Below are positions 1 through 64,000 of a stretch of 64,000 bases of DNA, piece by piece. Every line of letters begins with the position of its first letter. Position 1 is the first letter of the stretch. The position numbers and the translations under genes were made by a program. The DNA comes from Acidobacteriaceae bacterium (lineage in GTDB: Bacteria > Acidobacteriota > Terriglobia > Terriglobales > Acidobacteriaceae), in NCBI GenBank assembly GCA_003165075.1, contig PLSM01000167.1:95179-159178 (forward strand), written 5' to 3'. Under the pieces are notes generated by a model. It was not told the origin of the DNA and did not search any database. It saw only the letters and a program-made list of their open reading frames with translations.

Positions 1-2434
<2,434 letters not shown>

Positions 2435-2750
2435 GGAGTAATGCCTCCGTATGTAGAAGTTCGCAACGGCTATTCGCAGAGATGGATGGCAGTACGTGGG
2501 ACCGGCCCGGCTGAGGGAAAGAACGGTCAACGGACCAAGCCAGTGCAGCCATCCACACAGTTCGACTGCGCCTTGCGGCGGTACATCTTTCGTACTAACT
2601 AATATCGCCGCAAGTATACGCTTGCCTGTGCCCCTCGTCACAGGCCCTCGGATTGGCAGCGGGTTCTGGCCGTATTTCTGGGTGGGAAGATTCGCAAATT
2701 GAGATCCGGGCCTGCGCCAAAGTTGCAGCGCTGATACGCTGGCAGCGACT
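2435..2750. other. Intergenic region upstream of ppdK
   Basis: About 316 bp between the ppdK start and the end of the STAS gene, both on the minus strand. It should hold the ppdK promoter and leader. I see no convincing ORF, RNA gene or strong hairpin. Confidence 0.5.
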
Positions 2751-3104
2751 TCAAGCCGCGGGCCTTTCAAAACATGGGCCGGACTGTGAATCTTGAGCCG
2801 CATCACGAGACAGGAGAATGCGGTCAAGACCCACTAATGCAAGGATCTCGGCCACCCTGTGCGAGACATTGAAAACGGTGAGATTGTGGCCTGCACTTTG
2901 GGCGGCGCTGTAGAGCGAGATCAGGGCCGCGATGCCTGCGGCGTCAATACGTTCCACGCAGCCCAAATCGAGCGAGACGCTCTGGCGGTGCACCACGGGC
3001 ACCATCCGCTCAAGGAACGTCTGCTCCTGCCCGCGCACCAGTTCGTGCAGATCGCCGGGAAGCGTCATTGGTGTTTCGGTGGCTGTTGCAAATATGCCAG
3101 TCAT
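2751..3104 (-). CDS. STAS-domain protein (anti-sigma factor antagonist-like)
   Basis: A 117-residue single STAS domain of the SpoIIAA/RsbV type, normally the partner of an anti-sigma kinase. The core is SLDLGCVERIDAAGIAALISL, the usual beta-strand then D-x-x-G then helix arrangement. In classical antagonists the phosphorylated Ser follows the Asp (D-S-S-G). Here both Ser positions are Ala (D-A-A-G), so Ser phosphorylation at the normal site is not possible. The start is the ATG at 3104, because GGGAGG lies 7 nt upstream; the track's TTG at 3110 is too close to that site. No kinase or sigma factor gene lies beside it. It could instead be a structural STAS protein of the MlaB kind, but no Mla genes are visible. 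Confidence 0.8.
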   Translation of the reverse strand: MTGIFATATETPMTLPGDLHELVRGQEQTFLERMVPVVHRQSVSLDLGCVERIDAAGIAALISLYSAAQSAGHNLTVFNVSHRVAEILALVGLDRILLSRDAAQDSQSGPCFERPAA

Positions 3105-3355
3105 AATCAAACCTCCCTGGTACTCTTCATTGCGGCGTGTGCAGGCTTGGAGCTGCCCACTTAGGGCTTCAACTCACTGCCCTTTGAACCTGCACCTGGG
3201 CTGCCAAAGCAGATTCGGGGAAAAATGCTGAAACCACTACGGATACGAGCAATCCCAGCAAACTGATCGGCGGTTCCTTGTGTCCGGAATTGATCCCGGC
3301 GTCCGCAATCGAACAGGTTACAGTTAATTACGCAAAAGGGAGGCGTCCCGGTTCC

Positions 3356-4498
3356 ATGACTATTGGCGAGGCAAATCCGGCGTCCAACCTGACGGCGGAA
3401 ACGGCGCGCGCCCTGGCGAGGGAGGCGGGCTTTGCCGAGGCAGGGGTGGCGGCGCTACCTCATGCGGAGGAGGAACGAGACTCGTGGAGGTTTGCGGGGT
3501 GGGTGCAGGCAGGCCGCGCGGGGACAATGAAGTATTTGCAGCGGAGAGACGAGGCGGGACGGCTGGTGCGGTCGCGGGTAGGGGTTCCGTTTCCGTGGGC
3601 GCGTTCGGTGCTGGTGTGCTTTGCCGGTTACAACGTGTCGCAGCCGCTCTCAACCGATGCGGCCAGGGAGGACGCAGGCTGGATTGCGCGCTATGCGTGG
3701 TCGAGCAAGGTGGATGACGGCGGTGTGCGGCGGGCGAACGACTATCACAAGGTGCTGCTGAAACGGCTCAAAAACCTGGAGTCCCAGATACACGCACAAT
3801 GCGGCGATTTTGAAGCGCGCGCGTACGTGGACACCGGTCCAGTGGTGGAGCGGGCGCTGGCGACGGCCGCGGGGTCGGGCTGGACGGGCAAAAACACCTG
3901 CCTGATTCACCCGAAACTTGGTTCGTTCGGTTTTCTCGCGGTGCTTCTGACCTCGCTGGAAGTGCGGGAACAGACAGTGCCCACGTTGGTCCCCGACCGC
4001 TGCGGAAGCTGCCGGCGCTGCATCGAAGCCTGCCCCACCGGCGCATTGATCGCGCCCTACCAGATGGATGCGACGCGCTGCATCTCCTACCTGACCATCG
4101 AGCATCGGGGGCCGATTGCAGAGGATCTGATGGAGGGCATGGGGCGGCAGGTTTTTGGCTGCGACATCTGCCAGGATGTGTGCCCATGGAATTCGCCGCG
4201 GCGCACGCCGATCAGCATGGACCCCGAACTGGACGCGCGCGCAGAGCTGGTGAACCCCGCGCTGGAGTGGCTGGCGGAGATGGACGAAGGGGAGTTTGAG
4301 CGGACTTTCAATGGCTCGCCGGTGCGGCGGGCAGGGTTTCTGGGATTGCAAAGGAACGTGGCAGTGGCCATGGGCTCAAGCGGGCTGGTGAGGTTCATGC
4401 CGCAGCTACGCGCGTGGGCCACCGCCGCGGACGATGGATTGCGCACGGCGGCCTGCTGGGCACTGAACAAGTTGGCGAAGTTGAAAACTCCGGAATAA
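3356..4498 (+). CDS. queG: Epoxyqueuosine reductase QueG
   Basis: Cobalamin-dependent iron-sulfur enzyme for the last step of queuosine synthesis, reducing epoxyqueuosine to queuosine in the tRNA anticodon loop. The ferredoxin-like part shows both [4Fe-4S] signatures: CGSCRRCIEACP followed by a lone Cys in DATRCISYLT, and GCDICQDVCPWN. A helical HEAT-like tail ends the protein. The start at 3356 (MTIGEANPAS) has GGGAGG about 12 nt upstream and gives 380 residues, normal for the family; the track's start 26 codons earlier adds sequence without family resemblance. It faces the cold-shock gene tail to tail. Confidence 0.95.
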   Translation: MTIGEANPASNLTAETARALAREAGFAEAGVAALPHAEEERDSWRFAGWVQAGRAGTMKYLQRRDEAGRLVRSRVGVPFPWARSVLVCFAGYNVSQPLSTDAAREDAGWIARYAWSSKVDDGGVRRANDYHKVLLKRLKNLESQIHAQCGDFEARAYVDTGPVVERALATAAGSGWTGKNTCLIHPKLGSFGFLAVLLTSLEVREQTVPTLVPDRCGSCRRCIEACPTGALIAPYQMDATRCISYLTIEHRGPIAEDLMEGMGRQVFGCDICQDVCPWNSPRRTPISMDPELDARAELVNPALEWLAEMDEGEFERTFNGSPVRRAGFLGLQRNVAVAMGSSGLVRFMPQLRAWATAADDGLRTAACWALNKLAKLKTPE

Positions 4499-4500
4499 AG

Positions 4501-4515
4501 GCACTTACTAAGTGC
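4501..4515. repeat. 15-bp perfect palindrome after queG
   Basis: GCACTTACTAAGTGC lies two bases past the queG stop, in the short gap between queG and the convergent cold-shock gene. It has no T tract, so it is a weak terminator candidate at best. Confidence 0.35.
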
Positions 4516-4561
4516 ACAGGAAACAATAGCCAACGATGCGGAAGACAGCACTGGAACCGAG

Positions 4562-4771
4562 TTATACGACCCGCATTACATTGGCCGCATTCAGTCCCTT
4601 GGGACCTTGCTGGCACTCAAACTCGACAGCTTCGCCTTCGTTGAGAGTTTTATAGCCGCTTTCCTGTTGTATAGCTGAGAAGTGTACAAATACATCTTCT
4701 CCGCTTGACCGCTGGATGAAACCGTATCCCTTGGCTCCGTTGAACCACTTCACCACGCCTTGTTCCTTCAT
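4562..4771 (-). CDS. Cold-shock domain protein (CspA family)
   Basis: A 69-residue single cold-shock domain that binds single-stranded RNA or DNA as an RNA chaperone. RNP1 appears as KGYGFIQ and RNP2 as VFVHFSAI; the fold starts [14 protein letters not shown], as in CspA. The ATG at 4771 is the start, because AGGAG lies 7 nt before it; the GTG two codons earlier used by the track would sit almost on that site. About 600 bp without a gene lies upstream, so a long leader, common in cold-shock genes, is possible, but I see no conserved cold-box there. Confidence 0.96.
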
Positions 4772-5368
4772 GGGCACTCTCCTTGTTTTCTGGTTGGCAC
4801 AACGCCAGAGTTCTTTGCGCCGATCCTATCCTGCGATAACTACCGGGAAAGGATGGGGCAAATAACCTCAATCGAACCCAGAGACGCCGCGAGCCATCGA
4901 AGCGCCCGCGAAAGGAACGCCCAGATGGCCCAATGACCTATCTAAGTTGGAGTTGTGCTTCCTAAAAGCTAAGACATCCAATGCGAATGGCCTTCCACTA
5001 ACTCGAAGCGTCCGCTTCCGACGCGCCGTGCTCAAGTTATGGCAGGAAATGAATCAGGATGCAAGGAGAAAATGAGGCGGACCAGACGGATGCGGCGGTG
5101 GCACTCGGGCGCGTGCACGAGGATAAATATCGCATGCCAGCTTGAGGCGATGATGCCACGCGCGGCGACGGAGCACCAGTGAACGAAGGCCGAGGGCGCC
5201 TCAATTTGCGCAATAAAACCCAATGAGTGCGCCCCTCTGCTGAGTATTTACGTCACAGCGCGGAAAGGTCGGGAAGGACTATTCTAAAAGAAAGACCAAT
5301 TTATCGGGCGCGATACGTGTGTCTGTGCGGGGTAATATTCCGCACTCTTAAAATGAGGGAGTTCTAAC
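4772..5368. other. Intergenic region between csp and yihY
   Basis: About 600 bp between two divergent genes, holding both promoters. A 63-aa minus ORF at 5032..5223 has no recognisable features or ribosome site and is not called. No RNA gene or repeat was recognised. Confidence 0.45.
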
Positions 5369-6277
5369 TTGTCTGACGTCTCAGATCACGGTACCAATGA
5401 GGGAACAGAGGTCCACGTCACTGGAGTCGTCGATGCGGAGGAGCCTGCATCCAGGTCCAAGTGGTACCACTGGCGCAAAAACGGCACCGCGCTGGTGCGC
5501 TATCTGCTGGACAGCGAGGTGCATACCTACGCTTTCAGTGTGGCCGCCAACGCAATCATCTCGTTCATTCCATTTATTGTGCTGCTCTACACGCTGTCCC
5601 GGTCGGTTTTTCACTCCGACATGATGGTGAATGTGGTGGGCAAGATGGTGCATTACTTTCTGCCCTCGAACCAAGACTGGGTCGCGGCCAGCCTGGCAGC
5701 AGCAGCGGCGCGACAAGGGGTGCAGTGGCTTTCACTGGTCATGATTCTCATCTCCTGCACGGGGATCTTTCTGCCCCTGGAGGTAGCGTTGAACCAGGCA
5801 TGGGGGGTGACCAAGAGCCGCAATTACCTGATGAACCAGCTGGTGGCGTTCGGGCTGGCGATCCTGATGGTGGGGCTCGCGATGGTGAGCATCCTGCTGA
5901 GCGCGTGGCAGCGGCAACTGCTGGGTTTCATCTTCTTTCACCACACCGACAACTTTGTGTTTGAGGGAATCAGTTACTTGTGGCTGGCGGCTTCAACCGG
6001 CGTGGCCTCGATTTTGTTTTTCTTTTCGATTTACTGGCTGCTGCCCAACCGCAGGATTCCGCCGCGCAATGTGCTGCGCTCTTCAATCGTGACTGGAGTG
6101 ATCTGGCTGTTGGCGAAGAATATCTACGTGGCGGTGCTGCCACATCTCGATCTGAAGGCGCTGTATGGGCCGTTTTATGTTTCTGTAGGCTTGCTTTTCT
6201 GGGCCTATGTTTCGGGGCTGATTCTGTTTGCAGGGGCGCAGTTCAGCGTGGCGCGATTTGGGAACGGGAAGAGTTAG
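5369..6277 (+). CDS. YihY/virulence factor BrkB family membrane protein
   Basis: A 302-residue inner-membrane protein with about six hydrophobic segments, typical of the YihY/BrkB family, whose exact function is not established despite the old ribonuclease BN label. After a 45-residue hydrophilic N-terminus comes the family pattern around YAFSVAANAIISFIPFIVLLY; the later LPNRRIPPRNVLRSSIVTGVIWLLAKNIY block is also family-typical. The start is TTG: GAGGGAG lies 7 nt upstream, and the next in-frame Met is far inside the conserved region. No operon partner. The stop is followed directly by the repeat-rich gap. Confidence 0.88.
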   Translation: MSDVSDHGTNEGTEVHVTGVVDAEEPASRSKWYHWRKNGTALVRYLLDSEVHTYAFSVAANAIISFIPFIVLLYTLSRSVFHSDMMVNVVGKMVHYFLPSNQDWVAASLAAAAARQGVQWLSLVMILISCTGIFLPLEVALNQAWGVTKSRNYLMNQLVAFGLAILMVGLAMVSILLSAWQRQLLGFIFFHHTDNFVFEGISYLWLAASTGVASILFFFSIYWLLPNRRIPPRNVLRSSIVTGVIWLLAKNIYVAVLPHLDLKALYGPFYVSVGLLFWAYVSGLILFAGAQFSVARFGNGKS

Positions 6278-6480
6278 GGCGTTTTCGGCTTGACTGTTTA
6301 CAGTCGAAATGGACCTCGGTGGCTACCTGTCCTTTCCGCAATAGATCACCCCACGGACGAAGACCTGTCCGCGGGGCCCCGAGAAAGCGCGGAAAGGACG
6401 GGACACCCATTTCTGCGCGGAGTTGAGATGGGGCAAGGCTGAGGGTGGTGCGATCCCATGTCTCAGAAGCGAGCATGGGC
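6278..6480. repeat. Composite palindromic intergenic element (copy A)
   Basis: Follows the yihY stop. It starts with a small hairpin (GACTGTTTACAGTC). It then has an 11-bp perfect stem, GTCCTTTCCGC (6329-6339) with GCGGAAAGGAC (6389-6399). Between those arms is a nested hairpin (CCCCACGGAC with GTCCGCGGGG). After a linker reading ACACCCATTTCTGCGC comes a further hairpin, CCCATG-CTC with GAG-CATGGG (6455-6479). The linker and the last hairpin match copy D near 53.4 kb. No coding potential seen. Confidence 0.75.
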
Positions 6481-6514
6481 CACCCGGCACAGGCTTTGCG
6501 CCGATACCCCCACT

Positions 6515-6628
6515 CCCCCCTATTCTGTAGTTAAATTCTTGATCTTAATGGACTTAGCGAATAGATGGTGCGCTAAATTCTTGAAAGCATTGGAGTTCTC
6601 CGCAGAATCTTCTCAGGAAAGGACTTAC
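6515..6628. repeat. Dispersed 114-bp intergenic repeat, copy 1
   Basis: Begins CCCCCCTATTCTGTA and ends CCGCAGAATCTTCTCAGG-AAAGGACTTAC. Both ends and much of the AT-rich middle (GCGCT-AAA-TTCTT, CATTGGA) match 45488..45600 in the same orientation. No ORF. Its function is unknown; a mobile non-autonomous element or a conserved intergenic signal are both possible. Confidence 0.75.
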
Positions 6629-6813
6629 TGTGTTTCCGTGGAGGAACCGTCTGCACCACCTTCATTTTCTCCAATTCAATTGTGCATGAAGACGAGGAAA
6701 TACTCTGCAAAGTTTTCTTCGAGTCGTGCGATTCATTGGGTGGGGCTGCCCAGTTCCGATGAGGGCGCGCTATGCAGGGGCGCCAGGGCTCTGACCGTTT
6801 GATTTCGTGCTTG

Positions 6814-6853
6814 CCCACCCTTGCGGCAAAAACAAATACGCCGCAAGGATGGG
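6814..6853. repeat. Intergenic hairpin repeat (copy B)
   Basis: CCCACCCTTGCGGC pairs with GCCGCAAGGATGGG over 14 positions with one mismatch, around a 12-nt loop. The following GCCACCCATAT resembles the sequence after copies A, C and D. It lies about 40 bp before the end of the minus-strand beta-propeller gene. Confidence 0.8.
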
Positions 6854-6895
6854 CCACCCATATAGTTCAACATCGTGAGGTCAGAGACTAGAGAT

Positions 6896-8104
6896 TTACT
6901 GCAGCTTGAATGATTTGACGGCGATGGCGTTGGGGGCGCGGCCGGCAGGGAGCATGGTGAAGAGCGGCAGCGTGAAGATCGAACGCGAGGCGGTGCGATA
7001 GACGGCCAGGTCGCCGGAACGTGTATCTACGATGAAGAGCAGGTGGCCGGCGGTTGAAAACGCCAGCGCCGAGGGGCCGTCTCCTACATGGATGGAACCG
7101 ACGCGCTTGCCATCGTCGATGGAGTAGACCGTTACCTCCTGCGAATGCTGATTGCCCACGTAGAGCGTTGAATTGTCGCTGGAGACAATGCCGCGTGCCG
7201 GGTTGTTGCCGATCATGAAGGTATCGCCGACTTCATTTGTCGTGGTGTAAACCTCTGAAACTGAGTCGGAGAGTGCGTTCGATACAAACACCTCGCCGCC
7301 ATCGGGCTTGAGAGCTAACTGCACCGGCGCGTGGCCCACATCGAGCAGCGATTCAAGGCGGTCGGGCTGGGAGGGGACAGTTTGTGGAGGCGCGGCCTGC
7401 GGCTGGCTCAACGCAATGACCATGACCTGGTGGCCGCCGGAGCAGGCGGCAAAGGCCTTGGACGAGTCAGGCAAGATCACGACATCGCCGGCGCCGGGAC
7501 ACCCTGCAAAGACCGCCCGCACCTGGCCGGTAGCCGGATCGATCAGGCTGACGGAGTTGCCACCTTGATTGGCGACTGCGAGGGTTTTGCCGTCCGGAGA
7601 GAGGCGAAGCGCGACCGGTCCCTCGCCGGTGCCGATGACGGCAATCTCGCGACGGGTCTTGAGGTCGAGGACGGAGATGCTGTTGGAACCGGAATTGGCC
7701 ACGTAGGCTCGTGCGCCTGTGGCGTCGAGGGCCAGGGCGACCGGCTGCCTGCGGACGGGAATGGTGGTTACCACCCGGTTGTTTTCAGTATCGATGACGG
7801 AGACCGAGCCCTGCGGGCCCGGCTGTCCAACGGGAACGCCGGAGTTGACCACATACACTTCATTGCGCGTGGGGCTGGCGGCGACGGCAACGGGATTCTG
7901 GCCCACAGGCAGCTCGCGATCAAGACGGACATTGACTACGTCGTAGATGGAGACGGTAGCACTGCCGCCGTTGGTCACGTAGGCGTATTCGCGGTAGTTG
8001 GGCGGATATTGAGGGAAGTCGTGGGGGCGGCAACCGGCGAGCGGAAGAGCCAGAAGGACGATGGCCGCAAGACGAGCGACACGACAGTCTTGCTCGCCGC
8101 GCAT
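6896..8104 (-). CDS. YncE-like beta-propeller lipoprotein
   Basis: A 402-residue protein with an N-terminal lipoprotein signal (lipobox LPLAGC about 20 residues in), then repeated blades of the YncE/YVTN type. Phrases such as AYVTNGGSATVSIYD, VYVVNSG, AYVANSGSNSISVLD and LYVGNQHSQEVTVYS recur about every 40-45 residues, giving roughly seven blades. Such proteins sit outside the cytoplasm; their ligands are mostly unknown. The start at 8104 puts the signal peptide at the N-terminus, 4 bp after the aroF stop, with AAGG upstream. The track's earlier start lies inside aroF. It is therefore probably co-transcribed behind aroF, an odd pairing. No enzymatic residues recognised. Confidence 0.85.
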   Translation of the reverse strand: MRGEQDCRVARLAAIVLLALPLAGCRPHDFPQYPPNYREYAYVTNGGSATVSIYDVVNVRLDRELPVGQNPVAVAASPTRNEVYVVNSGVPVGQPGPQGSVSVIDTENNRVVTTIPVRRQPVALALDATGARAYVANSGSNSISVLDLKTRREIAVIGTGEGPVALRLSPDGKTLAVANQGGNSVSLIDPATGQVRAVFAGCPGAGDVVILPDSSKAFAACSGGHQVMVIALSQPQAAPPQTVPSQPDRLESLLDVGHAPVQLALKPDGGEVFVSNALSDSVSEVYTTTNEVGDTFMIGNNPARGIVSSDNSTLYVGNQHSQEVTVYSIDDGKRVGSIHVGDGPSALAFSTAGHLLFIVDTRSGDLAVYRTASRSIFTLPLFTMLPAGRAPNAIAVKSFKLQ

Positions 8105-8108
8105 CTGG

Positions 8109-9188
<1,080 letters not shown>

Positions 9189-9280
9189 CACTGGCCTCTC
9201 AATCCTCAAGTTTACGGCAATTGCAGGAACCCTGAGAGCGTAGGTTTCACGGCAGGGGGTTGGGGTTCAGCTTTGCAGGC

Positions 9281-9430
9281 CTACCGCGCATGATGCGTTC
9301 TGCGCGCTGCGGCGCGTTTTTCCGCGCGCCATTTGAGGCCCAGCCAGGCCAGGTAACCCAGTTGCAGCGTCCAGGTGACGATGTAGGCGGCGGTAACGAA
9401 TTGGTGATCGAGAATAGCTGCTGGATCCAT
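9281..9430 (-). CDS. ccmD: CcmD-like small membrane protein (haem exporter subunit)
   Basis: A 49-codon ORF not in the track, read from the ATG at 9430 with a CGAGGA ribosome site 5 nt upstream. The product has one hydrophobic segment (TAAYIVTWTLQLGYLAWLGL) followed by a basic tail (KWRAEKRAAARR), the standard CcmD shape. CcmD helps release haem-loaded CcmE from the CcmABC complex. It lies 36 bp downstream of ccmC on the same strand, the order found in most ccm clusters, which is the main support given how short and variable CcmD is. Confidence 0.82.
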   Translation of the reverse strand: MDPAAILDHQFVTAAYIVTWTLQLGYLAWLGLKWRAEKRAAARRTHHAR

Positions 9431-9466
9431 TTTTTCCTCGTTTTGGACTAGCCCAGTGGGGCGAGA

Positions 9467-10171
9467 TCAGGCGCTTTCCAGCGCTTCCTGTGCTTCCGCG
9501 GCGGCGTTCTGCTGGTGTTGGCGCTCGACATGGAAACGGATGGCGAGAATGAGCAAGCCCCAGGCCGCCCAGGCAAGCATGTTCCATAAAAAAGGATGCA
9601 CCATGACCTTGGCCATGCCGGAGCCCTCGCTGCCACCGAAGACGGGGGCGGGGTGCTGGGTGCGCCACCAGCGATTGGACATATAGACGATGGGCACGTC
9701 GAGGGCGCCGAAGATGCCCAGCGCGGCAGCCAGCGTCTGCACCTGGGGGCCGGCGGCATAACGGCGCAGGAGCAGGTAGCTGACGTAAATGAGCCACAGG
9801 ACCAGGGTGGTGGTGAGGCGTGCGTCCCATGTCCACCAGATGCCCCATGCGCGACGGCCCCAGATGGGACCGGTGATCAGCACCACGGTACAGAAGACGA
9901 CGCCGACTTCAGCACCGGCGAGGGCCCAGGCGTCGGAGATTTGCGCCCACTCCTCGCGGCTGCGCCGGAAGGACAGAAACCCGATGGAGCCGGCGAGCGA
10001 AATGGCGAAGAAGAGGAAGGCCACCGTGGCCGAGGGGACGTGGTAGAAGATGATGCGGTAGATCTCTCCCTGCATAGCGTCTTCAGGAGCGACGTAGATG
10101 GCCTGGTAAAAGCCCCAGACCATGAGAGCGAGGGTGACGGCGACGTAAAGGCCAATGGCGAACTTTTTCAT
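9467..10171 (-). CDS. ccmC: Haem exporter/handling protein CcmC
   Basis: A 234-residue inner-membrane protein with six hydrophobic segments that presents haem to CcmE in cytochrome c maturation. The tryptophan-rich periplasmic motif WGIWWTWDARLT is present, as are the two haem-ligand histidine contexts FYHVPSA and VHPFLWN. The start is MKKFAIGLY at 10171; the track extends upstream into the gap before the permease gene and is not supported. The C-terminal RQHQQNAAAEAQEALESA tail is hydrophilic. It works with CcmD next door, and with CcmE, CcmA and CcmB encoded about 11 kb away on the other strand. Confidence 0.95.
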   Translation of the reverse strand: MKKFAIGLYVAVTLALMVWGFYQAIYVAPEDAMQGEIYRIIFYHVPSATVAFLFFAISLAGSIGFLSFRRSREEWAQISDAWALAGAEVGVVFCTVVLITGPIWGRRAWGIWWTWDARLTTTLVLWLIYVSYLLLRRYAAGPQVQTLAAALGIFGALDVPIVYMSNRWWRTQHPAPVFGGSEGSGMAKVMVHPFLWNMLAWAAWGLLILAIRFHVERQHQQNAAAEAQEALESA

Positions 10172-10254
10172 GGCAGAACCTATATCGAGCTTTTCCAGTG
10201 TACGACGGCAGCGGAGAGGCGGTCTCCATCGGGCTGAGGATGGGTCGGCAGGCA

Positions 10255-10292
10255 GGAACAACAAGGCCCTCCGGCCTGAACCGAAAGGGCCC
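10255..10292 (-). terminator. Probable intrinsic terminator of the sugar permease gene
   Basis: Read on the minus strand, about 25 bp past the permease stop: GGCCCT pairs with AGGGCC around an inner CGG/CCG stem, followed by TTGTTGTT. It separates the permease from ccmC. Confidence 0.6.
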
Positions 10293-10317
10293 TGGAAGCG
10301 ATAGGCGGAGACTCGGG

Positions 10318-11631
10318 TTACGCCGTCGCGGTACGCGTCGGCTTGTGGCCCCACTGGCCGTAATAGGCCACGAAGAGATAGCAAATGATAGGCAAAATAA
10401 AGGCGCGCTGATAGCCAAACTGGACGGCGAGCAGGCCGAAGAGCGGGGGAATCACGGCTCCGCCGACGTTGCCGATGGTGATGACGCCGGAGCCCTTGCT
10501 GGTCATCGGCCCAAGCTCGGCGATGCCCAAGGCGAAGATGGTGGGATACATGATGGAGTTGGCCAGGCCGCATAGCACCAGGCACCAGATGGCGACTGTG
10601 CCGGTGGTGCTCATGGCGACCAGCAGCAGCACTACGCCGAAGACGCCCAGGCCAACCAGCAGCTTGTCTGCCTTGACCCACTTCATCACGACGGTGCCCG
10701 CGAAACGGCCCACCATAATGGCGAACATATAGAACGAGGCGAGGAGGGCTGCGATGGCTGTGTTGCTGAGCGGCCCGTGTATGCTGTTGATCAAATTTGC
10801 GAGGACTCCCAGGGACGAGCTGCTCACTCCCTGAGAGAAGAAGAACTGGATGGCGTTGGCGGCCAGGGCAATTTCAACCCCTACATAGAAGAAGATGCCT
10901 ACCATGCCCAGGACCGTGTGCTTGTAGCTCCAGATGCTGCGGCCCAGCAGCGCATCGCCGTCCTTGGCGGGACGGAATGAGCGGGTGGATGCGATGGCGG
11001 GCAGATTCATGAACATGACCGCAAAGCCGAGGATAAACAAGGCTGCGGCGATGGCGATATACGGCCCCTGCACGGTGTGCGCTCGAGCCGCCTTGTCAGT
11101 GACTTTGCTGAGATCGGTGAGGATGAAGAGGCCGACGACGATGGGCGCCATTGCGGAGCCGAGGGAGTTGAAGGCCTGGGCCAGGGTGAGCCGCGCCGGG
11201 GCACTGTGCTCCGGTCCGAGAATGGAGACGTAGGGGTTGGCGGAGGTCTGCAAGGCGCAGACACCGGTAGCCAGCACGAAGCTGGCAGTCAAAAAGACCG
11301 GGAAACTGACCATCCCCGCGGCGGGAACAAACAGGAGCGCACCGGCCACCATGATGAAGAGGGAGATGATCATGGTGCGCTTGTAGCCAACCTTCTCAAT
11401 CAATTTGGCCGAAGGCACTGAGAATACGAGGTAAGCGAAGAACCACGCCGATGTGACCAGATTGGACCATGCGTGATTCAGTTGGAAGATGTCTTCCAAC
11501 TCCTTGGCCAGGTTGCTGTTGAGGTTGGTGAGAAAACCGAAGATGCCGAACAGGGCGGTGACGATGATGAACGGGACAAGATAGCTGGGCGTGCTTGCCG
11601 TAGCCGCCGGTGGTGTGGATCGCGTTGCCAT
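10318..11631 (-). CDS. FucP/GluP-type sugar:proton MFS transporter
   Basis: A 437-residue, twelve-segment major facilitator close to L-fucose permease and glucose/galactose transporters. Recognisable pieces are FIIVTALFGIFGFLTNLNSNL in the first membrane segment and the family signature LQTSANPYVSILGPE. The substrate is probably a hexose or deoxyhexose but cannot be fixed from sequence. The start ATG is followed by a low-complexity leader (ATRSTPPAATAST). It is divergent from mtnA across about 250 bp and is followed by a terminator-like hairpin, so likely monocistronic. A GH95-like glycosidase (a family rich in fucosidases) lies 4 kb away, a possible functional link by inference only. Confidence 0.9.
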   Translation of the reverse strand: MATRSTPPAATASTPSYLVPFIIVTALFGIFGFLTNLNSNLAKELEDIFQLNHAWSNLVTSAWFFAYLVFSVPSAKLIEKVGYKRTMIISLFIMVAGALLFVPAAGMVSFPVFLTASFVLATGVCALQTSANPYVSILGPEHSAPARLTLAQAFNSLGSAMAPIVVGLFILTDLSKVTDKAARAHTVQGPYIAIAAALFILGFAVMFMNLPAIASTRSFRPAKDGDALLGRSIWSYKHTVLGMVGIFFYVGVEIALAANAIQFFFSQGVSSSSLGVLANLINSIHGPLSNTAIAALLASFYMFAIMVGRFAGTVVMKWVKADKLLVGLGVFGVVLLLVAMSTTGTVAIWCLVLCGLANSIMYPTIFALGIAELGPMTSKGSGVITIGNVGGAVIPPLFGLLAVQFGYQRAFILPIICYLFVAYYGQWGHKPTRTATA

Positions 11632-11884
11632 GAGAGATTTTCCCCACTTCCTTGAAGAAATCGCCTGGGTTGGGCAGTCTTGCCAAGGCGCGCTGGTCGG
11701 CGGCCCTGAAGCATGCGCGTCGCCGGCTCAAAAAAGCAGCAGAGCCAAGAGACCGCCCCCAATAAAAGCACCGAAACAACTCTACGCATGGAGATAACGG
11801 TACGTCCAGCGGCGGGTGAAAATGTTTTCATCCCTAGCTGGTCAAATCCCTGCCGCAATGCGGGGCAGTTTACACTGGAGTTGC

Positions 11885-12934
11885 ATGATTCCTACCCTTG
11901 CCTGGACCCCGGAAGGCGTCCGCTTTATTGACCAGACCAAGCTCCCCCTTGAGGAGAGCTATGTGCTTGCCACAACGTACGAACAGGTGGCAGACGTGAT
12001 TGTGACCATGGTGGTGCGCGGGGCGCCGGCGATTGGTGTTTCGGCGGCCTACGGCGTCGTTCTGGGGGCAATGCGGACGAAGGCTGGGACGGCGGAGGAG
12101 TTCGCGCCGGAATTTGAGAAGATTTGCGCACGCCTAGCCGGAACGCGGCCCACCGCCGTCAATCTCTTCTGGGCCATCGACCGCATGAAGGGGCTATTTG
12201 GAAAACTGCTGGTGCCCGGCGCAACCATGGCAGAAGTCCGGACAAGATTTCTGGCCGATGCGAACGCCATGTATGAGGAAGACATTGCGGCGTGCAAGGC
12301 GATGGGCGCCTTTGGCGGGGCGCTGCTGCCCGTGGAAGGTGGCGTGTTGACCCATTGCAACGCCGGGGCCCTGGCAACCTGTGGCTACGGAACGGCGCTG
12401 GGAGTGATCCGCTCCGCGGTGGAGCAGGGCAAGCGCATTCATGTGTTTGCCGATGAGACGCGGCCGTTCCTGCAAGGCGCGCGGTTGACCGCGTGGGAAC
12501 TGATGGCGGACGGCATTCCCACAACTGTCATCTGCGACAACATGGCGGCCAGCCTGATGCATGCCGGTCGCATCCAGGCGGTAGTCGTGGGCGCCGACCG
12601 TATCGCCGCGAACGGCGACTTCGCCAATAAGATCGGAACCTACAACGTGGCTATCCTGGCCAAAGAGCACGGCATTCCGTTTTACGTTGCCGCGCCGTGG
12701 TCCACCATCGACACCGCGACACCAAGCGGCGATGCAATTCCCATTGAGGAGCGTCCGGCGGTGGAGGTGACTCACCACGGCGGCAAGCAACTGACGCCGC
12801 ACGGGGTCGGCATCTGCAATCCTGCCTTCGACGTGACCCCAGCTAAATATGTGACCGCGATCATCACCGAGCGCGGCGTGCTGCGCGCGCCTTATCCCGA
12901 GTCGCTCAAAGAGATGGAATTCGTGGCTGGGTAA
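11885..12934 (+). CDS. mtnA: S-methyl-5-thioribose-1-phosphate isomerase
   Basis: Isomerises methylthioribose 1-phosphate to the ribulose form in methionine salvage. The 349-residue product shows [18 protein letters not shown] near the N-terminus, [11 protein letters not shown] with the catalytic Cys, and [20 protein letters not shown] with the catalytic Asp. The start at 11885 ([11 protein letters not shown]) has TGGAG just upstream and matches the family N-terminus; the track's start adds 23 unrelated residues. No other methionine-salvage gene is visible nearby. It is related to eIF2B-like ribose isomerases, but the motif set is that of MtnA. Confidence 0.94.
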
Positions 12935-13025
12935 GGCGACCATCTGCACGGAGAAAATCTCCCAGGTTGCGATGACTGCAGGAGTAGGCACGATGTACTG
13001 TTGAGTGCTACTGCATTTTGTGGTG

Positions 13026-13982
13026 ATGGCTATGAGAAGAATTGCTCGGGAGATTCTTGAGTGGCTATATCGACTTCCTTCGAGTGAAGTAGCAAATACC
13101 TTGGCTGTGTTGGGCATCTGTATCAACATCGTCTTAGTGGCTGCGACGACAGTACTCGCCATCTATTCTTATCGGCAGTGGAGAGCAGTCGAAGATACTT
13201 TACAAGAGATCAAGAAACAGACACCAGCTGTAATACAGAGCGGAAGCGCCGCTCAATCAACAGCTCAAACAGCTGCAGCTGAGGCGGCAGCGTCGGATGC
13301 AAACACACAGAGAGTGCTCGGTGAGATGGAAAAGCAGTCTCAGGCCGCGCAAACCTTGGCAAACTCCACACAGGCCGCAACTGCGACGGCAACGAAGCAA
13401 CTAGATTTGTCTGAACGGCCATCGCTCGTCATTACCGAAACGAAGCTCCCTGCTGTGGGTGTGAATAGCTTCGGAAACGTCAGCTATGATGTGGATGTTC
13501 TGGTTGACAACACTGGTCGGACTCCCGCAACGAATGTCGCTCTGATCCCTGAGTTGAGCATCACTCCCGGATTTACGGGTTCGGTCACTGAACAATTGAT
13601 GAAAACCTGCCACAGGCTGGATAAATTCGGACCCCTTTACGGGGAGATGGTACCCCAAGGAGAGAAGGGCTACCACATCAGCCGAATGCCAAATTTTGCC
13701 GAGGGAGGGCCGTTGAGTAGCGTGCTGAAGAACACCTATATTGACCCGCAATCGGGTAGTCGTATGGTTCAGGCGGCCTTGGTCGTGTGCGTGCTGTACC
13801 GAAGCACCATATCGCCCAAAGTTCACCACACTGCTCTGATGTATGACGCGACTATCGCCTTTTCTGCTGACGAGACCGCCAAAATTGAGAACGGTTCGGT
13901 ACCGCGAGACCAGCCTATCGTAGTCTGGTCGGAACGCATACCCCTTCACAAGCAGGGGATACTCAATGGCTTTGCGGACTAA
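13026..13982 (+). CDS. Hypothetical membrane-anchored protein
   Basis: About 318 residues, not recognised. It has one strong hydrophobic segment near the N-terminus (LAVLGICINIVLVAATTVLAIYSY), then a Gln/Ala/Thr-rich stretch likely to be helical or coiled (residues about 45-130), then a globular C-terminal region with beta-rich patterns (DVDVLVDNTGRTPATNVAL, an immunoglobulin-like look). Starts at 13026 or 13032 are both possible, with no clear ribosome site. Its DNA is visibly less GC-rich than flanking genes, which hints at later acquisition. The neighbours (mtnA, mscL) give no hint of function. Confidence 0.6.
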   Translation: MAMRRIAREILEWLYRLPSSEVANTLAVLGICINIVLVAATTVLAIYSYRQWRAVEDTLQEIKKQTPAVIQSGSAAQSTAQTAAAEAAASDANTQRVLGEMEKQSQAAQTLANSTQAATATATKQLDLSERPSLVITETKLPAVGVNSFGNVSYDVDVLVDNTGRTPATNVALIPELSITPGFTGSVTEQLMKTCHRLDKFGPLYGEMVPQGEKGYHISRMPNFAEGGPLSSVLKNTYIDPQSGSRMVQAALVVCVLYRSTISPKVHHTALMYDATIAFSADETAKIENGSVPRDQPIVVWSERIPLHKQGILNGFAD

Positions 13983-14178
13983 ACTCGGCTCTTCCATCGA
14001 TTCTGCAAATGTTTGGTCCTAATAGGGTTACGCTTGTCGCGCGAAGTGACCTCAGTCGAGGAAGGAATTACCCCAGATGGTCCACCAAGACACCTTCTTC
14101 TATGGTTTTATCCACTGGCAGTTTGCAGATTAAAAGGGTTACGGGAGTTCCAAAACCAGATTGTGAGAGAACGTAGGT

Positions 14179-14475
14179 GTGGTGTATCCCCGCCTCTCGA
14201 TCATTCATTTGCGGCAAAAGTCGCTGGCGCGCGGCGTGGCGCTGTCACTGAGCGCTTTCGCAGCCAGCCTGCGCCTGGCAGGCTTTCCCCACATCGAGGA
14301 TTTGCACGGTTCGCACTGGCAGATTGTTGTCCTGTTGGCTGCCGGGTGGGGGATGGGCGAAACGGCCCGCTGCCTGAGCCGGAAATGGAGTCTCTACCAC
14401 GCCGGAGTCCTGTTGTTGCTCTACGCCGACCTGATGATCCTGGCCATGATTGTTTTTTTGGTTGCCTATCCCTGA
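14179..14475 (+). CDS. Hypothetical small membrane protein
   Basis: A 98-codon ORF from a GTG. It contains a hydrophobic stretch around HWQIVVLLAAGWGMG and a strong C-terminal one (AGVLLLLYADLMILAMIVFLVAYP), so it would be a two-span membrane protein. No family recognised and the ribosome site is weak. The membrane-like composition and lack of a better ORF on either strand favour a real gene. Confidence 0.45.
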   Translation: MVYPRLSIIHLRQKSLARGVALSLSAFAASLRLAGFPHIEDLHGSHWQIVVLLAAGWGMGETARCLSRKWSLYHAGVLLLLYADLMILAMIVFLVAYP

Positions 14476-14739
14476 GGCCGCGTGCGGGCTGGATCGCGCC
14501 GGGGCCGAGGAAAAACCAGCGTAGCGATTGCGGAAACTCGAGCAAACCTGATCGCAACACCTCATCAAAATGTGCGCGGGAAAGCCGGCCAAAGTGTACC
14601 GCAATTTCATGGATGCCATGCCGCACATCTTCCGTGTAGCATGAGCAGAGCGCGCGTCATGCCGACGCCTTCGTGGTTGGAAATCCTCAATGGTCCAGTC
14701 CGTGAGGCTGGTGCAGCACGGGTCGCGCGGGAGGAAGAG

Positions 14740-15144
14740 ATGCTCAAGGGTTTTCGTGATTTTATTCTGCGTGGAAACGTCGTCGATCTGGCAGTAGCGG
14801 TCATTCTGGGCGCTGCCTTCAACGCCATCGTTACGTCGCTGGTAAGCGATGTGCTGAACCCGCTGATTGCGGCCACCATCGGTAAGCCCGATTTCAGCAG
14901 CGTGATTCTGCACGTGGGCGGCGGCCAGATCAAGGTGGGCAACTTCCTCAACGCGGCTGTGTCGTTCTTGATTGTTGCCGCCGTCGTCTACTTTGCCATC
15001 GTGTTGCCGCTGAATCACCTGATGGCGCGGTTGAAGAAGCCAGCGCCGGAAGCTCCCTCCTCAATGAAGACCTGCCCGGAATGCCTGAGCGAGATTCCGC
15101 AGGCGGCCAAACGCTGTGCCCACTGTGCCCAGCCGGTGGCATGA
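14740..15144 (+). CDS. mscL: Large-conductance mechanosensitive channel MscL with C-terminal zinc ribbon
   Basis: A 134-residue channel that opens under membrane tension to release solutes in osmotic downshock. The N-terminal MLKGFRDFILRGNVVDLAVAVILGAAF matches the MscL N-helix and TM1 signature; TM2 is VSFLIVAAVVYFAIVLPLNHL. After a short linker the last 30 residues carry CPEC and CAHC separated by 11 residues, a zinc-ribbon-like double knuckle, in place of the usual cytoplasmic helix bundle. The start is the ATG at 14740 directly after GAGGAAG; the track's start 86 codons upstream is a frame extension. Monocistronic. Confidence 0.93.
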   Translation: MLKGFRDFILRGNVVDLAVAVILGAAFNAIVTSLVSDVLNPLIAATIGKPDFSSVILHVGGGQIKVGNFLNAAVSFLIVAAVVYFAIVLPLNHLMARLKKPAPEAPSSMKTCPECLSEIPQAAKRCAHCAQPVA

Positions 15145-15217
15145 GAAAGAGTCAAGCGCCTAGTTGACCGCGGATCGTTGTGACCGAGTGGACACCGGCC
15201 GGTGCGTTGGCACGTCC

Positions 15218-17632
15218 TCATTGGTCACCGCGAAACAGTCCAATCTGAACCGCACCGAGTTTCTTCGGTGAGGAGGCAGGATTCCCACTGACCGGTGCGA
15301 AGGGCGCGTTGGCGATAGGTTGATCGTGGTTCTCGACGAGATAGGTGGCGCCGGCGGCGGCATCGAATTCAATCTGTGATCCAGAAGTGCGCGCCACGAC
15401 TTTCGCGACTGTCTTTCCTGAGAACACATCGACCGGCTGGCCCGGCCACGGATTACGCATCTTGATGGTCTGCGCCGTTCCGGCCTCGATGACGACAACG
15501 GTTACTGCGCCGTTCCTGGTTTGGACGTCGACCTTTGTTTTGCCCCGTACATAGACGCTGCCGTCGAAATCCCATCCCGGCGGAATGGCGGGAGCAATCC
15601 GGATGACTCCGTCGTAGTCCTGGACCAGCGCTTCCTGCAGCGCATCCGCTACCACACCGGTCTGTTCGACGTAGGGTTCTTGAGCGCCCGCTTCCCACTT
15701 GGCCATGCCGTTCACAAATCCCTGAAATTTCTGCGTCGTCTGGACCAGAGTCGAACCCACTTCGCTGCCTAGTTGAAGGCGCGCAGCCTGGATGGGATCG
15801 AAACCCCAGTCGACGGCCACCGGGTTTGGACGATGGACATAGGTCCGCCGCGCAAGGGCGAATAGCGGAGACGTATCGCCGATCAGGTCATAAGGCCACA
15901 CCGGTTCAAGGCCGATGTTTTCGATATTGTGCTGTTCCGCTCCCGGCAGCCAGGAGGCCGCGATCACATCGTCTTCCGCGGCGTCGGCAGAGGCTGTCAA
16001 CAGCGTGTGCGGACCGGCTGCCGCAGTGCGCGGCAAGGGCGGGACTTTCGGCAAGGCGGCCTGCAACTGCCGAACCAGATCGGGATCTTTGCCCAGCAGA
16101 TTGGCGGCCTGGATGGTGGCGGGATAGAGAGCCATGATGGCAGCAATATCAGTAGTTGGATCGGTTACATCCCATTGCGTCTCGTGCGCGTTGGAGGGAC
16201 TGGTGTGGAGCAGGCCGTCCGATCCCAATTTCTGGTGGGCGAGAAGGAAGCGTGCGGAGGATGCCATCAGCGGATAGTTCTGAGCGAGAAACCCGCGATC
16301 ATTGGTGGCGAGATATTGCTGCCACACCCAGAGCGACACCTCGGCGCCTGTGGAGAGCGTACGCGCGTTGTAGTAGGGCTTGAAGTTCGCGTCGCAGTTC
16401 AGGCCCATAGCGATTGGGGTCCAACTGGATTCATACTCAATCCCACGCCCGTTGAAGCGCATTGTCTCGGGCACACACACGCCCGGAAGACCGCTCATGT
16501 GCGCCTTGGTCCAATTCTCAATATTTGTCAGGTTCTCCCGGTAGAGATTGAAGTAGGGCTCATTCAGTTCCGTCAGTCCCGCGCCTATGTTGGCGGCGAC
16601 CTGCATACGCAGATTCCAATGCCAGAACGCGGACGGGTCCCACTTATGCGTGTCCTGGGCTGCAGAGATCATGTCTGCAACGCCGGCCTGGGAGCCCGGA
16701 TACTCGACACCTTTCTCGACGGCGGCGACATACAGATAGATGTTGCGGAGATTCTCCATATACTCTCCGGCGCCATCTTTGGAAGTGATTTTGATAACTG
16801 CGGCGCGATTCCAGAAATCGTGCCACCAGGATGTGTGCAGAGAGTCTGGCGGCTCCAGCAATGCCCGCGCAGCGATCGACTGCGCGTCTCCCTTGCCGTC
16901 GTAATGAGGGGACGCGGCGATGATTCGGAAATGTCCGTTTGCAAAAGGCCTGAAGGAAACGGTGACGGTCAGCGCGTCGGTGATAGAGACGGAAACGTCA
17001 CGTCCATCGGCGGTAATCGCGGAAAGCGAACCGAAGGCGCGGTCGGATGACTCCGGATTCCTGTTGTCAAGCCAAGCCTGGGCAAGCAGCCCTACCCGGC
17101 CTTTGGCCGTTGCGGAGGGAGTGCGCGGCGCCCAGAGTTTCAGAAGCGCCGTTTGCGGTGCGTTGGGATCGGCGCCGGTTACGTCCACGATCAACACATC
17201 TGAGTTCGGCTCGACAAAGGCCGTTACGGTCATTCCTCCGCCCTGCTCGCGAAACTCGCCGTGGTAGAGATCGAGGCGTCCCGCATAATCCTTTGCGAGG
17301 GTGAGGGGGGCGAGGCCGGGAATCACGAGCTGTCCCGGCGACAAGCGATCAGGTAAGGTGTCATTGCGATTGAGTTGCGCAGTGAGCCCATCGGCAGACC
17401 ACAATGCAACGCCAAGCCTGCCATTCCCGAGGGGCATCGGCTCTGAAGCTTGCAGATTTGGGCGGCTCAAAACGATGTCGGAGCGACCGATGACTGCGGG
17501 GACATCGACATGGAAGCCGCCATCATGCCAAGCGGAGGAAGCCGCCGGCGCAGACTGTTGGCCCACGGAAGGTCCTGCAACCGCCGCAAAAAAAAGAAAA
17601 AGACAAATGGTTCTGATACACAGGCTCTTCAC
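15218..17632 (-). CDS. Exported GH95-like six-hairpin glycosidase
   Basis: An 804-residue exported protein: signal peptide CIRTICLFLFFAAVAGPSVGQQ, then an N-terminal beta domain with EPMPLGNGRLGVALW, the hallmark of GH95 and DUF5703-type glycosidases. A long helical barrel follows (WHDFWNR, DPSAFWHWNLRM, HTSPSNAHETQWDVTDPTTD), and then a C-terminal beta domain. GH95 enzymes are alpha-L-fucosidases or galactosidases; the substrate here is not determined and the match is loose in the catalytic part. The GTG at 17632 is chosen because GAGAG precedes it and it puts the signal peptide first; the track's start lies inside the MFS gene. It lies 55 bp behind that gene on the same strand. Confidence 0.75.
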   Translation of the reverse strand: MKSLCIRTICLFLFFAAVAGPSVGQQSAPAASSAWHDGGFHVDVPAVIGRSDIVLSRPNLQASEPMPLGNGRLGVALWSADGLTAQLNRNDTLPDRLSPGQLVIPGLAPLTLAKDYAGRLDLYHGEFREQGGGMTVTAFVEPNSDVLIVDVTGADPNAPQTALLKLWAPRTPSATAKGRVGLLAQAWLDNRNPESSDRAFGSLSAITADGRDVSVSITDALTVTVSFRPFANGHFRIIAASPHYDGKGDAQSIAARALLEPPDSLHTSWWHDFWNRAAVIKITSKDGAGEYMENLRNIYLYVAAVEKGVEYPGSQAGVADMISAAQDTHKWDPSAFWHWNLRMQVAANIGAGLTELNEPYFNLYRENLTNIENWTKAHMSGLPGVCVPETMRFNGRGIEYESSWTPIAMGLNCDANFKPYYNARTLSTGAEVSLWVWQQYLATNDRGFLAQNYPLMASSARFLLAHQKLGSDGLLHTSPSNAHETQWDVTDPTTDIAAIMALYPATIQAANLLGKDPDLVRQLQAALPKVPPLPRTAAAGPHTLLTASADAAEDDVIAASWLPGAEQHNIENIGLEPVWPYDLIGDTSPLFALARRTYVHRPNPVAVDWGFDPIQAARLQLGSEVGSTLVQTTQKFQGFVNGMAKWEAGAQEPYVEQTGVVADALQEALVQDYDGVIRIAPAIPPGWDFDGSVYVRGKTKVDVQTRNGAVTVVVIEAGTAQTIKMRNPWPGQPVDVFSGKTVAKVVARTSGSQIEFDAAAGATYLVENHDQPIANAPFAPVSGNPASSPKKLGAVQIGLFRGDQ

Positions 17633-17687
17633 AGGAAGACTCTCGCTTTCTCTTTGTTGATTTGGCGGAAGTGTACCAGCCGGTGGC

Positions 17688-19076
17688 TTAGTCGAGCTCT
17701 CTGAGCGGCCGCGAAAAGGCAAAAAAGCCCAGAAACATGAGCATCGCAAGGCCCGACATCATGGCGAGGGCGTGGGGCGTAGGAATGTGGCGCGACAGTT
17801 CTCCGGCCAGCAGCGCACCCAGAGGCGGGAGGCCGAGGAAGCATGTGCCATAGATACTCATGACCCGGCCGCGCATCTCGTCGGAGGAGAGATGCTGCAT
17901 AGCGACATTGACCGAGGAGATGGTGAGAATCATTCCGAACCCTTCAAGAAACATGAGGAACTGGGAAAGGGCAAAGCTATGGGAGTAACAGAAGACAATG
18001 ACGACGGCCATGACGCCCGCGCCACAGAGGGCGATCACCGTGCCGCGATGGCGAATCTGGCCTTGCCAGGCCACGGTGACCGCACCCAGCACCGCACCCG
18101 CACCGGAACAGGCAAGAAGCCAGCCAAGCCCGCTTTCGCCGGTATGTAGCTGGTCGCGTGCAAAGTAGGGGATAAAGGTGAGAAAGGGCATGGTCAGCAG
18201 GCTGGAAACGCCGATCATCCAGATGAGCACGTACATCTGCGGGCGGCCGCGCACGTATTTAAAGCCGCCGTGGAGGCTGGTGAGCATGCTCTCGCGGCGG
18301 TGCTCCTGCTCCACCGGGTAGCGGATGCGCAGGAGCGCCCAGAGTACGGCCAGAAAACTGAGGCCGTTGAGGAAAAAGTTGCCGGCGACGCCGAACGCGG
18401 CCATGGCATATCCGCCCAGCGAGGGTCCAAGGATGCGCGACATGTTGAATTGCGCGGAGTTGAGCGCGATGGCGTTGGTGAGGTCTTCGCGGCGCACCAG
18501 GCGCGGCACCAAAGCCTGGTAGCTGGGCTGGTTCATGGCCATGGCTGTGCCATTGAGGAAGGCGATCACGGCCACCTCCCACACCGTGATGACCTTGAAC
18601 CAGGCGAGGCCAGCCAGCAGGAAGGCGAGGATCATCATTGTTGATTGCGTGGCCAGCAGCAGACGGCGCTTGTCCACGCGGTCGGCAATCACGCCACCGA
18701 AGAGGGTGAAGATGAGAAATGGAATAGAGCCTGCAAAGCCCACCACGCCCAGCCAGAAGGCAGAGTTGGTGATCACCAGAACCAGCCAGCCCTGGGCCAC
18801 ATTCTGCATCCAGGTGCCGATGTTGGAGAGGAAGTTGCCACTCCAGAAGAGGCGGAAGTTAGGATTGCGCAGGGCCCGCACCACCATGGGCAGGCGACTG
18901 GCATCCTCGCGGGCCAGCTCCGCTGCCGCTTCCAGACCGACCCCGAGCGGCTCCTCGTCCGACTGCCGTGCGGCGCTCAGAAAAGGTGTCCTCCAGACCT
19001 TTAGTGTAAGCTGTGGCTTCATCCGGTTGCGGCAGCAAACCGCCGGTATACCGACTCCATCAGCCTGATTGAACAC
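17688..19076 (-). CDS. MFS exporter (EntS/MFS_3-like)
   Basis: A 462-residue twelve-segment transporter of the MFS_3 group (EntS and drug/siderophore exporter-like). Typical pieces are FRLFWSGNFLSNIGTWMQNVAQGWLVL, VIADRVDKRRLL after TM2, and MNQPSYQALVPRLVRREDL in the central half. A 60-residue hydrophilic N-terminus is longer than usual. The start is uncertain: the GTG at 19076 has AAAGGA just upstream, while the ATG at 19022 gives a more normal length without a ribosome site. It precedes the GH95-like gene and may be co-transcribed, but efflux is a more usual role for this group than sugar uptake. Confidence 0.83.
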   Translation of the reverse strand: MFNQADGVGIPAVCCRNRMKPQLTLKVWRTPFLSAARQSDEEPLGVGLEAAAELAREDASRLPMVVRALRNPNFRLFWSGNFLSNIGTWMQNVAQGWLVLVITNSAFWLGVVGFAGSIPFLIFTLFGGVIADRVDKRRLLLATQSTMMILAFLLAGLAWFKVITVWEVAVIAFLNGTAMAMNQPSYQALVPRLVRREDLTNAIALNSAQFNMSRILGPSLGGYAMAAFGVAGNFFLNGLSFLAVLWALLRIRYPVEQEHRRESMLTSLHGGFKYVRGRPQMYVLIWMIGVSSLLTMPFLTFIPYFARDQLHTGESGLGWLLACSGAGAVLGAVTVAWQGQIRHRGTVIALCGAGVMAVVIVFCYSHSFALSQFLMFLEGFGMILTISSVNVAMQHLSSDEMRGRVMSIYGTCFLGLPPLGALLAGELSRHIPTPHALAMMSGLAMLMFLGFFAFSRPLRELD

Positions 19077-19096
19077 ACGATCCTTTGGCCCTTCTC

Positions 19097-21223
19097 ATGC
19101 TCATCCGCAAATTTCACGCCCTTGTAGCACTCATGGCTGTGGTCCCGGGCCATTTGCTGGCGCAAACCACCGCCGCGCAATCCATTCTGGGTTATTCCGA
19201 CTTCAGCAAGCAGGCCGCAATCGAGGCGAAGTTCCTGTCTGTGCCCAGTGCAAAACTGGCCGGCGAAGAGTTGAAGACGCTGACCGCCGTGCCCCACCTG
19301 GCCGCGACGCCCGAGGATCGGAATACAGCCGACTATGTGGCGCAGAAATTCCGTGCGGCCGGCCTGGATACGGAGATCGTTCCCTACCGCGTGCTGCTGA
19401 ATCAGCCCAAAGTGGTGCGCGTGGAGGCATGGGATGCTACCGGGCGGCTGCTGATGAGCGGACCCACACGCGAGCACGTGGACGGCGATCGATACGCGGA
19501 CGACCCCAGGGTTGTGATGCCGTTCAACGGCTCCTCCGGTTCCGGCGACGTCTCCGGCGATGTGGTGTATGCGAATTACGGCCGGCAGGAGGATTTTGAC
19601 CAGCTTGCCTCTCGGCATATCGACCTGCGCGGCAAGATCGTCATCATCCGCTACGGTGCGATTTTTCGCGGAGTGAAGGTGTACCTGGCAGAGCAACGCG
19701 GCGCGGCAGGCGTGCTGCTCTACTCAGACCCGCAGGACGATGGGTATTCCAAGGGAGATGCCTGGCCGATCGGTCCCTGGCGGCCGGAGAGCGGGGTGCA
19801 GCGCGGCTCGGTACAGTATCTCTTCAAGTATCCCGGAGACCCGGAGACTCCTGGTGTGGCCTCCACGCCGGAGTTGCCCGACTCTGCGCGCATTCCCGGA
19901 GACCAGTCGGGCAACCAGCCCCACATCATCTCCATCCCGCTGAGCTATCACGATGCTGCACCCATTCTGGAGGCGCTGAAAGGTCCCGGAGCCACGCAGG
20001 ACTGGCAGGGAGCGCTGCCCTTCCACTACCACCTCGGGCCAGGCGGCGTTCGGGTTCACCTGGTGTCGCAGCAGGACTACCAGCGGCGCACGATTTGGGA
20101 CGTGATTGGGAGAGTGAAAGGCTCAGAGCACCCCGACGAGTGGGTCATCGTGGGCAACCATCGCGACGCCTGGGTGTTTGGCGCAGTCGACCCTTCCAGC
20201 GGAACGGCGGTCATGCTGGAGGCGGTGCACGGCATCGGCGCACTGCTGCGCGAGGGCTGGCGGCCCAAGCGGTCGCTCGTGATCTGCAGTTGGGACGCAG
20301 AGGAAGAGGGCCTGATCGGCTCGACCGAGTGGGTGGAGCAGCAGGGCACGGCTCTGGACCACGCCGTGGCTTACTTCAATACGGACGTGGGCGTCTCCGG
20401 ACCGGACTTCTCCGCCGCTGCCGTTCCCTCGCTGAAGCAGTTTGTCAGGGAGATTGCGCAGTCGGTCGCCAGTCCACTGGGCAGTACGGTGTACGAGCAG
20501 TGGAAGCTCAACCGCTACAAAGGCGATGAGCACCGGGCATCCAATGCGCCGCCCGTGAACGGCGAAGATGTGCACGTGAACGAACTCGGCTCGGGATCGG
20601 ACTTCACACCCTTTCTGCAACATGCCGGCGTTCCCTCGACCGACATCGGCTCGGGAGGCCCCTACGGCGTTTACCACTCGGCTTTTGACAATTTTGCCTG
20701 GTTCACGGCGAACGCCGACCCCCACTTTGTCTATCTGCAGGAGATGGCACGCGTCTTTGGGCTGGAAGCGCTGCGCATGGCCGATGCCGACGTGCTGCCC
20801 TACGACTACGCGACGTACGCGCGGGAGATTACAGCCTATCTGGCCGCGGCAAAGCGTAAGGCCAGCGATGTGAACCTGGGCTCGCTCGACTTTAACTCCG
20901 CCGAGGCGGCCGCCGCCCGTTTTGGCCAAGCGGCGGAACGGGCACGCCGCCTGCAAAGCGCTCCTGCAGGCGATTCGGCGCAACTCGATATGGCCCTGCG
21001 CCGGACGGAATCCGCACTGCTTTCCCCAGCGGGGTTGCCCAACCGGCCCTGGTACCGGCACACGATCTATGCTCCCGGAGAGGTGACGGGCTACTCGGCG
21101 GTGGTGCTTCCGGGAGTCAACGAGGCCATCAGCACCAAGGACGCCGCCCGCGCAGGGCAGCAGCTGGCGGCGCTGGCGCAGGCTCTGGATCGCGCAGCGC
21201 AAACCCTTGATTCTGCACATTAA
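19097..21223 (+). CDS. Exported M28 peptidase, glutamate carboxypeptidase II-like
   Basis: A 708-residue secreted zinc aminopeptidase/carboxypeptidase of the M28B (GCPII/transferrin-receptor-like) layout. It has a signal peptide (MLIRKFHALVALMAVVPGHLLAQ), a PA-domain insertion (about residues 150-300, GKIVIIRYGAIFRGVKVY), a catalytic domain and a C-terminal helical dimerisation domain. Zinc and catalytic residues are recognisable in NHRDAWVFGAVDPSSG, WDAEEEGLIGSTEW, NTDVGVSG and YHSAFDNFAWF. The ATG at 19097 puts the signal peptide first; the track's TTG is four codons upstream. It probably shares its short upstream region with the divergent MFS gene. Confidence 0.93.
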   Translation: MLIRKFHALVALMAVVPGHLLAQTTAAQSILGYSDFSKQAAIEAKFLSVPSAKLAGEELKTLTAVPHLAATPEDRNTADYVAQKFRAAGLDTEIVPYRVLLNQPKVVRVEAWDATGRLLMSGPTREHVDGDRYADDPRVVMPFNGSSGSGDVSGDVVYANYGRQEDFDQLASRHIDLRGKIVIIRYGAIFRGVKVYLAEQRGAAGVLLYSDPQDDGYSKGDAWPIGPWRPESGVQRGSVQYLFKYPGDPETPGVASTPELPDSARIPGDQSGNQPHIISIPLSYHDAAPILEALKGPGATQDWQGALPFHYHLGPGGVRVHLVSQQDYQRRTIWDVIGRVKGSEHPDEWVIVGNHRDAWVFGAVDPSSGTAVMLEAVHGIGALLREGWRPKRSLVICSWDAEEEGLIGSTEWVEQQGTALDHAVAYFNTDVGVSGPDFSAAAVPSLKQFVREIAQSVASPLGSTVYEQWKLNRYKGDEHRASNAPPVNGEDVHVNELGSGSDFTPFLQHAGVPSTDIGSGGPYGVYHSAFDNFAWFTANADPHFVYLQEMARVFGLEALRMADADVLPYDYATYAREITAYLAAAKRKASDVNLGSLDFNSAEAAAARFGQAAERARRLQSAPAGDSAQLDMALRRTESALLSPAGLPNRPWYRHTIYAPGEVTGYSAVVLPGVNEAISTKDAARAGQQLAALAQALDRAAQTLDSAH

Positions 21224-21270
21224 AGCTTCGGGCAAGAGGGTTTTGGAGGGTTAGACAAGGACTCTCAAAA

Positions 21271-21286
21271 TGTGATTTGGATCACG
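21271..21286. promoter_or_regulatory. CRP/FNR-family-like operator upstream of ccmE
   Basis: TGTGATTTGGATCACG, a nearly perfect inverted repeat of the TGTGA-N6-TCACA kind, 58 bp before the ccmE start in a 121-bp gap. The flanking AAAA also fits. Suggests control of the ccmE-ccmA-ybaK-ccmB unit by a CRP/FNR-type regulator; no such regulator is in the window. Confidence 0.55.
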
Positions 21287-21344
21287 CATCATTCGCTGGG
21301 TGGTTGACCCCACCCCTTTCCACCCGTATCGTTAAAAATTGGAT

Positions 21345-21875
21345 ATGAAAATCTCACCGAATTCCCTGCGGATTGGGATCGCCGTCGCAATTATCGTCGG
21401 CACTATTGGCTGGCTCGCTATCTCCGGCGCGCAGTCAAGCAAGAGCTACTATGTCACCATCGCCGAGTTGGGAGGGATGGGCGACAAGGCTTACAAGAGC
21501 AATCTGCGCGTGGAAGGATTTGTGCAGCCGGGCTCGATCGAACAGAGCGGCCCCCACGTAACGTTTGTGATGAACGAGTTTGAGAGCCACTCCGCGAAGG
21601 CCGCAACCGGCCGTCGGCTCACAATTATCTACAAGGGTTCAGAGCCGCCGCCGGACACATTCAAGGACGACTCGCAGGCATTGGCGGAAGGCACGTTTGG
21701 CCGCGACGGCGTCTTCCACGCGACTGTGCTGCAGGCCAAGTGCGCCAGCAAGTATGCACCTGCGCAGCCGGGTGCGGCACCCGCGCAGCCCAGTGCAGCG
21801 CCCGCCAATCCCCGCGCTGCCACGGAGCCCGCGCCTGGTGCGGGCAATCTAGCCGCTCGAACCGCAACGAACTGA
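21345..21875 (+). CDS. ccmE: Cytochrome c maturation haem chaperone CcmE, Cys variant
   Basis: A 176-residue periplasmic haem chaperone with an N-terminal anchor (GIAVAIIVGTIGWLAISGA) and an OB-fold barrel (YYVTIAELGGMGDKAYKSNLRVEGFV, later EGTFGRDGVFHATVLQAKC). In most CcmE proteins the haem-binding residue is His in a HxxxY motif; here the same place reads CASKY, with Cys133 and Tyr137. This CxxxY version is known from some Deltaproteobacteria and archaea. A Pro/Ala-rich tail follows. The ATG at 21345 is used; the TTG two codons earlier is less likely. First gene of a tight unit, 4 bp before ccmA. Confidence 0.92.
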   Translation: MKISPNSLRIGIAVAIIVGTIGWLAISGAQSSKSYYVTIAELGGMGDKAYKSNLRVEGFVQPGSIEQSGPHVTFVMNEFESHSAKAATGRRLTIIYKGSEPPPDTFKDDSQALAEGTFGRDGVFHATVLQAKCASKYAPAQPGAAPAQPSAAPANPRAATEPAPGAGNLAARTATN

Positions 21876-21879
21876 TCGC

Positions 21880-22563
21880 ATGACCGCGCAAGCCCCTGAG
21901 GCCGCCAGTTCCACGCTCTGCGCCCGCCTCGATACTGTCTCAAAACTTTTCGGCTCGTTCGCAGCGCTTCGCCAGGTGTCAGTGGACCTGGAGCTGGGGC
22001 GCTGCTACGTGCTTATCGGCGAGAACGGCGCGGGCAAATCGACACTGCTGCGGATTCTGGCGGGACTGCTGCGCCCCAGCCACGGCACGGTGAAGGTGTT
22101 CGGCGGGCAGGATCCGCACGAGGCGCGCGCACGCATTGGATACATGAGCCACGCGCCTATGCTCTACGACGAGCTGACAGCACAGGAAAACCTGCGCTAT
22201 TTTGCCAGCCTCTACCCCGGACGCGCGTGCCTGTCGCCCGCTGAGGCCCTTCGCCAGGTGGGCCTGGACCCGGAACTGGACCGCACGCTGGGGCAATACT
22301 CCCAAGGGATGCGACAGCGCACCTCGCTGGCGCGCGTGCTGCTGCCGGCGCCGGAGCTGCTGCTGCTGGATGAGCCTTTCTCGAACATGGATGTCGAGTC
22401 CGTCCGCCAGATGGTGGAGCTGCTGGCCGGCTTTCGGCAAGGCAACCGCACTATCGTCATCACGACGCACCAGCGCGACTCGGCCGCACCCATTGCCGAC
22501 TGGGTATTGGCCCTGCATGCGGGGCGGGTGAAGTCGTTTGAGCCGGGGAGTCCAACGCTATGA
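21880..22563 (+). CDS. ccmA: ABC transporter ATPase CcmA
   Basis: A 227-residue ATPase of the CcmABCD complex; ATP hydrolysis drives release of holo-CcmE. Walker A is GENGAGKST, the ABC signature is YSQGMRQRTSLA and Walker B is ELLLLDEPFSNMD; the switch His is in ITTHQRD. Length and domain are normal for CcmA. It starts 4 bp after ccmE, and its stop overlaps the ybaK start by 4 bp (ATGA), so translation is probably coupled. The sequence alone could fit another small ABC ATPase; the ccmE and ccmB neighbours fix the name. Confidence 0.94.
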   Translation: MTAQAPEAASSTLCARLDTVSKLFGSFAALRQVSVDLELGRCYVLIGENGAGKSTLLRILAGLLRPSHGTVKVFGGQDPHEARARIGYMSHAPMLYDELTAQENLRYFASLYPGRACLSPAEALRQVGLDPELDRTLGQYSQGMRQRTSLARVLLPAPELLLLDEPFSNMDVESVRQMVELLAGFRQGNRTIVITTHQRDSAAPIADWVLALHAGRVKSFEPGSPTL

Positions 22564-23081
22564 AGACCAACGGTGCACGATTCCTGGAGAGCCTCGGCAT
22601 CCCCTTCGAGCTTCGCGAGTACGAGGTTGATCCCGAAGATCTATCGGCCATCACCGTGGCCAAGAAGATTGGCATGCCGCCGGAGCAGGTTTTCAAGACG
22701 CTGCTCGTCACCGGCGGCCCCAACGTGTACAGGTTTGCCGTGATTCCCGGGGACGCGGAGCTGGACTTCAAGAAGCTGGCCCGCGCCGCGGGGCTGCGCA
22801 AAGCGGAGATGGCTCCCCTGAAAGATGTGCAACCGCTGACCGGCTACATTCGCGGCGGCGTGACCCTATTCGGCGCGAGAAAGCCCTATCCCGTCTACAT
22901 CGACGAAACCGTGGTTCTGTTCGACCAGATCAGCGTTTCGGCGGGAGCGCGGGGCACGCAACTGATTCTGAGCCCCGAAGACTACCTGCGCGCGGCGCAG
23001 GCACTCGACGTGGAAGTGCAAACCGCCGACCTGACCAAGGACATCTCGAGGCCCATAATCACGGAAGGCCGCGCAAAATGA
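22560..23081 (+). CDS. ybaK: YbaK-type Cys-tRNA(Pro) deacylase
   Basis: A 173-residue editing enzyme that removes cysteine mischarged onto tRNA(Pro). It has the YbaK/ProX fold: AITVAKKIGMPPEQVFKTLLV with the essential Lys, and the family tail GYIRGGVTLFGARKPYPVYID and SAGARGTQLILSPEDYL. It overlaps ccmA upstream and ccmB downstream by 4 bp each, so it is embedded in the cytochrome maturation unit, unrelated in known function. The shared theme could be cysteine handling, but that is inference. Confidence 0.93.
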   Translation: MKTNGARFLESLGIPFELREYEVDPEDLSAITVAKKIGMPPEQVFKTLLVTGGPNVYRFAVIPGDAELDFKKLARAAGLRKAEMAPLKDVQPLTGYIRGGVTLFGARKPYPVYIDETVVLFDQISVSAGARGTQLILSPEDYLRAAQALDVEVQTADLTKDISRPIITEGRAK

Positions 23082-23746
23082 CGAGCGCCCTGTGGACACA
23101 CCTGGTTAAGGATTTGCGCATCGAGTGGCGCTCAAAAGAGGCCATCAACTCGATGCTCTTTTTCGCGCTGCTGGTGGTGGTGCTGTTCTCGCTGGCATTC
23201 GACCCCAAGGGCGCATTCGCAAGGGAAATCGCGGGCGGCGTACTCTCGGTGGCTACGATGTTCGCCTCAGTGAGCGCGCTCAACCAGGCATGGGCGCGTG
23301 AAATTCGCCACCAGGTTATGGACGCGCAGCGCATGGCTCCCACGCCCGGCGCGGAACTCTTCCTGGCCAAGGTGCTGGCAAATTTTCTATTTGTCTCGGT
23401 AGTGCAGATCCTGCTGGCGCCGGTGTTTCTGGTGATGTACAACCTGCACATCGAGGGCCAGGCATGGCTGCTGGCAGTGGTGCTGCCGCTGGGCACATGG
23501 GCATTGGTGGTGAACGGAACCTTCTTCGCCGCGCTCTCGATCCGCAGCCGCAACCGCGAACTGCTATTGCCGCTGATTCTGTTTCCCATTTTCATTCCTG
23601 CCCTTCTGGCCATGGTGCAGGCGACCACGGCGATCCTTACCGGGGAGAGCGACCCTTCCCTATGGATCAAGATGCTGGTGGGCTACGACATCATCTTCAC
23701 CACTGTCAGCCTGTTGCTATTCGACGTGGTGCTGCACGCCGAATAG
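23078..23746 (+). CDS. ccmB: Haem exporter permease CcmB
   Basis: A 222-residue permease with six hydrophobic segments that pairs with CcmA in the CcmABCD complex. The family-typical start LVKDLRIEWRSKEAINSMLFFALLVVVLFS and the later ALNQAWAREIRHQVMDAQRMAPTPG are clear. The overlap with ybaK indicates coupled translation. A GC-rich hairpin without a T run (GCGGGC with GCCCGC) begins at the stop codon and may end the unit. CcmF, CcmG and CcmH are not in the window. Confidence 0.94.
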   Translation: MTSALWTHLVKDLRIEWRSKEAINSMLFFALLVVVLFSLAFDPKGAFAREIAGGVLSVATMFASVSALNQAWAREIRHQVMDAQRMAPTPGAELFLAKVLANFLFVSVVQILLAPVFLVMYNLHIEGQAWLLAVVLPLGTWALVVNGTFFAALSIRSRNRELLLPLILFPIFIPALLAMVQATTAILTGESDPSLWIKMLVGYDIIFTTVSLLLFDVVLHAE

Positions 23747-23886
23747 CGGGCGGTGTGCAAGAGCCCGCGAGGCACAGCATTTAAAGTGGAGACGGGTCAT
23801 GCAGTTCGGGCTGGCCTTTTTGCATGGCTGCATAGAGTGTTCTCAAGGCCTTCAATGTCCCCCTTACTCATTTCAAGGAGCCATTG

Positions 23887-25701
23887 GTGTTGAACCTGAC
23901 CCTGGTCGATTGGCTGATCCTGCTCATCTATTGCTTTGTTGCTGTGGGCATTGGCTTTGCCCTGAAGCCGCATTTGAAGACGAGCAGCGACTTCCTGCTG
24001 GCGGGACGCGCGCTGCCAGCGTGGATCTGCGGGCTGGCCTTCATCGGCGTGAATGTAGGAGCGCCAGAGGTCATTGGGATGGGTGCTTCGGGGGCAAAGT
24101 ATGGCCTTGAAGCTGCGCACGTCTACGGCATCGGCGCCATTCCCGCCATGATTTTTCTGGGGCTTTTCATGATGCCCTACTACTACGGATCGAAGGCGCG
24201 GTCGGTGCCCGAGTTTGTGGGCCTTCGCTTCGACGAGAAGACTCGCGGGCTCAACGCATGCCTGTTTGCGGCGATGACGGTTTTCAGCGCGGGTATCTCG
24301 CTGTACGCGGTGGCGCGGCTCATCCAGGGACTGCACATCTTTGATGCGCTGTTTTATGCGTGGGGCTGGCCATTGGAGTGGATCTTTGGTTTTTCCGTTC
24401 TGTTCATGGCGGCCATCGTGATGGTTTACATCCTGCTGGGCGGGCTGGCGGGCGCAATGTACAACCAGGTGGTGCAGTTTTTCCTGCTCGTCGCGGGCCT
24501 TTTGCCCCTGGTGCTGCTGGGCTTGAAAGGCGGTGGCGGCTGGAACGGGCTGAGGACGTCAGTGGCCGCAGTCGATCCGAGTCTGATGCATGAGTGGAAA
24601 GGTGTGATGCACGCGGGCACCAACCCCATGGGCATCGACATCATCGGCATAGGCATGGGCCTGGGATTCGTGCTCGGCGCCGGCTACTGGTGTACCGACT
24701 TCAGGGTGATGCAAAGCGCCATGGCCGCGAAGGATATGGAGTCGGCGCGACGGGCTCCGCTGATTGCGGCTATTCCCAGAATGTTCTTTCCCTTTCTTCT
24801 GATCTTGCCGGGACTGCTGGCCATCGCGTTACCCACACCACACACCACCACCGTTGTGCGCGAACAGAACGGCATCATCTATCACGAAACGAACGTAGCT
24901 TCAAAAGAAGCGGAAGCAGGCAAGGGGCTGGTTCCCGCCAAGCTGGATGCGATGACCGGCCATGTGATGCTCGACGCCGAAGGCCACCCACTGCTCGACT
25001 ACGACCTGGCCACGCCGAAGTTGCTGCTGCACTACTTTCCTACCGGCCTGCTGGGGCTGGGGATCACTGCGCTGCTGGCCAGCTTTATGGGCGGCATGGC
25101 AGGTAATGTGACCGCGTTCAACACAGTGTTTACCTGCGATCTTTACCAGGCTCATATTCACAAAGACGCGAGCGACGGGCACTACCTGGCCGTGGGGCGG
25201 TGGGCCACGGTGGGCTGCATTCTGCTGTCAGTGGCGACAGCCTTTGCGGCCGTCCAATTCAAAAGCATCCTGGATACTCTGCAACTGGCCTTCGCGCTGG
25301 TGAATGCGCCGCTGCTGGCCACCGTTCTGCTGGGCATGTTCTGGAAGCGCGCCACCGGCCACGGCGCCTTTGCGGGGCTGATTGCGGGGATTATGGGGGC
25401 TCTGCTGCATCACGGGCTGACGCTGCCGACAGCGGCGCATCCGGGCATCCACGGCGGGTGGATCGCGATCCTGCACACCTACCCCAGCGACATGACGCAG
25501 AACTTCTTCACGGCCATCTGCGCCTTCAGCGCCAACTTCATTGTTACGGTCGTGGTGAGTCTCTGCACCAAAGCGAGGGCGGAGGCGGAGATGCTGGGGC
25601 TGGTTCGAGTGCGCGCGCACCTTGTTTGGTGGAAGCGGCCTGAGGCGCTGGCCGTGGCCATTCTGGTGGCGGCCGTCGCGCTGAACATTTTCTTCTACTG
25701 A
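23887..25701 (+). CDS. Sodium:solute symporter (SSS/SGLT family)
   Basis: A roughly 604-residue transporter with 13-14 hydrophobic segments. The family core is seen in DFLLAGRALPAWICGLAFIGVNVGAPEVIG, in ARSVPEFVGLRFDEKTRGLNA and in the GLLGLGITALLASFMGGMAGNVTAFNTVF segment. A long hydrophilic insertion of about 60 residues (from TTVVREQNGIIYHE) separates two membrane segments and is unusual. The substrate is unknown; such acidobacterial symporters often take sugars. The GTG at 23887 sits 6 nt after AAGGAG; neighbouring TTG codons fit the spacing less well. Followed after 15 bp by a small membrane protein gene. Confidence 0.9.
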   Translation: MLNLTLVDWLILLIYCFVAVGIGFALKPHLKTSSDFLLAGRALPAWICGLAFIGVNVGAPEVIGMGASGAKYGLEAAHVYGIGAIPAMIFLGLFMMPYYYGSKARSVPEFVGLRFDEKTRGLNACLFAAMTVFSAGISLYAVARLIQGLHIFDALFYAWGWPLEWIFGFSVLFMAAIVMVYILLGGLAGAMYNQVVQFFLLVAGLLPLVLLGLKGGGGWNGLRTSVAAVDPSLMHEWKGVMHAGTNPMGIDIIGIGMGLGFVLGAGYWCTDFRVMQSAMAAKDMESARRAPLIAAIPRMFFPFLLILPGLLAIALPTPHTTTVVREQNGIIYHETNVASKEAEAGKGLVPAKLDAMTGHVMLDAEGHPLLDYDLATPKLLLHYFPTGLLGLGITALLASFMGGMAGNVTAFNTVFTCDLYQAHIHKDASDGHYLAVGRWATVGCILLSVATAFAAVQFKSILDTLQLAFALVNAPLLATVLLGMFWKRATGHGAFAGLIAGIMGALLHHGLTLPTAAHPGIHGGWIAILHTYPSDMTQNFFTAICAFSANFIVTVVVSLCTKARAEAEMLGLVRVRAHLVWWKRPEALAVAILVAAVALNIFFY

Positions 25702-25716
25702 GGAGAGGTTGCCACG

Positions 25717-25947
25717 ATGAAACTCGATCCGCGCATTCCCCTGGGATGGATGTTTACGCTCTGTGGCCTGCTGCTCACGTTTCTTGGCTATTCCACCAGC
25801 GGGAACACGGAGTTGTATGGCCGGAGCTTGGGCATCAACGTGAATCTCTGGTGGGGCCTGGTGCTGGCGATCTTCGGGCTTAGCATGCTTGTGGCGGGGT
25901 ATCGCGCGCAGAAGAGTCTGGAGAAAGAGTCCGGCGGGCCACGCTAA
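25717..25947 (+). CDS. Small two-span membrane protein next to the symporter
   Basis: 76 residues with two hydrophobic segments (GWMFTLCGLLLTFLGYSTSG and LWWGLVLAIFGLSMLVAGYRA) and a charged C-terminus. GAGGAGAGG precedes the ATG at suitable distance. Only 15 bp separate it from the symporter, so the two are likely co-transcribed and it may be an accessory subunit. No established function; not recognised as a named family. Confidence 0.75.
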   Translation: MKLDPRIPLGWMFTLCGLLLTFLGYSTSGNTELYGRSLGINVNLWWGLVLAIFGLSMLVAGYRAQKSLEKESGGPR

Positions 25948-26030
25948 GCCGTTCAAATCACTACGCTCACTTCTGCATTCGATGAACCTTAGACGGGCCT
26001 TACGACTGCGCCGGTACACTTGAGGCAGGG

Positions 26031-28511
26031 ATGAAGCGAAAAATGATCGCGCATTACGAGGTTCAGCGACGCCTGGGCGCAGGGGGCAGCGGGGTGGTCT
26101 TTCTGGCCAACGACACGCTGTTGCAGCGCCCGGTGGTGTTGAAAATCCTGCGCGCCGGACTGCTCTCAGCGCAGCAGATGCGGAGCACCGTGCTGCGCGA
26201 GGCGCGGCTGGCTTCTGCCATCGAGCATCCCAATGTGTGCGCGATCTATGAAGTGGGCGAGGATGGAGACGAGGGCTACATCGTGATGCAATATGTGCCC
26301 GGCCAATCTCTCGATCATCTGATTGCGCGCGGACCGTCGAGCCCGCAACTTGTGCTTTCGGTGGGCATCCAGATTGCCGACGGCCTACAGGCTGCGCATA
26401 TGCTGGGCATCTTCCACCGCGACCTGAAGCCGCAAAACGCGATGCTGACCGACGGCGGACTTGTGAAGATCCTGGACTTTGGGCTGGCGCGCCGCCTGAA
26501 CCCGGATGACGCAGGCTTCGACCCCGCCAAGCCGGGCCTAGCCAAGGATGCATCTCTTGCGGCCACCTACACGGCCCGCGGCGGCACCATCCGCTACATG
26601 GCGCCGGAACAGTTTGTGACCGGCCAATCCAGCGTGCAATCCGACGTGTGGGCGCTGGGCGTGATTCTGTATGAGCTAGTGAGCGGCCGCCATCCTTTTG
26701 CTCGTCCCGATGCCGAAGACTTTCAAGCTATCCGCGCTATCCAGTTCTCCGACCCGCCGGACCTGAGCGAGGTTGTTGCGGAGATATCCCCTGAGTTGAG
26801 GAGTGTGATTGCGGCGTGCCTCGAAAAAAATCCCGCCGCCCGATACACTTCGGCTGCCGAAGTGCGCGAGGCGCTGAAAACAATCATGAAGGCGTTGCAG
26901 TTCGAGACCGGCGTGATACCAGGCGATGCGGCGGCCAATCTGCCTACGACGAAAGCGGAAGCGGAGAAACGGTCCACCGGCATTCTCTCAATGCTGGCGG
27001 AACGCTTTCGCGAGTCGGCGGGCGACAAAGAACCGCAAAACTCACTGGTGGTGCTGCCGTTTGCGAATCTAGGAGCGACTGAGGTAGCACCGCTGTATGG
27101 GTACGCGCTGGCGGACGCAATCGCTGCGCGGCTGGCTCGGATTCCGGCCCTCGTTGTGCGGCCGTCAAGCACGCTGATGTCGCTGCCCATCGCACAGATG
27201 GATCCGCTCTCTGTCGGCCAGCGTCTGCTAGTGTCGTTTGTGCTGGCGGGGAGTTTTCTGCGCGCTGAAAACGGATTCGATCTGAACTGGCAACTGCTGG
27301 ATGTGGGCGCGCAGAGCGTGCGTTCGGGCGGCGCTATCCAGGTGGCTTCGCTGGACCTGATCGCGGTGCAGACTGAAATTTCGAATGAAGTTTTTGCCGC
27401 GCTGCACGGACTCTCTGCGGCAGACAGAATCGAAGCTGCCCAGGCGGATGCGTCGCGGCCGTCGCCACGCGATGCATCGCTGCCCGGGCCGGTGAGCGAG
27501 GAGTATCTGCAGGCTCGCGCACTGCTGAGCTCGTTCATGGTGCGCACCGGCTCGCGTGGCGACCTGGACCGAGCGCACGCGCTGTTTACGGGGGTCACCG
27601 GCAAGGACCGGGAGTTTGCAGCCGGGTGGACTGGACTGGGCATTGCCGAGCTGCAGTATGTGCGTCACGGATTTGGCGGACAGATTCACGTAATACACGC
27701 ACGGCGCGCCTTTGACGAAGCGCTGAAGCTGGACCCAGCCTCGACCGAGGCCAATCTCTATCGCATTTACATGCTGCTGTCGCGAGGCGAGAAGGAGTCG
27801 GCGCGGCACGGCATTGCCAACCTGCTGGCGAGTGCGGCCAACGATTGGAATGTGCACATGGTGGCCGGGCTGGCGCTGCGCGGCGATGGCATGTACGAGG
27901 AGGCGCTGGTGCAGTTCAGCCGGGCGCTGAAGCTGAACCCGGCAAACGCGGCGATTCTCTACAATCACCGTGCCCGCGTGTATCACTACCAGAACCAGAT
28001 CGAGCTGGCCGGTGACGAGTTGGAAAAAGGCCTGGCCCTGGAGCCGCGCCATCCGCTGCTGCGCACCTCGGCCGGCTACCAGCAAATGCGCATGGGTAAT
28101 CTGACGGCGGCCATCGAGATTCTGGAAGGCGTGATCCGCGACGACGAGTTGATGCGCATCGCGGTGCCTACGCTGGCGATGTGCTATGTGCAACAGGGCG
28201 AACGCGCCCACGCCGCCGCGCTGCTGAAAGACGATACCCTGGCCGCGGCCGAGGCGGACAGCGAGATGGCCTACCGGCTGGCGACTTACTTTGCCGTCGA
28301 GGGCGACTCCAGCGAAGCACTGCACTGGCTGCGCCGCGCTATCTACCTGGGCAACGAGAACTATCCGTGGTTCCAGAAAAACCCGGGGTGGAACAACCTG
28401 CGCACCAACGCGGACTTCGAGCGCATCCTGGAAGATTTGAAGAAGAGCTTCCGCAAGAACCAGAAGACGTGGAAGCGGCTGCTGGAACAGGTGCCGCCGG
28501 AGGGGGAGTAG
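26031..28511 (+). CDS. Serine/threonine protein kinase with C-terminal TPR region
   Basis: An 826-residue Hanks-type kinase. The catalytic domain occupies about residues 1-280: Gly loop RRLGAGGSGVVF, Lys in VVLKIL, catalytic HRDLKPQNAML, DFGLARRL, and an APE-like MAPEQF. Residues about 340-460 form a FlgO/TolB-like segment (LVVLPFANLGATEVAPLYGYALADAIAARL). The rest is made of TPR-type helical repeats (for example MYEEALVQFSRALKLNPANAAIL, LAGDELEKGLALEPRHP). No transmembrane segment was seen, so it is cytoplasmic. This architecture is common in Acidobacteria and probably integrates signals through protein-protein contacts. No neighbouring phosphatase. Confidence 0.93.
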   Translation: MKRKMIAHYEVQRRLGAGGSGVVFLANDTLLQRPVVLKILRAGLLSAQQMRSTVLREARLASAIEHPNVCAIYEVGEDGDEGYIVMQYVPGQSLDHLIARGPSSPQLVLSVGIQIADGLQAAHMLGIFHRDLKPQNAMLTDGGLVKILDFGLARRLNPDDAGFDPAKPGLAKDASLAATYTARGGTIRYMAPEQFVTGQSSVQSDVWALGVILYELVSGRHPFARPDAEDFQAIRAIQFSDPPDLSEVVAEISPELRSVIAACLEKNPAARYTSAAEVREALKTIMKALQFETGVIPGDAAANLPTTKAEAEKRSTGILSMLAERFRESAGDKEPQNSLVVLPFANLGATEVAPLYGYALADAIAARLARIPALVVRPSSTLMSLPIAQMDPLSVGQRLLVSFVLAGSFLRAENGFDLNWQLLDVGAQSVRSGGAIQVASLDLIAVQTEISNEVFAALHGLSAADRIEAAQADASRPSPRDASLPGPVSEEYLQARALLSSFMVRTGSRGDLDRAHALFTGVTGKDREFAAGWTGLGIAELQYVRHGFGGQIHVIHARRAFDEALKLDPASTEANLYRIYMLLSRGEKESARHGIANLLASAANDWNVHMVAGLALRGDGMYEEALVQFSRALKLNPANAAILYNHRARVYHYQNQIELAGDELEKGLALEPRHPLLRTSAGYQQMRMGNLTAAIEILEGVIRDDELMRIAVPTLAMCYVQQGERAHAAALLKDDTLAAAEADSEMAYRLATYFAVEGDSSEALHWLRRAIYLGNENYPWFQKNPGWNNLRTNADFERILEDLKKSFRKNQKTWKRLLEQVPPEGE

Positions 28512-28607
28512 GATTTCTTCGCGAGCGGAATGTGCCAGCGATCGCCCGGATTCTTAAAGCGGGCTGGCTGACGGCGCAAGAGTCGAGAGAATGGAAGGCG
28601 GCCGAGG

Positions 28608-29066
28608 GTGTTAGTGCCTGCGTTCATACATGCCGCGCTGAAAGTGGCGGGTCTGTTAATTTTTGACCCGCTGTTTACGTTCAGGTGGCCGAGTTATGTT
28701 CTATTCGGATTGATCTATACCGCCCTTGTCTTCCGCGGGGAGTTTTCCAGGAAGAGCGCTCTGATATTTTCCAAGCAGAACGTCCAGCCCATGTCTGCTG
28801 TTCTCGTGACTCACGCGGTATTTCTGTCGATTGTCTTCGGATTTATTAATCTCCTGTCACATTTGGAGCCTCATCTCCCGGATTGGATGTCGAATAACAT
28901 CGGGAAAGGCTCGACACTTTATGATTTCCTGGTTCTTGTGGCGTTGGTTATTTTGGACCGCATTGAATTTCGATGGATTTATCTGGAGTCCGGAGCGGAC
29001 ACCTCCAAGACCAAGACTAAGACCAAGGCCAACTCGTCCGATTCGTCAGTAATTAAGACAGAATGA
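28608..29066 (+). CDS. Hypothetical membrane protein
   Basis: 152 residues, not recognised. Four hydrophobic segments are visible (FIHAALKVAGLLIF, YVLFGLIYTALVF, AVLVTHAVFLSIVFGFINLL, LYDFLVLVALVIL), followed by a Lys/Thr/Ser-rich tail (TSKTKTKTKANSSDSSV). The GTG start has AAGGCGG a short distance upstream. Base composition is lower in GC than the kinase gene before it. It may be read through from the kinase gene, about 100 bp upstream, but no functional link is evident. Confidence 0.6.
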   Translation: MLVPAFIHAALKVAGLLIFDPLFTFRWPSYVLFGLIYTALVFRGEFSRKSALIFSKQNVQPMSAVLVTHAVFLSIVFGFINLLSHLEPHLPDWMSNNIGKGSTLYDFLVLVALVILDRIEFRWIYLESGADTSKTKTKTKANSSDSSVIKTE

Positions 29067-29097
29067 TTTCCCGGCTACCCAAGGTCGGTGCTTTTGG

Positions 29098-30810
29098 TCA
29101 ACGTACCCTTTCATACGGGTGATAGACCGGTTCCCACACATAGTCGCGGAGTTGGGCGCTTAGTGTCGTTTCGCCCGGCAATTCAGCCACTGCTTCTGCA
29201 ATCGCTTGTTGGCCGACGGCTTCGGCGACTACGAGACTGACCTTGCGGGAGTCGGCGATGGGCGGCAGAAGCGCGGCGCACTTGTCTTGGCGTGCGGGAG
29301 ACAGCGCAGCGAGCGCCTTGGCGGCGGCCATAATCATCCCGTCGGTCACGCGGCGGGCGCGGCTCACGAGAATTCCGAGAGCGAGGCCGGGAAAGATGTA
29401 AGAGTTGTTGACCTGGGCGATGTGCACCATCCGGCCATCGAACTCGACCGGTGCGTAGGGGCTGCCGGTGCCGATGAGCGCCCGGCCCTCAGTCCATTGC
29501 AGCAGGTCGGCGGGCACGGCTTCAGACTTCGAGGTGGGATTGGAGAGAGGAAAGATGATGGGGCGCGGCGAGTGGGAGGCCATCGCGCGCACGATCTCCT
29601 GCGTGAATGCGCCGGCCTGGGCTGAGACGCCGACCAGCGCCGTCACCCTGGCGTTGCGGACCACATCGAGTAGCGAGATGTCGTCTGCCCCGGCCAGTTT
29701 CCAGCCGGCCACGTCCGTTCTCTTGCGCGCCAGAGGCAGCTGGTCAGGGCGCATTCCCTTGCATCCCTCGACGAGCAGGCCATAGCGATTGAAGGCATAG
29801 ATGCGGCAGCGGGCCTGTTCATCGCTGAGGCCTTCTTCTTTCATAGCAGCGATAAGAAGATTGACGATGCCGATGCCTGCCGCGCCGGAACCGAACATGG
29901 CGATGGTCTGCTCCTGGAGCGGAATGCCGGTGGCGTGGATTGCGGCGAGCAGCGTCGCGGTGGTTACGGCAGCGGTTCCCTGAATGTCGTCGTTGAAAGA
30001 GCAGAGCCGGTGGCGATAGCGGTCGAGCAGGCGCGATGCATTGGAGCCCGCGAAGTCCTCCCACTGTAAAAGAATGTGCGGCCAACGGCGCTCGACGGCA
30101 GAGACGAAGGCTTCGACGAAGTCGTCGTACTGCTGCCCGCGGATGCGATGGTGCTGCCAGCCGATATAGATGGGGTCGTTGAACAGGGCCTGGTTATCGG
30201 TGCCCACGTCGAGCAGGATGGGCAGGCAGTGCTCCGGGGGAATGCCGCCGAGAGCGGTATAGAGAGCCATTTTGCCGATAGGAATGCCAATGCCGCCGGC
30301 GCCCTGATCGCCGAGGCCGAGGATGCGCTCGCCGTCGCTGACCACGATGCAGCGCACATCGTCATAGCGCGGGTCGGCGAGCATCTGCTGCATGCGATGC
30401 TGGTTGGGATAGCTGATAAAGAGGCCACGGGGCCGGCGCCAGATTTCGCTGAAGCGCTGGCAGCCTTCGCCCACCGCGGGGGTGTAGACGATGGGCAACA
30501 ATTCCTCAACATTGTGCGCAATGAGGGAGTAGAAGAGGGTCTCGTTGTTGTCCTGCAGATCGCGCATGTTGCTGTACTTGCCGAACGCGGTGGGGCGGCT
30601 GTCAAGGACCCGCTTGCGGCGTTCGCGCTGGTCTTCGAGAGTCCCGACGTGGGGCGGGAGCAGGCCATGGAGTGCGAAGGCATCGCGCTCTTCTTCAGTG
30701 AAGGCGGTACCCTTGTTGAGGCGGGGATTCAGCAGCAGTTCGTAGCCGGAAAGGCGGGTACGAACTGCTGCAGGATGGATCGGCTGGGACGCCGAAGGTT
30801 CTGCACTCAC
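29098..30810 (-). CDS. maeA: NAD-dependent malic enzyme (decarboxylating)
   Basis: Converts malate to pyruvate, CO2 and NADH. The 570-residue length is that of the large SfcA/MaeA type. Motifs include LLPIVYTPAVGEGCQRFSEIWRRPRGLFIS with the catalytic Tyr region, DGERILGLGDQGAGGIGIPIGK, ILLQWEDFAGSNASRLL, SFNDDIQGTAAVTTATLLAA with metal ligands, and the nucleotide-binding MFGSGAAGIGIVNLL. The start is the GTG at 30810 with AGGAG 9 nt upstream. Together with ppdK at the left edge it supports pyruvate/malate/PEP interconversion. The next gene upstream is GH42, 57 bp away on the same strand. Confidence 0.95.
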   Translation of the reverse strand: MSAEPSASQPIHPAAVRTRLSGYELLLNPRLNKGTAFTEEERDAFALHGLLPPHVGTLEDQRERRKRVLDSRPTAFGKYSNMRDLQDNNETLFYSLIAHNVEELLPIVYTPAVGEGCQRFSEIWRRPRGLFISYPNQHRMQQMLADPRYDDVRCIVVSDGERILGLGDQGAGGIGIPIGKMALYTALGGIPPEHCLPILLDVGTDNQALFNDPIYIGWQHHRIRGQQYDDFVEAFVSAVERRWPHILLQWEDFAGSNASRLLDRYRHRLCSFNDDIQGTAAVTTATLLAAIHATGIPLQEQTIAMFGSGAAGIGIVNLLIAAMKEEGLSDEQARCRIYAFNRYGLLVEGCKGMRPDQLPLARKRTDVAGWKLAGADDISLLDVVRNARVTALVGVSAQAGAFTQEIVRAMASHSPRPIIFPLSNPTSKSEAVPADLLQWTEGRALIGTGSPYAPVEFDGRMVHIAQVNNSYIFPGLALGILVSRARRVTDGMIMAAAKALAALSPARQDKCAALLPPIADSRKVSLVVAEAVGQQAIAEAVAELPGETTLSAQLRDYVWEPVYHPYERVR

Positions 30811-30867
30811 TCGAAAATTCTCCTGTAGTCCGACCCTGCCGCGACTACGCCGGGAAAGAACTTGATT

Positions 30868-33027
30868 CTATTCCTCGATGATAGCCAAGTCCCATGGCGC
30901 CAGGGTTAATTGCTGCGTGTGCGCGACAGGCTTGCCATCGAGCAGGTTGGTACCCGCGCCGTAGGAGTATGCCGCCACGACTGGCGCGCCAGAGTAGTTG
31001 AAGTAGTAGTGAATGCGCTTACCCAAGCGGTTGACGCCGTGCTGCACGTGGACCGCAGCAGGCAGTTGCTGGTCGGGGCCAGTGAGACCGGCCTTCTGCA
31101 ACGCGCTTTTGAGTACCGCTGTTTGCAGCGCATCGCTGAGATAAGTGCCCTCGTAGAGCAGCGTGCCCGCGCCAAAGTCATTTTCAGTGATGGCAGGCCA
31201 TTTTCCAAAGAAAGGGTGATCGTAGTAGGCGATCGCTTTCGCGTGCTCGGGCATGAGGAATTCAGCCCAATGGTCGACCTTGTTTTCGTCGCCGGCGTGG
31301 AAGGGATCGCCCTTGAGCGCCAGGGGATGCTCGAGGTTGGAGAACTCCTGATAGCTGAAACCGGCGGCCTCGCGCAGCGGGCCAGGCGCGCGGACCCAGC
31401 GCACCGCGGAGTTCTCGTTGGCGAATCCACTCTTGAAGGTCATGACCACGTGGCCGCCGTTCTTTACGTAATCGGAGATGCGCTGGAGCAACGCGTCGTC
31501 GGAGATGTAGAGCGCAGGCACGATGAGCAGTTTGTAAGCAGAGAAGTCCTGCGTCGTGGGGAAAACGAAGTCGGAGCCAATGTTGAGGTCGTACAGCGAG
31601 CGGTGCATCTGCTTGACCAGAGAGTTGTAGTCGGCGGTAGAGCGGCCCGGAAGCCAAGGCATGGATGCGTTGGAGGTGAAGGGCATGAAGCTGATGGCGT
31701 TGTACGAGTCGCGGCTCCACAAGATGGCGACCTGGTTGTGAATCTTGAGGCCGACGAGATGGGGGCCGACTTTCTGGAGTTCGTGGGCGGTGCGGCCCAC
31801 CTCGGCATAAGCGCGGTTGGGCTCGAGATCGTGGGAGAGCACACCCTTCCAATAGGTTTCCTGGTTGGCGGCGATGGAAGCCCAGTGCCAGTACTCGACC
31901 ATGTTGGCGCCATTAGAGAGATGGGTGTAAACGTCCTCGCGCATCTGGCCGTCGTAGGGCGGGAACTGGAAGGCCGAGCTCCAGTCGGTGGTTTGGGCGT
32001 TGGTTTCGGTGATCAGGAAATTGGAGTGCTTAAGGGAACGCGTAAAGTCGCCCTGGATGGACTGCGTTGCCCCATCGTAATGATCCTGAGTTCCGTGGTA
32101 GATGTTGTCGGCGGGAATGTCGAGAGACTCGGCGATGGCCTCCTCGTTGACGTCGGGGCGCATCGTGCTGCCATAGTCGGTAGTGACGAACTGGCGCGGG
32201 CCGGCACATTCACGCACCAGCGCGGCCTGCCAGTGGAGAAAGTCAGTGACGCGCATCTGACTCCAGCGGGTCCATTCAAGTTTGTAGCCGGTGGAGATGG
32301 TGCCGTCGCGAGTGGGCAGGTCTTCCCATGTATGCAGGTTTTCGCCCCAGTAGTTAAGGAACCACGCCTTGCTGAGCGCCTCGGGGGTGACGAACTTCTT
32401 TTCAAGGTAATGCTGGAAACCGATGAAGACGTCGGGATTGGCGGCGCCGTAGCTGCTGGTCTCGTTGTCGAGCTGCCAGCCGATGACGGTGGGGTTGTCC
32501 TTGTAGTGGGCCACGATGTGGCGGATTAGGCGCTCGGCATAGAAGCGGTAGGCGGGCGAATCGGTGTCCATGTTCTGGCGCATGCCGTAGGAGTTTTCGC
32601 GGCCGTCAGGATAGCGGGCCAAGATCTCAGGGTGCTGGTGGGCCATCCAGGCGGGCAGCGAATAAGTGGGAGTGCCGAGGATGACCTTAATGCCAGCCTT
32701 GCCCATAGCGCCGACCACGCGATCCATCCAGGCGTAGTCGAATTGTCCGTCTTCGGGCTCCCACAGGCTCCACGTGGACTCGCCCATGCGGACCACGCTG
32801 AGACCGGCCGCCTTCATCAACGAGACGTCCTTGTCGAGGCGGGCAACCTGATCTCCGGGCATGTACTCGTTGTAGTAGGCGGCACCGTAGAGCACGGTGG
32901 GGAAGTCGAGCGCTTGAGCGACCTCGGGCGACGGGATACCTGGGCTGGACTGCTGCGCGGCGGCTGCGGCGGCTATCAGAACCGTTGTTGCCAGTAGTGA
33001 AAGAAAGCGTTTGCTCCAAACTGACAT
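30868..33027 (-). CDS. Exported beta-galactosidase, GH42
   Basis: A 719-residue glycosidase with a signal peptide (RFLSLLATTVLIAAAAAAQQ), so it acts outside the cytoplasm on beta-galactosides such as galactan fragments. The GH42 layout is clear: N-terminal barrel from YGAAYYNEYMPGDQ, acid/base Glu189 in GWQLDNET, nucleophile Glu341 in FLITETNAQTTDW, then the trimerisation domain and a small C-terminal beta domain. Secreted GH42 is less common than the intracellular form. The neighbours malic enzyme and phosphoesterase are on the same strand, without a clear shared pathway. Confidence 0.94.
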   Translation of the reverse strand: MSVWSKRFLSLLATTVLIAAAAAAQQSSPGIPSPEVAQALDFPTVLYGAAYYNEYMPGDQVARLDKDVSLMKAAGLSVVRMGESTWSLWEPEDGQFDYAWMDRVVGAMGKAGIKVILGTPTYSLPAWMAHQHPEILARYPDGRENSYGMRQNMDTDSPAYRFYAERLIRHIVAHYKDNPTVIGWQLDNETSSYGAANPDVFIGFQHYLEKKFVTPEALSKAWFLNYWGENLHTWEDLPTRDGTISTGYKLEWTRWSQMRVTDFLHWQAALVRECAGPRQFVTTDYGSTMRPDVNEEAIAESLDIPADNIYHGTQDHYDGATQSIQGDFTRSLKHSNFLITETNAQTTDWSSAFQFPPYDGQMREDVYTHLSNGANMVEYWHWASIAANQETYWKGVLSHDLEPNRAYAEVGRTAHELQKVGPHLVGLKIHNQVAILWSRDSYNAISFMPFTSNASMPWLPGRSTADYNSLVKQMHRSLYDLNIGSDFVFPTTQDFSAYKLLIVPALYISDDALLQRISDYVKNGGHVVMTFKSGFANENSAVRWVRAPGPLREAAGFSYQEFSNLEHPLALKGDPFHAGDENKVDHWAEFLMPEHAKAIAYYDHPFFGKWPAITENDFGAGTLLYEGTYLSDALQTAVLKSALQKAGLTGPDQQLPAAVHVQHGVNRLGKRIHYYFNYSGAPVVAAYSYGAGTNLLDGKPVAHTQQLTLAPWDLAIIEE

Positions 33028-33087
33028 AATTCGTCCTCTTCCTTCATAAGAAATGCCCTGTAGAGCGGAACATTCATCAGAACACTT

Positions 33088-34206
33088 CTACTCGAAAGTG
33101 AGCAAGACGATCTCGGAATGAGTGCCTACGCGCATGGGCGGACCCCAGCTTCCGGCCCCGCTGGATGTGTAGACCTGCATGCCGCCAAAATGCTGCAGGC
33201 CGTAAGTGAACTTGCCAAACGCGCGGCGCGTGATCCAACTGAAGGGGAAGACCTGGCCGCCGTGGGTGTGGCCGGAGAGTTGCAGACTCACTCCTGCTTG
33301 TTCGGCGATGGGCAGGCGGTGCGGGACATGGTTGAGCAGGATGCCGGCCGTGCCGTTCAGGTGCAGGCTCTGAAGAAAGTTTCGCAGGCGGATGGGGTCA
33401 TTGGAATGACCATAGGGCACACCCACAATCTGCAGGCCATCAACCACGGCGCGCTCGTTTTCAAGTATGTGGAAGCCGGCGCGACGGAGGGCCTCGGTGT
33501 AGTGGGAAGAGCCGCCGAACAGCTCATGGTTGCCAGGAACAAAGTAAATGCCCAGTGGTGGAGAAAGTTCGAAGAGGGGAGCGGCAATGACGTCGGGATT
33601 GGCATGCGTGCCGTCAAAGACGTCACCGGGCAGGAAAATAATGTCAGGATTGAGGCGGCTGACCATATCCGCGATGCGCCGGGCAAAGCGCACCCCGTTT
33701 ATATTGCCCAGATGCAGGTCGCTGGCAAGGAGAGCCGTTCGACCACGCCAGGACGGGGGCAGGTTCGCAAGCCGGATTGCCACGCGACGAACGCGCACCC
33801 AGCGGGCGTTCAAGATGCCGTAGATACTGGTCAGCACCGCCAAGCAGAGGAGAATCTCGGCAAGGTAGGGGCGGGCCTGCATGTGTGCCGTACCGGGAAG
33901 CAGGACGAGGAGCACAAAATCGGCCAGCCAGCCAAGGCAGGCAGCGTAGAAAAGAAAATTAAGCAGGCCCAGCCAGACACCGGCGATTTGATAGATGAGT
34001 GCGACCAGCCAATTTGAATAGCGAAAGCCGAGCAGCGCGGCCACCATAAAGCTGACCGACAGCAGGGCGAGCACGATGCGCAGATGGAGATCGGCGGCTG
34101 GACCGAGCGGCCACCAGAACTCGATCCAGGTGTAATAGAGGAGCCAGTGGGCAAGACATAGTAAGGACTGGACAACCAAGATGCCCAGGATAGGCCACGC
34201 TTTCAA
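33088..34206 (-). CDS. Membrane-anchored metallophosphoesterase
   Basis: 372 residues: about four N-terminal membrane segments (residues 1-135), then a calcineurin-type phosphoesterase domain of the YkoQ/YaeI kind. Metal-binding motifs are all present: ASDLHLGN, LPGDVFDG, VPGNHELFGG, LLNHVPH and LSGHTHGGQVFP. The substrate is unknown; relatives act on lipid-linked pyrophosphates such as UDP-diacylglucosamine, or on unknown phosphoesters. It is divergent from hemW over a short gap. Confidence 0.88.
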   Translation of the reverse strand: MKAWPILGILVVQSLLCLAHWLLYYTWIEFWWPLGPAADLHLRIVLALLSVSFMVAALLGFRYSNWLVALIYQIAGVWLGLLNFLFYAACLGWLADFVLLVLLPGTAHMQARPYLAEILLCLAVLTSIYGILNARWVRVRRVAIRLANLPPSWRGRTALLASDLHLGNINGVRFARRIADMVSRLNPDIIFLPGDVFDGTHANPDVIAAPLFELSPPLGIYFVPGNHELFGGSSHYTEALRRAGFHILENERAVVDGLQIVGVPYGHSNDPIRLRNFLQSLHLNGTAGILLNHVPHRLPIAEQAGVSLQLSGHTHGGQVFPFSWITRRAFGKFTYGLQHFGGMQVYTSSGAGSWGPPMRVGTHSEIVLLTFE

Positions 34207-34293
34207 GGCAGAACTCCTTATCTAATTTTGGCATGAGCCGGGCCGGGTGGAGGCGGACAGGGCGGACCCGGAGCACGTGAAAGAATCACTTTT

Positions 34294-35526
34294 ATGGCAG
34301 GTTCGCAGGACGACAGGCTCGGCCTCTACATCTCGATTCCGTTTTGCCGCTCCAAGTGCACCTATTGCAACTTTGCGTCGGGAGTCTATCCGGCGAGCGA
34401 CCACGAGCGCTATGTGGACCGGGTCATCGAGGACATGGCAGCGGCAGGGGCGTGGGCTGCGGGAATGGGGGTGGGTCTGCCGCGGCGGGTGGATACAGTC
34501 TACCTGGGCGGCGGAACGCCCAGCCTGCTGGCGCCGGGACTGATTACGCGTTTGTTTGCAGCGCTGCGGGCGGAGTTTGTGTGGGAGCCGGACGCCGAGG
34601 TTACGGTGGAGTGCGCGCCGGGCCAACTGGGGGATGGCTCGTTGGAAGCGCTGGCGGCGCAGGGCGTTAACCGCGTGAGCCTGGGTGTGCAGTCGTTCAT
34701 CGACCGCGAGGCGCGGGTGAGCGGGCGGCTGCACACGCGGGCAGTGGTCATGGACGACCTGCGCCGGCTGCGCGCGGCCGGCATTACCAACCTGAACCTG
34801 GACCTGATTGCCGGGTTGGCAGGCCAGACCAGTGCTTCGTGGGAGGAATCGCTGGCGGTGCTGATCGACACGGGGGCGCCCCATGCCAGTGTCTACATGT
34901 TGGAGGTGGATGAGGATTCCCGGCTGGGGCGTGAGATGCTGGCCGGCGGCGCACGCTACCACGCCGGGCTGGTTCCCAGCGACGATGCGATTGCGGGGAT
35001 GTACGAGAGGGCAGTCGACCGGCTGGTCAGCGCCGGACTGCAGCAGTACGAAATCTCCAATTTTGGGCGTCGCGGCTTTCACTCCCGCCACAATCTGCGC
35101 TACTGGCAAAGGCGACCCTACCTGGGGCTGGGGCTGGATGCTTCGTCGATGCTGCGGGAAGCTGACGGGCCGGGGCCTGGCTACGTGTTGCGGGCGACGA
35201 CGACCGACGACCTGAAGGTGTATCTTGCGGGGCCGGAAACGGCGGAGACAGCGTGGCTTTCGCCCCAGCGGCAGCATGAAGAGGCGTGGTTCCTAGGACT
35301 AAGGCTGAATGCGGGGGTGCAGCCGGCGGGGCTGCGGCAGGAGTTTGGTCCGGAGCCGGTGGCGCGGGCAATGGAGACGGTTGGGCGGCTGGCGGAGAGC
35401 GGCCTGCTGACTTCAGACGGCGAAACTGTGCGGTTGACTGCGCGAGGGAGACTGCTCTCGAACGACGTGTTCCAGGAGTTTCTGGAGACCGCCGCAGAAG
35501 AGAGCGAAGTGGGGCCTGGGGCTTAG
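34294..35526 (+). CDS. hemW: HemW-type radical SAM haem chaperone
   Basis: A 410-residue radical SAM protein. The cluster motif is CRSKCTYCNF (CxxxCxxC, lacking the further Cys of true coproporphyrinogen dehydrogenase HemN), followed by TVYLGGGTPSLL, GVNRVSLGVQSF and the HemW mark SRHNLRYWQRRPYLGLG. HemW inserts haem into respiratory proteins rather than oxidising coproporphyrinogen. This fits the cytochrome maturation genes elsewhere in the window. It is convergent with the GGDEF gene and divergent from the phosphoesterase. Confidence 0.92.
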   Translation: MAGSQDDRLGLYISIPFCRSKCTYCNFASGVYPASDHERYVDRVIEDMAAAGAWAAGMGVGLPRRVDTVYLGGGTPSLLAPGLITRLFAALRAEFVWEPDAEVTVECAPGQLGDGSLEALAAQGVNRVSLGVQSFIDREARVSGRLHTRAVVMDDLRRLRAAGITNLNLDLIAGLAGQTSASWEESLAVLIDTGAPHASVYMLEVDEDSRLGREMLAGGARYHAGLVPSDDAIAGMYERAVDRLVSAGLQQYEISNFGRRGFHSRHNLRYWQRRPYLGLGLDASSMLREADGPGPGYVLRATTTDDLKVYLAGPETAETAWLSPQRQHEEAWFLGLRLNAGVQPAGLRQEFGPEPVARAMETVGRLAESGLLTSDGETVRLTARGRLLSNDVFQEFLETAAEESEVGPGA

Positions 35527-35595
35527 GGTTCGTGGACACCCTCTCTTGCGGCAGTAAGAAGTCGTGAGGATTGGGCTCTCAGGATCGAACACCAG

Positions 35596-36609
35596 CTACC
35601 AGGCCAGTAATTCGTCGCCCGAACCGGCAGACAGGAAGGCGACCGGGGCGGCCTGGGTTTGGGGGTCGTCGCCGAAGCACTGGATGGAGTCCGGGCCGGT
35701 GTCTTTTGCCGCTTGCAAGGCCTGTTCGGCTTCGCGGAGAACCACCACCGGGGAGCGGCCTTCGCTGGACGCGATGCCGAAACAGGCCGAGAGGCGAATG
35801 GCGGCGCCTTCCAAGTGGAACGGCAGGGCAAAAACATCCACGCGCAACCGTTCGGCCAACATCATGGCGTTCATGGCTGCGCAACCGGGCAGAATCAATA
35901 GGAACTCGTCCTTGCCGGTTCGGCCGAACAGGTCGTAGCTGCGCAGCAGGCGGGCGGTGCGTTCCACCACCTGGCAGAGCAGGTCGTCGCAGGCATCCGT
36001 GCCCAGGCGCGAGTTCCAGTGTCCGAAGTCGTCGATGTCGAAGAGGATCAGACACAGGGAGGTCTTCATTCGCTGTACCCGGTCGGTTTCGCGGAAGAGC
36101 ATGGCGAGCAGTGTGGCGCGGTTGTAGACCGCGGTGAGCGGGTCCATCTGCGCATTCAGCGCGGCGGCCTCGCGCAGTTGATCGAGTTCCCGCATGCGGT
36201 GGTGGGTGCGCAAAACCATGTCGAGGCGCAGCCGCCAGCAGGGCGAGTCGATGGCGCGGGGGATCAGGTCGTCAATCACGCCTTCGGCGAGCCGGTCTCT
36301 CCATTCGGGAGTCACGGTATCCGAAATCAGGACAATGGGGAAGCGGTGGCCGCCTGCCGAGGCGCGCACTGCCGCCAGAAGCTGCTCCACACTCATGCCG
36401 GGCTGGGCGGCTGCCAGGTTCACATCGAGCAGGACCAGGCTGGGCGGATGGGGAGCGGTGATGGCCGTGAGCGCGGTTTCGGGGGAGAGGACGATCTCCA
36501 CATGCGCCCCGGAGGCGGTGAGCACCGGCTCCACAGCTTCAAGAAGAGCAGGTTCTTGCGAAGCGAGCAGGAAGGTAGGTTGGGTGGCGAGCAACTTCGA
36601 GGTCTCCAT
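35596..36609 (-). CDS. Receiver-like/GGDEF protein with degenerate GKDEF motif
   Basis: 337 residues: an N-terminal response-regulator-like domain (about 10-130, phosphoacceptor candidate Asp in LVLLDVNL) and a GGDEF domain (about 150-310). The signature reads GRTGKDEFLLILPG, so the second Gly of GGDEF is Lys. The metal-binding DIDDF and later Asp residues are kept, the usual Asn-Asp after it is Asn-Ser, and the inhibitory-site RSYD (RxxD) is in the standard place. It may be a weak or inactive cyclase or a c-di-GMP receptor. The gene stands alone, convergent with hemW. Confidence 0.85.
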   Translation of the reverse strand: METSKLLATQPTFLLASQEPALLEAVEPVLTASGAHVEIVLSPETALTAITAPHPPSLVLLDVNLAAAQPGMSVEQLLAAVRASAGGHRFPIVLISDTVTPEWRDRLAEGVIDDLIPRAIDSPCWRLRLDMVLRTHHRMRELDQLREAAALNAQMDPLTAVYNRATLLAMLFRETDRVQRMKTSLCLILFDIDDFGHWNSRLGTDACDDLLCQVVERTARLLRSYDLFGRTGKDEFLLILPGCAAMNAMMLAERLRVDVFALPFHLEGAAIRLSACFGIASSEGRSPVVVLREAEQALQAAKDTGPDSIQCFGDDPQTQAAPVAFLSAGSGDELLAW

Positions 36610-36762
36610 AGAAGATGCATCGGCGATGATTAGAAAATATTCAGACAGGGCGAAGAGAATCTTGTGCCGCTGGAATGACCTTTGATGCGCAGTTTGCGCA
36701 CCAATGTCATTAGAGCGTTCTTTGGCTTGACTGGCTACAGCCTAGATAGGCATCTGTGGTCT

Positions 36763-36802
36763 CCCATCCTTGCGGCAAAGACAAATACGCCGCAAGGATG
36801 GG
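36763..36802. repeat. Intergenic hairpin repeat (copy C)
   Basis: CCCATCCTTGCGGC and GCCGCAAGGATGGG form a perfect 14-bp stem around the loop AAAGACAAATAC. The preceding TTGGCTTGACTGGCTACAGCC resembles the start of copy A, and the following GCTCCCATAT resembles the tail of copies B and D. It lies between the mqnD stop and the GGDEF gene. Confidence 0.85.
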
Positions 36803-36850
36803 GCTCCCATATCGGTACTAGATCATGGGGTCACGGATGTAAATGGGCGA

Positions 36851-37723
36851 TCAGTCGACGAAGTCCACTTGCGGAGCGATGGGGATGATGCCGCGCTCGT
36901 GGCCCAGTTGCAAGAGTTTGAGGATGGCCTGGCGGCCGTCCTCACCGTAGTCCAGGGTGCGGTTGTTCACGTACATGCTGACAAACCGGCTGGCCAGCGA
37001 GGTGTCCAGATCGCGGGCAAACTGCATGGCGTACTCCAGTGCCTGCTCTCGGTGATCGAGGGCGTATTGGATGCTGTCGCGCAGGGCTTTGGAGATGATC
37101 TTGTGAGATTCAGCGCCGAGGGAGCGGCGGATGGCGTTGCCGCCGAGGGGCAGCACCAGGCCGGTGGTTTCGCGCCACCAGATGCCCAGGTCCAGCACCC
37201 GATAGAGCCCGCTGGTGGAGTAAGTGAGCTGGCCTTCGTGGATGATGAGGCCGGCGTCGTACTTGCCAGCCAGAACGGCCGGGATGATCTGGTCGAAGGG
37301 CACGGTCTCGGTCTCGATCTCCGGATTGAAGATCTTGAGGGTCAGATACGCGGTGGTCAGGGTGCCCGGTACGGCGACGCGGATGCGGCTCAGATCCTGA
37401 TGGGTGAGGGGACGGAGGGATACAACCATCGGCCCGTAGCCCTCGCCCACGCTGCCGCCGCAACCCATCAGCGTGTAGTTGTTCTGCAGATACGGATAGG
37501 CATGGAAACTGATGGCAGTGACGTCGAAAAAGGCCTCGTCCTGGGCGCGGCGGTTCAGGGTTTCGATGTCGGAAAGCGTGTGGGAGAACCGGTAACCGGG
37601 GACGCGTACCTTGTTGGTGGCCAGACCGTAAAACATGAAGGCATCGTCGGAGTCGGGACTGTGCGCTATGGAAATGTCGGTGATTGCCTGTGTGCTGGCC
37701 ACTTCAGATTCGATATTGGTCAC
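36851..37723 (-). CDS. mqnD: 1,4-dihydroxy-6-naphthoate synthase MqnD
   Basis: Cleaves cyclic dehypoxanthine futalosine in the alternative menaquinone pathway. The 290-residue periplasmic-binding-protein-like fold shows the family start IAHSPDSDDAFMFYGLA, then TAISFHAYPYL, MGCGGSVGEGYGPMVV and IIHEGQLTYS. It is of the MqnA/MqnD superfamily; the DDAFMFYGL motif favours MqnD. The start is the GTG at 37723 with AAGGACG upstream. It lies 51 bp behind bioY on the same strand, so probably the end of the cutA-sORF-bioY-mqnD run. Other mqn genes are not in the window. Confidence 0.9.
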   Translation of the reverse strand: MTNIESEVASTQAITDISIAHSPDSDDAFMFYGLATNKVRVPGYRFSHTLSDIETLNRRAQDEAFFDVTAISFHAYPYLQNNYTLMGCGGSVGEGYGPMVVSLRPLTHQDLSRIRVAVPGTLTTAYLTLKIFNPEIETETVPFDQIIPAVLAGKYDAGLIIHEGQLTYSTSGLYRVLDLGIWWRETTGLVLPLGGNAIRRSLGAESHKIISKALRDSIQYALDHREQALEYAMQFARDLDTSLASRFVSMYVNNRTLDYGEDGRQAILKLLQLGHERGIIPIAPQVDFVD

Positions 37724-37774
37724 TGGTACAAACGTCCTTTCGACAAAGAGACTGCAATTCCATTTTTGATGCGG

Positions 37775-38368
37775 TTACGGGGTACGGCGACGCAGGCGAT
37801 CCCAGGTGGCGGCGAGTGCAGCAGCACCGGCAACCTTGAGCGCGTCGCCGGGCAGGAAGGGGAGCACGGCGAGCGTGCACACGGTTCGCAGCTGGGCATG
37901 AGTGAGTGCGGCCAGCCAAAGAGCGCCGGCGAGGAGAATGGCAAGATTGCCCAGCGCGGCGCTGGCCAGGGCCCAGCTGAATCCGCGGCTACTGCGCCGC
38001 CAGAGGAACGAGATGAGAGCCGCGGCGGCGGGGTAGGCCATCAGGTAGCCGCCGGTGGGGCCCAGCAGATGGGCCAGGCCTGCGGTAGTGGTGAGGCCGG
38101 GCGCAAAGACGGGCAGGCCCAGTGCGCCTTCGGCCAGGTAGGCGCCGAGCGTGGCCGCGGCCAGGCGCGGGGAGAGCAAGAGTCCCAGGAGCAGCACCGC
38201 AAAGGGCTGCAGGGTCAGAGGCACGGGGGTGAACCAAAGCGGCAGAGCCATACGGGCGCAGATGGCCACCAACGCGGAGCCCGCAAGCACAACTCCAGCG
38301 GGGCGCAGCCAAGAGACTGCGCGGAGAGCGGCCCATGGGGCCAAGGATGAAGATATCTCCTGGTTCAC
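37775..38368 (-). CDS. bioY: Biotin transporter substrate-binding subunit BioY
   Basis: A 197-residue S-component of the ECF biotin transporter with about six membrane segments. The family patterns are FTPVPLTLQPFAVLLLGLLLSPRLAAATLGAYLAEGALGLPVF and the GPTGGYLMAYPAAA loop that binds biotin. The GTG at 38368 (VNQEISSS) has GGGG at workable distance and gives normal length; the track's Met 56 codons earlier overlaps another small ORF. No EcfA/EcfT genes nearby, so it acts alone or with a shared module. Confidence 0.93.
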   Translation of the reverse strand: MNQEISSSLAPWAALRAVSWLRPAGVVLAGSALVAICARMALPLWFTPVPLTLQPFAVLLLGLLLSPRLAAATLGAYLAEGALGLPVFAPGLTTTAGLAHLLGPTGGYLMAYPAAAALISFLWRRSSRGFSWALASAALGNLAILLAGALWLAALTHAQLRTVCTLAVLPFLPGDALKVAGAAALAATWDRLRRRTP

Positions 38369-38390
38369 GTTGCGTTCCCCGACGTGCTGG

Positions 38391-38552
38391 TTACAGGTCA
38401 ATTTCCTTGCTTCTTTCGAGGACTGGACCGGCCTCGGCTGGCGGTTGCCGGCGGCGCCTGGCGCGATGGAGCCAGATATGGCGTGCCACTCCCGCTGCCG
38501 CGAGAAGCAGCCCCCCAAGCGAGACGAGAAGGGCAATGAGTAGCCAGCGCAT
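38391..38552 (-). CDS. Small ORF upstream of bioY (53 residues)
   Basis: Not in the track. The ATG at 38552 opens MRWLLIALLVSLGGLLLAAAGVA, a strong hydrophobic segment, then RHIWLHRARRRRQPP and a short acidic/polar tail, ending TAA at 38393. It reads like a single-pass small membrane protein, cytoplasmic side basic. It lies 22 bp before bioY and 73 bp after cutA on the same strand. No ribosome site is obvious, and no family recognised; it could be a chance ORF. Confidence 0.5.
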   Translation of the reverse strand: MRWLLIALLVSLGGLLLAAAGVARHIWLHRARRRRQPPAEAGPVLERSKEIDL

Positions 38553-38625
38553 CACAGCAAACTAGGTAAGAATATCAGACGGGCTCGGACCTGGCCCTGG
38601 ATGCAGAAAGAAGTCCGGCTCCCGT

Positions 38626-38961
38626 CTAGGGTGTGCGAAGGCTCGAATGCAGCCATTGCAGGTAGGCGGCGTTTGCCGACTCCACGGATAGCACCAGGAA
38701 CTCCGGGGTTTGGTAGTGGTGGAGGTCGAGGAGCCGGATTTCAAGAGCCGCAATCTGCTCGGAGCCGGTTTTCAGCAGCAGCAGGGCCTCTGGAGTGGAC
38801 TCCATCTTGTCTTGCCAGTGGTAGATGCTCTGGACCGAGGGGAACACGGTGGCGCAGGCGACCAGTCTCTCTTCAACGAGGATGTTTCCGATGCGGCTGG
38901 CTTCCTCGATATTGTTGATGGTGGTAAGGACAATGCGGGCCGCGGGGTATTTCTCGGGCAT
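38626..38961 (-). CDS. cutA: Divalent-cation tolerance protein CutA
   Basis: 111 residues with the trimeric CutA ferredoxin-like fold: ARIVLTTINNIEEASRIGNILVEERLVACATVFPSVQSIYHW and later EALLLLKTGSEQIAALEIRLLDLHHYQTPEFLVL. The role is linked to copper tolerance in E. coli but remains poorly defined. The ATG at 38961 directly follows AAAGGAGGAG; the track's start 20 codons earlier is not supported. First gene of the run that leads to bioY and mqnD. Confidence 0.94.
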   Translation of the reverse strand: MPEKYPAARIVLTTINNIEEASRIGNILVEERLVACATVFPSVQSIYHWQDKMESTPEALLLLKTGSEQIAALEIRLLDLHHYQTPEFLVLSVESANAAYLQWLHSSLRTP

Positions 38962-39101
38962 ACGGCTCCTCCTTTGCCAGTGTACGAGGGCCTGTGAAAG
39001 GCGCAGCATGATTTTTTGCATTCCGAACCATGCTTGCCGAGTTGGGCCCGGTGAGTCAGTATGTACCTTGCGGCCGGGTACGCCGGTGCGGGAGGTGAAC
39101 G

Positions 39102-40508
39102 ATGAGCGCAGTGATCAAATTTGGCACTTCGGGATGGAGAGCCATTCTGGCCGACGAGTTTACTTTGGCCAATATCCGGCTGGCGGTGGCGGGTGTTGCT
39201 GCCTATGTGAAGACGCAACCGGAGCCGCATCGCGTGCTGGTAGGCCGCGATCCACGCTTTCTGGGGGAGAGTTTTGTTGCTGAAGCAGCGCGTGTACTGG
39301 CCGGCGCCGGAGTCACTCCCATCGTGATTCCCGAAGCAGCACCTACGCCAGCCATTGCCTATGCTGTTCATACGTTGAAAACTTCAGGGGCTATCAATTT
39401 CACCGCGTCGCACAATCCGCCAGAGTACAACGGGATCAAGTTTTCTACCCACGACGGCGCACCTGCGCTGCCGGAGGTGACCAAACAGATTGAAGCTGCA
39501 ATTGGAGGACTTGGAGACGGCGGCAGCATTCCCCAGGCAAACGCACCGGCGGGCGGGTTTGAGACCACGGACGTGAAGCCGGCGTTTCTGAAGCGCCTGG
39601 CCGAGTTGGTGGACCTGAAGGCGATCGCCAAGTCGGGAATCAAAGTGGTCTACGATCCGTTCTGGGGCGCGGGCCGCGGGTATAGTACCGATCTGCTGCG
39701 GGAAGCCGGGGTCAGTGTCGAATCGGTGCATGACTACCGCGACGTCCTGTTCGGCGGCCATGCGCCGGAGCCGGACGACCATCTGCTGGGCGACGCCAAG
39801 GCGAAGATGAAGGAGATTGGCGCGCAGATCGGCATTGCCACAGACGGCGACGCCGACCGTTTCGGCATAGTGGACGAGGACGGGACGTTTATCCAACCGA
39901 ATTACATTATTGCCCTGCTCTTCGACTACCTGGTGGAGACGCGTGGCTGGAAGAATGGGGTGGCCAAGAGTGTGGCGACGACCAACCTGGTCAATGCATT
40001 GGCGGAACATCACAAAGTACCTCTTTACGAGACGCCGGTGGGCTTCAAGTACATTGGCGAGCTGATTATCGCCGACAAGATTGCCATCGGCGGCGAGGAG
40101 TCGGCAGGGCTGACGATTCGAGGCCACGTTCCTGAGAAGGATGGGGTGATTGCCGGGCTGCTGGTAGCGGAGATGGTGGCTACGCGCGGCAAGAGCCTGG
40201 GTGTGCAATTACGGGAGTTGTTTGCCAAGGTTGGTTCCTTCTATCCTGTTCGCGAGAACTTCCGCTTGACCCAGGAGCGCAAGACCGCATTCACTGAGAA
40301 ATTGAAGACCGATCCCACCGAACTGAGCGGCCGCAAGGTGACGGGTGTGGTGCGCACCGACGGGCTCAAGCTGATTCTGGAAGATGGCTCGTGGGTTTGC
40401 TACCGCCTCTCGGGGACCGAGCCGGTGGTGCGGGCGTATACGGAAGCACGCAACGAGCAGGACATGGAAGCACTGAGCGCGGCGGCTAAAAAGTTTGTTC
40501 TGTCGTAA
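39102..40508 (+). CDS. Phosphoglucomutase/phosphomannomutase family protein
   Basis: A 468-residue alpha-D-phosphohexomutase moving phosphate between C1 and C6 of hexoses. The four-domain layout is complete: N-terminal FGTSGWRAI, catalytic phosphoserine loop FTASHNPPEYNGIKF, metal loop ATDGDADRFGIVDED, sugar-binding GGEESAGL, and the phosphate loop RLSGTEPVVRAY. GGAGGTG precedes the ATG. It is probably co-transcribed with the FtsB-like gene 16 bp later. Whether glucose or mannose 1-phosphate is preferred cannot be told from sequence. Confidence 0.93.
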   Translation: MSAVIKFGTSGWRAILADEFTLANIRLAVAGVAAYVKTQPEPHRVLVGRDPRFLGESFVAEAARVLAGAGVTPIVIPEAAPTPAIAYAVHTLKTSGAINFTASHNPPEYNGIKFSTHDGAPALPEVTKQIEAAIGGLGDGGSIPQANAPAGGFETTDVKPAFLKRLAELVDLKAIAKSGIKVVYDPFWGAGRGYSTDLLREAGVSVESVHDYRDVLFGGHAPEPDDHLLGDAKAKMKEIGAQIGIATDGDADRFGIVDEDGTFIQPNYIIALLFDYLVETRGWKNGVAKSVATTNLVNALAEHHKVPLYETPVGFKYIGELIIADKIAIGGEESAGLTIRGHVPEKDGVIAGLLVAEMVATRGKSLGVQLRELFAKVGSFYPVRENFRLTQERKTAFTEKLKTDPTELSGRKVTGVVRTDGLKLILEDGSWVCYRLSGTEPVVRAYTEARNEQDMEALSAAAKKFVLS

Positions 40509-40524
40509 CGCCGATCGAGGTTAA

Positions 40525-40929
40525 ATGCAGGACGAGAAGGATCAAACCGGGATGGGTGTTGCACAGGCGCAGCCAGTCGCACTGCGCAAGCGGATGCTGG
40601 AGTGGGCGCAACGCGCGTGGCGACCCGCGGGCACTCTGGTGGCTGTGTCCCTGGCGCTGCTTTTCGGATGGAGCGTGGTCAACGGCAAGCACGGGCTTTC
40701 GGCCTGGCACCAACAACACACCCAGGACCAGCAGCTACGCCAGGAAATCGAGGAACTGCAGCAAGAAAACGCCCACTTGCGCGATCACATCGAGCGGCTC
40801 AAGTCAGACCCCGACGCCATTGAGCATGAGGCGCGCGAGAAGCTGCACTATGCCCGGCCCGGTGAGGTAATCTACACGCTGCCCGAACCCCCGCCGCAGG
40901 CTGCGCAACCGGCCAACGGCGGCAAATAA
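40525..40929 (+). CDS. ftsB: FtsB/DivIC-like septum formation initiator
   Basis: 134 residues: a cytoplasmic lead of about 35 residues, one membrane segment (GTLVAVSLALLFGWSVVNG), then a coiled coil (QQLRQEIEELQQENAHLRDHIERLKSD) and the family end DAIEHEAREKLHYARPGEVIYTLP. FtsB bridges FtsL and FtsQ in the divisome. It has a proline/alanine tail. It lies 16 bp after the hexomutase gene, an unusual partner, since enolase is more usual upstream of ftsB. Confidence 0.88.
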   Translation: MQDEKDQTGMGVAQAQPVALRKRMLEWAQRAWRPAGTLVAVSLALLFGWSVVNGKHGLSAWHQQHTQDQQLRQEIEELQQENAHLRDHIERLKSDPDAIEHEAREKLHYARPGEVIYTLPEPPPQAAQPANGGK

Positions 40930-40990
40930 GCCGGCAATCTCTCCCTGTTCAAGACCAAGGCGCACCCTGCGTGCAGACGAGCGTTCTGGT

Positions 40991-41890
40991 TCAGACCGCG
41001 TTGCCGGTATCGCTAAACCACGCCACTCCGCCGCCGGCGAGCGGGGCTTTATCGTCGAGTTCCGCGATGCGCAACTGGATGTGCAACCCCTTCAACTCGT
41101 GTTCGGCCTGAGGCAGGAACAGGTGCGCGGAGCGCGAGATGCCGCCACCCAGCACCACCACATCGGGGGCGAAGGTGGTAAACAGGTCGCGGAGGGCCAC
41201 GCCGAGAACGCGCCCGAAGTCCGCAAAGACCTCTTTGGCCGCGTCGTCGCCGGCTGCACCCGCCGCGATCGTCGCCACATCACGCTCGTGGCCGGTGCGT
41301 TCCAGGTAGTCCTTCTGAATGGCCCTAGTGGAAATCAAATCCTCGACGATTCCGCCCTGGTAGGGCACGTTCCATATCTCTCCGCCGGGCGGAACGCCGG
41401 GACCTGCTGTGACCACATGGCCGTACACGGCAAAGCCTGAACCGACGCCGGTTCCCAGAGTGATGGCGACAACGCGCGGAATGCCACGGGCCGCTCCGGC
41501 CCCGACCTCGCCCAACAGGTAAGCGGCGGCATCGTTGAGGAATCGTACCTGATCCGGTTGCCAACCGAAGCGCCCGGCCAGCGCCGCGCGCAGGTCCACG
41601 CCATACAAATAGGGCATCTTGTGCTTCATCCAACTGACCCCGGCGGAGTAGTCGAAGGGACCGGGCATGGCCAATTCGGCACCGAGCACACCGGCCACGC
41701 CAGAGGCGGCCTGGGTTCCGGCAGAGTGGAGAACATCGACGAAGGCATCGCTGGACTCGCGCTCCGGGTGGCGCGCAGTGATCACTGGGCCAAGCCGGTA
41801 ATCGCCGGAGTAGCAAACAGCCGCGGATACATGGCTGCCGCCGACGTCATAGACAAGAACACACTTTTGCGGGTCGGATGTCACACACAC
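40991..41890 (-). CDS. ROK-family sugar kinase
   Basis: 299 residues with the sugar-kinase N-terminal phosphate loop VYDVGGSHVSAAV, the catalytic Asp in FLNDAAAYLLGE, TLGTGVGSGFAV, and the C-terminal DVVVLGGGISRS. The usual ROK zinc motif (CxCGxxGCxE) and its upstream His are missing; the place reads PPGGEIWNVPYQGGIVEDLIS. Probably a glucokinase- or N-acetylhexosamine-kinase-like enzyme in a zinc-free subgroup. The GTG at 41890 and another six bases later are both possible starts. It is next to a sugar-type porin on the same strand, which suggests sugar use. Confidence 0.87.
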   Translation of the reverse strand: MCVTSDPQKCVLVYDVGGSHVSAAVCYSGDYRLGPVITARHPERESSDAFVDVLHSAGTQAASGVAGVLGAELAMPGPFDYSAGVSWMKHKMPYLYGVDLRAALAGRFGWQPDQVRFLNDAAAYLLGEVGAGAARGIPRVVAITLGTGVGSGFAVYGHVVTAGPGVPPGGEIWNVPYQGGIVEDLISTRAIQKDYLERTGHERDVATIAAGAAGDDAAKEVFADFGRVLGVALRDLFTTFAPDVVVLGGGISRSAHLFLPQAEHELKGLHIQLRIAELDDKAPLAGGGVAWFSDTGNAV

Positions 41891-41990
41891 CTCACTTGGA
41901 TTGACCCGTCCATTCTAATCAAAGCGCCTGCGTGTTGTTCTGAGGGGCCGGGGTCGATCGCTGAAAGCCAACCAGTGTTTGGAAAGTGGC

Positions 41991-43541
41991 TCAGAAATCC
42001 ACATGTGCGCGAACGGAGCCAACCCATGCCGGGCCGCGGTCGCGGTTGTAGCCGGGGTTATCGATATGTTGCACGTCGAGCGCATAGAACAAGCCGCGCC
42101 ATGCGTGCCAGTTGTAGTAGCTCTCCACAATGTTTTCGCGGCCGTAGTTCAGGTTGCCGTCCCCCAACAGGAAGCCTAGGCCGCCGAGGCGCAGGTAATT
42201 CTGATGGTCGCGTTTGATGGCGTTGGATACAAAGGCCAGACCTATCTTATCCACCGGGCGATGCCAACGAGTTCCGGCGTAGTCGGCACCGGACAGGACT
42301 GTTTGTTCCACCTCGGTGTAAGCGAACGATTCGTGCTGGCCCTCGTTCCAACCGAAGCGGGCAAAGACACGGAGGTTAGGAGACAATTCCTGTTCAGTGT
42401 TGTAGCCAACACCGTACTTGAGGGAGCTGAAGTGCTCGTGAAGGGTGATGGTGGGCACAGTGACGCCATATTTGGAAGTGTCGGATCCGTTTAGAAAGTC
42501 TTCGACCGCCTCGCGATAGGTGCCCATGTGGGCGCGGTTGGCATAAAACAGCACTCGGGTTACACCCTTGCGATCGCGGATAAAACTGTGGCGGAGTTCA
42601 AACTCAGCGTTTTGGCCATGAGCGCGGCTGAAGGCCCAGTCCAAGTCGATGCCGTTGGCCACGATGGGCATGGCGAAGAGGCCGTAGCGGATGCTCCAGA
42701 GGCGGTCGTCGTACTCAGCCATGCCACCCACGGTGTAGCCGCGGGTGTCTGCTGCATAGTCCCATGCGCCGTTGTTGTCCACTGTCCAATTCATGAATTG
42801 CAGGTGCGTGTCGGAACCAATGGAGTTGACGTCGAAGAAGTCCGGAAGAGTCATTTTGCCGACTCGGAACTCGATACGCCGCAGCGGTACGCTGGGCGCC
42901 AGTGCAAAGGGACCCGGCTCCTGGCTGGTGGTCTTTTGCGTGAGCCCAATGACCTGGTGTATCTGGTAGCGCGCGAGATAGGGGGTCGAGCCCAGATTGG
43001 GATTGCGCACCACATCCAGGTCTGTGATGCCGCCCAGTCCCAGTGCTTCGCTCAGGCCGCGCCCACCGGCGCTTTCCACGTCGAGGATCAGGTCGTTACT
43101 GTAACGGATGGAGTGAATGAGCCGGGCAGCAGTAAAGACCGTGCCCAACAGGGAAGTCTTGTACTCCGCCGAATTGCGAAAGCTGTTTGTGCCACCGTAG
43201 AGGGCATGAAAGGGCAGGCGCCCCTGGAAGATGATATTGGCCTGTCCGGAGAGCCAGTAGCGGCTGTTTTCAGGGTGGGGAGCCATGGCGACGATGGGGG
43301 CGTCCTGGGGTTCGCGGCCCACAGGGCTGGTGTCGCCGGGCTTGATTCCGATACCGTCCTGTTGCAGCGGAAGCAAGGGGATTCCTGGGGCAGGCAGGAC
43401 AAACTGCGGCGTGGATGAGAGTTGAGGTTCGGGAGCGGAGGGAAGCGGAGGGGACACCTGCGCGGCTGCGGCCGCCGAGACGCAGGCCAGGATGGCGAGG
43501 GCAGGTACGAAGCGCAGCGGATTGGGGAGGCGGTCGGGCAT
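41991..43541 (-). CDS. OprB-like carbohydrate porin
   Basis: About 516 residues with a signal peptide (RFVPALAILACVSAAAAAQ), a proline-rich linker, then an outer-membrane barrel of amphipathic strands ending in Phe (VGSVRAHVDF). Blocks such as RRIEFRVGKMTLPDFFDVNSIGSD and FMNWTVDNNGAWDYAADTRGYTVGGMAEY resemble the OprB carbohydrate-selective porins. The ATG at 43541 starts the signal peptide; the track's start is 22 codons upstream, inside the operator region. The promoter has TTGACA on the minus strand and is overlapped by an inverted-repeat operator shared with a divergent RcnR-type gene. Confidence 0.8.
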   Translation of the reverse strand: MPDRLPNPLRFVPALAILACVSAAAAAQVSPPLPSAPEPQLSSTPQFVLPAPGIPLLPLQQDGIGIKPGDTSPVGREPQDAPIVAMAPHPENSRYWLSGQANIIFQGRLPFHALYGGTNSFRNSAEYKTSLLGTVFTAARLIHSIRYSNDLILDVESAGGRGLSEALGLGGITDLDVVRNPNLGSTPYLARYQIHQVIGLTQKTTSQEPGPFALAPSVPLRRIEFRVGKMTLPDFFDVNSIGSDTHLQFMNWTVDNNGAWDYAADTRGYTVGGMAEYDDRLWSIRYGLFAMPIVANGIDLDWAFSRAHGQNAEFELRHSFIRDRKGVTRVLFYANRAHMGTYREAVEDFLNGSDTSKYGVTVPTITLHEHFSSLKYGVGYNTEQELSPNLRVFARFGWNEGQHESFAYTEVEQTVLSGADYAGTRWHRPVDKIGLAFVSNAIKRDHQNYLRLGGLGFLLGDGNLNYGRENIVESYYNWHAWRGLFYALDVQHIDNPGYNRDRGPAWVGSVRAHVDF

Positions 43542-43562
43542 AGAATACAGGGAGTGGCATTT

Positions 43563-43608
43563 ATACCCCCACTGGGTATATACTATACCGAGGATGGGTA
43601 TTGTCAAG
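43563..43608. promoter_or_regulatory. RcnR/CsoR-type operator and porin promoter
   Basis: TATACCC-CCACT-GGGTATA (43563-43581) is a perfect inverted repeat with C and G tracts inside AT-rich arms, the pattern bound by the DUF156 (CsoR/RcnR/FrmR) family. A second, weaker one follows (ATACC...GGTAT, 43586-43602). On the minus strand TTGACA (43608-43603) is followed by TATAGT/AGTATA-like -10 sequences inside the repeats, so a bound repressor would block the porin promoter. The plus-strand TATACT (43580) may be the -10 for the repressor gene. Confidence 0.7.
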
Positions 43609-43623
43609 CAGAGGAGGCCCGTG

Positions 43624-43896
43624 ATGTCGCATCAGGATCGGGAAAAGGTCAAATTGCTGCAACGATTGAGGAAGTTGCGCGGCCAGTTGGACGCGGTGGA
43701 GCGCTCGCTGGCGGCCGATGAGGAATGCGGCGGGCAATTGATGCTGCTGGCCGCGGTGCGCGGGGGCGTCAACAGCCTGATGGGCGAGGTGCTCGAAACT
43801 CATATCCGATTCCACCTCGTGGACGGCGTGAAAGAACAGATTGCCCCAGAGCTGGCCGAGGACTTGATCGACCTGGTGCGCGCCTATCTGAAGTGA
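43624..43896 (+). CDS. rcnR: RcnR-type metal-sensing repressor (CsoR/RcnR family)
   Basis: A 90-residue all-helical DUF156 repressor, tetrameric in relatives and released from DNA on metal binding. Numbered from the ATG at 43624, the sequence has His3, Cys35, His60 and His64, the residue set known for the nickel/cobalt sensor RcnR; copper-sensing CsoR has a second Cys, and FrmR lacks His64. Core: RLRKLRGQLDAVERSL and AAVRGGVNSLMGEVLETHIRFH. GAGGAGG precedes the start, and the track's 44-residue extension would run through the operator. It is divergent from the porin gene; no RcnA-like exporter is in the window. Formaldehyde sensing (FrmR-like) remains possible. Confidence 0.87.
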   Translation: MSHQDREKVKLLQRLRKLRGQLDAVERSLAADEECGGQLMLLAAVRGGVNSLMGEVLETHIRFHLVDGVKEQIAPELAEDLIDLVRAYLK

Positions 43897-44067
43897 AGAC
43901 CTGCGGAATAAGCAAAGATTGTACCCGAAACCGCGCACCTGCCAGGAGAAACACTCTGGATCTATCGTAGAGGGTGGCCGGGGCGAGGATTGTTAAGGTT
44001 CGGTTGATTTGGGGCGAGTTGCGAGCCGGCAGGTCCGCGAGTCATTGAAAAGGGAGGATCCAGGACG

Positions 44068-44616
44068 GTGAAAGAGATTCCACTGGCGAAGGTTTTCCAC
44101 CTGATCGAGCCCGGACCGGTGGTGCTGCTGACGACCGCGCGCAAGGGGCACGCCAACATGATGACGATGAGTTGGCACATGATGATGGAGTTCGTGCCGC
44201 CGCTGATTGCGTGCGTAGTGAGCCCCGCGAACTACAGCTATAAGGCGCTGCGCACGACCAAGGAATGCGTGATTGCCATTCCGGGGATCGACCTGGCCTC
44301 GAAGGTCGTGGATATCGGCAACTGCTCAGGCCCGGATGTGAACAAGTTCGAAGTCTTCGGCTTGACGGCTGTGCGCGCGAAGAAGGTCGCTGCTCCCTTG
44401 GTCGCCGAGTGCATCGCCAATCTTGAATGCAAGGTGGTTGACACGCGAATGGCGAACAAGTACGCGTTGTTCGTTCTGGAAGTTGTGAAAGCGTGGACCG
44501 ATCCGAAGCGCAAGGAACGCAGGACCTTTCACGCCAATGGGGACGGCACCTTTGTGGTGGACGGCAGGACTCTTGACCTGAAGAAGAAGATGGTGAAGTG
44601 GGCGGAGTTTTTATAA
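44068..44616 (+). CDS. Flavin reductase-like domain protein
   Basis: A 182-residue FMN-binding split-barrel protein of the flavin reductase/DIM6-NTAB group: PGPVVLLTTARKGHANMMTMSWHMMMEFVPPLIACVVSP, then KECVIAIPG and the later NLECKVVDTRM. It would reduce or bind flavin, perhaps for a monooxygenase, but no partner is nearby. The start is the GTG at 44068 behind GGGAGG and AGGA. It lies 170 bp after the RcnR-type gene on the same strand; co-regulation is possible but not shown. Confidence 0.85.
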   Translation: MKEIPLAKVFHLIEPGPVVLLTTARKGHANMMTMSWHMMMEFVPPLIACVVSPANYSYKALRTTKECVIAIPGIDLASKVVDIGNCSGPDVNKFEVFGLTAVRAKKVAAPLVAECIANLECKVVDTRMANKYALFVLEVVKAWTDPKRKERRTFHANGDGTFVVDGRTLDLKKKMVKWAEFL

Positions 44617-44735
44617 CTTAGAGATAGGTTCGAGTTATCCGATTATGGATGCTTCATTCTTTGAAATCACACGAAGGATGGGGTATGTACGGAACGTTTG
44701 GCTGCTCAACGGAAAAAACAATGCTGTGGTCTAGA

Positions 44736-45311
44736 TCACGCGCGGCCGGCGAATTCGCGGGTTTCGGTCGAGACTTTGACCTTCTCGCCTTCCTTAATGA
44801 AGAAGGGGACCTTGATTTCGAGGCCTGTTTCCAGCTTGGCGGGCTTGGTGACGTCGCCACGGGCGGTGTCGCCGCGGACGCCGGGCTCGGTATAAGTCAC
44901 GGCTAACTCGACCTGCAGAGGCAACTGGAGTCCGATGGGGTTGCCGTTGAATTTATCGATCTTGATGATTGCGCCTTCGAGGAGGAAGTCGAGAGCGTCG
45001 CCGAGTTTTTCGCTGGTCAGGGCGATGGTGTCGAAGCTCTCCTGGTCCATGAAGTAGGAGCCTTCGGCATCGGTGTAGAGGTAGGAGGCTTCGACGGTCT
45101 CGAGGTCGGGTTCCTTGAACTTGTCGCTGGCCTTGAAGGTTTTGTCGAAGACGGCGCGAGTAAGCAGGTTGCGCATTTTGAGGCGGACCAGGGTTTGTCC
45201 GCCGCGGGCAGTGGGAGTGGAGACTTCCACGTCGAGACAGTAGTAGGGAGCGTTCTCAAACTCGAAGTACATTTTGCGCTTGATGTCGATGGCATCGATC
45301 AGTGCGGGCAT
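44736..45311 (-). CDS. Elongation factor P paralogue with EfpL/YeiP-type loop
   Basis: 191 residues with the three-domain EF-P fold: KOW-like N-terminus (MPALIDAIDIKRKMYFEFENAPYYCLDVE), central domain (SYLYTDAEGSYFMDQESF) and C-terminal OB fold (KPAKLETGLEIKVPFFIKEGEKVKV). The tip loop, which carries the modified Lys or Arg in EF-P, reads STPTARGGQTL, resembling the SPTARGAATL loop of E. coli YeiP (EfpL) and not the PGKG loop of standard EF-P. It would rescue ribosomes stalled at proline stretches or related sequences. AAGGA precedes the ATG. A GGTCAGT heptamer array lies just upstream. Confidence 0.88.
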   Translation of the reverse strand: MPALIDAIDIKRKMYFEFENAPYYCLDVEVSTPTARGGQTLVRLKMRNLLTRAVFDKTFKASDKFKEPDLETVEASYLYTDAEGSYFMDQESFDTIALTSEKLGDALDFLLEGAIIKIDKFNGNPIGLQLPLQVELAVTYTEPGVRGDTARGDVTKPAKLETGLEIKVPFFIKEGEKVKVSTETREFAGRA

Positions 45312-45346
45312 GAAGTTTCCTTGACGGAGCTTCTCCCATTCTAAAC

Positions 45347-45424
45347 GTCAGTGGTCAGTGGTCAGGGGTCAGGGGACAGTGGTCAGTGGTCAGTGGTCAG
45401 TGGTCAGTGGTCAGTGGTCAGGGA
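45347..45424. repeat. GGTCAGT heptamer tandem repeat
   Basis: About ten copies of GGTCAGT and near variants (GGTCAGG, GGACAGT) in about 78 bp, beginning some 36 bp upstream of the EF-P-like gene start, thus within its promoter or leader. Not a CRISPR (no spacers). Copy-number change by slippage is expected. Confidence 0.9.
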
Positions 45425-45487
45425 ATAGGGTGAACAGTCTTTTCGGTTTGGGATGTGAGCGGTATCACCCTGTCGAGGTACCCGACT

Positions 45488-45600
45488 CCCCCTATTCTGT
45501 AAATAAAATCTCTATTTTCATGGGTTTACGGTAGGTCTTGCGCTGCAAAATCTTCATTTCATTGGATTTATCCGCAGAATCTTCTCAGGAAAGGAGTTAT
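45488..45600. repeat. Dispersed 114-bp intergenic repeat, copy 2
   Basis: Starts CTCCCCCTATTCTGTA, ends TCCGCAGAATCTTCTCAGG-AAAGGAGTTAT, same orientation as 6515..6628. The ends are nearly identical while the middle has drifted. The 129-aa minus ORF of the track that covers it looks spurious. Confidence 0.75.
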
Positions 45601-46304
45601 GGGATAGTTGGCTAGCAAAACCGCACCTAAAGGCCACAGAAACGGGCAAAGTGAAGAGAAAAGAATACGGCCTTGGGCGGGCGAGGCGTTGACTTCTACA
45701 ACGGCGTGGGTTGAGTTGTTCCCCGTGTTTGCCTGCCTGATTTCAATTATGCGCGCGGGGAGAGAAATACTACGCAAGAGGGGGAATGACGCTGTTCGCA
45801 TTGGGATGATGGGATAAGGGCAGATGCGAGGCGGAACGGAGCTTGACAGATCGGTTGGGGTATCGCGAGCGGTGAGCGCATATGAGCTCTTCCATTGCGG
45901 ACCTTGAACGAGCGCTTCGGCGATTATGCGCGAACTGAAAAGCGTTCCCTCCGACATGGGCGTTTCAGGGGAGTAATCGTGACATTTGTGCTGACCAGTT
46001 CAACCATTAGATCCGAGTAAAACAATCCTGTGGCCAAGGAGGATCGCCGGGGCGCCAGACGCCGGCCTTTTCAGGGCGTAAATAACGAATACTTGCAACT
46101 ACTTGCACGACGTCGGGGGCAGCCGAAATAGGCGTAAGACGGGCCAATCACGGGTGAGGATAACTAGCCTCGAAGCCAAGCTGGGAAATCTGTGAAGTAT
46201 GAATGAAAAGCTTAAGATTAGAACAAACACACCTTGTCTCTATCGGAATGAAGGGAAGTTACGTGAAAGGCGAATCACTGCGCGGGTGGGAACAGATCGA
46301 ATCC
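45601..46304. other. Intergenic leader region before the TonB-dependent receptor
   Basis: About 700 bp without a supported gene. It includes a GC-rich hairpin (GCCGG...CCGGC followed by CTTTTC) near 46050-46073, which could act as a terminator or attenuator, and a direct repeat ACTTGCA/ACTTGCA near 46094. No known riboswitch recognised. Confidence 0.4.
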
Positions 46305-49300
46305 ATGATGAACAGCCGGAATATCTGGCGCCTGTTGCTGGTGTTCCTGCTCTACACATCAGCACCAGGCGCGCAGACCAGAACCTCATTCGTCTGGCAG
46401 GGAATGGTCCGCACCCCTGGAGGAGCTCCCATCTCCAAAGCCAAGGTCCGCCTTACTGGTGTCGGAGGCAATGCCGAGGCAGCGACGCGCGCCGATGGAA
46501 TGTTCACACTGCCGGTTCTGCCCGCTGGAAAATATCGCCTCTCGGTGGAAGCAGGCGACCACCACGTCGTCTTCGCGCAGCCCATTGAATTGTTCTCGGC
46601 GACTCCTGCCGTGGCGCTCACGCTTTCCAGCCGCGGAGAATTGTCCGTGGGGGAACTTAAGCGCCTGGTCTCCACCGGAGGAGAGGAGTTGTCCAGCAAG
46701 GCGGTCAGCGAGCTACCCCTCAACAAGCGCGACTTCAGTTCGCTACTTCTGTTGGCCGCAGGAACCATGACGGACGCCAACGGGGCCTCCAACTTTACCG
46801 CCCAGTTCGCTATCAACGGACAGCGCGGCGTCGAAGCCGTCTTCGCCATGGATGGCGCAGACATTAGCGACCCGGAAATGGGAGGAGCCACCTTTTCCAA
46901 TTTCAACGTCGACGCGGTAGAGAGCATCGACTCTAGTTCCGGCTGGATGCCTGCCGAAATCGGTCACGGAGCGGCGGGGTTTACCAACATTCACACCCGT
47001 TCGGGAGCCAGCGGATTCCACGGCTCTTTCTTCGAGTTTGTGCGCAACTCGGCATTTGATGCGCGCAACTACTTCGACCATCCAACCGTGGCTTATCCCG
47101 GCCGTATTCCGCCATTCCGCCGCAACGAATTTGGCTTTACCAATGGCGGACCGCTTTATCTTCCCCACATTTATGACGGTCGTAAGCGAACCTATTACTT
47201 CACGCAGTATCAGGGCTTTCGCCAGGTGCTCGGCACTACTCAGGTAATGCCAGTGCCTAGCGCGGTGGAGCGTTCCGGTATTGACACTCTCACCTTCCCC
47301 GATGGCTCCACTGACACTCTCACGGTGCCGGTGCCTGCTGAGATTGCGGCCATCCTTGCTCGCTACCCGATGCCGAACTACGAAGCCGGTTCCTACCACT
47401 CTCACACCTACGCCACCGCTTCAAAAGTGGTCACCGATGCCGATCAATTCTCTCTGCGCTTGGATCACAAGATTTCAAGCAAGGACCAGTTCTTTGCCCG
47501 CTTCAATTTGGACAATCTCACCGGTCCGACCACCAATCCTGACCAGACCGCCATCGATCGTTCCTTCGCCGTGGAGTTCTTCGATCGCCAGCGCAACGTT
47601 GTCGGCACCTGGACTCGCACCGTCTCACCGCGGCTCATGCTTGAGTCGTCCATCAGCATCATCCGCACCACGCCGGGCTTCCCCTCACCCAACCACACTG
47701 ACCACGCGGTCAAGTTTGTCGACGGTCTTTTTGAAGCCTTCAATGGCGCGGGCGGAACAGTGTTGCAGTCTTTTGGCAATCTCTTTCAGGGCCGCGAGAA
47801 TCTCTCCTTCACAACGCGGGGTCATACCTTCAAGGCCGGTGCGGAGACTCGCTTCAATCGCGACTCCACATACTTCGGCATGAGCCCAAACGGCGAATAC
47901 GATTTCGGCGGCGGCACCGCCTATGCGACGGAGGCTATCGCCTCTCAGAGTGGGAAGCACGACATTCAGCCCGGCGATCCGCTGCCGGACACACTCACCA
48001 GCTTTCTTTCGGGCAGCCCTTTTGCCTACACCGTTTCTGTTGCTCCACCGTCCATCTCCAGCGGGGAACACATGGGGCCTGCGGCCACAAGCCGCAACAA
48101 CTACAACTTCTACGCGCAGGACACATGGAAGATCACAAGCCGCTTCACACTCGATTACGGTCTGCGCTGGGAGCTTTACCAGCCCATCACAGAGCGCGCC
48201 CATCGCACCTCCAGCGTCGTCACCACCAATGGAGTTCAGCAGTACATCGTCAACCCACAACCCGGTTATCCTACTCGGAAAAATGCATGGGGACCGCGTA
48301 TCAAGGCGGCGTGGCAGGTTGACAACAAGTTGTCTGCTCATGTCGGCGGCGCCATTACCGTGATCCCTCCTAATATCTGGGAGGACAATTTCCTTACTGG
48401 CGGCGCCCCGTTTTCGGTCACCCCGCGTCGGGATTCAACGCCGAGTGCGCCTATCCCTTACGGCTATCAGATCACTCCATCTGAACTTCCTAAGCCCTAC
48501 ACGCCGGCCGGCGTCGATATTCTCGCCGGGCCCACTCACTCCATCGCTCCCAACACAGTAATGGACGTAGACCGGTTTGAAAAGGATTTGGCCACACTTA
48601 CCTCAAGCAACATCGTCACTCCGCTCATTCTTGGCGGCATTGCGCGCAATTTTGGCAATGCGACACTCTACACCTGGACCGCAGGTGTTGAGCAGAAAAT
48701 CGGCAATCTGACCGCCGACGCAAATTATGTGGGCACCGGCACACAAAAACTGGCGCGCATGAGCTTTCCCAACGGCTATCCCGGCGCTGATCCTGCCTTT
48801 GCGTCTTTCACCACCTTCGACTCAACCGGCACCGTTACTGGCGGCTTCGGCGTGGAGAACGTCATCACAGCAACCGCGCACTCCAGCTATCACGCCTTGC
48901 AGACTTCGCTCTCTGGCACATTCGGGCACGGCGGCCCCGGAATCCAGGCCAGCTACACCTGGGGCAAGTCGAATGACGACACTAGCACTGTCCAAGGCGG
49001 CACCGGTTCGACCGGTGCGGTCAGTCTGGGATATCCCGAGAATCCCTTCGACACACATCCCGAAAAGGGCCCTTCTGCCTTCGACGCGACTCACGGATTT
49101 GGTCTCAGCGTCGCTCAGGACTTGCACCTTCAGAGCGCAGGTTTCTTGCACCCCCTCAGCAAACTGGTCACAGATGGCTGGGAGCTGCTCAGCATTTCAA
49201 GTATCAGCTCGGGGACTCCGTTTACCGTCTTTAGCGGAATCCAGCAGACAGGTGTCGGCTCCAATGGAGTGGATCGGCCGGACCAGATCGCCATACCAAA

Positions 49301-49682
49301 GCTCTCTACGGCACGCAAGGACCGCCAAGACTACTTCGGCAAGGATACTGACAACGCAGGCGCCTTTTTCTTTATCCCCATTCATCTTGCGGGGGGCACT
49401 GGGCCCAACCAGGGACGCTTCGGAAATATCGGGCGCAACACATTCCGCGGGCCCGCCTTTTACAACTTCGACTTCGCGCTCATCAAGGACACGCCCTTCG
49501 GCATTCGCAAAAGTGGAGCCGAGGTTATGGATCTGCAGTTCCGCTCCGAGTTCTTTAACCTCTTCAATATCGTCACCATGGGACTACCGGCCAACATTCT
49601 CACAGGTTCAGGCTTTGGAGAAATCAGCAAAACCGCCGGAAATTCGCGCCAGATTCAGTTCTCACTCAAGCTGATCTATTAG
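46305..49682 (+). CDS. Oar-like TonB-dependent receptor with carboxypeptidase regulatory-like domain
   Basis: About 1125 residues from the Met-Met at 46305, which begins a signal peptide (NIWRLLLVFLLYTSAPGAQ). Residues about 30-110 form a CarboxypepD_reg-like beta sandwich (WQGMVRTPGGAPISKAKVRL). A plug follows (NFTAQFAINGQRGVEAVFAMDGADI) and then a barrel with many Tyr/Phe-rich strands, the end matching Oar proteins (GFGEISKTAGNSRQIQFSLKLIY). Outer-membrane uptake of oligosaccharides or other large solutes is likely but the ligand is unknown. The track's start is 34 codons earlier; no clear ribosome site decides. No TonB or sugar enzyme gene adjoins. Confidence 0.92.
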   Translation: MMNSRNIWRLLLVFLLYTSAPGAQTRTSFVWQGMVRTPGGAPISKAKVRLTGVGGNAEAATRADGMFTLPVLPAGKYRLSVEAGDHHVVFAQPIELFSATPAVALTLSSRGELSVGELKRLVSTGGEELSSKAVSELPLNKRDFSSLLLLAAGTMTDANGASNFTAQFAINGQRGVEAVFAMDGADISDPEMGGATFSNFNVDAVESIDSSSGWMPAEIGHGAAGFTNIHTRSGASGFHGSFFEFVRNSAFDARNYFDHPTVAYPGRIPPFRRNEFGFTNGGPLYLPHIYDGRKRTYYFTQYQGFRQVLGTTQVMPVPSAVERSGIDTLTFPDGSTDTLTVPVPAEIAAILARYPMPNYEAGSYHSHTYATASKVVTDADQFSLRLDHKISSKDQFFARFNLDNLTGPTTNPDQTAIDRSFAVEFFDRQRNVVGTWTRTVSPRLMLESSISIIRTTPGFPSPNHTDHAVKFVDGLFEAFNGAGGTVLQSFGNLFQGRENLSFTTRGHTFKAGAETRFNRDSTYFGMSPNGEYDFGGGTAYATEAIASQSGKHDIQPGDPLPDTLTSFLSGSPFAYTVSVAPPSISSGEHMGPAATSRNNYNFYAQDTWKITSRFTLDYGLRWELYQPITERAHRTSSVVTTNGVQQYIVNPQPGYPTRKNAWGPRIKAAWQVDNKLSAHVGGAITVIPPNIWEDNFLTGGAPFSVTPRRDSTPSAPIPYGYQITPSELPKPYTPAGVDILAGPTHSIAPNTVMDVDRFEKDLATLTSSNIVTPLILGGIARNFGNATLYTWTAGVEQKIGNLTADANYVGTGTQKLARMSFPNGYPGADPAFASFTTFDSTGTVTGGFGVENVITATAHSSYHALQTSLSGTFGHGGPGIQASYTWGKSNDDTSTVQGGTGSTGAVSLGYPENPFDTHPEKGPSAFDATHGFGLSVAQDLHLQSAGFLHPLSKLVTDGWELLSISSISSGTPFTVFSGIQQTGVGSNGVDRPDQIAIPKLSTARKDRQDYFGKDTDNAGAFFFIPIHLAGGTGPNQGRFGNIGRNTFRGPAFYNFDFALIKDTPFGIRKSGAEVMDLQFRSEFFNLFNIVTMGLPANILTGSGFGEISKTAGNSRQIQFSLKLIY

Positions 49683-49756
49683 CGTTCTCAGGTGAATTCA
49701 TAAACCATCTGCCCATCCGAAAGTCGTCGCGATCTGACGAATCTGCAATCGCGTTT

Positions 49757-49787
49757 GTCCCGCTTCCCCGAGCGGGACATCTATTTG
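49757..49787 (+). terminator. Terminator-like hairpin after the TonB-dependent receptor
   Basis: GTCCCGCT pairs perfectly with AGCGGGAC around TCCCCG, followed by ATCTATTTGT, 74 bp past the receptor stop. The weak T run leaves some doubt. Confidence 0.6.
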
Positions 49788-49962
49788 TCGGTCGCACAGT
49801 TTTGATAGGACTCAATCGCGGCAGGCGCTCTATTCAGCCCTCGGATGAATTGCGCTGCCGAAACAGCGGAACAAGGTCTTTGCCCGGCGGACAGGATTAC
49901 TACTGGGAAGTCGGCCAGTGTTCAGGAAATGAACGGAATGGCGTCTCAACTTTTGTTAATAG

Positions 49963-50009
49963 GCCGAAGCGCGTTCACAGAAACCCAGTGTCTGGGAGCG
50001 CGCTTTGGC
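49963..50009. terminator. Two-part hairpin, likely end of the permease transcript
   Basis: GCCGAAGCGCG pairs over 11 bp (one G-T) with CGCGCTTTGGC, enclosing a second stem CCCAG-TGT-CTGGG. It lies 50 bp past the minus-strand permease stop, so it may end that transcript, or both convergent ones. Confidence 0.55.
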
Positions 50010-50058
50010 GCTTATGCATCAGTTGAGAATGCACGCGGCAGATCGCCGGAGGGTGGCA

Positions 50059-52713
50059 TTACTCCGCGCGCAACGCCTGCATGGGGTCGACCTTGGAAGC
50101 GCGCGCGGCAGGCAGCCACACGGCGACGAGCGCAATCGCAGTGAGAATGAGTGGCGCGGATACGAAGACCGCAGGATCCCAAGGCTTGACGCCGAAGAGG
50201 AAGGCGGACAAGAGGCGAGTAAGGCCGAAGGACGCAACGATGCCTGCAACTACGCCGACTAAGGCGAGCCGCATGCCGTGCCAGACAACGAGCTTGCGTA
50301 TCGCGTCGCGGTCCGCGCCGAGCGCCATGCGGATGCCCATCTCCTGGGTGCGTTGCGCGACGGAATAGGCCATGAGCCCATAGATGCCGATGGCGGCGAG
50401 CAGCAACGCCACCGCGCCGAAAATGGTAAGCAGCAGCATATTGAAGCTCTGCCGAGCCGTGGAGCGCCCCATCACCTCGTCCATGGTGCGGATGTGGCCC
50501 ACCGGGAATCCCGCGCTGGCGATGCGCAACTGCTCGGTGACGGCGGGAACGAGACGGTGTGGGTCGCCGTGGGTTCGCACCAACCAGAAGAGCGGCTGGA
50601 TATTGGCATAGGCTGCGTTATAGCCATCAATGACCTGGGGAATGGGAACGATGATCATGGGGTCGGCAGGCTTGCCGAGACCGCTGTCGTGGAAGTCGGC
50701 GACGATGCCGACGATCGATTCAATCCCCCCTTCATCCCCGTCCTTGATCTGCTGCCCTATGGGGTCTTGGTTGGGCCAGTATTCCCTGGCGAGGGCCTCA
50801 TTGATGAGAGCCACATGGGGCGCGTCAGAGGTGTCGTTTTCAGTAAAGTCGCGTCCGCGCAGAACGGTGATCCTGAACAGGCTCAGGTAACCCGGCGTGA
50901 TGCTCATCCACTGGCTTCCGCAGCAGTCTTTATCGACCGGACGCCCGATGATCTTGAAGGCCGCGCCATCTTCGACATCGATGGGCCGCCAAAAGCCGGC
51001 GGCCGCAAGTTCCACTCCAGGGAGGGCATTGAGCCGGTTGCGGCCATCCCGCAAGAGCTGAGCCACGCCGGCTGTGTTCTGGTAGCGCTGGCCGTTGAGC
51101 GACATCTCCATGGTGAGAATATTGTGAGAATCGAAGCCGGGACCCACCTCGTGGAGGGCGATGAAGGTGCGAATGAGAAGCGCCGCGCAGATGAGCAGGA
51201 CCAGGGCCAGCGAGACTTCGCTGACGACCAGCAGCGAGCGGGCCTTCCCCTCGCGGAATCCAGTGCCAGAGCGGTTGCTGCTCTCTTTCAGCGTCGAGTT
51301 CAGATCGGTGTGCGACGCGGTGAACGCCGGGAACAGGCCGAAGAGAATGCCGGTGAGCAGCGAGACGGCGAGGGTGAAGCCGAGCACGCGCCAATCCAAG
51401 CCGATGGCAGAGCCGTCCTCGCCGATGCGGGGCAGGCCTGCGGGACTGACGGCGAGCAGTGCTCGCACGCCTACAAAGCCGAGAGCCATGCCGAGAATGC
51501 CGCCGGCCAGGGAGAGCAACACACTTTCAGTGAGCAACTGGCGCACGATGCGCGCGCGGCCGGCTCCCAGTGCGGAGCGTATGGCGAACTCACGTTTGCG
51601 GCTGGTGGCGCGCACCAGCAGCAGATTGGCGACATTGGCGCAGGAGATCAGCAGCACCAGTGCTACCGCGCCCAGCATCATCAGCAGCGAATTGCGCGCG
51701 TCGCCGATGATGCTGTCGCGCAATGGTCCAACCGTAAAATACGGTCGCCAATCCGTGTTCGGGAACTCACGGTGGTACTCCGGGCTTGCCGCGAGCAATT
51801 CTGCGTTGGCCTGCGCGACGGTGACGCCAGGCTGGAGCAGTCCGGTGGCCTCAAAGAAGATGTTCCCGTCGTTGCTGGCCGGGTCAAACTGAAACGGCAG
51901 CCAGAGGTCAGCCTGCGGGTCGGCGACGAAATTCGCTCCGATCACGCCGACGATGGTGTACGGCTCATTGCCCAGAGAGATTGATTTTCCCACAACGGAC
52001 GGGTCGCCGCCGAACCTGCGCTGCCACAGGCCGTAGCTCAGGACGACGACCTTGCCGCCGTGGGGCGAGTCCTCCTGCGGCGTGAAGGTCCGTCCCAGCA
52101 CCACGGGCGCACCATACACGTGGAAGTAGCTCCCCGTAACGTGAATCCCATGGACTTGCTCCGGACGGCCGCCGGTAAGGTTAAAGCCGGGGCCGGCGTT
52201 GTCGTACGCTACGACCTCTTTAAAGATGTTCGATTGCCGCTGGAAGAAGTGAAACTCCGGGATGCTGTGAAGGTTATTGGCAAGGCCGGACGTGTGCGCC
52301 AGAAAATCGACCATGCGATCGGCGTTGGGGTAGGTGAGCGGCTTGAGCAGAACCGTATCCACTACAGAGAAGATGGCGGTGTTGGCTCCGATGCCGAGGG
52401 CAAGCGCGGCTATGGCGGAAACGGTGAAGCCGGGATTTTGCCACAACTGGCGCAGGGCAAAGCGTACATCCTGCCAAAACAACTCCAATCGGGCGCCGGC
52501 GCGATGATCCCGCACGGCTTGCTTTACTTGCTCCACGCCTCCGGACTCCACCAGAGCGGTGCGGCGAGCCTCGGTGGCGGGCATGCCCGCAGCGATTCGT
52601 TCATCGGTAACCAGATCGACGTAGGCGCGCACTTCATCGTCGAGTTGCTTTTCAACCTGCTGCTTGAAGAAAAGATTGTGCAGGACACTCCTGATTCGAG
52701 ACCAGGCCTTCAT
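50059..52713 (-). CDS. MacB/FtsX-like ABC permease of the acidobacterial orphan type
   Basis: 884 residues. A 75-residue N-terminal helical lead (FKQQVEKQLDDEVRAYVDLVTDERIAAGM) precedes two MacB-like halves: membrane segment and periplasmic core (FWQDVRFALRQLWQNPGFTVSAIAALALGIGANTAIFSVV), three FtsX segments, and the same again, ending LVAVWLPAARASKVDPMQALRAE. No ATPase gene adjoins, matching the acidobacterial duplicated orphan permeases. These are thought to resemble macrolide/lipoprotein exporters; the substrate is unknown. The PadR gene 10 bp upstream on the same strand is the usual partner and probably controls both. Confidence 0.93.
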   Translation of the reverse strand: MKAWSRIRSVLHNLFFKQQVEKQLDDEVRAYVDLVTDERIAAGMPATEARRTALVESGGVEQVKQAVRDHRAGARLELFWQDVRFALRQLWQNPGFTVSAIAALALGIGANTAIFSVVDTVLLKPLTYPNADRMVDFLAHTSGLANNLHSIPEFHFFQRQSNIFKEVVAYDNAGPGFNLTGGRPEQVHGIHVTGSYFHVYGAPVVLGRTFTPQEDSPHGGKVVVLSYGLWQRRFGGDPSVVGKSISLGNEPYTIVGVIGANFVADPQADLWLPFQFDPASNDGNIFFEATGLLQPGVTVAQANAELLAASPEYHREFPNTDWRPYFTVGPLRDSIIGDARNSLLMMLGAVALVLLISCANVANLLLVRATSRKREFAIRSALGAGRARIVRQLLTESVLLSLAGGILGMALGFVGVRALLAVSPAGLPRIGEDGSAIGLDWRVLGFTLAVSLLTGILFGLFPAFTASHTDLNSTLKESSNRSGTGFREGKARSLLVVSEVSLALVLLICAALLIRTFIALHEVGPGFDSHNILTMEMSLNGQRYQNTAGVAQLLRDGRNRLNALPGVELAAAGFWRPIDVEDGAAFKIIGRPVDKDCCGSQWMSITPGYLSLFRITVLRGRDFTENDTSDAPHVALINEALAREYWPNQDPIGQQIKDGDEGGIESIVGIVADFHDSGLGKPADPMIIVPIPQVIDGYNAAYANIQPLFWLVRTHGDPHRLVPAVTEQLRIASAGFPVGHIRTMDEVMGRSTARQSFNMLLLTIFGAVALLLAAIGIYGLMAYSVAQRTQEMGIRMALGADRDAIRKLVVWHGMRLALVGVVAGIVASFGLTRLLSAFLFGVKPWDPAVFVSAPLILTAIALVAVWLPAARASKVDPMQALRAE

Positions 52714-52723
52714 TGCTTACACC

Positions 52724-53056
52724 TTACGTAGCCTTCAATGCATTGGTCATCGCGAGGGCTACCCTCGCCCATTGCTTCGTTTCCTCTTCAAGCCGGCCTT
52801 TTCCGGTTCTCGTGAGCCGGTAGAACTTTGCGCGACGGTTATTTTCAGACTCGCCCCAGTACGAACTCAGCCAGCCGGCTTCTTCCATGCGATGAAGAGC
52901 TGGAAACAGGGAGCCAGGCTTGACGAGAAATGTCCCTTTGGTGATTTGCTCAATGCGGCGCGAAATGCCCAAACCGTGCAGTTCTCCGGGGCCAAGAGCT
53001 TTCAGAACCAAGAGATCGAGTGTGCCCTGTAGAAGATTGGTTTGTTTGGAGCGCAT
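52724..53056 (-). CDS. PadR-family transcriptional regulator
   Basis: A 110-residue winged-helix regulator: LLQGTLDLLVLKALGPGELHGLGISRRIEQIT, then FLVKPGSLFPALHRMEEAGWLSSYWGESENNRRAKFYRLTRTGK, the standard PadR recognition helix and wing. It is of the short acidobacterial type found next to orphan permeases. The start ATG at 53056 (MRSKQTN) follows AGGACAGAG; the track adds eight codons. Likely a repressor of the two-gene operon responding to an unknown small molecule. Confidence 0.93.
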   Translation of the reverse strand: MRSKQTNLLQGTLDLLVLKALGPGELHGLGISRRIEQITKGTFLVKPGSLFPALHRMEEAGWLSSYWGESENNRRAKFYRLTRTGKGRLEEETKQWARVALAMTNALKAT

Positions 53057-53326
53057 TTGCTCTGTCCTATCGAATGGCAATATGAGTATTGACCTTCTTC
53101 ATGCAGAATGTCAATAGGAGAGGTGCCGACAAATGGCACACCCTTGGCCATGCCATGTACGGCGAGGTCAGATGTCTTCAAAGCCGATTCCTATTGTTCA
53201 CCTCTGATCATCTATTTAAGTTGCCGCCAACGGGCCAACGCGCTCATCCAGATCGCCGAGCTTTTTTTTAAGTTTTGGGTGGCGGGGACTGCGGGCATCG
53301 CACCGGCGGGATTAAGGCCGCGCTTT
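53057..53326. other. Intergenic region upstream of padR
   Basis: Holds the padR/permease promoter on the minus strand. No supported gene; the short plus-strand ORFs have no recognisable features. Confidence 0.4.
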
Positions 53327-53449
53327 CCCACCCTTCTCGCAAAAGACGCGAGAAGTATGGGGCACCCATTTCTGTGCTGAACTCAGTGAGAACGAAAGGA
53401 ACATCGGGGTTGTTGCGCTCCCATGTCTGAGAATCCAGACAGGGGGCGC
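53327..53449. repeat. Composite palindromic intergenic element (copy D)
   Basis: First hairpin: CCCA-(mismatch)-CTTCTCGC with GCGAGAAG-(mismatch)-TGGG (53327-53361). Then the linker GGCACCCATTTCTGTGC, as in copy A. Then a second hairpin: GCGC-CCC and GTCTG with CAGAC and GGG-GCGC (53415-53449). The stem bases differ from copies A, B and C but keep pairing. It lies just past the glnD stop. Confidence 0.8.
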
Positions 53450-53464
53450 CCACTTGAGCGGGGG

Positions 53465-56074
53465 CTATGCGCCGGCGGGGGCGCGCATGGCGTCGAGGGC
53501 GGCAGTGAGGTGGGTGGCCAGGGCTTGCTGGGTCTCAGGGGTGAGCTTGGCTCCCAGGCTGGTGAGATAGAAGACGTCGATGGCGGTTTCGCCTTCGGTG
53601 TCGATGAGAGCCACCTCGATGTTGCACTGGTGGGCGCTGAGAGTGAGGGCGATCTGGCGGAGCAGACCGGGCACATCCTGAGCCACCACCTGCAAGAGCG
53701 TGGAATGGGTGGATGAGTCGGAGTCAAACTGCAGGCGGGTAGCTACCTCGACCTTGGCGTTGGTGGGGTGATTCATGTGGCGGCGGGCTTCAAGAAGCTG
53801 CTCGACAGAGACCTTTTGTGCAACTACGTCGTAAAGGCTGGCGAGGAAGCGGTCCTTCTCACTGGGGTTGAGCTCGATGGTGCGAAAGACGTCGGTGAAT
53901 TTGAAGCTGTCGACGACCACGCCGGCGTCGTTGGAGAAGGCACCGGCGGTGACGATATTCATGCCCCAGGCGGCCAGGGTGCCGGCCACGTCGGCAAAGA
54001 GGCGCTTGCGATCGCGGACGATGACGGTGAGGTCGAATAGCTGGCGATGGGGGCGCAGATCGAGCTGAACAGGGTTCTGGTCGAGGGCGACGGCGAGCTG
54101 GAAGTGGTTGCGGATCTGCTCGGGGAGGCGAGTTTGAAGGTAGCGCTGCGGCAGGCCCTCAAGAAAGCGTCTGAGCTCGTCGTACTGGCTGGACGGAACC
54201 ATGGAGCGGATGCGATTGAGCAGGGTGGGGTCGATGGCGGAGTGGTAGCGCACCTCGTCCACACTGCGGTCCATGAAATTGGCCGTGGCCATGTAGAACT
54301 GCCAGAGTTTCTCAGCCTTCCACGGGGTCAGAGCGTCGGGATTCACCGCCTTGATGTCCGCGTAGGTCATCACGGTGAGCATCTTCAGGACGGTCGGATT
54401 GCCTATTTTCTCAGCGAAGTCGCGCACGTTCTCAATGTCGAAGATGTCGCGGCGCATGGCGTTCGACATTTCGAGATGGAGGCGGATGAGCTTGAGGATG
54501 GACTCGCGCTCTTCGACATCGAAGTCGAGGCGGGCCAGGAAGCTGTCGGCCAGCTCGACGCTCTGGCCGGTGTGCTCGCCGTTGCGGCGTCCCTTGCCGG
54601 TGTCGTGGAGCAGGAGTGCGAGCAGGAAGAGATCGAGGCGGTCAATCTCGGGTAGAAGCTGCGCCAGGCGCTGTTCGTAGTCGTGCGTGGGCTGGCGCAG
54701 GCCATGTACGTTGTCGATGGTGAGAAAGGTGTGCTCGTCCACCGTGTAGCGGTGATAGCTGTCGCGAATGACCAGGGCGTCGATGCCGTGGAACTCGGGA
54801 ATGAGCATCTCAAGCACACCCAGGGCGTGCATGGTGCGCAGAGCGTGGGCGGCGTGGGGGCCGAGCAACACTTCGCGCAGCGCGTTCCACAGATAAGGTC
54901 CCTCGGGGATGTGGATGGCGAGCGCGGGCAGGGCGTCGGTGATGCGATCTTCAGCGGCCTGCGAGAGCCCGTAGCCATGGGTGGCCATGAGCGAAAAGAT
55001 GCGCAGGATGGCGGCCGTATCACTGAACTGCGCGCCGGGAAGGATGTCGATGCGGCCCTGGTCGAGGATGAAATCGGTGCCCGCGATAGGGGTGCGGCGG
55101 CGCCGGAACTGGCGATAGAAGCTGACCGGGGCAGGCAGGTGTTCCATGAGCAGCGCGGCACGGCGGTAGACGACCCTGGCATGGCGATAGTAGGTCCGCA
55201 TCCAGTACGCGGGGTCGGCGGTGCCCGCTGTCTCCAGGCCAATGGAGTTGGCCGCTGCCTCGTCCTGCGACTGCCAGTCGAGGGTGTTGTCGTCGCGGCC
55301 GTGGCGGAAGTGGAGAAAACAGCGTGCGGCGGCGAGAAAGTCGAAGGCGGCCTCAGCGTCTCCGCGGGCGCTCTGGAAGACACCGCCGCGCTGGCGGGGC
55401 CATTCCTTGGTCTCTTTCAGGTGGAAGAGGAGGGCGAACCAGACGGCGAGGTGGTAGTCGCGGAGGCCGCCGGGACAATCCTTGAGGTTGGGCTCGAGGT
55501 GAAAGATGGTGTTACCGAACTTGGCGTGGCGGGCGCGGGCGATTTCACCCAGCTTTTGGGTGATGGTATTCCACTCGCTGAGGACCAGACCGGGGAAGAC
55601 GGTCTGGTGGAGCTGCTGGTAGAGAGGGAACTGGCCGGCGAGAAAGCGACGGTCGAGAGTGGCTAGCGTGAACTCAAGATTGTCGGGGTCGAAGCGGCCA
55701 GCCTCCTTGAGGGTGCGCGAACTGGGGCTGGCGCGCAGGCCGACGTCCCACATGCTCTGAATGATGGCCCGTACCCCTTCCCTGGTTTGCTCCTCGGTTT
55801 TCTCGTCGGCGAAGGCGAAGAGAACATCGATGTCCGAGTAGGGGAAGAGGTCCTTGCGCCCGTAGCCGCCCAGTGCGAGCAGGGAGACATTCTGGGAAGC
55901 CTGACCGGAAAACGCCCGGCGCCACATTTCAATGAGGATACGATCCACGACGGCAGAGCGGCGGCGAATGGCGGCTGTGCCGTCGCCGGTGCGCTCATAG
56001 GTCTGGCGGACAAGCGCCATCTCGCGAAGATACTGGTCCCGTAGATCGTCAACCGCTAAAGCGACTGGAGTCAT
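53465..56074 (-). CDS. glnD: Bifunctional [protein-PII] uridylyltransferase/uridylyl-removing enzyme
   Basis: 869 residues, normal for GlnD. Nucleotidyltransferase domain: [21 protein letters not shown] with the two catalytic Asp. GlnD middle domain: [21 protein letters not shown] hydrolase domain: [19 protein letters not shown]. Two C-terminal ACT domains sense glutamine ([20 protein letters not shown] and [20 protein letters not shown]). It uridylylates P-II at Tyr51 when glutamine is low; its target gene lies 1.8 kb away. Monocistronic. Confidence 0.96.
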
Positions 56075-56778
56075 GAGTGTTTGGGTGTGGTTCTGCGACG
56101 CAAGAATAAACGTTGTTACAGAATACTAAAGATTCAAGAGGGGGGAGGACGATTATTGCCCGGCAGGGCGGAAAGTGCGGCGCGTGTGGCTGCTGCAACG
56201 AGTGTGCGTGAGTGCATGGTGAGCGCGTCGCGATCGGCTCAAAGTGGCGGATTCAAGGGCCGCAAGAGAGAGGACGTGTTGGAACGTAGAATCTGGCGGA
56301 TTACGATCCAGTCAAAAAATAACTTGCAAATTTTCGAGATTCAACACAATATGGCGTTGACTCATCACTAGGTGGGGTATTTGTCCCAGCTATGGGGATG
56401 CAGTCACGAGGCCTGTTCCCCAATACTCAGGCCGCGAGGTCGGTCTTTCACAACTTGAGCGGGTCCACGGCATACGGCTTCCTGCGCGTGCGAGGTTTTT
56501 CTTTTGCCTTGGCAGCGAAGAGAGGTTCGGATGCGCCGCAGGTGTGCGACTGGAAGCGCGCTGCTTGAGGGAGCAGTGTCATCAAGTCCTTTTTCGATCA
56601 GGTTCGGAGCCGCCGCCCGCTGATGCTCGCGTCGACGTGAGGCGCTCTCCACGGGGTACGTAAGTCCCGGAATCGGAATAGCTGCCAATCTTCTCGCCAG
56701 GTCTAGGTTTTCCGCAGGTCGATGTGGAGGACTGTCCACCTTTAAGAGAGTCGTTGGGCGGCTTGGGGGAAGGCGACC
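56075..56778. other. Intergenic region between glnD and the aspartic protease-like gene
   Basis: About 700 bp between divergent genes; it must hold both promoters. Track ORFs here are composition shadows. No RNA, repeat or operator recognised. Confidence 0.4.
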
Positions 56779-57735
56779 ATGTATTCGGTCCGTATCCGTC
56801 TTGTCCGCCTGGTTGCGGTCCGGTTGGCTCTTCTGGGAGCGGCTTGTGCGCTGCCGTGTGCATTGGCCGCAGACGCACGGCAGCCGGGCGATGCGATCCG
56901 CTTCAGCCTGATTGACGATTACCTGATCGTCGTGCCGGTGATGGTGAACGGCGAGGGACCCTTCAAGTTCCTGCTTGATACGGGGACTACATCGAGCATG
57001 ATCGATCCGGAGTTGGAGCGGAAGTTGAACGCCACGGAGATAGGAGGCTCCCATCTTGCCACGATGTCCGGTGAGAGGCGTGACCGGCGCGTGCGGCTGG
57101 ACGAGGTACGCGTGGGACAGGCGGCGGTTTCCGGCCTGGTAGCGCTGGTGGACAGGCTGGATGCCGCAAGAGCATTGGTCCCCGGCGCTCGCGGCATTCT
57201 GGGCGAGGACTTTCTAAGACAGTTCGACATTTTCATCGATTACGAGAAGCACCGGCTGAGTTTTGACGAGCTTGCGCCTGCCGGGGACAGATGCCGGTTT
57301 GTCGACATGGGCGAGCACCGCGGCCAACCGACCATGAACCGGGTGCTGATCAAAGTGAAATTTCTAGGAGCGAGCGGCGGAGATCTGGTGCTGCAGTTGG
57401 ACACCGCCGCCAAGATGCCTGAGTTATTCCCTGCCAGCCACGTGTCTCTGCCGCATCCGTGGGACGGCTATGAAGCAGGCATTGGCACCGGTCCAAACCG
57501 AACCCTGGAACACATGCACATTACGATGAAGATTGGCGCGACAGAGATCCAGGGCTGGAATCTGGTGCTGGCCCGCGATGAGGTCGTCTCCGACGCGGCA
57601 GGCCTGCTGCCGGCATCGATTTTTCGCAGAATTTATATCAGCCATTCGGGCGGATTCGTGGTTCTGAATCCCCGCAACGAGAGACTTGAACCACGCCGCG
57701 ATGAAGTGGAGATGGCTGCCATGGGGGCTCAGTAA
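56779..57735 (+). CDS. Exported retropepsin-like aspartic protease
   Basis: 318 residues with a signal peptide (RLVRLVAVRLALLGAACALPCALAADA). The first retropepsin-like lobe is clear: IVVPVMVNGEGPFKFLLDTGTTSSMID, with the catalytic DTG, and the hydrophobic ARGILGEDFLRQFDIFIDY. A second lobe-like segment reads DLVLQLDTAAKMPELF, where the catalytic Gly is Ala. It may be a single-chain pseudo-dimer or an inactive second lobe. GGAAGG precedes the ATG. The substrate is unknown. It sits between glnD and P-II without an evident nitrogen role. Confidence 0.8.
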   Translation: MYSVRIRLVRLVAVRLALLGAACALPCALAADARQPGDAIRFSLIDDYLIVVPVMVNGEGPFKFLLDTGTTSSMIDPELERKLNATEIGGSHLATMSGERRDRRVRLDEVRVGQAAVSGLVALVDRLDAARALVPGARGILGEDFLRQFDIFIDYEKHRLSFDELAPAGDRCRFVDMGEHRGQPTMNRVLIKVKFLGASGGDLVLQLDTAAKMPELFPASHVSLPHPWDGYEAGIGTGPNRTLEHMHITMKIGATEIQGWNLVLARDEVVSDAAGLLPASIFRRIYISHSGGFVVLNPRNERLEPRRDEVEMAAMGAQ

Positions 57736-57863
57736 TGATTTGCCGACTGGCATGATTTAGCGCCAGCGCGGTGATTGAGAGTGAGGGCAAAAACCCCGAC
57801 CTCGAAGCCGCGACCCCATGGAGACGCACGATGACGGATTGATTCGCGCCGGACCCGAGTCTT

Positions 57864-59731
<1,868 letters not shown>

Positions 59732-60011
59732 TTTTCTTCTGCTCCAAGAAAATGTGTCCGCAAACGAAAACGGAGCCCCGAAATACCCGCCGGACTGCGA
59801 GCACCTGGTTCGATTTGCAGCGCTTACCGCGTGCTCAGGACCACTTACCGGCGCAAAGCCTGACCGCCGGTCAGGAGGCGCCGATACCATTGGGCATGAT
59901 TGTGTGAACATTGAAGAATAGCGCATGCACCGCCCTTTTTCGCGGCCCAATCCGGAACTGGAGCACAAAAAAAGAGTTACGCCACACCTGGTGGATCCGC
60001 AGACTGGTCGA

Positions 60012-60035
60012 GCCGACAGCCGGATTTGAACCGGC
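60012..60035 (-). other. tRNA 3'-end-like fragment upstream of nuoB
   Basis: On the minus strand GCCGG-TTCAAAT-CCGGC forms a perfect T-arm with a consensus T-loop, followed directly by TGTCGGC, shaped like the 3' half of an acceptor stem. The matching 5' acceptor, D-arm and anticodon arm are not found upstream. It is either a tRNA remnant, as left by integration events, or chance. Confidence 0.35.
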
Positions 60036-60057
60036 AGAGCCGAGGTATAGTAGAGGG

Positions 60058-60633
60058 ATGGCACCAACGCAGGAGCGCGACCACTACTTATTCGGGGCAC
60101 TGGAGAGCAGCGCTACGAACCGCGCCAAATTGGCGGAAGTGAGCTACGGCTACGAACAGCCGGAAGGCGTGCTGCTGACTTCGCTGGATTTCGCCGTCAA
60201 CTGGGTGCGCAAGAGTTCGGTCTGGCCGGTGACCTTCGGCCTGGCCTGCTGTGCCATTGAAATGATGTCGATGGGTGCTTCGCGCTTCGATATCGCCCGA
60301 TTTGGCGCCGAGGTTTTCAGGCCGTCTCCGCGGCAGGCCGACCTGATGATCGTGGCCGGACGCGTTTCGCAGAAGATGGCGCCGGTGGTGCGTCGGCTCT
60401 ATGACCAGATGCCGGAGCCGAAGTGGGTAATTTCAATGGGTGCCTGCGCCACTTCGGGGGGTGTGTTCAACAACTATGCGATTGTGCAGGGTGTGAACCA
60501 GGTGATTCCCGTGGACGTTTATGTTCCCGGATGCCCGCCCAGGCCGGAGCAACTTCTCTATGCCATTACGCTTTTGCAGGAGAAGATTAAGCGCGAACCG
60601 CGCAGTTTGCTGAAAACCCTCAACGCTGGGTGA
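60058..60633 (+). CDS. nuoB: NADH-quinone oxidoreductase subunit B
   Basis: 191 residues of the complex I peripheral arm; it binds cluster N2, next to the quinone site. Cys ligands appear as [22 protein letters not shown] and [11 protein letters not shown]. The start at 60058 ([10 protein letters not shown]) fits length; the track's 49-codon extension crosses the tRNA-like fragment. Ribosome binding may use GAGG about 12 nt upstream. No other nuo gene is beside it: amt lies divergent and OmpA-like genes follow. The gene is therefore separated from its complex partners. Confidence 0.95.
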
Positions 60634-60798
60634 GTTGAGTCCTCCCCTGCCAGCAATCCTGGTTATCGAATACCAGGGGCGTGAAACCTACGTTCAAATG
60701 CGGCCGGGAGTCAGCAATTAACCCCCTGTGCAGAAATGCACATTCCTCATTCCAAAGGGTGAGTATAATTATTGGTTTGATTGCGGAGGATGCAAGGA

Positions 60799-61932
60799 AT
60801 GAGTCTGCGTAACATGAAGTCTGTCTGCCTGGTTCTGGCTTCGGCCAGCATCGCCTTAATACCAATGGGGTGCAAGAAGGCTCCCCCGATCACATTGGCG
60901 TGCGCTGCTACGCCCCCAGCCCTCTTTGCCGGCGATCCGGTCACGGTGACCGCGACCCCCGGCGCAGTGAGCACCAAGAAGAAGAACAGCGTGGTTTACA
61001 GCTGGACCGGAACAGGAGTGACGGGCAACGGAGCCACGGCCACTGTGCCCACAGCTTCTCTGGATCCCGGAAGCTACACGGTGAAGGGAACGGTGAAGGA
61101 AGGCAAGCCGAGGAAGGAAGGCCTGAAGCCGGGCCAGTCCGCCGAGTGCTCTGCCAGCTTTACGGTGAAGGAATTTGAGCCGCCGACGGTAAGCTGCTCG
61201 ACCAATCCCAGCACGATCAAGCCGGGAGACACGAGCACCGTGACTGCCATGGGCACGAGCCCGCAGAACCGCCCGCTGACTTACAGTTATGCGGCGGCTG
61301 CCGGAACCATCAGTGGCAGTGGGACCACAGCGACATTCTCATCTACCGGCGCACCTGCCGGCTCGGTGGGGATTACCTGCACCGTGGCCGACGACAAGCA
61401 TCACACGGCAAACGCCGAGACCGGTGTAACGATTGTGGCGCCGCCACCGCCGCCGATTCCGCACACCCAGGCGCTTTGCTCAATGAGCTTCGACAAAGAC
61501 AAGCACCGCTCGACTCGCGTGGACAACGAAGCCAAGGCCTGCCTGGACGAAATCGCTCTTGATCTGCAGAGGCAGTCCGACGCCAAGGCCGTGATAGCTG
61601 GCGATTCAAATGCCAAGGAGAAGGCGAAGACCGCGAAGGAAGAGAAGTTTGCGGCCAAGCACAAGCATGCCAAGGTTGAGGATTCCGCCGCACAGCGCGC
61701 CGTCAACGCCAAGGATTACCTGGTGAAGGAAAAGGGCATTGACCCCTCTCGCATCACCGTGGTGACTGGTGCTGAGGATGGCCAAAAGGTGGAAGACTAC
61801 CTGGTGCCCGCAGGCGCCACCTTCTCGACCGATGTTTCCGGAACCACCGCGGTAGACGAGTCGGCAGTGAAGGTCCAGGCACGGAAACCTCTGGGCGCGC
61901 GGCATCACAAACACGCGGCCAAGGAAAACTAA
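60799..61932 (+). CDS. Lipoprotein with Ig-like modules and a divergent OmpA-like C-terminus
   Basis: 377 residues. Lipoprotein signal with lipobox LIPMGC; a beta-sandwich module beginning CAATPPALFAGDPVTVTATPG, a second (CSTNPSTIKPGDTSTVTAMG) and part of a third; a proline hinge (VAPPPPPIPHTQ); then an OmpA-like region (CSMSFDKDKHRSTRVDNEAKACLDEIALDL, later AAQRAVNAKDYLVKEKGIDPSRI) with a Lys-rich insertion. Peptidoglycan contact is likely but the usual His-Thr-Asp is replaced. GGAGG lies 9 nt before the ATG at 60799. A paralogue follows 530 bp later. Confidence 0.8.
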   Translation: MSLRNMKSVCLVLASASIALIPMGCKKAPPITLACAATPPALFAGDPVTVTATPGAVSTKKKNSVVYSWTGTGVTGNGATATVPTASLDPGSYTVKGTVKEGKPRKEGLKPGQSAECSASFTVKEFEPPTVSCSTNPSTIKPGDTSTVTAMGTSPQNRPLTYSYAAAAGTISGSGTTATFSSTGAPAGSVGITCTVADDKHHTANAETGVTIVAPPPPPIPHTQALCSMSFDKDKHRSTRVDNEAKACLDEIALDLQRQSDAKAVIAGDSNAKEKAKTAKEEKFAAKHKHAKVEDSAAQRAVNAKDYLVKEKGIDPSRITVVTGAEDGQKVEDYLVPAGATFSTDVSGTTAVDESAVKVQARKPLGARHHKHAAKEN

Positions 61933-61944
61933 ACTGGTGAATCA

Positions 61945-61977
61945 GGACGCCCGTTCCCCCATTGGGGAGCGGGCGCC
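61945..61977 (+). terminator. Terminator-like GC-rich hairpin
   Basis: CGCCCGTTCCCC pairs with GGGGAGCGGGCG (12 bp, one G-T), 16 bp past the lipoprotein stop; followed by CCTTAAAC without a proper T run, so termination is plausible, not certain. Confidence 0.55.
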
Positions 61978-62460
61978 TTAAACGAACGTAAAGAAGGCCA
62001 AGCTGCCAGGCTCCTGTGTCGCTGAAGACTGGGAGCCTGAGCGGCTCGGGAGAAAAGTGGCGAGCCACCGATTCGTCCGGATCGGGTTTCCGGTGAGCCT
62101 CTTTCTGCTAGTTATCCATATTTCGTATATGCTCCGGGGATTCAAAAACAGGTACGTATAGCATCTGAACGCGAACTCCACAGCCAGCTATGAACCTAGC
62201 GGGCTGAGTGAATTGGGATTGAAATCCGGCTCTGCCTATTACAAAAGTAACAGGTTACTGAGTACGGGTTTTGGGGGTGTTGCGGAAGGCAACCTGTTGG
62301 AAAATTGTGCTGTCGCGATCACTCATATGTTACTTTTAGATTGTTGTTTCGAGTTTTTTTGAAGTGCCGCCTGCACGCCGCTCGCACGGTACCAGCGGGG
62401 GCGGCTCACAAAGGCACCTCATCCCAAGATGAGTTTCAGTTTTTTGCGGAGGAAAATCGC
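61978..62460. other. Intergenic region with inverted repeats before the second OmpA-like gene
   Basis: About 480 bp, more AT-rich than surrounding DNA. It contains GTAAC-AG-GTTAC (62247-62258), and AAAAGTAACA (62243-62252) is repeated as the inverse TGTTACTTTT (62328-62337). A regulator binding site pair or a leader RNA fold is possible. No ORF. Confidence 0.5.
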
Positions 62461-64000
62461 ATGTATTCGCGGATTTTAAAGTCTGTTTGCCGGGTTCTGG
62501 CCTTGGCGTGTGTTGTTCTCATGCCGGTTGCGCTGGTAGCCCAGGGTTCTTCGAGGCCGGCAGTCAAGGCCGATTCGGGGGATACCGCTTCAAGGTGGGA
62601 TATCTTCGCCGGCTACAGCTATCTGGCGCCGAAAGGGACCGTGAATGTGCCACAGCCGTCCGGCGCCACAGTGCCTTTCAGCTACGACTCCGTCAACGTG
62701 GGCGGGCTGGGCAGCGTGGCCTACTTCTTCAACCGGTATGTCGGCGCTCAAGCAGAAATCGGCATACATGAGTGGGGCAAGGGTTCCGACACCAGCAACA
62801 TCGGCGAGCATGGGAACGATGATGGTTTCTTTACCGTCGGCGGCGGCATTATCGCACGCTATCCTACTTCTGACATCACGCCGTTTATGCACGCACTAGT
62901 GGGTACGGCGCGGATCGACGGCCCCGACCACAACCCATTTACATGGGGACCGGCTCTGACACTCGGCGGCGGAATGGACTATAACACGCCGCTGTTCAAT
63001 CACCGTCTCTCGATCCGCATCTTTCAGGCGGACTACGAGTGGATGCACGCCGACTTTGGTACGGGCGCCTTCGGCGGCCGCGCGAACATCAATGCAGCGC
63101 GCCTGAGCGCAGGCATTGTCATTCACGCCGGCAGCATCGCGCCGCCTCCGCCGGTGACCCTGGTATGCTCGGCCAGCCCCGACTCGGTCTTCCCTGGCGA
63201 TCCGGTCACGGTGACGGCGACGGCCGGGATGCTGAATCCCAAACTAAACGCGGTTTACAGCTGGTCAGGAGACGGAGTGACGGGCAATGGAACCACAGCG
63301 ACCGTGAACACCGGCTCATTGGCTCCGGGCACCTACACCGTAAAGTGCGGAGTGAAGGAAGGAAAGCCCGGCAAGGAAGGTCTGAAGCCGTGGGAGAACG
63401 CCGACAGTACGGCGACCTTCACGGTGAAGAAGTTCGAGCCGCCGACTATCAGCTGCTCGGCTAACCCCAGCAGCATCAACGCGGGCGACAGCAGCACGAT
63501 TACGGCCACGGGCATGAGTCCCCAGAACCGTCCGCTCACTTACAGCTACGCGGCAGCGGCTGGCACGATCAGCGGCAGCGGAACCACGGCGACGTTCTCT
63601 TCGGCAGGCGCTCCGGCAGGCCCCATAGAGATCACCTGCAACGTGTCTGACGACAAGGGGAACACAGGCAGCGCGACCACTACGCTGACCATCGTGGCGC
63701 CGCCTCCGCCGGTGGTACAGCACACGCAGGCGCTTTGCTCGATCACCTTCGACAAGGACAAGCATCGTCCACTGCGCGTGGACAACGAAGCCAAGGCCTG
63801 TCTGGACGAGGTAGCTCTCGACCTGCAGAAGCAGTCAGATGCGAAGGCCGTGGTGGTTGGCGATGCGAATGCCAAGGAGAAGGCGAAGACTGCCAAGCAA
63901 GGGGCGTATGCGGCCAAGCACAAGCATGCCAAGGTGGAAGACTCCGCCGCGCAGCGCGCCGTCAACACCAAGGACTACCTGGTGACCGAGAAGGGCATTG
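62461..64000 (+). CDS. Outer-membrane barrel protein with Ig-like modules and OmpA-like C-terminus (cut by window edge)
   Basis: Not in the track as a whole because no stop lies in the window; 513 codons are present. Signal peptide (VCRVLALACVVLMPVALVAQ); an eight-strand-type OmpA barrel (WDIFAGYSYLAPKGTV ... VGALGSV-like strands to ARLSAGIVIHAGS); a proline hinge; Ig-like modules nearly repeating those of the preceding lipoprotein (CSASPDSVFPGDPVTVTATAG, CSANPSSINAGDSSTITATG); then the same OmpA-like tail (FDKDKHRPLRVDNEAKACLDE). The N-terminal anchor thus differs from its paralogue: a barrel in place of a lipid anchor. GGAGG precedes the ATG. Confidence 0.85.
   Translation, partial: MYSRILKSVCRVLALACVVLMPVALVAQGSSRPAVKADSGDTASRWDIFAGYSYLAPKGTVNVPQPSGATVPFSYDSVNVGGLGSVAYFFNRYVGAQAEIGIHEWGKGSDTSNIGEHGNDDGFFTVGGGIIARYPTSDITPFMHALVGTARIDGPDHNPFTWGPALTLGGGMDYNTPLFNHRLSIRIFQADYEWMHADFGTGAFGGRANINAARLSAGIVIHAGSIAPPPPVTLVCSASPDSVFPGDPVTVTATAGMLNPKLNAVYSWSGDGVTGNGTTATVNTGSLAPGTYTVKCGVKEGKPGKEGLKPWENADSTATFTVKKFEPPTISCSANPSSINAGDSSTITATGMSPQNRPLTYSYAAAAGTISGSGTTATFSSAGAPAGPIEITCNVSDDKGNTGSATTTLTIVAPPPPVVQHTQALCSITFDKDKHRPLRVDNEAKACLDEVALDLQKQSDAKAVVVGDANAKEKAKTAKQGAYAAKHKHAKVEDSAAQRAVNTKDYLVTEKGI

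Follow-up and report, generated by a model that had tools for sequence, protein, structure and literature searches.

The intergenic hairpins of this window, a stretch of 64,000 nucleotides from a 5.68-Mb draft genome (G000:C68:95179-159178), are very probably REP elements forming a class of their own, that is, short non-autonomous palindromes multiplied by a RAYT/TnpA_REP transposase of the HUH Y1 type. We base this assignment on their structure, copy number and position, on their linkage to RAYT genes and on the co-evolution of both partners. The REP-like nature suggested in the original prediction is thus borne out by the high copy number, the RAYT linkage and the co-evolution. On balance we also favour the view that the hairpins represent a third REP tag class (GTGC), served by its own RAYT clade, with copies in a single fork-relative orientation and as direct singlets only.

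Each of the four sites originally reported in the window holds a hairpin, and their anatomy has been corrected (Table 1). The kind of hairpin found at 36763-36802 recurs at 6814-6853 and 53327-53361; in the 36763-36802 copy stem pair 5 is T-A, unlike the C.A mismatch usual in the family. The loop of the 6326-6402 hairpin is long since it encloses a further short hairpin, which is unrelated, and the two members with 10-bp stems are additional to the four copies described before. Nested hairpins of this sort (core GACGAAGACCTGTC, CCCC/GGGG arms) were observed in the loops of GTGC hairpins in four of 14 distinct contexts, a distribution that looks as if REP loops were their target; known insertion sequences enter REPs in a parallel manner.

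Table 1. Hairpins and associated palindromes of the window (CM, covariance model; positions are those of the window).
Feature	Position	Strand	Sequence	Followed by	Tag	CM score (bits)	Remarks
Hairpin, subfamily A	36763-36802	+	CCCATCCTTGCGGC / loop AAAGACAAATAC / GCCGCAAGGATGGG	GCTCCCAT	GCTCCC, mutated (36803-36808)	R1, 56.0	copy of the initial finding
Hairpin, subfamily A	6814-6853	+	CCCACCCTTGCGGC-loop-GCCGCAAGGATGGG	CCACCCAT	CCACCC (6854-6859)	R1, 65.4	
Hairpin	53327-53361	+	CCCACCCTTCTCGC-AAAAGA-CGCGAGAAGTATGGG	GCACCCAT	GCACCC (53362-53367)	R1, 63.2	
Hairpin	6326-6402	+	arms CCTGTCCTTTCCGC (6326-6339) / GCGGAAAGGACGGG (6389-6402)		ACACCC (6403-6408)	R1, 37.5	long loop
Nested second hairpin element	6345-6381	+	ATCACCCCACGGACGAAGACCTGTCCGCGGGGCCCCG				in loop of 6326-6402; core recurs in three other hairpin loops
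Member with 10-bp stem	6455-6479	+	CCCATGTCTC-AGAAGC-GAGCATGGG		CCACCC (6480-6485)	R2, 36.2	
Member with 10-bp stem	53420-53445	+	CCCATGTCTG-AGAATC-CAGACAGGGG		GCGCCC, degenerate	R2, 45.1	
Larger imperfect palindrome, subfamily A	6786-6888	+	outer arms GGGCTCTGACCG ... GTGAGGTCAGAGAC				round the 6814 hairpin; from a 10-copy subfamily-A alignment

Read on the + strand, the full plan of the element consists of CCC[A/G], inner stem, loop, inner stem, [T/C]GGG and GCACC. The GCAC located 3' of the stem is nearly invariant and corresponds to GTGC at the foot of the palindrome on the opposite strand. Two structural types can be distinguished, one with long stems of 11-15 bp (CCTTGCGGC, CCTTTCCAC, TCATCGCG, CCTAGC and others) and the other with 10-bp stems (CCCAGGTCTC, CCCATGTCTG, CCCCGGTCCC). 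The inner stem is free in sequence and no loop is conserved across subfamilies. Among 70 long-stem elements, 65 have C.A at stem pair 5, as do 48/63 and 21/29 of the rows having both letters in the model alignments; a conserved bulge of its REP is required by the TnpA_REP of E. coli, for which GTAG is the guide (PMC8266576). A 5' guide ahead of the hairpin, GTG[CG]TYT, was attractive in the own-genome copies; this candidate was dropped, being weak in the hairpins that flank RAYT genes (21/115) and without visible change alongside the 3' tag.

The analysis of the stems demonstrates that both arms change together, as the original prediction had claimed. In an alignment of 43 own-genome rows at real loci (A8), 92.5% of the cells are paired and 11 of the 14 pairs have changed on both sides, with a covariation of 0.411 against 0.096 for shuffled rows (reached in 0/500 shuffles); the corresponding values for 66 rows of matches from the single-contig genome G002 (A9) are 88.2%, 10 of 14, and 0.290 against 0.087 (0/500). 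Both alignments were fitted to the covariance model R1 and lean somewhat to its structure, and an arm slide served as the control, under which the covariation was at most 0.073. The source alignment of R1 has one row with an extra G/C pair and a few wrong flank bases, and no covariation figure was taken from it. Covariation lies far above the shuffles in both cases, and the independent variation of the arms that had been named as a refuting outcome did not occur. The description of the paired changes as compensatory stands in part: point compensation is present, but the different stems mostly represent separate paralogous subfamilies, each with RAYT relatives of its own, and the arm changes therefore go back both to point compensation and to diverging RAYT-REP lineages.

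The genome-wide covariance-model search proposed with the original prediction, for which the absence of further copies would have been an adverse result, gave 90 R1 matches in the own genome (E<=0.01) and 70 in G002. With the pattern ATGGGNCACCCAT and at most one mismatch, 68 matches were found in the host genome versus 12 for the reversed control. A hairpin precedes GGGNCACC at 35/104 sites, versus 1/28, 0/64 and 1/18 for three scrambled motifs; a fourth scrambled motif, GGGNACCC, has a hairpin at 29/72 sites, which probably overlap those of GGGNCACC. Among the matches listed, the family is present in all 24 genomes searched within the genus, with 3 to 143 matches each, and the 14 genomes of the sister family have 0-1. 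The phylum survey gave, again among the matches listed, 33 positive genomes out of 36 Acidobacteriaceae, from 12 genera, and none out of 261 other Acidobacteriota. Within its phylum the class is confined to Acidobacteriaceae in this sample. With its exact loop, subfamily A is commonest in the own genome, at 15 matches, and occurs patchily across the genus, in 17/59 genomes.

A RAYT-type transposase, which the original prediction had proposed to look for, is encoded both in the own genome and in its relatives. The own genome has PF01797 genes. The hairpin-flanked clade is represented there at G000:C25:44392-44673 (10-bp type), with CCCAGGTCTC hairpins upstream, whose tag faces away from the gene, and a degenerate copy downstream; a short PF01797 gene at G000:C148:150037-150288 lies between two TCATCGCG hairpins. 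For two proteins of the clade the scores against NCBIfam NF047646 REP_Tyr_transpos are 97.6 and 109 bits (cut-off 80), and among PDB entries the clade profile matches 4ER8, the TnpA_REP of E. coli, best (E=1.2e-15). The clade carries the motifs PEHVHLL and Y[IM]HRNPV, and the EHVH and Y-HRNP columns, containing the HUH/Y1 motifs HxH and Y..NP, are invariant in the protein alignment (A7). A scan of genome contigs yielded 499 encoded relatives, and the 80 kept of these 499 are all Acidobacteriota records.

In the relatives, the genes of this clade have hairpins on both sides in inverted orientation, with the tags outward. For 97 distinct RAYTs, and with the tag not required, a hairpin lies upstream of 72 and downstream of 73; on either side, about 25% of the genes lack a qualifying hairpin in the flank searched. 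Outward tags occur on 53 of the upstream and 55 of the downstream flanks, with 40 genes having both, and inward tags on 4 and 16, respectively. The nearest hairpins show a CCC..GGG foot in 115/145 cases, and the bases 3' of the arm in those 115 are GCAC in 90 and CCAC in 7; for control Y1 genes, which may include truncated clade members, 12/51 of the nearest hairpins are tagged too. The element distance is 0.085 between the two flanks of one RAYT versus 0.344 between flanks of different RAYTs, and the RAYT protein distance predicts the element distance (Mantel r=0.59, 0/2000 permutations). Stem sequences are specific to RAYT lineages, and RAYT and stem co-evolve. No RAYT was found for the window's subfamily A (CCTTGCGGC stem); the clear RAYTs of the own genome carry the CCCAGGTCTC 10-bp and TCATCGCG types. 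Other Y1 groups of the same genomes show inverted flanking repeats of their own, namely GGGCACGACTTTAGTCGTGCC with FVxMPDH proteins and a TAGCGCCGGTCTCC type with WCVMPNHVHV proteins.

The strand of the element equals the sign of the local GC skew in 90.8% of 130 copies from two genomes of the genus, and this coupling is independent of coding direction. The agreement is 92.4% with the skew measured inside + genes, 93.5% inside - genes and 88.5% between genes; the coding balance does not predict the element strand (44.6%), and where it opposes the skew the element follows the skew in 92%. Regions picked for rpoB, for rRNA or for no reason gave agreement in 10/10 copies. Beyond the genus the test covers 20 regions in seven genomes of other genera, with all 27 copies and all 20 regions in agreement. 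In several genomes of other Acidobacteriaceae genera the skew of 20-kb blocks reaches +/-0.3, which seems unusually strong for bacteria. Neighbours less than 400 bp apart are direct in 24 cases and inverted in none. In G002 neighbouring elements are on the same strand in 47/61 cases, a value reached by 0/20,000 permutations, and the blocks of element strand switch where the GC skew switches. A simple ori-ter orientation was not found in this genome; the skew itself is a mosaic, and the element strand was therefore compared with the local skew. This mosaic of GC-skew blocks with many switches (dnaA at 5.32 Mb) suggests many inversions or assembly errors.

In 10/10 genomes rpoB is coded on the G-rich strand, so that this strand is probably the leading one, as judged from GC skew and rpoB and not from a mapped origin; the rRNA flanks are mixed, being positive in 11/15 blocks. 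The strand bearing CCCA...TGGG-GCACC would therefore be the lagging-strand template, which is the strand used by IS608 and ISDra2 (PMC6006769). The tandem REP arrays of SBW25 run forward at about 2 Mb and in reverse at about 4 Mb (PMC3116915), a hint of the same strand rule.

With genes called by a simple hexamer model, 121/130 elements of two genomes are intergenic versus 15-17% expected, and all 56 own-genome copies examined lie between genes, as originally claimed for the window, versus 17% expected at random. The gaps are convergent in 42 cases (over-represented) and divergent in 6 (avoided), and the median distance from gene 3' ends, the placement that the original prediction had wished to see checked, is 67-87 bp. 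Copies seem to persist chiefly in the gaps between genes and at a distance from divergent promoters. The same placement, together with the strength of the hairpins, would suit terminators or hairpins protecting mRNA 3' ends, kept by selection as a host regulatory part, a reading that we nevertheless consider unlikely. No T-run was found 3' of the hairpin on either strand among the hairpins checked, and a terminator scan called nothing at 6814 or 36763. The orientation tracks GC skew and not transcription, a terminator needs neither the conserved mismatch nor the tag, the RAYT linkage and the co-evolution are left unexplained, and the avoidance of promoters is equally expected from purifying selection on insertions. 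The lack of a U-tract after the hairpins checked and the orientation also speak against transcribed hairpins, the other reading offered originally, as the main explanation, and whatever part the hairpins might play in the host (terminator, mRNA 3' end, supercoiling) would be secondary.

The 36.7-kb gap, delimited by the same two orthologous genes, is occupied by an element in the own genome and by a different stem type in one relative, and most relatives have none there; such presence and absence between the same orthologues would be insertion-like variation. At the 36763 locus no clean empty site with a target duplication was resolved among the relatives because their intergenic DNA aligns poorly. 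In the window and at related loci, the copies of subfamily A are enclosed by an outer palindrome of ~105 bp with arms GGTCTCTGACCG/CGGTCAGAGACC. This imperfect palindrome is what might be expected if the elements were MITEs of a conventional DNA transposase and the hairpin the mere middle of a longer element. However, the outer arms are absent round the members of other subfamilies inspected, no target duplication was seen, and the RAYT genes are flanked by hairpin and tag and not by the outer arms, which makes MITEs a very improbable source of the family.

The strictness of the coupling to GC skew, without exception in the other genera, could also reflect a polar chromosome signal of the KOPS or Chi kind, whose strand was selected for segregation or repair and not left by insertion. 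Yet the coupling holds while the stem sequences change completely, the copies are few (~100 per 5-6 Mb), mostly intergenic and cognate to RAYT lineages, and the family does not occur in any genome sampled from the phylum beyond Acidobacteriaceae, so that we hold such a signal to be highly improbable. A structured regulatory RNA family, to which the strong covariation might point, is scarcely credible given that an Rfam scan of the window gave no match, that the orientation is independent of the flanking genes, that the inner stem is free with no shared loop, and that covariation at the level of the palindrome is expected of REPs.

Returning to REP elements, we infer that the family has spread, driven by RAYTs, as single-stranded DNA at replication forks. 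In the proposed mechanism the RAYT would recognise the folded single strand by means of its foot, mismatch and tag, cut that strand and paste copies into single-stranded DNA at the forks, where they would settle in one orientation per replichore. Such a single-strand cut-and-join at forks would account for the singlets, the direct repeats and the use of one strand. The clade may bind and cleave the single-stranded REP in a strand-specific manner. If the lagging-strand template were active, as in IS608 and ISDra2, the tag would be situated 3' of the hairpin, as a mirror image of GTAG REPs. Taken together, strand rule and position of the tag pose a puzzle, the tag being on the side opposite to that of GTAG under this assumption.

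The closest known systems are the GTAG REPs and REPtrons of gammaproteobacteria (PMC2817692, PMC8266576), which share with the present family the high-copy extragenic palindromes, the two inverted copies flanking a RAYT, the co-evolution, a tag abutting the foot of the palindrome, a conserved irregularity in the stem and a Y1 HUH protein homologous to 4ER8. Here, instead, the classical GTAG is absent from the palindrome end and GTGC stands in its place, the hosts are Acidobacteriaceae, copies are single or in direct tandem (24:0), the strand is fixed by GC skew, and the stems reach up to 14 bp with C.A at pair 5. CGTC-tagged repeats are likewise tagged high-copy palindromes, but they were reported without transposase genes (PMC3733652), whereas the family described here has RAYTs and another tag. 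By its tag, the family is outside both the GTAG and the CGTC superfamilies of that study. REPINs and BIMEs also are short mobile repeats dependent on RAYTs; REPINs are inverted REP doublets (PMC3116915), whereas here close neighbours are always direct, without a single REPIN- or BIME-type inverted doublet in 24 close pairs. The IS200/IS605 elements IS608 and ISDra2 share the Y1 HUH transposase, the hairpin substrates and the preference for the lagging-strand template (PMC6006769), whereas here the repeat is short and non-autonomous and the RAYT-type transposase is outside a mobile IS.

Acidobacterial Y1 transposases with flanking inverted repeats have been described before as TIRYTs, forming TIRtrons, in T. 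saanensis, K. versatilis, A. capsulatum and G. mallensis (PMC3733652). In that report they are said to be flanked by terminal inverted repeats that are long and in some cases have a GGGGWSAS motif, they are not described as REPs, and a repeat family is given for one K. versatilis gene only; the difference from the present family is one of description, and some of those genes may belong to the present clade. The text of that report mentions neither GTGC nor GCAC. In the open-access literature on acidobacterial REPs and REP strand bias, as covered by titles, abstracts and terms, neither the family nor the strand rule is described. Judged by this literature, it is a large and hitherto undescribed REP family tied to a domesticated transposase in Acidobacteriaceae.

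How REPs spread, and whether RAYTs act at replication forks, is an old open question. Work on it has mostly concerned gammaproteobacteria, in which any preference for one strand is masked by inverted doublets. The present family, with singlet copies, a strand rule obeyed strictly in nine genomes and many RAYT lineages with matched stems, is a clean natural system, in which the strand rule predicts which strand is cut. If the proposed reading is true, the copies would record, on the scale of the genome, a strand-specific, replication-coupled single-strand transposition of REPs, and the tag of the active hairpin would lie on the side opposite to that in GTAG REPs. The family adds GTGC as a tag beyond the two known superfamilies and accounts for a common intergenic feature of Acidobacteriaceae genomes.

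Other repeats were observed in the window. A GTCAGTG heptamer forms a tandem array at 45347-45430, and 112-nt direct repeats of 74% identity are located at 6516-6627 and 45488-45599. A long direct repeat, 60990-61728 versus 63249-63987, shows 75-83% identity over 300-nt pieces and lies in adjacent reading frames, probably representing duplicated domains.
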